Assembly (NCBI GenBank): GCA_028281625.1
Contig: JANQJN010000187.1
Coordinates: 1-32,401 of the forward strand
DNA: 32,401 bases
From: Emcibacteraceae bacterium
GTDB lineage: Bacteria > Pseudomonadota > Alphaproteobacteria > Sphingomonadales > Emcibacteraceae
Reading direction: 5' to 3'
Shown: piece after piece, positions 1 through 32,401 of the stretch
Layout of the letters: each line of letters opens with the position of its first letter
Position numbering within the stretch: the stretch's first letter is position 1
The notes under the pieces: model-generated
Told to the model about the DNA's origin: nothing
The model's input: the letters and a program-made list of their open reading frames with translations, nothing else
Databases searched by the model: none
Position numbers and translations under genes: made by a program

Positions 1-1
1 A

Positions 2-1957
2 ACCGTAGATGTCAGTGGTGCCGCGCATGATTGCGTTCTTCTGACCTATCACGGGGGCGATAAACTTTATGTCCCGGTTGAAAATATTGAAATATTAAGC
101 CGTTATGGTAACGAGGACAGCGATGGCAAACTGGACAAATTAGGTGGTGCCGCCTGGCAGGGACGAAAAGCTAAACTTAAAAAACGCATTCGCGAAATGG
201 CCGACGAACTGATAAAAGTTGCCGCAGAACGCGCCATGCGTAAGGGCGAAGTAATGAAGCCTGCGGACGGTCTTTACAATGAATTCTGCGCTCGCTTTCC
301 ATTCAACGAAACCGATGACCAACTACGTGCAATTGGTGACGTGATTGAGGACCTTGCCAGCGGTCGTCCCATGGACCGGCTTATTTGTGGTGACGTGGGT
401 TTTGGAAAAACGGAAGTGGCACTTCGTACTGCCTTCCTTGCTGTTATGGAAGGGTATCAAGTTGCGATAGTTGCTCCAACTACACTTCTTGCCCGGCAGC
501 ATTTCAAAACATTTTCGGATCGCTTTAAAGGTTTTAATATCAAGGTGGGACATCTCTCGCGGCTAGTTTCAAGCAAAGAGCAGAAACTGACCCGCGAGGA
601 AGCAAACCGTGGAGATTGCGAAATCATTGTCGGCACCCATGCGGTGCTCAGTGATAGCGTTCGCTTCAATAATCTTGGGTTACTTATCATCGATGAAGAG
701 CAGCATTTCGGTGTGGTTCATAAAGAAAAACTCAAGAAACTCAAAAGCAATGTACATGTGCTTACGCTTACAGCCACGCCTATCCCGAGAACGCTACAGC
801 TGGCCATGAGCGGTGTTCAGGGGTTGAGCCTAATCGCAACCCCACCGGTCGACCGACTGGCCGTACGCACATTTGTGCTTCCCATGGACGATCTTGTGAT
901 CCGCGAAGCGCTACTTCGTGAACATTACCGGGGTGGGCAGAGCTTTTATGTCTGCCCGCGCATTTCGGACCTCAAAGAAGTGGGTGAATTTCTACGTGAA
1001 ACGGTTCCTGAGGTTAAGTTCGTAACAGCACACGGGCAAATGCCGCCAGGGCAAATCGAAGACATTATGAATGCCTTCTATGATGGTGCCTATGATGTTT
1101 TGCTGTCCACGACCATTGTGGAAAGCGGTCTGGACATACCGACCGCAAACACCATGATCATTCACCGTGCGGATAATTATGGTCTGGCGCAACTTTATCA
1201 GCTTCGTGGCCGTGTCGGCCGTTCGAAGGTGCGGGCATATGCGTATCTTACCTTGCCACCCCGTCGCATCCCCACCCCACAGGCCGAAAAACGGCTTCAC
1301 GTGCTTCAGACTCTGGATACACTAGGCGCTGGCTTTACCCTAGCCAGTCATGATCTGGATATTCGCGGCGCGGGCAATCTGCTTGGTGATGAGCAATCCG
1401 GACATATTAAAGAAGTGGGGATTGAACTTTATCAACAAATGCTCGAAGAAGCTGTGGCTCAAGCCAAGTCCGGCTTTAGCGACGAAGAGATGGATGAAGC
1501 CTGGTCGCCACAGATTAATGTAGGTGCGACCGTGATGATCCCTGAGCGATATGTGAAGGACCTGAACCTAAGAATGTCCCTTTACCGTCGTATCGCGGAA
1601 CTTAAAACAAAGCTGGATGTGGATGCTTTTGGCGCGGAACTCATCGATCGCTTTGGCAAGCTTCCTGAGGAGGTTGAGCACCTGCTAAAAATAATTGAAA
1701 TAAAGCAATATTGTCGCCGCGCCGGTATTGAAAAAATTGAAACTGGACCAAAAGGTGCGATTATTTCCTTCAGAAATTCCAAATTCGCAAATCCACCGGG
1801 CCTTATCGAGTTTCTCACCAAACAAGGATCGGTCACTAAAATCCGTCCCGATCACAAGTTGGTTTACGTGCGCAAGTGGTCAAAAATCGAAAACCGTCTG
1901 TTGGGGTCCCTTAATCTTTCAAAAGCACTGGCAAAGATCGCTGAAAATGGGAAATAA
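2..1957 (+). CDS. mfd: Mfd transcription-repair coupling factor, C-terminal part (5' truncated by window)
   Basis: The reading frame is open from the window edge, so this is the last 651 residues of a protein normally about 1150 long. Mfd is a cytoplasmic ATP-driven DNA translocase that displaces RNA polymerase stalled at lesions and recruits UvrA. The first residues (YHGGDKLYVPVENIE) match the RNA-polymerase-interacting domain. Walker A GDVGFGKT lies near residue 130 of the fragment and the DEEQ box near 231. The helicase C lobe contains TTIVESGLDIP and QLRGRVGRS. The TRCF C-terminal domain follows, ending NLSKALAKIAENGK. The UvrA-binding N-terminal half lies outside the window. No internal stop or frameshift is seen. 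The next gene starts 64 bases downstream. Confidence 0.97.
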   Translation, partial: TVDVSGAAHDCVLLTYHGGDKLYVPVENIEILSRYGNEDSDGKLDKLGGAAWQGRKAKLKKRIREMADELIKVAAERAMRKGEVMKPADGLYNEFCARFPFNETDDQLRAIGDVIEDLASGRPMDRLICGDVGFGKTEVALRTAFLAVMEGYQVAIVAPTTLLARQHFKTFSDRFKGFNIKVGHLSRLVSSKEQKLTREEANRGDCEIIVGTHAVLSDSVRFNNLGLLIIDEEQHFGVVHKEKLKKLKSNVHVLTLTATPIPRTLQLAMSGVQGLSLIATPPVDRLAVRTFVLPMDDLVIREALLREHYRGGQSFYVCPRISDLKEVGEFLRETVPEVKFVTAHGQMPPGQIEDIMNAFYDGAYDVLLSTTIVESGLDIPTANTMIIHRADNYGLAQLYQLRGRVGRSKVRAYAYLTLPPRRIPTPQAEKRLHVLQTLDTLGAGFTLASHDLDIRGAGNLLGDEQSGHIKEVGIELYQQMLEEAVAQAKSGFSDEEMDEAWSPQINVGATVMIPERYVKDLNLRMSLYRRIAELKTKLDVDAFGAELIDRFGKLPEEVEHLLKIIEIKQYCRRAGIEKIETGPKGAIISFRNSKFANPPGLIEFLTKQGSVTKIRPDHKLVYVRKWSKIENRLLGSLNLSKALAKIAENGK

Positions 1958-1992
1958 GGTTTAATTAAAATTGTCATTAACTATTAATGGAA

Positions 1993-2019
1993 CTTTAGAA
2001 GGTTTTTTTTAGTCTAAAG
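1993..2019. repeat. Short inverted repeat before the rod-like gene
   Basis: CTTTAGA (1993-1999) and TCTAAAG (2013-2019) form a 7-bp dyad around a T-rich loop, ending two bases before the ATG at 2022. It could fold over the ribosome-binding region of the downstream gene or act as a weak mfd terminator. The T-run sits inside the loop rather than after the stem, so a standard intrinsic terminator is unlikely. Confidence 0.3.
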
Positions 2020-2021
2020 GC

Positions 2022-2435
2022 ATGATTAATGGAATAAGTACAAGTTTATCGGGTCTACTCGCCGCATCGACACGGGCAAGCACAGCTGCCAATAACATCG
2101 TCAATGCGTTTAACACCGCTAGGCCTGCTGGCGGTGAAACATCCACCGCCGCTATACACACAGCACGTGCATACACACCCCAACGCGTGATCAACACACC
2201 ACAGAAAAACGGCGGTGTTATTGCCAATAAAGTACCGGTAAACCCTTCATCCTTAACAGTTTTTAATCCAAATGATCCCGTTGCTAACGAACGGGGCTTT
2301 GTAGACGTTCCAAACGTTGATCATGCTGTTGAGTTTTCCGAACTCATCAAAGCAAAACACGCTTACAAAGCCAATGCAGCTGTTTTAAGGACACTCGCCG
2401 AGATCGAGGATTCAGCACTGGACATCATTCGCTAA
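2022..2435 (+). CDS. Flagellar basal-body rod-like protein (FlgC-type, short)
   Basis: A 137-residue protein with the two ends typical of flagellar axial proteins. The N-terminal rod motif is SLSGLLAASTRASTAANNIVN (about residues 8-28), split here as SLSGLLAAS followed by TRASTAANNIVN. The C-terminal FlgC/FlgE/FlgG motif is NVDHAVEFSELIKAKHAYKA (about 98-117), followed by a hydrophobic heptad tail. The length fits FlgC (about 135). The middle lacks obvious FlgC-specific features, so it may be one of the short flagellar-rod-domain paralogues common in Alphaproteobacteria rather than the proximal rod protein itself. It stands apart from any flagellar cluster in this window. The Shine-Dalgarno is poorly placed: AAAGG is only one base from the ATG. 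Confidence 0.75.
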   Translation: MINGISTSLSGLLAASTRASTAANNIVNAFNTARPAGGETSTAAIHTARAYTPQRVINTPQKNGGVIANKVPVNPSSLTVFNPNDPVANERGFVDVPNVDHAVEFSELIKAKHAYKANAAVLRTLAEIEDSALDIIR

Positions 2436-2591
2436 ATTCGGGTTTAAATGACTGGCAATAAAATAAATCGTTAACCGCTAAAATGATGTATTTTCTTAAC
2501 CTTTTCACATTATACTCACTTGCAACGATAAAAATGATTGAAACTTCCGACATTATGATGGGCCATAATATCGGTAATCGGTGTGGATTAA

Positions 2592-3707
2592 ATGAGTGAT
2601 AATAAGAATACAACTGGCGAAGAAGTTCAGAATCTGATCAAACTTGCCCATGATAGTAGTAAGGATGGCCGCGCGGAACTATTCGACGGCATGACTGACT
2701 TGATTGAAACCCAGCATCAGCAGATTTCAGCCGTTGAAATCGAATTGATGATGGATATTCTTGGGAAAATTATATCCGATATTGAACTGGGCATCAGGCA
2801 AAAGCTTTCCTTGAGGCTTGCCGATAGAGACGATGTTCCTGTGGAACTCATCCTGCTCCTTGCCAATGATGAAATTGAGGTTGCAAACCCAATTCTTGTT
2901 CAGAATACACTTCTTACAGATAAAGAGCTGGTCAATATCATTCAGCGTAAATCCAGACAGCATCAGTTAAGCATTGCTGCCCGTAAGATGCTGTCTTCAG
3001 ATGTATCTAGAGAGCTTGTTAGAACTGATGACGATGGTGTGATTGTCGCCTTGCTTTCCAACCGTAGCGCAAAAATTGACAATGATACTATCGAAGAAAT
3101 TGTTGAGAAATCAAAGACCCGCGAAGTGCTACAGGCACCGCTCATAAGTCGTCATGATCTGCCAAAGCATATTGCTGCAAGGATGTATACCTGGGTATCA
3201 ATGGCACTAAAGCAGGAACTTATGGACATCCATTCTTTCACAGCTGAAGACCTGGACCAGACAATTTCTGAATCTGTCAAAGAACTAAAACAGGAAGACG
3301 CTTCAAACGCCCCACAGACCGACAATGAACAAACGCTGATTGATAAACTAAAGAAAGCGAACAAACTGCATATTTCATTCCTTATGAAAAGCTTGCGTCA
3401 AGGGAACATCAGGCTGTTTGAGCTCGCATTTGCCGAAATTCTCAATGTTCCTGAAGAAATCATGTGTAGTATCCTTTATGAACGCGGTCCTGCCGCGCTC
3501 GCCATTGCCTGCTGTGCTGCAAAAATTGACAAGTCCGTCTTTATGACCATGTTCCGTCTCACCCGTGAAGCAAAAATGATGGATACTGAGCTATCCCAGG
3601 AAGAAATCGAACATACCTATAGCCAGTTCATGAACACTAACGAACAACGCGCAAAAGCCATTTTGCACAAATGGGTTGAAGATTCATCACGTAACCCTAT
3701 ATTCTAA
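2592..3707 (+). CDS. DUF2336 domain protein (paralogue 1)
   Basis: A 371-residue soluble, alpha-helical protein with no signal peptide or membrane segment. It matches the DUF2336 family: the stretch with LSLRLADRDDVPVELILLLANDEIEVANPIL (about residues 75-105, quoted in parts: LSLRLADRDD, VPVELILLLANDEIEVANP) is the family signature. It aligns over its full length with the second DUF2336 protein at 6253-7374, sharing the VANPIL/VAQPIL motif, the HDLPKHIAARMYTWVSMAL motif and a C-terminal helical domain. HEAT-like repeats suggest a protein-protein scaffold. No biochemical function can be assigned. It precedes nadK by 38 bases and may be cotranscribed with it. Confidence 0.85.
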   Translation: MSDNKNTTGEEVQNLIKLAHDSSKDGRAELFDGMTDLIETQHQQISAVEIELMMDILGKIISDIELGIRQKLSLRLADRDDVPVELILLLANDEIEVANPILVQNTLLTDKELVNIIQRKSRQHQLSIAARKMLSSDVSRELVRTDDDGVIVALLSNRSAKIDNDTIEEIVEKSKTREVLQAPLISRHDLPKHIAARMYTWVSMALKQELMDIHSFTAEDLDQTISESVKELKQEDASNAPQTDNEQTLIDKLKKANKLHISFLMKSLRQGNIRLFELAFAEILNVPEEIMCSILYERGPAALAIACCAAKIDKSVFMTMFRLTREAKMMDTELSQEEIEHTYSQFMNTNEQRAKAILHKWVEDSSRNPIF

Positions 3708-3745
3708 CACCTGAATTAATTGTCTATTTCAAGGTTAGGAAGTAA

Positions 3746-4519
3746 ATGTCCTCAAACGACATCAAACTGGCGCTGTTAAACGGTGATAGCGACACTGCGA
3801 AATCGTCTGCCGATCAACTAAGATCACAGTATGACTTTGTAAGTGTTGAGGACGCGGATATCATTGTCGCTCTTGGTGGTGATGGATATATGCTGCACCT
3901 GCTTCATGAATTACTGGAAGTGGATAAGCCCATCTTCGGAATGAATATGGGCACTGTTGGGTTCCTACTCAACGAATTTTCACCCGATGACTTGCGCAGT
4001 AGAATTCGCGCAGCCATTCCATTTAAAATGTACCCTTTAAAAATGATCGCGCATACCGTGGAGGGCGACAGCCACGACGCGATCGCCTTTAACGAAGTAT
4101 CGCTACTACGCGAAACCCGGCAAACTGCAAAAATCAAGATCTATGTAGATGATAAACTCCGACTTGAAGAACTTGTTTGCGATGGTGTCCTGCTATCTAC
4201 TCCTGCTGGCAGTACCGCCTATAATCTTTCGGCTCACGGTCCGATCATTCCCATGACAGCTAATATTTTGGCCCTAACTCCCATCAGCGCGTTTAGACCA
4301 AGAAGGTGGCGCGGCGCCCTGTTGTCGCATACTTCCAATGTAAAATTCGAAATTTCAAATCCTGAAAAACGACCAGTAAGCGCGGTTGCTGACACAATTG
4401 AAGTGCGAAATGTAGATAGCGTGAGCATTAGTCAGGTGCCCGATCACGCAAAAACGCTTTTGTTTGATAAGGAACATACACTCGAAGAGCGCATCCTTAA
4501 CGAACAATTTATCAGCTAG
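3746..4519 (+). CDS. nadK: NAD kinase
   Basis: A 257-residue NAD kinase that phosphorylates NAD to NADP in the cytoplasm. Visible signatures are the GGDG loop (residues 44-47, in VALGGDGYMLHLL), the NE motif (NE at 116-117, in IAFNEVSLLRE) and the glycine/threonine-rich STPAGSTAYNLSAHGP segment (about 151-166) that binds substrate. The length is normal for the short alphaproteobacterial form. AGGA sits 7 bases before the ATG. The stop codon is one base from the stop of the convergent histidine kinase, leaving no room for a separate terminator. Confidence 0.95.
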   Translation: MSSNDIKLALLNGDSDTAKSSADQLRSQYDFVSVEDADIIVALGGDGYMLHLLHELLEVDKPIFGMNMGTVGFLLNEFSPDDLRSRIRAAIPFKMYPLKMIAHTVEGDSHDAIAFNEVSLLRETRQTAKIKIYVDDKLRLEELVCDGVLLSTPAGSTAYNLSAHGPIIPMTANILALTPISAFRPRRWRGALLSHTSNVKFEISNPEKRPVSAVADTIEVRNVDSVSISQVPDHAKTLLFDKEHTLEERILNEQFIS

Positions 4520-4520
4520 A

Positions 4521-6203
4521 TTAATAGAGCTTCTTAGCCAGTGGCAGAAGCACGGTAAATTCGGAACCTTCACCTACTTTACTCTTAAGCAGGATATCAC
4601 CGCCCATCTGGCGAGCCAAATGCTTGGAAATATGAAGACCAAGCCCTGTTCCCTCTTCCTTACGCGAATAAATATGACCACGGTCCTGATGGAATTTCTC
4701 AAAGACAAGGTCCTGCTGCTCTGGCGGAATGCCAATCCCCGTATCCCAAACTGTGATACCAATCACATCTTCTGCCACATGCTGGGCTCGAACACCCAAT
4801 GCTCCGCCTTCCGGTGTAAATTTAACCGCATTGCTCATCAGGTTCACAAATATTTGCGTGACCCTACGTGGGTCAACATAAATTTCCTTGTCCGTGTCCA
4901 CTTTGACACGGCTGGTATCGATATGCTTATCATTGGCACTGAGTATCACAAGATTTAATGCGCTCTCGATCACGTCAGAAACTTGCACATCGCGCTTCTC
5001 TAACTGTATTTTACCACTTTCGAGTACAGCAACATCAAGGATGTCGTTGATCAAATGCAGTAGATGACGCCCTGCATTCATAATATCATTGCTGTAGGAA
5101 ATATATTGTTCGTTCAGCTCACCAAATGACTGCAAGGTCATGGCTTCCGCAAACCCAATAATCGCGTTGAGTGGCGTTCTTAGCTCATGGCTCATGGCCG
5201 CAAGGAAATCACTTTTAGCTTCAAGGGCCGCTTCAGCTTGCTTGGTGGCAACATCAAGTTGCGCACGTTTGTCTTTGAGATCATACAGTGTATCTTCGAG
5301 TGACTTCTGCACTTTCTCCGCCTTCATCTTTGCATGATAGCTATCGGTGATATCCGTTCCAGCACCGCGGAATCCTTGGAATTCACCACTATCCACATCG
5401 AACATGGGAACACCACTAAGGTATATGTAAATGTCGTCACCTTCCTGATCTTCAAGAACCAGAAGCTGATCACGGAATGGCGCATTTTTCTGCATGATAC
5501 TTTCGCTGGTGATTTTCTCACCTTCAAAACCATTGCGAAGCTCACCGATGTTATCAATCCGGCGCCCAACCATCAGAAAGGAGGGAATGCCAGTGATCGC
5601 TGTAAAGCGGTTTGAAACGTAAGTCAGCTTCATAGACTTATCCACTTCCCAATACCAGTCGGATGTGGCGCGGGCGAAATCGCGGTAGCGCTGTTCAGTA
5701 AGCGTCGCATCTTCCGCATTGCTGTGCTTATATTGTTCAGTACAATCCGTATAGGTGCCGCCCACGGCAATGACGTAACCATCGTCATCACAGATCGGGA
5801 AATGGCGAGAACGATATTGTCTTACATTTCCGTGTATATGAAGCTGTTCTTCAACGGTCACACTGCTACGGGTAAGCTGCACTTCATTCAAAATGGAAAC
5901 CAGGCTGGAAGGAAGACGGTAATCGCCGCCTGGCTGATGGACAATTCCACCAATAGATTCGCTATCGCTTACAAGCGCGCGGTATCCGTCGTTAACATAA
6001 ACAAGTTCACCGCCGATCGTGGAAACATAGAGCGGAACCTTATCATCAAATTTCATTTTACCAAGAAGCGAATGAATCTGGTCTTTGACGGTGGGATGTT
6101 CGCTTTTCTCTAACTGATTCTTTACGAGCTTTTCAGCACGTAGCTTTTCAACGATCTCCAGTGGTATGATCGTTTTATCAGTTATGTTATTTACGTTTCT
6201 CAC
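4521..6203 (-). CDS. Soluble PAS-domain sensor histidine kinase
   Basis: A 560-residue kinase with no membrane segment. At least two PAS-like domains are present (about 55-155 and 172-285; the second ends in the PAC-like GFRGAGTDITD). A short coiled coil (285-335) and a HisKA box, FLAAMSHELRTPLNAIIGF with phospho-acceptor His339, follow. The ATPase domain has the N box NLMSNAVKF (N454-N458), the G1 box WDTGIGIPPEQ and the G2 box EGTGLGLHISK. There is no receiver domain, so its partner regulator is elsewhere. The start codon is GTG; no in-frame ATG occurs until residue 50, and residues 1-49 look coding. It lies 49 bases downstream of the DUF2336 gene and is probably cotranscribed with it. Confidence 0.93.
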   Translation of the reverse strand: MRNVNNITDKTIIPLEIVEKLRAEKLVKNQLEKSEHPTVKDQIHSLLGKMKFDDKVPLYVSTIGGELVYVNDGYRALVSDSESIGGIVHQPGGDYRLPSSLVSILNEVQLTRSSVTVEEQLHIHGNVRQYRSRHFPICDDDGYVIAVGGTYTDCTEQYKHSNAEDATLTEQRYRDFARATSDWYWEVDKSMKLTYVSNRFTAITGIPSFLMVGRRIDNIGELRNGFEGEKITSESIMQKNAPFRDQLLVLEDQEGDDIYIYLSGVPMFDVDSGEFQGFRGAGTDITDSYHAKMKAEKVQKSLEDTLYDLKDKRAQLDVATKQAEAALEAKSDFLAAMSHELRTPLNAIIGFAEAMTLQSFGELNEQYISYSNDIMNAGRHLLHLINDILDVAVLESGKIQLEKRDVQVSDVIESALNLVILSANDKHIDTSRVKVDTDKEIYVDPRRVTQIFVNLMSNAVKFTPEGGALGVRAQHVAEDVIGITVWDTGIGIPPEQQDLVFEKFHQDRGHIYSRKEEGTGLGLHISKHLARQMGGDILLKSKVGEGSEFTVLLPLAKKLY

Positions 6204-6252
6204 TCTTTTTTCCCATTATATCAATGTCTTACAGCATTTTTTATATCGATGC

Positions 6253-7374
6253 TTAACTCGCATCTTTGAGCATCATCTGCGCTTCCTGATAGTTGAAATC
6301 CCGCTGCCAGTATCTGACTGCGGCCTTCGCATTATCAGGTTTTATTCTATCATATAAATTCAACATGGTATTTAAAATTGATGTTGAACGTGCTTTTGGC
6401 CCGCTATTCGTTTGCAAAATCAGCAGGAACATTGTTGAAAACTGGCTTTTCTCAAGTCCAATTGCCCGCGAGATCACAGCAAGGCTTTCATCATTTCTTT
6501 CGCGAAGCACCCGCCAGATTATTTTGACACCAAGACCGCTAAGCTCCGCTAGAGCAGCCACTGCCACGTTGATACGTTCCTGTCGCAATGAAGTGATTAC
6601 AAATTCAAACGTTAGCTTTTTTTGTTCTGCCATGCTTCTTACCAGATTAATCGCTTTGTTCATGACACTTTCTTTTTCGTCATGTTGATTTGCAACGCTT
6701 TTGGTGACCATTTCAAGGGCATCATCAAGTGCCGTCTGATCCACGTTGAAATCCGCGACAATCTTGCGGCGCAGCGCAGCCGATACCCACCAGTACATTT
6801 TGTGAGCAAGTTCGAAAGAAAGATCATTGCGGTTCAGGAGTGGCTCCTGAAACCTATCAACCGAGCGGCTTTCCTGCACCAAATATTCAATAGACGCTTC
6901 AGAGAGTTCCGCATTTTCATTACGCACCATGGCCTCAATGACATCTTCACTACCATGTTCTATCAGCTCGTCGGTTACCTGAGTACTTACATGTGCTCGG
7001 ATCGCGATCGCCAGGCGGTGAGCGTCCGTTCTGTTTCTGATGGTTTCAATCAGGTCTTCATCTCTAAGAAGCTCGCTTTTTTCAAGAATCGGCTGCGCCA
7101 CTTCAATGTGATCATTGGCGAGCATTGTCACCAATTCCACTGACATTTCTTCAGATTCAGAGAGGCGTTCCGATAACTTTTTGCGAATTGTTTTTTCAAC
7201 GCTTTTTAGGAGCTTCACCATGATATCGTTCATGAGCACTCTTTCGTGCTCGTTCAGGCGGCCTTCAGGAGACAAAAACATATCCGAAATATTTTCCATA
7301 AGGACCTTTTTTGATCCTTCCGAATTGTCTTGCGCAAGCTTGATTAAGCCTTCTGGTGAGAGTTTGTCATTCAT
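6253..7374 (-). CDS. DUF2336 domain protein (paralogue 2)
   Basis: A 373-residue soluble helical protein, paralogous to the one at 2592-3707. Shared blocks include KLSERLSESEEMSVELVTML followed by ANDHIEVAQPIL (about residues 83-115), and NRNDLSFELAHKMYWWVSAAL (about 195-215, N-terminal residue omitted in other paralogue). The pair look like ancient duplicates rather than recent ones, with identity well below half by eye. It is transcribed toward a PAS histidine kinase 49 bases downstream, so a role in that signalling pathway is plausible but is inferred only from position. No strong Shine-Dalgarno is visible before the ATG. Confidence 0.85.
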   Translation of the reverse strand: MNDKLSPEGLIKLAQDNSEGSKKVLMENISDMFLSPEGRLNEHERVLMNDIMVKLLKSVEKTIRKKLSERLSESEEMSVELVTMLANDHIEVAQPILEKSELLRDEDLIETIRNRTDAHRLAIAIRAHVSTQVTDELIEHGSEDVIEAMVRNENAELSEASIEYLVQESRSVDRFQEPLLNRNDLSFELAHKMYWWVSAALRRKIVADFNVDQTALDDALEMVTKSVANQHDEKESVMNKAINLVRSMAEQKKLTFEFVITSLRQERINVAVAALAELSGLGVKIIWRVLRERNDESLAVISRAIGLEKSQFSTMFLLILQTNSGPKARSTSILNTMLNLYDRIKPDNAKAAVRYWQRDFNYQEAQMMLKDAS

Positions 7375-7721
7375 TCTGCGTATAACTAAACTTTAGCCCT
7401 TAAAATTCCCGTAAAAATTCTTCTATTTTTATAGTGATAATTTTTATACGCACAAGGTTAACAAAATCTAAATTTCTTTATTTTTCAATGAGTTCGAAAC
7501 CAGTTTTTAATGCGGTTACTCGAATGATGAAATTCTTGCTCATCACTGCATAACTTAAAATTTTTGGGATAATTCGACTGCCAAACTGCAGAATACCAAA
7601 ATGCACTTGAATTACGAATACTCACTCCTGAAATTAGCGTAGAAAACGATTACACTAGTAAGATGAAAGAATCAAACTAATTAATTATTTATTTACAATA
7701 GCTTAACAAATTATAAATGAT
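7375..7721. other. AT-rich intergenic region, no gene recognised
   Basis: About 350 bases between the start of the second DUF2336 gene and tRNA-Leu. The sequence is AT-rich in both strands, with only very short open frames lacking ribosome sites. It must hold the promoter of the DUF2336-kinase unit and the end of the tRNA-Leu transcript. No convincing -35/-10 pair, hairpin terminator or RNA structure could be picked out by eye. Confidence 0.6.
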
Positions 7722-7808
7722 TGGTGCGCTCGGCCGGACTTGAACCGGCAAGCCCGTGAGGGCGGCAGATTTTAAGTCTGCTGTGTTTACCAATTTCACC
7801 ACGAGCGC
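7722..7808 (-). tRNA. tRNA-Leu (anticodon UAA)
   Basis: On the minus strand the sequence folds as a class II tRNA. Acceptor GCGCTCG pairs with CGAGCGC. The anticodon loop CTTAAAA carries TAA. The long variable arm closes as GCCCTC/CGGGC-like, and the T-arm contains GGTTCAAGTCC. The CCA end is encoded (7724-7722). The total is 87 bases including CCA. Confidence 0.95.
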
Positions 7809-7836
7809 CCGTAAATGATCGTAGCTGGATAAACGA

Positions 7837-7855
7837 AATGTGGGTATGCCACATT
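7837..7855. terminator. Weak hairpin between the CinA-like gene and tRNA-Leu
   Basis: AATGTGG (7837-7843) and CCACATT (7849-7855) make a 7-bp stem with a 5-base loop. On the minus strand it is followed by TCGTTTATCC, only weakly T-rich. It may terminate the CinA-like transcript or be a processing element in the tRNA leader; the call is tentative. Confidence 0.3.
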
Positions 7856-7923
7856 CTTATTCAGATGTGAACAGGGAGAATTAAATTTTTTTTTATTTTT
7901 TAAAAAATTAGCCGATTCTGCGT

Positions 7924-8676
7924 TCACGGAGCTTCTCCTTCATGAAATTCATAACCTTTTTCTTGGATTCTATTTCCCAGCTCTACGAACGCCTGATTTA
8001 ATTCATTTTCAAGCGGTGAGCGCACTATAAAGGTCGCACCGTAAGAGCCTGCTTTGTAAAAAGGATAGCTGCCGATGGAGAGATGGTTGTAGCAGTTTTC
8101 AATCTCGACAAGAATGTCTGCGAATGTACTTTCACCAGCGAATACATGAATGGCGCGGGATAGTATTTTTGAACCGCCCGTAATCCTATTTTCGATATCA
8201 AGTAGCATGCTTTGCATCACCACCGGTATACCTGCAAGCACAAATACATTTTCTATTTGAAATCCGGGTGCCGCACTCACCGGATTTTTGATAAGACTGG
8301 CCCCGTGAGGAATCATCGCCATTTTAAGACGTGCGGGCGTTAGGTAGTCGGTCCCCATGGCGTCCGCCAGCAACTGTTTGGCCTGGTCATGCACGGAAAT
8401 ATCCACGCCGAAGGCCTTGGCAACATTCTCTGCTGTAATATCATCATGGGTTGGGCCTATCCCCCCGGTAGTAAACAGATAATCAAATTTGGCGCGGCAA
8501 TCATTGACATTATCGACTATGCGCTCAGCTACATCTGGGATCACTCTGACTTCATCCAGGATGACACCTATGTCCGTCAACCAGGTCGCCAGATAGTTTA
8601 AATTGGCATCTTTGGTCCGACCAGAGAGTATCTCATCACCGATGATCAGAAGTGCTGCTTTTACTTTTTTTACCAT
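7924..8676 (-). CDS. CinA N-terminal-type molybdopterin-binding domain protein
   Basis: A 250-residue protein of the competence/damage-inducible CinA N-terminal (MoCF/MoaB-Mog) fold. It begins KAALLIIGDEILSGRTKDAN and carries the family motif LFTTGGIGPTHDDITAENVA (about residues 67-86). The C-terminal nicotinamide-mononucleotide deamidase domain of full CinA is absent, as in the separate 240-260-residue alphaproteobacterial proteins. Its substrate is uncertain: family members act on pyridine-nucleotide breakdown products or bind molybdopterin. GGTGGAATA before the ATG serves as ribosome site. It is divergent from sfsA across 81 bases. Confidence 0.88.
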   Translation of the reverse strand: MVKKVKAALLIIGDEILSGRTKDANLNYLATWLTDIGVILDEVRVIPDVAERIVDNVNDCRAKFDYLFTTGGIGPTHDDITAENVAKAFGVDISVHDQAKQLLADAMGTDYLTPARLKMAMIPHGASLIKNPVSAAPGFQIENVFVLAGIPVVMQSMLLDIENRITGGSKILSRAIHVFAGESTFADILVEIENCYNHLSIGSYPFYKAGSYGATFIVRSPLENELNQAFVELGNRIQEKGYEFHEGEAP

Positions 8677-8757
8677 TATTCCACCAAGCAGATTGAAACT
8701 AAAATCATTTGAGACTATATCCTAAGTGATGAATTTTGAATATGAAATAGTAAGAAT

Positions 8758-9468
8758 ATGAATTTTGAACACGAACTTTTCCACGGCACTCTTATAAAAA
8801 GATATAAACGATTTCTGGCCGACGTAAAATTGGACAGCGGCGAAATCGTCACAGCCCACTGCGCGAACAGTGGTTCCATGATGGGTCTTAAAGATGAAGG
8901 AAATGAGGTTTGGCTTTCCCCTGCCACAAACCCGAAAGCAAAACTTAATTATAAGTGGGAGATTGTAGTGGTTGGGGATGCGCTCGTCGGCATCAACACA
9001 TCCCTTCCGAATAAGCTGGTTGAAGAAGCGATCCTTGACGGCACCATTGAGGAACTGCAAGGCTACGAAAATCTGAGACGCGAAATGAAATATGGTGAAA
9101 ATAGCCGCATTGATTTGTTTTTAAGTGGATCTAGGGACGGAAAACCAGATTGCTATGTTGAAGTGAAAAGTGTCACACTGAGCCGTGAGCAAGGTATCGG
9201 AGAATTTCCAGACGCAGTTACCAGCCGGGGCACAAAACACCTCCGGGAACTTGGCAATATGATCGAGCAGGGCCACCGCAGTGTCATGCTGTATCTGGCG
9301 CAACGATCAGACATTAATAACTTTAAAGTTGCATCAGACATTGACCCCGCTTACGCAGATGCGTTAAAAGTGGCAAAAGATAAAGGCGTGGAAGCATATT
9401 GTTATAAATGCAAAATTTCGCCATCAGGTATTAAAGCGGACAGGAACGTTCCGGTATTGGACAATTAA
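8758..9468 (+). CDS. sfsA: SfsA family DNA-binding protein/nuclease
   Basis: A 236-residue SfsA protein, the usual length. N-terminal OB-like DNA-binding region contains the conserved HCANSGSMMGL (about 34-44). The C-terminal PD-(D/E)xK nuclease core shows D119, D131 and the E135-x-K137 pair in DCYVEVKSVTLS. The conserved FPDAVTSRGTKHL segment follows. It was originally described as a sugar-fermentation stimulation factor in E. coli; the fold indicates nucleic-acid cleavage or binding. First gene of a plus-strand operon: its TAA overlaps the ATG of map by one base (TAATG), implying translational coupling. Confidence 0.95.
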   Translation: MNFEHELFHGTLIKRYKRFLADVKLDSGEIVTAHCANSGSMMGLKDEGNEVWLSPATNPKAKLNYKWEIVVVGDALVGINTSLPNKLVEEAILDGTIEELQGYENLRREMKYGENSRIDLFLSGSRDGKPDCYVEVKSVTLSREQGIGEFPDAVTSRGTKHLRELGNMIEQGHRSVMLYLAQRSDINNFKVASDIDPAYADALKVAKDKGVEAYCYKCKISPSGIKADRNVPVLDN

Positions 9469-10289
9469 TGAGATACGTAAGAGCATCAGAAGCACCAGTT
9501 GAAGCAACAAGTGCTATAAAAATTTATGACCCTGCTGACTTCGAAGGTATGCGAAAAGCGGGCAATCTGGCTGCGCGCACGCTTGATATGATCACGCCAC
9601 ATGTTCAACCCGGCATCACCACAGATGAACTCGATAGAATTTGTGCCGAGTTTGTCACCGATCATGGTGCCATCAGCGCACCGCTCAATTATAACGGTTT
9701 TCCAAAATCGATCTGCACATCGATCAACCATGTGGTTTGTCACGGCATTCCGGGACCAAAAAAACTTAAAAACGGCGACATCATCAATATCGATGTGACC
9801 GTTATCGTTGATGGCTGGTACGGGGATCACAGCCGCATGTTTTATGCCGGCAAGCCCAGTGTCAAAGCCAAGCGCCTTGTGGATATTACTTATGATTGCC
9901 TGATGAAAGGAATTGAGCAGGTAAAGCCCGGTAATACCATGGGGGATATTGGCTATGCGATCCAGCAATATGCCCACAGCCAAAAATGCAGCGTGGTTGA
10001 GGTTTTTTGTGGTCATGGACTTGGGCGCATATTTCATGATAGTCCAAATGTACTGCACTACGGCCGACCTGGCGAAGGCGCAGAGCTTAAAGAAGGCATG
10101 TTTTTTACCATTGAACCCATGATTAATCTGGGAACAAAAGATGTAAAAGTTTTGTCCGATGACTGGACGGCTGTGACCCGTGACAGGTCACTGTCCGCGC
10201 AGTTTGAACATAGTATGGGGGTGACCGCGGACGGCGTTGAAATATTTACGCTTTCGCCGGAGGGTCATACAAAACCGCCTTATGCCTAA
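9468..10289 (+). CDS. map: Methionine aminopeptidase, type I
   Basis: A 273-residue type I enzyme that removes the initiator methionine from nascent proteins in the cytoplasm. All five metal ligands are visible: D109 and D120 (NIDVTVIVDGWYGDHS), H183 (CGHGLGRIFHD), E216 (FTIEPMINLG) and E247 (AQFEHSMGVT). The substrate-pocket loop NHVVCHGIPG is intact. There is a short N-terminal extension of about 18 residues relative to E. coli Map, without zinc-finger motifs. It overlaps sfsA by one base and radC by eight. Confidence 0.97.
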   Translation: MRYVRASEAPVEATSAIKIYDPADFEGMRKAGNLAARTLDMITPHVQPGITTDELDRICAEFVTDHGAISAPLNYNGFPKSICTSINHVVCHGIPGPKKLKNGDIINIDVTVIVDGWYGDHSRMFYAGKPSVKAKRLVDITYDCLMKGIEQVKPGNTMGDIGYAIQQYAHSQKCSVVEVFCGHGLGRIFHDSPNVLHYGRPGEGAELKEGMFFTIEPMINLGTKDVKVLSDDWTAVTRDRSLSAQFEHSMGVTADGVEIFTLSPEGHTKPPYA

Positions 10290-10959
10290 TGATCAAAGAC
10301 ACGGGCATAGGGAAAGGCTAAAAGCACGGTTTCGAAAAGGTGGTGTGGACGCGCTCGCCGACTATGAACTTCTTGAGCTACAGCTTATGACCGCGATCCC
10401 CAGGCGGGACGTAAAGCCACTTGCCAAGAAACTTATTCAAACATTCGGCTCCTATGCTGAAGTGATCAGTGCTGAACCCAAAAGACTGGCTGAAGTATCC
10501 GGTGTCGGTGAGAATGTAATTACTACATTAAAACTCGCTGAAGCCAGCGCCCAGAAACTTGCCGAAGGATCAGTGCTTGAAAAACCGGTTCTAAATAACT
10601 GGCAGGCACTCTTGAATTATTGTAGTGCGCAGCTTGCCTATAAAAAGAACGAACAATTTCGGGTCCTTTTTCTGGACCGTCAAAACCGTTTGATTGCTGA
10701 CGAAAAAATGCAGGAAGGCACTATTGATCACACGCCTGTCTATCCACGCGAAATCATCAAGCGGGCTTTGGAACTGGGATCAACAGCAATAATCCTCGTC
10801 CACAATCATCCCAGCGGAGATCCTACTCCAAGCCAGGATGATATTAAAATGACCAAGAAAATTGAAGCCGCAGGAAAACAACTTGGCGTTCTTTTACATG
10901 ATCATCTGATCATTTCAAAAGGTGGATACAGTAGCTTCAAAACCATGAATTTGATTTAA
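10282..10959 (+). CDS. radC: RadC/JAB-domain protein
   Basis: A 225-residue RadC family protein. The chosen ATG lies inside the end of map and gives the family-typical N-terminus GHRERLKARFRKGGVDAL; the longer open frame upstream encodes residues in another frame of map. The helix-hairpin-helix-like segment AEVSGVGENVITTLKL is at about 70-85. The C-terminal JAMM metal site is complete: H174 and H176, S184, D187 within VHNHPSGDPTPSQDD. The family was named for a presumed DNA-repair role that has not held up well, so the actual substrate is unknown. Last gene of the sfsA-map-radC operon, converging on the racemase operon. Confidence 0.93.
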   Translation: MPNDQRHGHRERLKARFRKGGVDALADYELLELQLMTAIPRRDVKPLAKKLIQTFGSYAEVISAEPKRLAEVSGVGENVITTLKLAEASAQKLAEGSVLEKPVLNNWQALLNYCSAQLAYKKNEQFRVLFLDRQNRLIADEKMQEGTIDHTPVYPREIIKRALELGSTAIILVHNHPSGDPTPSQDDIKMTKKIEAAGKQLGVLLHDHLIISKGGYSSFKTMNLI

Positions 10960-10999
10960 AAACTTACAATGTAAGAGTTCGCATCTATATCGCGAAAAA

Positions 11000-12220
11000 T
11001 TATACCTTTATCCTCGTCAAGTAAGGCTTCAAACAATTGGCGGTGTGATACGCATGGCCGCCCGTCTGGTTTGAATATTCAGTGTTGGTAATTTCTTCGT
11101 CGCCGTCTCTGCCAATGATGGTCACCATGTCACCTATTTCAATATCGTCTGACCCGGTAACATCAATGGAAGTATGGTTCGCAGTGATAAGTGCAATCAT
11201 CGGGTATTTTCTACCCTTAATTATGACATTCGCGTTATTCACACTACTTAGCGAAAACCCGTCCGAGTATCCAAGCGGCAATGTTGCAATGCGCATTGGC
11301 TTTTCAATTTTATAGGCTTGGTGATAACCAATGGATTCGCCAGGCTCCATATCCTTTACATAGATTACCCTGGTCTTAACCCCAAGCACCGGCTTGATAT
11401 CCATATTGGGCATGGGCTCCAGGCCAACGAGAGAGCTTCCCGGACGCACCATATCCAAATGCGCGTTTGGATCATGATCCACTTCTGCACTGCTTGCCGC
11501 GTGCCTGATCCCCAGATCAATCCCCTTTGCCTTGGCATTTTCGTAAACTGCATTTAGCCTATCGATTTGAATTGGATTAAAATCGGCATCTTCGGTCATG
11601 GCAGTGAGCACGCCTTCTATTTCAACATGCGAAAGCGCTGCCACTTTTTCCACAAATGCGTCGGCAATTTTATAAGGCACCCCTACCCGACCAAGGCCAG
11701 TATCGATTTTGATGTGGACTTTTGCTTTGCGGTCGAGCTTTCTTGCTTCTTCGTTAAGAATATCCACCGCATCAGAAAAAACAGACTGGCTGATGTCATG
11801 TGTGATCGCTGTACGGGCATCACGAGCGGAAAAAGGACCAAGGTTAAGGATCATGCCCTGAACATTATTGTGGCGAAGCAGTTCCCCTTCATCCATTTTT
11901 ACGACGGCGAAGCGATCAATACCTTCGAGCCACATGCTCTGCGCTATTTCCACAATCCCGTGGCCATAAGCGTTACATTTGATCACCGCCATAATTGGTC
12001 GTCCATCAATTTTCTTACGAACTTCCGCTATGTTGTGACTGAGATTATCGATGTTAAGCTCGACCCATGTATCAAACTGATCCTCGACAGTTTGTGGCGG
12101 TGGTCCGGCCATTCCTTCTTCCTGCGCACGCGCCATAGTCGCTGCCGTTCCAGTCAAGATCACACCTGCCGATGTGGTGCTAGCCAGTTTTATAAAATCA
12201 CGTCTGTTTGTTTTAGTCAT
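11000..12220 (-). CDS. Tat-exported alanine-racemase-family protein (copy B)
   Basis: A 406-residue fold-type III PLP racemase with a twin-arginine signal: NRRDFIKL at residues 5-12, a hydrophobic stretch, and an ARA cleavage site near 32. The PLP lysine is K81 in VIKCNAYGHG. The catalytic tyrosine region is ESIGYHQAY, and MVRPGSSLVGL carries the PLP-ring arginine. Export through Tat means it folds with its cofactor inside and acts in the periplasm, unlike housekeeping Alr. It likely racemises free amino acids; the substrate range is unknown. The ATG matches the N-terminus of copy A; a GTG three codons earlier (12229) directly follows the stop of copy A. It is translated right after copy A. 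Confidence 0.9.
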   Translation of the reverse strand: MTKTNRRDFIKLASTTSAGVILTGTAATMARAQEEGMAGPPPQTVEDQFDTWVELNIDNLSHNIAEVRKKIDGRPIMAVIKCNAYGHGIVEIAQSMWLEGIDRFAVVKMDEGELLRHNNVQGMILNLGPFSARDARTAITHDISQSVFSDAVDILNEEARKLDRKAKVHIKIDTGLGRVGVPYKIADAFVEKVAALSHVEIEGVLTAMTEDADFNPIQIDRLNAVYENAKAKGIDLGIRHAASSAEVDHDPNAHLDMVRPGSSLVGLEPMPNMDIKPVLGVKTRVIYVKDMEPGESIGYHQAYKIEKPMRIATLPLGYSDGFSLSSVNNANVIIKGRKYPMIALITANHTSIDVTGSDDIEIGDMVTIIGRDGDEEITNTEYSNQTGGHAYHTANCLKPYLTRIKV

Positions 12221-12229
12221 TTTTTTCAC

Positions 12230-13453
12230 TTATATGGTTAGTCTTGTAAGTCCTGCCTTGATAGCGCTTGCCCGGTAGTAAGAATGCCCTTCCGTTTTTG
12301 AAGCCATCTCTGAAGCCTTTATCTGCTCATCACCTTCACTGCCAATAAGGGTTACGATATCGCCTATCTTTATATCTGTCGATCCCGTTATATCGACAAT
12401 AGTATGATTGGCTGTTACGGCAGCAATTACAGGATATCTTTTTCCACTAATGAGTACATCCAAATTCCCCGGCGCACCAAATGGATATCCGTCTGAATAA
12501 CCAACAGGCAAAGTTGCTACCCTCATCGGCCGTTCTACTTCATAAACCTGTCGATAGCCGATGGTTTTTCCAGGCATGAGATCCTTAATATATTGTACCC
12601 TGGTCTTAAAGGACATGATCGGGCTGACATTCAGATCCCCATGGCGCGCAAGACCAGTGAGCGAGGCACCGGGCCTAACCATATCAAGCAATGAACTCTC
12701 GGGCAGGAAGGCGATCCCTGCACTTGATGCCGCATGTCGAAGTCCCACATTGATACCTTTTGCCCTGGCGCCATCAGTCACTTCAACAAAGCGATCAATT
12801 TGCGGCTGATCGAAAGGTCTATTTTCAGCAAGCACTGTATAAACACCTTCAATTTCAATATCTTCCATCACCGCGACTTTTTCAATAAAAGGCAGCGCTT
12901 CTTCATACGGCACGCCAATCCGGCTCATACCGGTATCTACTTCAATATGAACTTTTGCTTTGCGGCCTAGCTTTCTTGCCTCTGCGGCAAGAATATCCAC
13001 AGTTTCCGAAAAAACAGCCTGACTGATATTATGAGTAATAGCTGTTCTGGCGTTTCGCGCTGAAAAAGGCCCTACATTCAAGATCATACCTTCAACACCT
13101 TCATGGCGCAGTAATTCGCCTTCGTCCATTTTTACGACCATGAAATGTTCAACACCCTGCGCTGCAAGCCCTTTTGTCACGTCGACAATACCATGGCCGT
13201 ACGCATTACACTTGACCACCGCCATAATCGGACGACTGCCTACCCGGCTTTTTACTTCGGCTAAATTATGATTAAGCTGGTCAATATCAAGCTCAACCCA
13301 GGCATCAAACTGATCTTCAACGGTTTGCGCCGGTGGTCCGGCCGTTCCTTCTTCTTGTGCTCTGGCCATCGTAGCGATTGTTCCGCTAAGCACTACGCCA
13401 GCGGACACAGAGCTGGCCAGTTTCATAAAATCCCGTCTGTTACTATCGGTCAT
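12230..13453 (-). CDS. Tat-exported alanine-racemase-family protein (copy A)
   Basis: A 407-residue paralogue of the following gene, similar along its whole length (both contain RPIMAV-KCNAYGHGIV, VKMDEGELLRH and FSAR-ARTAITH blocks). The twin-arginine signal NRRDFMKL lies at residues 5-12 and the ARA cleavage site near 32, after which the mature chain starts QEEGTAGPP. PLP lysine is K81; the active-site tyrosine region is KTIGYRQVY; the MVRPGASLTGL motif is present. AGGGGGC precedes the ATG. The stop is contiguous with the start region of copy B. It follows an alpha/beta hydrolase by 9 bases, so the three genes form one operon. The broad-specificity periplasmic racemases of gamma-proteobacteria are a functional analogue, but those use Sec. 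Confidence 0.9.
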   Translation of the reverse strand: MTDSNRRDFMKLASSVSAGVVLSGTIATMARAQEEGTAGPPAQTVEDQFDAWVELDIDQLNHNLAEVKSRVGSRPIMAVVKCNAYGHGIVDVTKGLAAQGVEHFMVVKMDEGELLRHEGVEGMILNVGPFSARNARTAITHNISQAVFSETVDILAAEARKLGRKAKVHIEVDTGMSRIGVPYEEALPFIEKVAVMEDIEIEGVYTVLAENRPFDQPQIDRFVEVTDGARAKGINVGLRHAASSAGIAFLPESSLLDMVRPGASLTGLARHGDLNVSPIMSFKTRVQYIKDLMPGKTIGYRQVYEVERPMRVATLPVGYSDGYPFGAPGNLDVLISGKRYPVIAAVTANHTIVDITGSTDIKIGDIVTLIGSEGDEQIKASEMASKTEGHSYYRASAIKAGLTRLTI

Positions 13454-13462
13454 TTCTGCCCC

Positions 13463-14278
13463 CTATTTGAATTCTATAAACCTATCATAGGCATAATCAA
13501 GACATTGATCCAGAGTGTCAACCAGCATGCTCTTTTGCTCAACTGGCAGCCTTTCATAGCCAAATGAAATAGGATCCTTTTTCATAAAGCAAATGGTCGC
13601 CTTGGCGTTTGGTACGTATCCTTTCTTCACATAATCACCCGCGAATGCTGCATTATAGGGCGCGATATAATTGTTGCCGGCAGCAAGAAAGTCCTTAAGC
13701 ATATTGGTGGCCTTTTCGGGCGTGTAGGGTGGAATATCAATTTTGTCTTCGTCGCGGGTGCTGTACCAGGGAAAATACTTTCCCTGCAAATGAATCCGTT
13801 CCCAGAGCCAGGTCAGATGACTGCCATCTTCGTTAAGCTCCAGCGGCGGTGAATAATTGGCCAAAATATCAGCTAGCTCCTCGTCAGTGAGGACCGATAT
13901 ACCGTTTCCCACCACATAATTAAATCTTTCGGGATAAAGTGCTGAAGCAGCGACCGCGAAGCAGGAGCCAGTGTGATATCCGTAAGCACAAGCTTGCTCG
14001 ATCTGCAGTGCATCCATAAATTCGATAATAGCTTCCGCATAACTTTCAATGCCCGGATTTACTATTTGCAGCGGGTCAGAATTTCCGTTACCGGGATTAT
14101 CGGGTGCGATTAATCTGAAATCACCGGCCCATTTTTGCATCAGATCGATATAATCTTTTGAGGAACTGGGTGATTGATGAAGCAGGAGCACGGTTGGCCC
14201 CTCTCCTGCTTCCCGGTAATGGATTTGACCAAAGGATAGATCGGCGTATCTTCTTTTAATTGATTCATGTTGCGTCAT
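13463..14278 (-). CDS. Alpha/beta hydrolase fold protein with His at the nucleophile position
   Basis: A 271-residue alpha/beta hydrolase without signal peptide. The oxyanion-hole segment VLLLHQSPSSS (30-40) and the LIAPDNPGNGNSD loop (56-68) are typical. At the nucleophile elbow, where GxSxG is expected, the sequence reads GYHTGS (100-105), so His102 replaces serine. The C-terminal region, ending DYAYDRFIEFK, also lacks a convincing catalytic GH motif. The protein may be a non-hydrolytic family member or use another mechanism. It is the first gene of an operon with the two Tat racemases, 9 bases apart, and divergent from the YjbR gene. Confidence 0.82.
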   Translation of the reverse strand: MTQHESIKRRYADLSFGQIHYREAGEGPTVLLLHQSPSSSKDYIDLMQKWAGDFRLIAPDNPGNGNSDPLQIVNPGIESYAEAIIEFMDALQIEQACAYGYHTGSCFAVAASALYPERFNYVVGNGISVLTDEELADILANYSPPLELNEDGSHLTWLWERIHLQGKYFPWYSTRDEDKIDIPPYTPEKATNMLKDFLAAGNNYIAPYNAAFAGDYVKKGYVPNAKATICFMKKDPISFGYERLPVEQKSMLVDTLDQCLDYAYDRFIEFK

Positions 14279-14347
14279 AATTGTTGCTTATTTATTTTTT
14301 TGTAAAAGTGTAGCATCATTTAGATGGACGTCAATGTTAGGAATGCC

Positions 14348-14707
14348 ATGACACGGGAAGAATTTGACAAATACTGCGCCTCCTTAAAATCAACCACCCA
14401 TGTAGTGCAGTGGGCAGGTGCCAGCGTCTGGAAAATCGGTGGAAAGGTCTTTGCCATTCATTCAGGAATGGGGGAAGAAGGCGAGCACACACTCAGCTTC
14501 AAATGTAGTGAGCTTAATTTTCAGATTCTCTGTGAACTTGATGGCATAATTCCCGCCCCCTATCTTGCGCGCGGCAAATGGGTGCAAGTAAAAACCGAGG
14601 AAGCCATGTCAAATGAAGATGTCAAAGATTACATCAAATCTTCTTATGATATTATTTCAGGCAAACTCACCAAAAAAATGCGCAGCGACTTGGGGATTGG
14701 CGAATAG
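14348..14707 (+). CDS. MmcQ/YjbR family protein
   Basis: A 119-residue member of the MmcQ/YjbR (DUF419) family, with the CyaY-like DNA-binding fold. Conserved features are TTHVVQWAGASVWKIGGKVF (about residues 13-32) and the late APYLARGKWVQV segment. The ATG at 14348 is preferred over the one at 14324 because AGGA lies about 6 bases upstream and family members begin MTREEFD. The molecular role is not established. It converges with the anti-sigma factor gene. Confidence 0.88.
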   Translation: MTREEFDKYCASLKSTTHVVQWAGASVWKIGGKVFAIHSGMGEEGEHTLSFKCSELNFQILCELDGIIPAPYLARGKWVQVKTEEAMSNEDVKDYIKSSYDIISGKLTKKMRSDLGIGE

Positions 14708-14734
14708 AGTTATTTAGCTATTTCCTAGCGCCTC

Positions 14735-14983
14735 TTAGCCGTGGGAGCAATTATGCTCAACTTCTTCCATAACAAAGCTCATGACTTTATCAAAATCCGC
14801 AGGAAGCTGATCTGGGTCAGGCTCTGAAGCCGCCTTTTTCATCAATCTGAACTGATTGAAATATTTGATACATTTTGGACAAACCATAAGGTGAGTATAG
14901 AAGCGAAAACTGGTCATAAGGTCAGCTTCGCCATCAATAATTTCTGATATTTTCTGCGCAACTTCGCTACACTCTTTATACAT
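14735..14983 (-). CDS. Zinc-binding anti-sigma factor (short, no membrane segment)
   Basis: An 82-residue protein with a zinc anti-sigma motif H31-x3-C35-x2-C38 (HLMVCPKC) in an N-terminal helical domain, plus C5 and the terminal HNCSHG. No membrane segment follows, so it is a soluble, cytoplasmic ZAS-type factor. Such proteins bind and hold the adjacent ECF sigma factor until a signal, often oxidation or metal, releases it. It starts 6 bases after the sigma gene, with GGAG overlapping that gene's stop codon. The target sigma is inferred from position. Confidence 0.82.
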   Translation of the reverse strand: MYKECSEVAQKISEIIDGEADLMTSFRFYTHLMVCPKCIKYFNQFRLMKKAASEPDPDQLPADFDKVMSFVMEEVEHNCSHG

Positions 14984-14989
14984 GGTTGG

Positions 14990-15604
14990 TCACTCCTTAT
15001 TCAATTTTGACCGAACTGCCGCCCTTAACGCCGAGCGTGCACGGTGGATCTTAATACGCAAATTTCCCGCGCTTATATCCAGAGCCGCACATATTTCGCC
15101 AGGCTCCAGACCTTCCACTTCCTTCAGCAGAAGTACCTCACGATATGCATGAGGTAGGTTATTTATTTCATCGTGGACAATGCGAAGCAGTCTTTTGTGC
15201 TCAAGTTCCCGCGCTGCACGTCCATCCCATTCATTACAATCATCCTGCCAATGTCCGTCACTTTCCTTGAAGTAACCATTTTCCGGATCATCACCAACGT
15301 CAACATAGCGCTTCAATCGCCTTATCTCGTCGATCGATTTGTTGCGTACAGCGCGGTAAAGCCAGCTTTTTATGCTGCACCTACCGTCAAACATATCGAT
15401 GGTGCGGTAGACATTAATGAGCGCCTCCTGCACAACATCTTCCGCGAGTCCATGATCGCTCAGCATTCTCCTGGCATAAGCGATCAGACCAGGACCATTG
15501 CGCGCAAAAACCTCTCGCCATACCTCACTATCCCCCGATTTTAAGGCCGCGATTTGATCCCTGTTTTCCGCAGTCATATTTTGATGTATATCATCAACCC
15601 GCAT
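14990..15604 (-). CDS. ECF-type RNA polymerase sigma factor
   Basis: A 204-residue sigma-70 family factor with only regions 2 and 4. Region 2 includes LAEDVVQEALINVYR and the -10 recognition segment SIKSWLYRAVRNKSIDEIRR (about 82-101). Region 4 contains LPHAYREVLLLKEVEGL and the helix-turn-helix GEICAALDISAGNLRIKIHRARSAL in two parts: GEICAALDISAG, NLRIKIHRARSAL. It directs polymerase to a stress regulon that cannot be named from here. It lies directly upstream of the zinc anti-sigma gene. An internal ATG at residue 10 has no ribosome site, so the first ATG is kept. No clear autoregulatory ECF promoter was recognised. Confidence 0.93.
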   Translation of the reverse strand: MRVDDIHQNMTAENRDQIAALKSGDSEVWREVFARNGPGLIAYARRMLSDHGLAEDVVQEALINVYRTIDMFDGRCSIKSWLYRAVRNKSIDEIRRLKRYVDVGDDPENGYFKESDGHWQDDCNEWDGRAARELEHKRLLRIVHDEINNLPHAYREVLLLKEVEGLEPGEICAALDISAGNLRIKIHRARSALRAAVRSKLNKE

Positions 15605-16041
15605 TTTAATGCTTTCTACCCGCGTTTCATCCTGACAAGCTACGTTTTATATTAGCATCCTATTTTTCCAACGCCACTACTCACCAGATCATTGATGAGT
15701 TTCGCTTGTAATTATTTGCGCCAGCGACAGGGGTGGACCTGGAGGATGACCAGGAGAACGTTGAATATGTATGCCCCTGCCACTGGTGCAAACGCTGCGG
15801 GTACACTTAAGACGTACCGATCACGAAAACGTTACAGAAAAAAATGTAACAAATGCATTTTTTGTTCGTCTAAAGCTTAACTCGATGCGAGTTGCGGCCC
15901 TAATTCGGCCATTCAAACATTTGAGAAACTGAAATTGAAAGTCGAGAACAAGAAATGTTCCCCCACACGTTTTCGACCTTCTTCCGATCCCGGCGCAAGC
16001 CGGGATCGGTTACTTCTTTTAACTCATCGGTTAGACGCATG
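15605..16041. other. Gene-poor region upstream of the ECF sigma factor
   Basis: About 440 bases without a recognisable gene. It contains a 6-bp stem GTTACA/TGTAAC (15831-15850), a 10-bp palindrome AAATGCATTT (15851-15860) and the strong palindrome at 15984-16009. Two tiny cysteine-containing frames are open: ATG 15767 to 15880, 37 residues, preceded by AGGAG at a good distance, with a lysine/arginine-rich tail and CNKCIFC; and GTG 15733 to 15810, ending CPCHWCKRCGYT. Neither can be called a gene with confidence. Confidence 0.5.
15984..16009. repeat. REP-like palindrome
   Basis: An 11-bp perfect stem, CCGATCCCGGC and GCCGGGATCGG, closes a GCAA tetraloop. This is the form of short repetitive palindromes scattered through alphaproteobacterial intergenic regions. 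The sequence after it on the plus strand (TTACTTCTTTT) is T-rich, but no gene upstream needs a terminator on that strand. Confidence 0.65.
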
Positions 16042-16073
16042 AAAAAGGCTTAGCCGAAAACAGCTAAGCCTTT
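16042..16073 (-). terminator. Intrinsic terminator of tRNA-Pro
   Basis: On the minus strand AAAGGCTTAGC and GCTAAGCCTTT form a perfect 11-bp stem with an 8-base loop, followed by a T-run. It begins 9 bases after the CCA end of tRNA-Pro. Confidence 0.88.
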
Positions 16074-16081
16074 GATATTAA

Positions 16082-16159
16082 TGGTCGGAATGACTGGATT
16101 CGAACCAGCGACCCCTACACCCCCAGTGTAGTGCGCTAACCAGACTGCGCCACATTCCG
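16082..16159 (-). tRNA. tRNA-Pro (anticodon GGG)
   Basis: On the minus strand acceptor CGGAATG pairs with CATTCCG. The anticodon stem CTACA/TGTAG encloses the loop CTGGGGG with anticodon GGG. The T-arm CTGGTTCGAATCCAG is standard. The CCA end is encoded, giving 78 bases. It has its own promoter and terminator. Confidence 0.95.
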
Positions 16160-16173
16160 TCAATCGGAGCTGC

Positions 16174-16202
16174 AATATAGCGATTGCTTCGCTTTCTCGC
16201 AA
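16174..16202 (-). promoter_or_regulatory. Sigma-70-type promoter of tRNA-Pro
   Basis: On the minus strand TTGCGA and TATATT are separated by exactly 17 bases, and the -10 box ends 14 bases before the mature tRNA 5' end. Spacing and position fit a housekeeping promoter with a short leader. Confidence 0.7.
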
Positions 16203-16270
16203 CAGGCCAATTGATCTTTGACTAAATTATTTATACCATGCAACGCATACAACAATATTGGGAATAAATA

Positions 16271-16786
16271 ATGATCAAAAAACTTTCACTAATTTTGCTG
16301 ATTACACTGGGTTTAAGCACTAACGCGCAATCACAAATGTCTGATGACATTAATTTAGAAGAATTTACAACGGCAAATATCTACTTTCATATGGGTGTGG
16401 TGGCCGCATTCGCTGAAGTGGTTAAATATGATGTAAAGCAAATTGGCCTCAGCGAAATGTTCACAGCTGAAGAAGCAGATAAATGGGAAACTGTCATAAC
16501 GCATATTACTGACCGCAATGACGTGCTGAATTACCGCGAAAGTGATTTTCTTGTAACCGACCTTTTCCCAGCTTCTATAACTGATGGAAAAACATTGTTT
16601 CTTATCTATAAGGGTGACACGCTTGATAAGTATCTTGCGCTGAAAGCACGAAAGGCGGAATTAATAGCGCAAAATAAATATGACCAGGCTGGCCGACGGG
16701 AAATTGCAGAGGGCTTTGGTGCCCTGCTTGACTATTCTCAGGAAGCAATAGACAGATTAATTGCTTCAAACGGAGCTGGCGACTGA
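16271..16786 (+). CDS. Secreted protein of unknown function
   Basis: A 171-residue protein I do not recognise. Residues 1-22 form a Sec signal peptide: KK, then a hydrophobic LSLILLITLGL core and a likely cleavage after TNA or AQS. The mature part is soluble, about 150 residues, acidic and helical in appearance, without cysteines, repeats or catalytic motifs that I can identify. The region KYLALKARKAELIAQNKYDQ looks like an amphipathic helix. GGGAATAA precedes the ATG. It is a single gene, divergent from tRNA-Pro and convergent with the MerR gene. Confidence 0.75.
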   Translation: MIKKLSLILLITLGLSTNAQSQMSDDINLEEFTTANIYFHMGVVAAFAEVVKYDVKQIGLSEMFTAEEADKWETVITHITDRNDVLNYRESDFLVTDLFPASITDGKTLFLIYKGDTLDKYLALKARKAELIAQNKYDQAGRREIAEGFGALLDYSQEAIDRLIASNGAGD

Positions 16787-16815
16787 TTTAAATTCCTATT
16801 GACGATTTTATAGGC

Positions 16816-17235
16816 TTACTTTTTTAAGGATTCCGCCAGATTTAACCTTGTTTTTTCAAGATTGTTACGGATTGTTTTCAGTGACGTACCGTCAGGCAGA
16901 TCTTCGTTTGATGCCGCTGGTGGAGTTGAAGGCTCATCAGCACTTTGAAGGACATATGATTGTTGAATTACAGCCTTTACGCCATGTTCACGAAGTAATT
17001 TCTGCGCACCCTTGATGGTATAACCATCGTCATGGAGTAATCTTCTTATAGCATCTATTACTTCCACATCTTCAGGACGATAGTAGCGACGTCCGCCGCC
17101 ACGTTTCATAGGTTTGATCTGGCTGAACTTGCTTTCCCAGAAACGAAGAACATGCTGCGGTATACCGATACTATCAGCAACTTCGCTGATTGTCCGAAAC
17201 GCATTGGGTGATTTCGCATGTTTTGAGGCTGGCAT
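16816..17235 (-). CDS. MerR family transcriptional regulator
   Basis: A 139-residue protein with an N-terminal MerR winged helix (about 13-82): [20 protein letters not shown] followed by [20 protein letters not shown], the wing residues [19 protein letters not shown], and a short C-terminal helix. No effector-binding cysteines are present in the tail. In many Alphaproteobacteria a MerR protein of this type follows ihfA, as here. Its targets are unknown. A perfect hairpin lies between the two genes. Confidence 0.9.
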
Positions 17236-17264
17236 TTAGCTCAATTTCTCTCTGTACGTGGGCA

Positions 17265-17286
17265 GTGCTGTTTCTAAAAACAGCAC
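17265..17286. other. Hairpin between ihfA and the MerR gene
   Basis: GTGCTGTTT (17265-17273) and AAACAGCAC (17278-17286) form a perfect 9-bp stem with a 4-base loop. No T-run follows on either strand, so it may be an attenuating or mRNA-stabilising element rather than an intrinsic terminator. Confidence 0.55.
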
Positions 17287-17309
17287 GTCCAACTGTTCAA
17301 TTTATACTA

Positions 17310-17603
17310 TTATGAATTACTGACGCGATCTTTAAGAACTTGCGATGGTCTAAAGACAAGAACCCGTCTTGGTTCGATTGGAACCTCTTCACCGGTTTTA
17401 GGATTACGACCAATTCGACCGCCTTTGTCGCGAACAATAAAACTTCCAAAGGATGAAATTTTTACATTGTCACCTTTTGTCAGGTTTCCAGCGATCTCAT
17501 CAAGAACTGTTTCGACAAGGTCCGCGGACTCGTTTCTGGATAGCCCTACTTCCTGATAAACCGCTTCGATTAAGTCAGCCCTAGTAACTGTTTTTCCACT
17601 CAT
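17310..17603 (-). CDS. ihfA: Integration host factor subunit alpha
   Basis: A 97-residue HU/IHF family DNA-bending protein. The beta-arm motif [20 protein letters not shown] (about 59-78) includes the intercalating proline region, and the N-terminal dimerisation helices are intact. The context downstream of plsX-fabH and upstream of a MerR gene supports IhfA rather than HU or IhfB. It acts in nucleoid structure and transcription as a heterodimer with IhfB. AAGAGG precedes the ATG. Confidence 0.95.
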
Positions 17604-17744
17604 GATTCCTACCTCTTATTTTTCTTATAGCCTACTGTAGCAGGATTATACGGTCAATATCAAAGGGATGCGTATAGTTCCTAATAGTCTAGATTATCTA
17701 CAAAAAAACGAAAAAAGGTAAAAATGTCACACAAAAATTAGCTT

Positions 17745-18767
17745 TTACCACCTTAAAAGGCAGGCGCCCCAGGTGAATCCACCACCCATAGCTTCGAGAA
17801 TCAGTATATCTCCCTTACCGATTCGGCCATCTTTGACCGCTACATCAAGTGCAAGAGGTATCGATGCTGCTGAAGTATTTGCATGATCCTGTACGGTTAC
17901 AACGACCTTTTCAGGATCTACTTTTAGCTTTCTGGCAGTGCCATCAAGGATGCGTTTGTTTGCCTGATGAGGTACAATCCAGTCGACATCTGATGAGGTC
18001 ATGTCACAATCTTCCAGCACCTCCCCTACAACTGATGCGAGATTAACAACAGCATGACGGAAGACCTCCCCTACAACTGATGCGAGATTAACAACAGCAT
18101 GACGGAAGACCTCCCTACCCTTCATGCGAAGGTGACCAATGGTCCCAGTCGACGAGACACCACCATCGACATAAAGCAGTTCATTATACCTTCCGTCAGA
18201 ATGAATACGTGAAGCGAGCATTCCTTGGTCGGTGTTTTCACCTGATCCTTCTTGCGCTGTTAAAACAACTGCGCCCGCACCATCCCCGAAAAGAACGCAC
18301 GTGGTTCTATCTTCCCAATCAAGGATACGGGAAAATATTTCTGCTCCAATGACAAGTACATTTTTAGCTTGTCCTGCTTTAATAAAATTGTCGGCCGTGG
18401 TTAGCGCGTAAACAAAACCAGAGCAAACCGCCTGGACATCAAATGCAGCACCCTTGGTTATACCAAGCTTGCGCTGTACGGTAGTTGCCGTTGAAGGAAA
18501 GGTTTGATCTGCTGTCGACGTAGCAACAACAATAAGATCAATATCGACTGCGTCCATCCTGGCACTTTCGAGCGCTCGTGTCGCGGCCTTTACCGCCAGA
18601 TCAGATGTCACCTCATCCTCAGCGGCAATATGACGCCGTTTTATGCCGGTACGCTCAATAATCCATTCATCTGACGTATCAACAGTTTTTTCCAAGTCGG
18701 AATTCGTAAGAATTTTTTCGGGAAGATAAGATCCCGTTCCTGTAACAACAGAACGAATGACGCTCAT
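17745..18767 (-). CDS. fabH: Beta-ketoacyl-ACP synthase III with an internal 15-residue duplication
   Basis: A 340-residue FabH, which condenses acetyl-CoA with malonyl-ACP to start fatty-acid synthesis. The catalytic triad is present: C115 ([12 protein letters not shown]), H267 (VPHQANKRI) and N297 (HANTSAAS). The C-terminal [16 protein letters not shown] is canonical. Family length is about 325; the excess is an exact repeat, [15 protein letters not shown] at 220-234 and again at 235-249, inside the helix preceding the His267 strand. Its ATG overlaps the plsX stop by one base (TAATG). Whether this copy is fully active is uncertain. Confidence 0.95.
18019..18108. repeat. 45-bp perfect tandem duplication inside fabH
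   Basis: Two identical 45-bp units, 18019-18063 and 18064-18108, are directly adjacent. A further 7-base match (ACCTCCC at 18109-18115) follows. The short flanking homology is what replication slippage would leave. The unit is a multiple of three, so the frame is kept. Confidence 0.97.
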
Positions 18768-19870
18768 TACTTTTGTTCCTTGATATTCATCTCAACTACA
18801 GTGTCGTCATTCAAGCTTTCTGGTACTTTTTCTGTTACAGACGCATCTTCAGCTGCACTATTAAAATTGGTTAAATCACGGGTAATTTTACCGGCAAGAT
18901 CATTTTGCGCCATATCTATAGCAACACCAATCGCACTAGCAAAACCGCTTGCTGTAGCACCACCATGGCTTTTAATCACCAGACCATTAAGTCCCATAAA
19001 GACCGCACCATTGTGATTGTTTGGATCCAAATGATCTTTGAGCGATTGCAACGAGGAGCTGGCAAAGAGCGCACCGATTTTTGACATTGCACTTTCATTA
19101 AGGGAGCGCTTGAGCAAATTCGCAATCATTTTTGCGGTCCCTTCAGCTGTTTTTAGGGCAATATTACCTGTAAATCCATCTGTGACTACAACATCCATTT
19201 CACCGCCACCAAGGCCATGACCTTCGGTAAAGCCACGATAATCCATTGGGATATTCGCTTCTCTAAGCATACGGTCCGCTTCTTTAATGACATCGCTTCC
19301 TTTAAGCTCTTCAACACCGACGTTAAGGATCGCAACTCTTGGTTTGGAAACCCCAAGCACCGTCCTGGCAAAAGCGGCCCCCATAATAGCAAACTGAACA
19401 AGGTTATTCTCGTCGCATTCGACATTCGCGCCCAAGTCAAGCATAACGCTTTCGCCGCGGCTTGTTGGTATAAGAGTTGCGAGCGCTGGTCGGTCTATAC
19501 CTGGCATTGTGCGTAGGATAAATTTGGCGAGTGCCATTTGTGCGCCAGTATTGCCGGCAAGCACAGCTGCATTCGCTTTGCCGTCTTTTACAGCCTGGAT
19601 GGATTGTCCCATACTTGAATCACGACCACGGCGCAACGCCTGACTCGGTTTCTCATCAGCGGAAATGACTTTATCGGTGTGACAAACTTCGACACAGTTT
19701 TTCAAGATCGGATAGCGCGTAAGCAAAGGCACAATTCTTGTTTCGTCACCAAATATCAGAAACTCTAAATTTGGCGATCGCTCACGGGCAATGCTTGCTC
19801 CTTCGATAACAATATCGGGAGCATGGTCACCGCCCATCGCATCCAATGAAATTATAAGTTCACGCGTCAA
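18767..19870 (-). CDS. plsX: Phosphate acyltransferase PlsX
   Basis: A 367-residue PlsX, which makes acyl-phosphate from acyl-ACP for phospholipid synthesis at the membrane surface. Signatures: [19 protein letters not shown] at the N-terminus, [25 protein letters not shown] and [17 protein letters not shown]. The start is TTG, with AAGGG six bases upstream; no in-frame ATG fits. A tiny ATG-CAT-TGA frame overlaps this start. It is coupled to fabH by a one-base overlap. The C-terminal 30 residues are a variable, charged extension. Confidence 0.95.
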
Positions 19871-19876
19871 TGCATA

Positions 19877-19881
19877 CCCTT
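19877..19881 (-). promoter_or_regulatory. Shine-Dalgarno that fixes the TTG start of plsX
   Basis: AAGGG on the minus strand lies six bases before the TTG at 19870. The nearby ATG is only one base from it and out of frame, so this site supports initiation at TTG. Confidence 0.6.
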
Positions 19882-19926
19882 ATTTAAATTAATGCCCAAT
19901 CAAAGCACCTGTTAATATACTATCTT

Positions 19927-19954
19927 CTTATACAAAGAAGCTTTTTTATGACAA
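19927..19954 (-). promoter_or_regulatory. Candidate sigma-70 promoter of plsX-fabH
   Basis: On the minus strand TTGTCA and TATAAG are 16 bases apart, each one base from consensus. The -10 box lies 56 bases before the plsX start. It would let plsX-fabH be expressed apart from yceD. A small CTTCTT/AAGAAG hairpin overlaps the -10 box. Confidence 0.45.
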
Positions 19955-19984
19955 TAGTTTAAAATATAGCAATATCCTATATCT

Positions 19985-20557
19985 TCAAGTCTTATGTTTA
20001 AGGTCCTTTAAAACATTAAACGGGTTTTCCCGCTTCGTTTTTGCATCGATTTCGTCTTCAGTCAGCACTTTATGACCCAAATTACCGGCGTCAGCGTCCG
20101 CTTTTTTTGGATAGGGGTTGATGAAAAGCGACAAATATTCCGATACATACCCACCAAGGTCCACTTCATAATCCTCTATATATTCTATATCGTCATCATC
20201 GAGCTCAAATTCAACTTCTTGTAAGTCTAAAGCGTCATCATCACCTTCTTCATCAGTCTTGAAAACAATTGAAAAACGTTCCTCAATTTTCTCATCCACT
20301 TGCTCAAGCGATAACACACACGTCTGAACAACCTGGGCATTCAAGGCCACTTCAAGTAAATAATCGCCAGTTTCCTTTTGCGCCCTTTTTGTAAGCCGGC
20401 AATCCGCCAACACAGCTTTTATCTTCGGGATAGAATATCTTGATGCGAGACTGGCACATTCTTCACTCGTTGCCTCCAATTTTAAATGGCTGCCATTTTT
20501 TTTAACATTTTCAAGATTGAAAGGTCGGCTGAATTCGTTCAAGGCATTATTATTCAT
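19985..20557 (-). CDS. yceD: YceD/DUF177 family protein
   Basis: A 190-residue DUF177 protein. The family core RLTKRAQKETGDYLLEVALN followed by AQVVQTCVLSLEQVDEKIEE spans about residues 55-95, with a strongly acidic stretch after it and the LGGYVSEYLSLFINPYPK region near 140-157. YceD proteins are linked to rRNA metabolism and usually sit next to rpmF and plsX. Here plsX follows directly and no rpmF is present in the 114-base gap. The ATG at 20557 is preferred to a TTG three codons earlier. It overlaps the chaperone gene by eight bases. Confidence 0.88.
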   Translation of the reverse strand: MNNNALNEFSRPFNLENVKKNGSHLKLEATSEECASLASRYSIPKIKAVLADCRLTKRAQKETGDYLLEVALNAQVVQTCVLSLEQVDEKIEERFSIVFKTDEEGDDDALDLQEVEFELDDDDIEYIEDYEVDLGGYVSEYLSLFINPYPKKADADAGNLGHKVLTEDEIDAKTKRENPFNVLKDLKHKT

Positions 20558-21107
20558 CGCTTTCAATCCCTGTAGGCAGGTTAAACCTGACGTTTCCAGC
20601 TAGCACACCACTAAGATCATATTCATTAATGTTTTGCCACTGCTCAAGATAATAGTCAGTTATGCCATCCAATATCCCTGGACTTGTTTCTCGTTCACGA
20701 TAAAGATTACGGTGAATCGCTTCTTGCAACTTACTTCTGTCATGCAGCTTTAGATGTTCCTGATACTTTTTAATACGCCCATAAAAAGCTTCAGCCATTT
20801 CTTTAACTCTCTTGCCAACGCCGAGATCTCCCACTCCAACTTCTCGCATAGCCAGGTCCAAATTATCGAACATTGCTTCTTGTAGCATTCTCTTTAAGTC
20901 AGAAACTGGCTGCTCTTGTGCACTTTGATCCAATTTGTTGATCACAAGTGACATATGCATAGCCATCAAATCAAATCTGCCATCAAGGCTATCTTCCACG
21001 GCATAATCGGTATAAAAAACAGGTTGTCTCGTATGCTCTATAATCTGTGCAAACAAATTATGAGCTGACCTTTCCAATTTTTTATCTTTAAACAAAAAAC
21101 CGAGCAT
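20550..21107 (-). CDS. Ubiquinol-cytochrome c chaperone (CBP3-like)
   Basis: A 185-residue protein of the ubiquinol-cytochrome c chaperone family, related to mitochondrial CBP3, which helps assemble cytochrome b of complex III. Conserved elements visible are TDYAVEDSLDGRFDLMAMHM (about 33-52), MFDNLDLAMREVGVGDLGVG (about 74-93) and MAEAFYGRIKKY. There is no signal peptide or membrane segment. It shares an operon with yceD in Alphaproteobacteria, as here, and is divergent from bamE. The proposed role is from family homology. Confidence 0.87.
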   Translation of the reverse strand: MLGFLFKDKKLERSAHNLFAQIIEHTRQPVFYTDYAVEDSLDGRFDLMAMHMSLVINKLDQSAQEQPVSDLKRMLQEAMFDNLDLAMREVGVGDLGVGKRVKEMAEAFYGRIKKYQEHLKLHDRSKLQEAIHRNLYRERETSPGILDGITDYYLEQWQNINEYDLSGVLAGNVRFNLPTGIESDE

Positions 21108-21182
21108 TCTTCATTTATTCCTTATTAAACGAATAATTTTGTTGAACATGCTTAAAAATAAGCGCAAAACGCTCTCTTTCGC

Positions 21183-21212
21183 ATACTAAATGATTGACTA
21201 TAGACAAAGCAA
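21183..21212 (-). promoter_or_regulatory. Candidate promoter of the chaperone-yceD unit
   Basis: On the minus strand TTGCTT and TAGTAT are 18 bases apart, 76 bases before the chaperone ATG. Each box has two mismatches or fewer to sigma-70 consensus; the call is tentative. Confidence 0.4.
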
Positions 21213-21225
21213 ATGTCATTTTGTT

Positions 21226-21238
21226 GCCAAATTTTGGC
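21226..21238. promoter_or_regulatory. Dyad GCCAAA-T-TTTGGC in the divergent promoter region
   Basis: A perfect 6-bp dyad about a central T lies between the candidate promoters of the chaperone gene and bamE. Its position just upstream of the minus-strand -35 box would suit a regulator binding site; the protein is unknown. Confidence 0.35.
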
Positions 21239-21261
21239 GATATTTGTGTTGTCGCTAACAA

Positions 21262-21276
21262 TCCAATTCGATTGGA
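21262..21276. promoter_or_regulatory. Dyad TCCAAT-TCG-ATTGGA upstream of bamE
   Basis: A perfect 6-bp inverted repeat with a 3-base centre ends four bases before a TTGACT box on the plus strand. It could be an operator for bamE; no regulator can be named. Confidence 0.35.
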
Positions 21277-21279
21277 AAA

Positions 21280-21306
21280 TTGACTTAACACGGGGCCGTG
21301 TAAACT
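21280..21306 (+). promoter_or_regulatory. Candidate promoter of bamE
   Basis: TTGACT and TAAACT are 15 bases apart, ending 48 bases before the bamE ATG. The -35 box is strong, the -10 box weak and the spacing short. Confidence 0.35.
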
Positions 21307-21354
21307 GCAATTAAATCCGACATGGATCTAATTGATTTAAGACGAATTGAAAGT

Positions 21355-21816
21355 ATGACCGTAATTTTTAAAAGATTAATACTTGTCGCTACAGCATTGG
21401 CAGTACTTTCTGCTTGCTCAACCATGAAGCAAACGCGCGGTTACGTGCCGGACGAAAAGCTGGTCAATGCCATTAGAGTGGATGTGGACAATAAACAATC
21501 TGTTGAAAGCCTGCTTGGCAACCCAACCATGAAGCCAACCTTTGACGATTCTAACTGGTACTATTATTCCAAGAAAACCGAGCAATGGGCGTTTTTTAAG
21601 GAAAAAGTCTCGCACCTGGATATTCTGGCGATCACTTTCGATGACGAAAATTATGTTTCTGATATACGCCATTACACAATAGCCGATAACAGAATTATCG
21701 ACCCGGTTTCAAAGAAAACCGTAACCCACGGTAAGGACGTAAACTTTCTCGCTGAGCTCTTTGGTAATGTTGGTCGCTTTGGATCTGCCGGAGGAGGCCC
21801 GGAAGCCGGAAACTAA
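21355..21816 (+). CDS. bamE: Outer-membrane assembly lipoprotein BamE (SmpA/OmlA)
   Basis: A 153-residue lipoprotein. The signal peptide ends in the lipobox LSAC, with acylated cysteine C21. The BamE core follows: GYVPDEKLVNAIRV, then SVESLLGNPT and WYYYSKKTEQWAFFKEK, and the AITFDDENYVSDI strand. BamE is an accessory subunit of the Bam complex that inserts beta-barrel proteins into the outer membrane. The ATG at 21355 is preferred to one at 21322 because it gives a normal signal peptide. The gene is divergent from the chaperone-yceD-plsX run, the usual alphaproteobacterial arrangement. Its last four bases overlap the convergent fliL. Confidence 0.92.
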   Translation: MTVIFKRLILVATALAVLSACSTMKQTRGYVPDEKLVNAIRVDVDNKQSVESLLGNPTMKPTFDDSNWYYYSKKTEQWAFFKEKVSHLDILAITFDDENYVSDIRHYTIADNRIIDPVSKKTVTHGKDVNFLAELFGNVGRFGSAGGGPEAGN

Positions 21817-22322
21817 AAGCTTCTGGCTTGACTTATCACAACACGTTTGACAATTTCGCGATTTGATTCTGCGTTGGCGAACTCTTTGATTTTTTCTGAT
21901 AACTTGTCGTAGTCCACTACGTTTGGATTATCGTCACGGGCGACAGAATTTACACTAAAATGACGGATCAATGCATCACGAACCACCACACCGTTTTTTA
22001 CGACTTCCATTTTGTCGTCGTTTCCGATGACTTCAAGCGAAACATCCATAACAGCGTAATTAAGCACTCTGCCATTATAAAAAACAGGTAGCTGCAATCC
22101 GTCCATTCTCGCGAACTGATAATCAGGTTTTTTGGGCTCCGCAATAGCTACTTCAGCAACTGGTTCTGCTTCAGCAGGCGCTGGCTGCATCAGAAAAAAT
22201 CCCGCAGCGCCACCACCGCCAACGACTAGACCCGCAAGCAAGCCTATTATAAGCAGTTTTTTACCGCCGCCGCTTTTTGGATTTTCTTCGCCACCTTCTT
22301 CGATTTTTTCTTCATCAGCCAT
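21813..22322 (-). CDS. fliL: FliL-like flagellar basal-body-associated protein
   Basis: A 169-residue protein with one membrane segment (about 23-45, LLIIGLLAGLVVGGGGAAGF) after a charged, glycine-rich cytoplasmic tail. An Ala/Glu/Pro linker and a periplasmic domain like FliL follow, with LNYAVMDVSLEVIGND, VVRDALIRHFS and the C-terminal VKRVVISQARSF. FliL modulates stator function around the basal body. It sits at the end of the riboflavin/thiL operon, 16 bases after thiL, not in a flagellar cluster, so it might be a FliL-domain paralogue. Confidence 0.75.
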   Translation of the reverse strand: MADEEKIEEGGEENPKSGGGKKLLIIGLLAGLVVGGGGAAGFFLMQPAPAEAEPVAEVAIAEPKKPDYQFARMDGLQLPVFYNGRVLNYAVMDVSLEVIGNDDKMEVVKNGVVVRDALIRHFSVNSVARDDNPNVVDYDKLSEKIKEFANAESNREIVKRVVISQARSF

Positions 22323-22338
22323 TTTAAGGTCCTACTAC

Positions 22339-23313
22339 TTAAAAATGACGAAAACCCTTATCTTTGGTGTCTATTTCAATGCCTTCGTCATTTAGCAACT
22401 TAACTTCACGATCATCAGTGATTTTTCCTATTTTGGTGAGTTTTACACTGCTTTCACCGGATACATCACTCAAAAATTGATCACTTTTTGCATTGGCAGT
22501 GAAAAGTAATTCGTAATCGTCACCGCCATGCAAACACAGGTCACTATACTCTGCTTTAGTTGCCAAAAGATTACCGAACGCTTCAGAAACGGGTATTTTT
22601 TTTGCTTCTATGGTTGCTCCCACCGCTGATTGGCGGCAGATATGAGACACATCACTGATCAGGCCATCAGATATATCCATTATGGAAGTAACATGTGGCG
22701 CAACTTCTTTCGCCAGATTAATGCGTGGCTGAGGCAAATAATATCGATCTACGAGAAACGAAAAAGCTTTTTTATCCAAATTATCGTTGATCACAGCCAA
22801 TCCTGCTGCGGAATCGCCCAATGTACCCGATACATAAATGTCATCGCCCGTTTGGGCACCAGACCTGATTGCAGCCACTGTTGGATCACTTTCGCCGATT
22901 GCTGTGATGGAAATGGTAGTCGGTCCGCCTGTCGATACAGTGTCCCCACCCCAAAGCTTTAGGCCAAAATGTTCCTGATCTTGCTTAAGTCCTTCCGCAA
23001 ATTTAGCAACCCACCCTTCCCTATCAGACATATCAGATGGTAACGCCAGGCTCAGCAAATAGCCTTTTGGCTCGCTAGCCATGGCTGCAAGGTCGGAAAG
23101 ATTTACGCGAAGTGCTTTTCTTGCAACGAGCTCTGGATTATCATTTTCAAAAAAATGGACACCAGCCACCAAAGTATCCATTGTATAGACAAGGTTTATC
23201 CCCGTTTGGGGTTCAAAAATCGCGGCATCATTTGAAAGCGAAAAGGCCGGCTCACCACTGGGGCTCAGTGGCTTAAAGTATTTTTCGATTAAATCAAATT
23301 CTGAGACCGTCAA
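22339..23313 (-). CDS. thiL: Thiamine-monophosphate kinase
   Basis: A 324-residue ThiL, which phosphorylates thiamine monophosphate to the active cofactor. Visible: SLSNDAAIFEPQ near the N-terminus, YTMDTLVAGVHFF, the NLSDLAAMASEPKGYLLSLA motif, LWGGDTVSTGGP, TSIMDISDGLISDVSHIC and LHGGDDYELLFTA. Length is normal. The start codon is TTG, supported by GAGGGG eight bases upstream; no ATG fits the family N-terminus. It follows nusB, the usual order. Confidence 0.95.
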   Translation of the reverse strand: MTVSEFDLIEKYFKPLSPSGEPAFSLSNDAAIFEPQTGINLVYTMDTLVAGVHFFENDNPELVARKALRVNLSDLAAMASEPKGYLLSLALPSDMSDREGWVAKFAEGLKQDQEHFGLKLWGGDTVSTGGPTTISITAIGESDPTVAAIRSGAQTGDDIYVSGTLGDSAAGLAVINDNLDKKAFSFLVDRYYLPQPRINLAKEVAPHVTSIMDISDGLISDVSHICRQSAVGATIEAKKIPVSEAFGNLLATKAEYSDLCLHGGDDYELLFTANAKSDQFLSDVSGESSVKLTKIGKITDDREVKLLNDEGIEIDTKDKGFRHF

Positions 23314-23330
23314 TATTAAAACCCCTCATT

Positions 23331-23786
23331 TTAACGGTTTTGTTTGGCGATCCTGTCAAGTACCCCATTGACAAATCCCGGCGTACTATCATCAAAAAAT
23401 GCCTTCGTTACATCCACATATTCATTGATAATGACATTGGTGGGTATGTCCGGTCTCGCTACGATTTCATAGCCGCCAGCCCGCAAAATTGCACGAGCAA
23501 CCGACTCAATTCGCTCCATAGTCCAATCATTACTTAGGCATTCTTTGATTTGATTGTCTAAATCTTCCTGGCGCTCACCAACGCCGGAAACAATATCAGA
23601 AAAAAGAGCCGCATCAGCTTCTGCAAACTGATCCTCATCCACAATTTGACCCAATCTGTGTTCAATAAACTCTTTAATCACCAACGGCGTTTTACCTTTA
23701 CTGGCTTCAATCTGAAAAAGAGCCTGAACAGCTGCCAATCGTGCTGCAGCTCTTGCGCCCCCTTTAACTGGTTTCTCCTCAGCCAT
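23331..23786 (-). CDS. nusB: Transcription antitermination factor NusB
   Basis: A 151-residue NusB, which with NusE binds boxA RNA during rRNA transcription. Typical features: RAAARLAAVQALFQIE at the N-terminus (arginine-rich RNA-binding helix), WTMERIESVARAILRAGGYE in the middle and IINEYVDVTKAFFDDSTPGF followed by VNGVLDRIAK at the end. Its ATG overlaps the ribH stop by one base (TGATG). The ribH-nusB-thiL order is common across proteobacteria. Confidence 0.96.
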   Translation of the reverse strand: MAEEKPVKGGARAAARLAAVQALFQIEASKGKTPLVIKEFIEHRLGQIVDEDQFAEADAALFSDIVSGVGERQEDLDNQIKECLSNDWTMERIESVARAILRAGGYEIVARPDIPTNVIINEYVDVTKAFFDDSTPGFVNGVLDRIAKQNR

Positions 23787-24217
23787 CAGCCGTTAGGTCC
23801 ATATTGTTTTTTAAGCTCAATCATGCGAAGTGCCGCTTCAGCAACAGCACCACCTTTGTTTTTCTGGTCAACAGCGCTGCGGGCCCAAGCTTGTTCACGG
23901 TTTTCAACGGTAAGAATACCATTTCCAATAGCAAGGCGGTCTTTGATTGCCAGATCCTGAAGTCCGCGCGCACTTTCACCGCAAACATAATCATAGTGGC
24001 TGGTTTCGCCGCGGATCACACAGCCAAGTGCGACATAACCGTCATATCCGTCGTTGCCATCTGCAGCGAACCTGATCGCACCCGGAATTTCCAGCGCACC
24101 TGGCACTGAAATTCGGTCATAATCAGCACCGGCACCATCAAGTACCTGCGCGGCACCCTTCACCAGCTCATCTGCGATATCTTCATAAAACCTTGCTTCA
24201 ACAATGAGCACTTTCAT
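23786..24217 (-). CDS. ribH: 6,7-dimethyl-8-ribityllumazine synthase
   Basis: A 143-residue lumazine synthase, the penultimate step of riboflavin synthesis. Signatures are the VPGALEIPGAI motif (residues 38-48) and GCVIRGETSHYDYVCGESARG (65-85, quoted in part GCVIRGETSHYDYVC), including the catalytic H74. The length fits the icosahedral or pentameric enzymes. The start overlaps the ribBA stop by one base (TAATG). Confidence 0.97.
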   Translation of the reverse strand: MKVLIVEARFYEDIADELVKGAAQVLDGAGADYDRISVPGALEIPGAIRFAADGNDGYDGYVALGCVIRGETSHYDYVCGESARGLQDLAIKDRLAIGNGILTVENREQAWARSAVDQKNKGGAVAEAALRMIELKKQYGPNG

Positions 24218-25356
24218 TATTCGCTGTCCTTTTTTACTATTTTAAGATCAAGATTTTCATCAAAGCGCTGATGGCCGATAATATTAAGGCCGTAGCCTTC
24301 AATACCAATCACATGCTGTTCACTATCGGAAAGCAAAACGAAGTCTTTGACACCCAAATCCAGCAATATTTGCGCGCCAATACCGTAGTTTTTGATATTG
24401 GGGGATTTTTTCTTGGCCTTTTGATCCTTCTTGGCAATTTCATCCGTGATGTAAGTCTTTCTGTTTTCGCGAAGAAAAACCATCACACCGCATTCTTCTT
24501 TGCCAAGTTCTTCCATAGCACGATTGCACTGGCTGCGACGTGGTCCGTGCTGACCCAGAAGATCTTCAAAAATATTAAAGGAATGCATCCGGACCAGTAC
24601 ACGTTTCGCTGTTTTTGGGTTTCCCTTTACAAGCGCGAAATGCTGAATGCCGTCATCCTTGGCAAGATAGGCCCGCATGGAAAATTTGCCGCCAAATTCT
24701 GAATCAACCTCTGTGGTATCAATGCATTCCACCAAATTATCATTACGGCGACGATAAGCGATCAAATCAGCAATAGTTGCCACTTTCAAATTGTGTTTCT
24801 TGGCAAATTCAACCAGATCCGGCAGACGCGCCATAGTACCGTCATCCTTCATGATTTCGCAAATAACGCCGGAGGGGATAAGTCCCGCAAGTCTCGCAAC
24901 ATCAACCGCCGCTTCCGTATGACCCGCACGCACAAGCACGCCGCCGCGACGAGCAACAATTGGAAATACATGACCGGGGGTGACAATATCTTCTTTGTCT
25001 TTGGTTGGATCTATGGCAACCGCAATAGTGTGGGCACGGTCCGCCGCTGAAATACCAGTGGTGACCCCTTCCGCTGCTTCAATAGAAGTAGTGAAGGCTG
25101 TCTGATGTCGAGTGGCATTTTTCTGCGACATCATTTGAAGACCTAGATCCTGAGATCTGCGCGCGGTAAGCGCCAGACAAATGAGCCCGCGACCATGGGT
25201 CGCCATAAAATTAATCGCGTCCGGTGTCGCCATTTGAGACGGAATTATAAGATCCCCTTCGTTTTCACGATCTTCATCATCCACCAGGATAAACATTCTG
25301 CCATTCTTGGCGTCTTCCAAAACATCCTCTATAGGGGAAAGGAAATTATGAGGCAT
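24217..25356 (-). CDS. ribBA: RibBA-type protein: DHBP synthase with a degenerate GTP cyclohydrolase II domain
   Basis: A 379-residue two-domain protein. The N-terminal RibB domain (1-200) is complete: VDDEDRENEGDLII (25-38), MATHGRGLICLAL, and GHVFPIVARRGGVLVRAGHT followed by EAAVD. The C-terminal RibA-like domain (about 210-370) keeps KNYGIGAQILLDLGV. At the zinc site, where HSEC is expected, HSFN (258-261) is found, and the later CxC is reduced to SQC (275-277). Two of the three zinc cysteines thus look lost. It probably supplies 3,4-dihydroxybutanone phosphate only, with GTP cyclohydrolase II made elsewhere. Coupled to ribH. Confidence 0.93.
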   Translation of the reverse strand: MPHNFLSPIEDVLEDAKNGRMFILVDDEDRENEGDLIIPSQMATPDAINFMATHGRGLICLALTARRSQDLGLQMMSQKNATRHQTAFTTSIEAAEGVTTGISAADRAHTIAVAIDPTKDKEDIVTPGHVFPIVARRGGVLVRAGHTEAAVDVARLAGLIPSGVICEIMKDDGTMARLPDLVEFAKKHNLKVATIADLIAYRRRNDNLVECIDTTEVDSEFGGKFSMRAYLAKDDGIQHFALVKGNPKTAKRVLVRMHSFNIFEDLLGQHGPRRSQCNRAMEELGKEECGVMVFLRENRKTYITDEIAKKDQKAKKKSPNIKNYGIGAQILLDLGVKDFVLLSDSEQHVIGIEGYGLNIIGHQRFDENLDLKIVKKDSE

Positions 25357-25394
25357 CTTTCTCTCGCAAATTAATTCTTTGTCTTTTTATTAGC

Positions 25395-25991
25395 TTATTG
25401 GTCACGCATTCTGGCCACATATCTTGCCAGTATATCGATTTCAATATTAACTCGGTCACCGGCGGCATTTCTGCCAAAAGTGGTTTTTTCCTGGGTATGG
25501 GGAATAATATTGATACAAAATTGCGTGGTCGTTTCATGATCAATGACATCATTCACAGTTAGGGACGCGCCATCAACTGTTACAGACCCTTTTTCAGCGA
25601 TGTAGGTCCTGAACTCTGACGGCAGGGAAAATGTAAATTTCTTACTGTCACCTTCTTGTTCAATCGATATGACATCACCGACACAGTCCACATGACCCGT
25701 TACGATGTGACCACCAAGTTCTTCGCCGACTTTTAGAGCGCGTTCAAGGTTTATGCGTGTACCAACATTCCACTCTCCGAGCACTGTGCAGGAAAGTGTT
25801 TCAGCGGAAACGTCAACACTGAACCAATCTTCGCCCTTGTCTACAACTGTAAGGCAACAGCCCGAACAGGCAATGGATGCACCAAATTCAATGGTCGATG
25901 TATCAAACGCTGTTTTTATGGCGATCCGTGTATCACCATTTTTATCGATTCTCACGACCTCGCCAATATCCGTTACAATTCCAGTAAACAT
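25395..25991 (-). CDS. ribE: Riboflavin synthase, alpha subunit
   Basis: A 198-residue riboflavin synthase, which dismutates two lumazines to riboflavin. The two lumazine-binding repeats each open with the MFTGIV-like and GHIVTGHVDCVG segments. Both have a SIACSGCCLTVVD or SVTVDGASLTVND motif. Normal length. It follows ribD by 7 bases and precedes ribBA by 38 bases. No FMN riboswitch was recognised before it. Confidence 0.96.
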   Translation of the reverse strand: MFTGIVTDIGEVVRIDKNGDTRIAIKTAFDTSTIEFGASIACSGCCLTVVDKGEDWFSVDVSAETLSCTVLGEWNVGTRINLERALKVGEELGGHIVTGHVDCVGDVISIEQEGDSKKFTFSLPSEFRTYIAEKGSVTVDGASLTVNDVIDHETTTQFCINIIPHTQEKTTFGRNAAGDRVNIEIDILARYVARMRDQ

Positions 25992-25998
25992 CGCTGTC

Positions 25999-27117
25999 CT
26001 AGCTTTTTACATCAAATTCCTGCCATTCATCCGCGCCGGAAATTCCCGCGTCCAGCAATGACAGATTTATATGCTGATCTAATTCATTTATCGGGATACC
26101 GTATAGCGCATCCAAGCCATTTTCACCAATAGAATCTGAAGATTTAAACCATAAAAGACGGTCTACCAGACTTGCCTTAATCAGGGAAGCATTAAGTTTG
26201 CTGCCCCCTTCCGATAAAATTCTCGTAATACCCTGCTTAACCAGTGTTTTCATGACCATTTTAAGATCAATAAGGTTCCGCTCATCCCGCTCCAGGCAAA
26301 ATATTCGTGCCCCCTTCTCTTCAAAAGCTTTGTATTTATCCTCATCGAAACTAGAGGTCATGATCCAAAGAGGGAATCGGTCTACGGTTTTAAGGAGCTT
26401 GCTATCCAATGGGATTCTGAGATCGGTATCCAGCAAAACTCTAATCGGTGATCTGTGCTCAAGCCCCGGCACTCTGCAATCAAGTGTTGGGTCATCCACA
26501 AGTGCCGTTCCAATTCCAATCATTATGGCATCATGATTAGCCCGGTATAAATGCCCTCTCATCCTTGCTTCCGGGCCGGTAATCCATGTTTGTGTGTCTT
26601 TCTTGGCAGCTATTTTTCCATCTACCGAACTGGCAATTTTTACGGTGACCAACGGACGCTGTTTATCGAACCTTTGAAAAAAACCTTGATTGATGGTATC
26701 GGCTTCTGGCCGGCATAAGCCTACATCAACTTTAATGCCCGCTTCTTCAAGAATTTTAATCCCTCCGCCACTCACTCTCGGATCCGGATCATCAGTGGCG
26801 ATCACCACCCGTGCCACTCCAACTGTCGCAAGCGCCTCAGCACAGGGCGGTGTTTTCCCATGATGCGCGCAAGGTTCGAGCGTAACATAAGCCGTTGCGC
26901 CGTCAGCTTTTTTTGCATTTTCAATTGCTATGGTTTCTGCATGTGGCCTTCCACCCTCAGCGGTCCAACCACGACCAATGACATAACCATCCTGCACAAG
27001 AACGCAACCCACAGCCGGATTGGGGGCCGTGGTGCCAAGCCCGCGCCTAGCGAGGCCTAGTGCCATTTTCATAAAGGCATGATCATCATTGGAAAAAGTA
27101 GGATTAGCTTTCGTCAT
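25999..27117 (-). CDS. ribD: Bifunctional pyrimidine deaminase/reductase RibD
   Basis: A 372-residue RibD carrying out the second and third steps of riboflavin synthesis. The deaminase half has zinc ligands H59 (HAE, with catalytic E61), C83 and C92 in [13 protein letters not shown]. The reductase half (about 150-372) shows [34 protein letters not shown] in part, [12 protein letters not shown] and [14 protein letters not shown]. The ATG at 27117 is chosen over a longer open frame because family members begin just before [10 protein letters not shown]. It overlaps the end of nrdR by 14 bases. Confidence 0.95.
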
Positions 27118-27565
27118 GATCAGCAATCTCGCTGACGAAATCTTCAAAGTCACTTGCTTCACGGAAGTTTTTATAAACGGACGCAAAGCGAACGTAGGCT
27201 ACTGTATCAAGCTGCTCCAGCCCTTCCATGATCAGTTTACCAATGGTTTCCGATGGAATTTCGCTTTCTCCCATGCTCTCAAGCTGACGTACAATACCGC
27301 TGACCATACGTTCCACCTGATCTTCATCCACAGGGCGCTTGCGCACAGCGATCTGCACAGACCTTTCCAGTTTTTCGCGTTCAAACGGAACTTTTTTACC
27401 TGATGTTTTGAGGACGGTAAGTTCACGAAGTTGCACCCGTTCGAAAGTAGTAAAGCGGGCACCGCAGCCACTGCAGGACCGGCGGCGCCTTATTGCTGAA
27501 TTATCCTCAGTGGGACGGCTGTCCTTGACCTGGGTATCTTCATTTCCGCAAAACGGGCACCGCAT
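27104..27565 (-). CDS. nrdR: Transcriptional repressor NrdR
   Basis: A 153-residue NrdR, the nucleotide-sensing repressor of ribonucleotide reductase genes. The N-terminal zinc ribbon uses C3, C6, C31 and C34 (MRCPFCG and [10 protein letters not shown]). An ATP-cone domain follows (about 49-139): [20 protein letters not shown] and [13 protein letters not shown]. Its position between glyA and ribD is the standard proteobacterial one. No NrdR box is evident in this window. Confidence 0.97.
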
Positions 27566-27583
27566 TGTAAATTCCTTTAATGA

Positions 27584-28861
27584 TTAATAAATCGGGAACT
27601 TGTCACAAAGGGCAACGACCTTTTCACGTACCCTCGCTTCCACCACGCTGTTATCTTCCTGATTTTGTTGGAGTCCGTCAAGTATTTCGAGGATAAAGTC
27701 GCCAACTTCTTCGAATTCGGCTTCCTTGAAACCTCGGGTTGTTCCCGCTGGTGTTCCCACACGAATACCAGATGTGACCATTGGTTTTTCCGGATCAAAC
27801 GGCACACCGTTCTTGTTACAGGTAATATTCGCGCGACCAAGGGACGCGTCCGCAGCTTTACCTGTTAGGCCTTTCGGACGAAGATCAACAAGCAGCAAAT
27901 GTGTATCCGTCCCTCCTGACACAATATCGCAGCCCCCATCGTTCAGGCGCTGCGCCAGCGCACGGGCATTTACCTTTACCTGACGGGCATAGTCCTGAAA
28001 TTCCGGTTTCAGTGCCTCGCCAAAGGCCACGGCTTTCGCCGCAATAACATGCATAAGCGGTCCACCCTGAAGACCCGGGAACACAGCTGAATTAAATTTC
28101 TTGCCGAGATCCAAATCGTTGGTCAGGATCATACCACCGCGCGGACCGCGCAGGGTTTTATGGGTTGTTGTTGTGACCACATGGGCGTGTTCCAGGGGAC
28201 TTGGATGCTCTCCACCGGCCACAAGACCGGCAAAATGAGCCATATCCACCAGAAGGTAAGCGCCAACACTATCGGCCACTTCCCGCATACGTTTAAAATC
28301 AATTTCACGCGGGTAGGCAGAACCGCCAGCAATGATGACCTTCGGTTTATGCTCGTTAGCGAGCTGTTCAATCTGATCAAAATCCATCAGATGATCATCG
28401 CGGCGCACACCGTATTGCACCGCATTAAACCATTTTCCTGACTGCGCGGGCGGCGCACCGTGGGTTAAGTGACCACCTGCGTCAAGTGACATACCAAGAA
28501 TTGTGTCACCCGGTTTCGTCAGCGCGAGCATCACAGCGCCATTTGCCTGCGCTCCTGAGTGCGGCTGCACATTTGCAAATTCACAGTTAAAGAGCTTCTT
28601 TGCCCGCTCGATGGCGAGGCTTTCTGCAATGTCTACATATTCGCACCCACCATAATAGCGACGACCCGGGTAACCTTCCGCATATTTGTTGGTCATGATC
28701 GACCCTTGAGCTTCAAGTACTGCGCGGCTTACAATATTTTCAGAAGCAATCAGTTCAATGTGGCGCTGTTGACGCCCCATTTCAAGATCAATACTTTCCA
28801 TAAGTGTCGCATCCGTTTCAGACAGCGGTGCGTTGAAAAATGTTTCCAGGTTTGTTGACAT
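27584..28861 (-). CDS. glyA: Serine hydroxymethyltransferase
   Basis: A 425-residue PLP enzyme that converts serine and tetrahydrofolate to glycine and methylene-tetrahydrofolate. Landmarks: [20 protein letters not shown] (36-55), [15 protein letters not shown] (58-72), the [13 protein letters not shown] motif, and the PLP lysine K235 in [17 protein letters not shown]. Length and C-terminus are normal. It follows rpiB by 30 bases and precedes nrdR by 18, all in one operon. Confidence 0.98.
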
Positions 28862-28891
28862 ATTTATTAAGCCCTTAAAATTAAATATAAA

Positions 28892-29326
28892 TTATGACAT
28901 TTTATTAATACGATTTTGATGACGCCCACCCTCAAAACCAGTATTTAGAAATACATTTAAGCAATCTTTAGCCACTTCGATACCTGTAGTTCGACCCCCA
29001 AGTACCAACACATTCGCATCATTATGTTCACGACACAGGCGCGCCGTCAGCGCATCATGGACCAACGCCGCCCGAATATGGGCGTGACGGTTCGCTGCAA
29101 TGCTAATGCCGATTCCCGATCCGCAGACCAGAACTCCACGTTTTATATCACCACTTTTCAGCGCACCCGCAAGTGCATGTGCATAATCTGGATAGTCCAC
29201 AGAACTTTCATCATGGCAACCCAAGTCATTGACTTCAAAGCCCATTTTTTTAAGTTCAGATTTCAGGATTTCTTTATAGTCGTAACCGCCGTGGTCACTG
29301 GCAATTGCAATTACTTCGTTAGCCAT
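28892..29326 (-). CDS. rpiB: Ribose-5-phosphate isomerase B
   Basis: A 144-residue RpiB/LacAB isomerase interconverting ribose-5-phosphate and ribulose-5-phosphate. Seen: IASDHGGYDYKEIL at the N-terminus, VDYPDYAHALA, the catalytic cysteine in GVLVCGSGIGISIAANR, and LCREHNDANVLVLGGRTTG. The ATG at 29326 is chosen; a GTG three codons upstream is less likely. Ribulose-5-phosphate feeds the RibB reaction downstream, a sensible link within the same operon. First gene of the rpiB-to-fliL operon. Confidence 0.96.
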   Translation of the reverse strand: MANEVIAIASDHGGYDYKEILKSELKKMGFEVNDLGCHDESSVDYPDYAHALAGALKSGDIKRGVLVCGSGIGISIAANRHAHIRAALVHDALTARLCREHNDANVLVLGGRTTGIEVAKDCLNVFLNTGFEGGRHQNRINKMS

Positions 29327-29405
29327 GGTGCGCACTCACATTTAATGTTGCAGTGTGTGTTTAAAAACTAGTGGCTTCATAACATAAGTGACTTCTTTAT
29401 GAAAC

Positions 29406-29425
29406 CGAAAAGGGAATTCTTTTCG
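29406..29425 (-). terminator. Possible terminator after the SDR gene
   Basis: CGAAAAG (29406-29412) and CTTTTCG (29419-29425) form a 7-bp stem with a 6-base loop, 18 bases after the SDR stop codon on the minus strand. Only a short T-run (GGTTTC) follows, so termination strength is uncertain. Confidence 0.4.
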
Positions 29426-29443
29426 CCTTTAATTTTCCCATCG

Positions 29444-30109
29444 TTACCAGGGCAGAATTTCCCCGTTTGAATGCCAGAATGTGCCGGTATTAGAAAGATC
29501 AAGAGCATCAAACAGATTTATAAGACGTTCCGCAGATACATCCGGCGTAATTTCCCCATTATGGCCCGTCATATCGGTCATTACGTATCCAGGATGATAA
29601 ATACCGACTGCGATGCCGCTTGGCTTTAAATCATGGGTCATTGACATGCCAGCGGCGTTAAGTGCTGCTTTGGACATGCGGTATCCATATCGTGATCCAC
29701 TGGTGTTATCAGCGATGGACCCCATGCGGCTTGTTATGAGCGCGATTTTGCTACCCCTCTCAAAATTATCAAGAAGAGCTTCAGTAACACGCAGCGGACC
29801 AAGGGTATTTACCTGAAACTGCCTATCGATAGCGTCATAATTCAGATCACCCAATATTTCATTGCTTAGAATGCCGGCGTTATTGATCAGCAGGTCTACT
29901 TTTATCCCCCGTAAGGCAGAGGACAATCTGTCAACTCCTTCAGCGCTACTTACATCAACACCATCAATCACCAAATCTGCAACCTCATCAAGCTCAGCGC
30001 TGGACGTACGGCATACACCAAACACTTTGTCACCACGATACTTATACTGCTGGGCAAAACAAAGGCCTATTCCGCGGTTTGCGCCAGTTATGACAACATT
30101 TTTGCTCAC
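29444..30109 (-). CDS. Short-chain dehydrogenase/reductase
   Basis: A 221-residue classical SDR oxidoreductase. The nucleotide-binding motif GANRGIG is at 9-15, NNAG at 76-79, the active-site serine S127 (ITSRMGS) and the YxxxK pair Y143/K147 (YRMSKAAL). Arg residues in the GVCRTSS region after beta-2 hint at NADP preference. Substrate is unknown. The start is GTG, overlapping the aminotransferase stop by four bases (GTGA), which implies coupled translation. It is the last gene of the kinase-aminotransferase-SDR operon. Confidence 0.9.
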   Translation of the reverse strand: MSKNVVITGANRGIGLCFAQQYKYRGDKVFGVCRTSSAELDEVADLVIDGVDVSSAEGVDRLSSALRGIKVDLLINNAGILSNEILGDLNYDAIDRQFQVNTLGPLRVTEALLDNFERGSKIALITSRMGSIADNTSGSRYGYRMSKAALNAAGMSMTHDLKPSGIAVGIYHPGYVMTDMTGHNGEITPDVSAERLINLFDALDLSNTGTFWHSNGEILPW

Positions 30110-31272
30110 GATTTAGTTCCTTCCCGCCACTCGTCTTTGTGGTCCTCAACAAATTCTTCAAGCGCCTCAAGCGCACGCGGCATAATGCTTTCGCCGTAGC
30201 CACAACGAAAATAGCCGCTGTCCAGTGTTCCCGGTTCTGAAAACACCCAGGCCGGTTTGATCCCGATCCCAGCTGCCGCCAGTTCCTCCGCAAATTCCGC
30301 GGATGTGAGTGGGCCAGTAAACTTAATATAGCAAATGGCGCCCGCAGTGGGCTTCACCCACTCGAATAAATCGCCATATTTATCGATGAATTTTTCAAGA
30401 AGCGCGACATTATCACGGATGATTTTAATGTTTCGCGCTAGAATCCATGCGCTGGATCGGAGCGTCATGATCCCCTGAATTTCACTGGCGCGGCTGGCAC
30501 AGGCTGTCGCAAAATACTGCATATCGGTGATACGTTCTTTCAGCGCCAGATCCTGTAGCGCAAGCCATCCGATGGTAATCCCGCAGCCACCCCATGGTTT
30601 TGACATGGTCACCACACTGATCCCTTTATCATAAAAATCCGCCATGGCTGGAAGGCGGTCACTTTCATTATGCTCCAACAAGCGGTAGACCTCATCAGAC
30701 ATGATGATAATGTCGTTGTCTTCAGCGATTTTTTTAAGAGCTGCCTGTGTTTCAGCGCTCATCAAAGTGCCCGCCGGGTTATAGGGTTCATTAAAGACCA
30801 TATATTTGGTATTGGGCCTAACGGCTGCTGCGACACGTTCCGGCTTAATCTGCCAACCTTCTTCGGGTTTTAGTTCAATGCGGGTAACGCTTCCTCCAGC
30901 TATAAGTGGCGCTTCCTGGGTCGACTGATATCCCGGGGTAAAGACGATGGCGTGATCATCCGGGCCAATGACGGCCATGGCCGCTGTTTGCAGGGCCACC
31001 TGCCCGCCAGGAAAGACGATAATGTTCTCTGAGCCAATATCAGGGCCATACAGTTTCGCAATTTCTTCCCGTAGATCAAGGCTGCCGCCATTAGGCGTAT
31101 ATTCGAGGGAGTGTTTTTGGTACTGCTCCACGATATCCGTGTCGCCTCGCTCTAAAGATAGCTTGATCAGTTCGTCACTGGTGAGCGGCTCCGCGAAGCT
31201 GTTGGAGAGGCTATAAGTAATATTTGCCGTCAGTTTTTTATGTTGTGCTGACCATGGAACCCGGTGTGTCAT
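30106..31272 (-). CDS. PLP-dependent aminotransferase, class I/II
   Basis: A 388-residue fold-type I aminotransferase. The PLP lysine is K225 in TMSKPWGGCGITIGW; NEPYNPAGT holds N161; SDEVY supplies D193 and Y196; GYFRCGYGE near the C-terminus contains the likely carboxylate-binding arginine. The Pro-Trp after the lysine differs from the common SKTFG/SKTYG form. It probably transfers an amino group from an amino acid or amine to a 2-oxo acid; the substrate is not evident. It lies between an APH-fold kinase and an SDR in one operon. Confidence 0.92.
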   Translation of the reverse strand: MTHRVPWSAQHKKLTANITYSLSNSFAEPLTSDELIKLSLERGDTDIVEQYQKHSLEYTPNGGSLDLREEIAKLYGPDIGSENIIVFPGGQVALQTAAMAVIGPDDHAIVFTPGYQSTQEAPLIAGGSVTRIELKPEEGWQIKPERVAAAVRPNTKYMVFNEPYNPAGTLMSAETQAALKKIAEDNDIIIMSDEVYRLLEHNESDRLPAMADFYDKGISVVTMSKPWGGCGITIGWLALQDLALKERITDMQYFATACASRASEIQGIMTLRSSAWILARNIKIIRDNVALLEKFIDKYGDLFEWVKPTAGAICYIKFTGPLTSAEFAEELAAAGIGIKPAWVFSEPGTLDSGYFRCGYGESIMPRALEALEEFVEDHKDEWREGTKS

Positions 31273-31281
31273 CAGATCATC

Positions 31282-32253
31282 CTAATTCATTATATAATTT
31301 TCATCTTCAAGCCGCTTAAGCAGCGTTTTCGCCGGCCCTTGCGCCACCAGAATATAATCATTGTCCGGCTGCATTTTATAGGCGTGGGATGTATTGGTGA
31401 TGTTTGTCACCAGTCTCATGGCAATCAGGTGAACCAAAACCTCTCGCTCTTGCTCTATAAGCGGAAATTCAGCCTCATAGCCTGCGATCATATTTTCCAT
31501 CGCGGTATCAATATCATCTTCATCCAGCAAACAATAAGCCATGGATATGGCTAGCTCATTTATCTGACAGCCATATTGCATTTCTCCAAAATCAATCAGT
31601 CCGGCGATTTTTTCCGGCTCATCCGGCGAAATAAGGAAATTCTGTTCATTGGCATCGCCATGAATGATCGCCTTTCTGAAATGCTTTAATCTGGGTAGGA
31701 TATTTTCCTCGTAATAATCAAGCAGGCGACCTACGCGGTCCCGCGCATCTTCGTCAATCACTTCCGTCAGGAATTCTCGGCAAGCAAGCACATTATCCAA
31801 CTTCCAATAAGGATCTGACCCGTCACGGCCGACGTGGTCATATCCATCCATGCCTTTTGAAAACTGACCCAGAAAACGACCAATATCACGATAGAGCGCT
31901 GGTGTGCGTTTCACATTGGTAAGAAGCTCTCCTTCCAAAAACGAAAGAAGACGAACATTAAAACCATCCACTTTGATCATGGTTTGACCGTCTTTAGTTT
32001 TGATTACGCTAGGCAATGTTAAACCCGGTGCTTTTTCAGCAAGATGAATGAGCACATCTGTCTGCATCTCAACAAAGTTCTGCGCCCAGACCTGGTTGGA
32101 AATTTTGAGGACATACTTGCCTTTTTCCGTTTTAATGAGTGCGTTCTGATCTTCATAGGACACAAATGAGCTCACTTGGCCGTCAAGGCCATAATGTGTT
32201 TTTACGATCCCTGCAATTTCTTCGTTACTGAACTTCGGTACGACGTGGTTCAT
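31282..32253 (-). CDS. APH-fold small-molecule kinase
   Basis: A 323-residue aminoglycoside-phosphotransferase/choline-kinase-fold protein. The catalytic loop is IIHGDANEQNFL with D200 and N205, and the metal-binding DFG is at D221 (IDFGEM). The N-lobe contains GKYVLKISNQ with the nucleotide lysine. Overall it resembles hydroxylysine-kinase and homoserine-kinase-like members more than antibiotic kinases. With a PLP aminotransferase 9 bases downstream, a role in catabolism of a hydroxylated amino acid or amine is inferred. AGGG precedes the ATG. It is not evidence of drug resistance. Confidence 0.88.
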   Translation of the reverse strand: MNHVVPKFSNEEIAGIVKTHYGLDGQVSSFVSYEDQNALIKTEKGKYVLKISNQVWAQNFVEMQTDVLIHLAEKAPGLTLPSVIKTKDGQTMIKVDGFNVRLLSFLEGELLTNVKRTPALYRDIGRFLGQFSKGMDGYDHVGRDGSDPYWKLDNVLACREFLTEVIDEDARDRVGRLLDYYEENILPRLKHFRKAIIHGDANEQNFLISPDEPEKIAGLIDFGEMQYGCQINELAISMAYCLLDEDDIDTAMENMIAGYEAEFPLIEQEREVLVHLIAMRLVTNITNTSHAYKMQPDNDYILVAQGPAKTLLKRLEDENYIMN

Positions 32254-32286
32254 TAATTTCCCTGCTCTTCCTGACCTTTTGTCGTC

Positions 32287-32307
32287 ATCCTGAATAAAGT
32301 TCAGGAT
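32287..32307. repeat. REP-like palindrome
   Basis: ATCCTGAA and TTCAGGAT form an 8-bp stem with a 5-base loop, preceded by GTCGTC. The CATCCTGAA form is a common intergenic repeat in Alphaproteobacteria and resembles, in its ATCC core, the palindrome at 15984. It lies between the kinase operon and the divergent Tat gene. Confidence 0.55.
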
Positions 32308-32375
32308 AATGTCCAGTGAGAATGTGACAATTGCATGTTTCTTATGTATTCTTCATTTGAGCGAGGGAGGATATA

Positions 32376-32401
32376 ATGACATTTTCAAGAAGAGATCTAC
32401 T
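32376..32401 (+). CDS. Start of a Tat-exported protein (3' truncated by window)
   Basis: Only the first eight codons are present, MTFSRRDL, followed by two bases. GAGGGAGG lies about 6 bases upstream, a near-perfect Shine-Dalgarno. SRRDL fits the twin-arginine consensus, so an exported cofactor-containing protein is likely. Its identity cannot be known from this window. It is divergent from the APH-fold kinase. Confidence 0.6.

Follow-up and report, generated by a model that had tools for sequence, protein, structure and literature searches.

An exact in-frame 45-bp tandem duplication in the fabH gene of an Emcibacteraceae genome assembly

Slipped mispairing at short direct repeats was reportedly described by Levinson and Gutman in 1987. 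For the KPC beta-lactamases, the portion of the source available to us describes 42 in-frame tandem-duplication variants of 3-84 bp, all multiples of 3, and attributes the short ones to slippage and those over 10 bp to microhomology-mediated replication (PMC12593533). According to excerpts of two further papers, catalysis by the enzyme considered here, FabH, requires the ordering of active-site loops (PMC9979976), the FabH loop 185-217 is one of four interface loops, and Phe213 of the E. coli enzyme is part of the tunnel entrance (PMC10809239). A search of the open-licence literature, judged by titles and the starts of abstracts, found no FabH with a tandem duplication. The duplication reported below is a familiar kind of change in a familiar enzyme.

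In this study we focus on fabH in a stretch of 32,401 nucleotides from an Emcibacteraceae bacterium, the whole of which is called the window (Table 1). Its reading frame of 340 codons encodes a unit of 15 residues twice (residues 220-249), and the two 45-bp copies, taken as 18019-18063 and 18064-18108, lie head to tail with zero differences and with the frame preserved. Tandem Repeats Finder reports a single array over 18019-18115 (period 45, 2.2 copies, 100% match, without indels), which bears out the exact in-frame duplication described in an earlier note on this DNA. The copies had been placed there two bases off the codon phase given in Table 1; the repeat itself is present in the sequence, and any choice of phase within 18019-18115 is equivalent. 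Since the run of matched bases is 52, that is the 45-bp unit plus 7, the unit ends on the 7-bp direct repeat GGGAGGT. An exact match of 52 bp far exceeds chance. We think it rather probable that the duplication, which affects the single fabH found in the assembly, is genuine and young and arose in frame through slipped mispairing or template switching, giving an allele of uncertain effect whose enzyme has the catalytic triad intact and one copy extruded.

Table 1. Position of fabH, of its repeated segments and of the adjoining control gene in the window.
Feature	Position	Strand	Basis
fabH, encoding a beta-ketoacyl-ACP synthase III of 340 aa that contains the duplicated segment	17745..18767	-	family-model and Pfam matches
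Unit copy 1 (5'), codon phase, residues 220-234	18066..18110	-	sequence comparison
Unit copy 2, codon phase, residues 235-249, base-for-base identical to copy 1	18021..18065	-	sequence comparison
Complete period-45 run, 97 bp	18019..18115	-	Tandem Repeats Finder and run of 52 matched bases
7-bp direct repeat GGGAGGT, three times	18109-18115, 18064-18070, 18019-18025	-	coordinates derived from the 52-base run
plsX-like gene, directly upstream of fabH, overlapping its start codon by one base	18767..19870	-	open reading frame; dN control gene

The fabH product scores above the cut-offs of two curated models (NF006829, 453.8 bits with a cut-off of 249; TIGR00747, 421.6 with a cut-off of 292.1) and also matches PF08545 and PF08541. 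The triad Cys115, His267 and Asn297 is invariant across this protein and 52 aligned relatives; the roles were assigned by alignment to E. coli Cys112, His244 and Asn274, as these are described in the excerpts consulted. The extra unit precedes the PHQAN strand, whose catalytic His is residue 267, as the note had stated. The upstream gene, which we take to be plsX from its sequence and position, served as control below. Elsewhere in the window, two adjacent alanine-racemase paralogues (11000-12229 and 12230-13453, both on the minus strand; PF01168, PF00842) are 60% identical, and by eye each begins with an RRDF-type twin-arginine-like leader. Two DUF2336 genes (PF10098; 2592-3707, plus strand, and 6253-7374, minus strand) flank a minus-strand gene at 4521-6203 that by eye resembles a PAS sensor histidine kinase, and the 137-aa protein of 2022-2435 (plus strand) has the C-terminal flagellar rod domain (PF06429) as its sole Pfam match.

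Comparison with relatives sets this FabH apart. Its 340 residues compare with 325 (978 bases with the stop codon) in all 29 nearest loci (L003-L031), the excess of 15 that had been noticed from the window. From the M-x-G motif to PHQA there are 48 residues, versus 33 in 109/109 other loci, comprising 29 from relatives and 80 kept of the 589 confirmed in the genome collection (101 distinct FabH sequences; eight genes are common to both sets); E. coli FabH has the same spacing of 33 (residues 210-242). A FabH search of the order, covering 296 genomes with the own among them, matched 261 at E 1e-60 and, among the matches listed, read by eye, no FabH span above 978 bases was found except the own one (1,020). 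An old lineage trait, for which the note had named alignment with relatives as the check, was rejected, the insert being present in 0/109 loci. As far as examined, the duplication appears private to one genome. Among the relatives found, the nearest is G004 (locus L003), whose FabH is 89.5% identical over 325 aligned residues, at dS ~1.65. Five loci of the genus (L006, L007, L010, L011 and L013) share their FabH with named bins in the collection, labelled Kordiimonadaceae, Emcibacteraceae or Alphaproteobacteria, UBA4441 among them. The window accordingly belongs to an alphaproteobacterium that is uncultured and Emcibacterales-like; NCBI places Emcibacteraceae in Emcibacterales.

The duplicated unit contains 12.3 synonymous sites without a difference, which puts an upper bound (95%) of about 0.24 per site on the divergence between copies. 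The duplication is therefore young compared with the nearest relative and not necessarily an event of the last passage, and the term 'very recent' used in the note was overstated, 45 bp being too short to show it. Closely spaced repeats can also stay alike through conversion. The remainder of fabH looks constrained, judging from its substitutions. Omega could be computed in 8 of 11 comparisons with genus loci, where it is 0.034-0.084 (L006, L010 and L011 gave no dS), and the ratio of fabH dN to plsX dN, divided by hand, is 0.89-1.82 in the 11 own comparisons, inside the range of the genus mates (0.81-2.25, median 1.17, 55 pairs). Decay of the gene was rejected on the strength of purifying selection in the eight computable comparisons and of this ratio. 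At columns at least 85% conserved, in an alignment of 52 of the 80 collection loci, the own FabH deviates at two, and each of its residues there is found in 4/52 relatives.

The way in which the unit could have arisen is suggested by its ends. Exact head-to-tail copies, a short bounding direct repeat and unduplicated relatives (109/109 loci) are the features of a slippage-born duplication, and a 7-bp direct repeat bounding the unit is a mark of slipped mispairing. We propose that two 7-bp direct repeats at a distance of 45 bp allowed slipped mispairing or template switching, which produced the in-frame duplication. At the same, unduplicated site, the 11 genus loci have direct repeats of 2, 2, 3, 4, 5, 5, 6, 6, 8, 8 and 10 bp, i.e. 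5-10 bp in seven and just 2-4 bp in four. These repeats stem from the protein, in which one Glu-Val pair opens the helix and another closes it at a distance of 15 residues, and for the 2-bp repeats the two Glu codons suffice; an echo at the protein level thus creates a slip-prone site in the DNA. For blind joins at offsets of 30-60 bp, 0.065% of the positions in the window show end homology of at least 7 bases (none at offset 45, and 0.26% at the offset with most), with 0.038% expected for random ends. Such homology, rare in blind joins, is what slipped mispairing or template switching should leave, whereas a blind join would not be expected to show it. The test is not unbiased, because the repeat was the reason for choosing the site.

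The main rival to a genuine duplication is an artefact, in which the unit was doubled during library amplification, assembly or scaffolding, for example by an end-to-end join of two contigs that overlap by 45 bp, while the cell has a single unit. We regard this as unlikely, though a serious contender. The draft consists of 205 contigs, the insert is private and lies in a segment of invariant length, the copies show no difference, and the region occurs at a single place in the assembly, which leaves no second allele for comparison; moreover, a chimera formed in PCR or amplification would yield the 7-bp signature too. On the other hand, a blind end-to-end join would rarely meet 7-bp direct repeats, preservation of the frame has a chance of 1 in 3, and a de Bruijn assembler invents no junction k-mers. 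Furthermore, the repeat is the sole exact tandem repeat in 516,142 sampled bases of the own assembly (40 stretches, the window's contig included, 5,809 bases reading N; unit 6-500 bp, matched run of 18 bp or more and no shorter than one unit). Systematic duplication by the assembly was rejected, with no further case in the 40 stretches. Across loci L001-L111 (510,573 bases; unit 12-400 bp, run of at least 20), the own copies L001 and L002 aside, there are two short repeats, with units of 16 and 12 bp. An imperfect 18-bp tandem repeat (24410-24445, two copies, 83% matches) lies by eye within a ribBA-looking gene of the window. We infer that the duplication is present in the living cell.

At the structural level, the AlphaFold model of the 340-aa protein retains the thiolase-like KAS III / FabH fold, and the extra residues form a low-confidence loop by the mouth of the substrate tunnel; which copy is looped out was dictated by the input alignment, where the gap is set at residues 219-233 in 52/52 rows, and a prediction of this kind does not measure stability. 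The insert falls between the equivalents of E. coli Gly209 and Glu211-Val212-Phe213. Most likely, one copy would form the native helix, with the 15 residues of the other pushed out where the helix begins, next to the tunnel mouth. The enzyme would presumably keep working, perhaps with slower ordering of its active-site loops. Given a spacing invariant in 109/109 loci and in E. coli, the insert should be poorly tolerated.

The note had suggested that a second FabH might relieve selection, and this finds no support. In the own assembly, which is 96.14% complete in 205 contigs, PF08541 and PF08545 have one match each and a second FabH was not found, nor was any match to malonyl-ACP decarboxylase (PF09500); the assembly may lack about 4% of the genome. 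With a single FabH and no PF09500 match, relief by a second initiator is not supported, and a damaged enzyme should be costly, as neither a backup FabH nor Mad was found. Searches with PF00109 and a fabF model gave one full-length FabF; two short partial PF00109 matches, which cover 36-40 of the 252 positions and score 24.3 and 22.7 bits against a cut-off of 20.8, sit in open reading frames of 421 and 404 codons. Within the order, FabH above the TIGR00747 cut-off is absent from 8/8 near-complete genomes tested of one family (G035, G041, G047, G052, G056, G060, G064 and G068, drawn from at least 14 of the family without a FabH match), which means that members of the order can do without FabH. 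These eight have weaker KAS III-like matches only, an adjacent pair in 7/8, and PF09500 in 2/8.

A further reading shares its origin with our preferred one and differs on fate: the allele would be real, yet harmful or transient, picked up when a mixed population was collapsed into a consensus, and recombination between the 52-bp repeats would revert it. Direct repeats of such size are unstable, the segment is invariant in length among relatives, and second FabH or Mad was not found, all in line with a short-lived allele; the rest of fabH, which is without decay, is not, and we hold this to be improbable. More doubtful still is an adaptive change, a special case of a real duplication, in which the duplicated helix would be a new loop at the tunnel mouth altering acyl-CoA choice, ACP docking or loop gating. 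Short duplications reportedly alter function in this way in some other enzymes. Its appeal lies in the insert's position next to the equivalent of Phe213 at the tunnel entrance and in an interface loop (PMC10809239), in an enzyme whose active-site loops must order (PMC9979976), as far as the available excerpts go; it is set against an occurrence in one genome only, conserved columns without a change suggesting new specificity, and a loop placement that is not independent of the alignment. The specific form of this idea, a change in gating (an order-disorder switch on acetyl-CoA binding), in ACP docking or in acyl specificity in a cell with no other apparent initiator, is a similarly long shot. 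That the duplication is neutral since another enzyme starts fatty-acid synthesis is highly improbable: E. coli fabH-deletion strains survive thanks to yiiD, a malonyl-ACP decarboxylase, according to the part of the source seen (PMC8666670), and one family of the order has the FabH-lacking genomes described above, but in the own assembly FabH and full-length FabF were each found once and PF09500 had no match, and fabH is otherwise under purifying selection. The last three readings share a real origin, so they overlap with our preferred one, and the odds do not sum to one.

If the duplication is real, as we favour, it is a natural test of insertion tolerance in a length-constrained, substrate-gating part of FabH, where a second initiator was not found. 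If it is an artefact, it cautions that an in-frame duplication private to one draft genome should not be taken for innovation. Compared with known systems, the locus resembles slipped mispairing at short direct repeats in its unit bounded by 7 bp and its unduplicated relatives, and is known here from assembled sequence alone. It resembles the KPC beta-lactamases, so far as the accessible text describes them, in being a short in-frame tandem duplication; those are drug-resistance enzymes under drug selection with many variants, whereas fabH here is a housekeeping gene, duplicated in one genome with no known selection. Finally, set beside known FabH / KAS III (E. coli 1hn9 and 6x7r; Neisseria 4ryb), the protein has 48 residues from M-x-G to PHQA where 33 are standard, a conserved trait that does not define the family, and 15 of its residues are duplicated.
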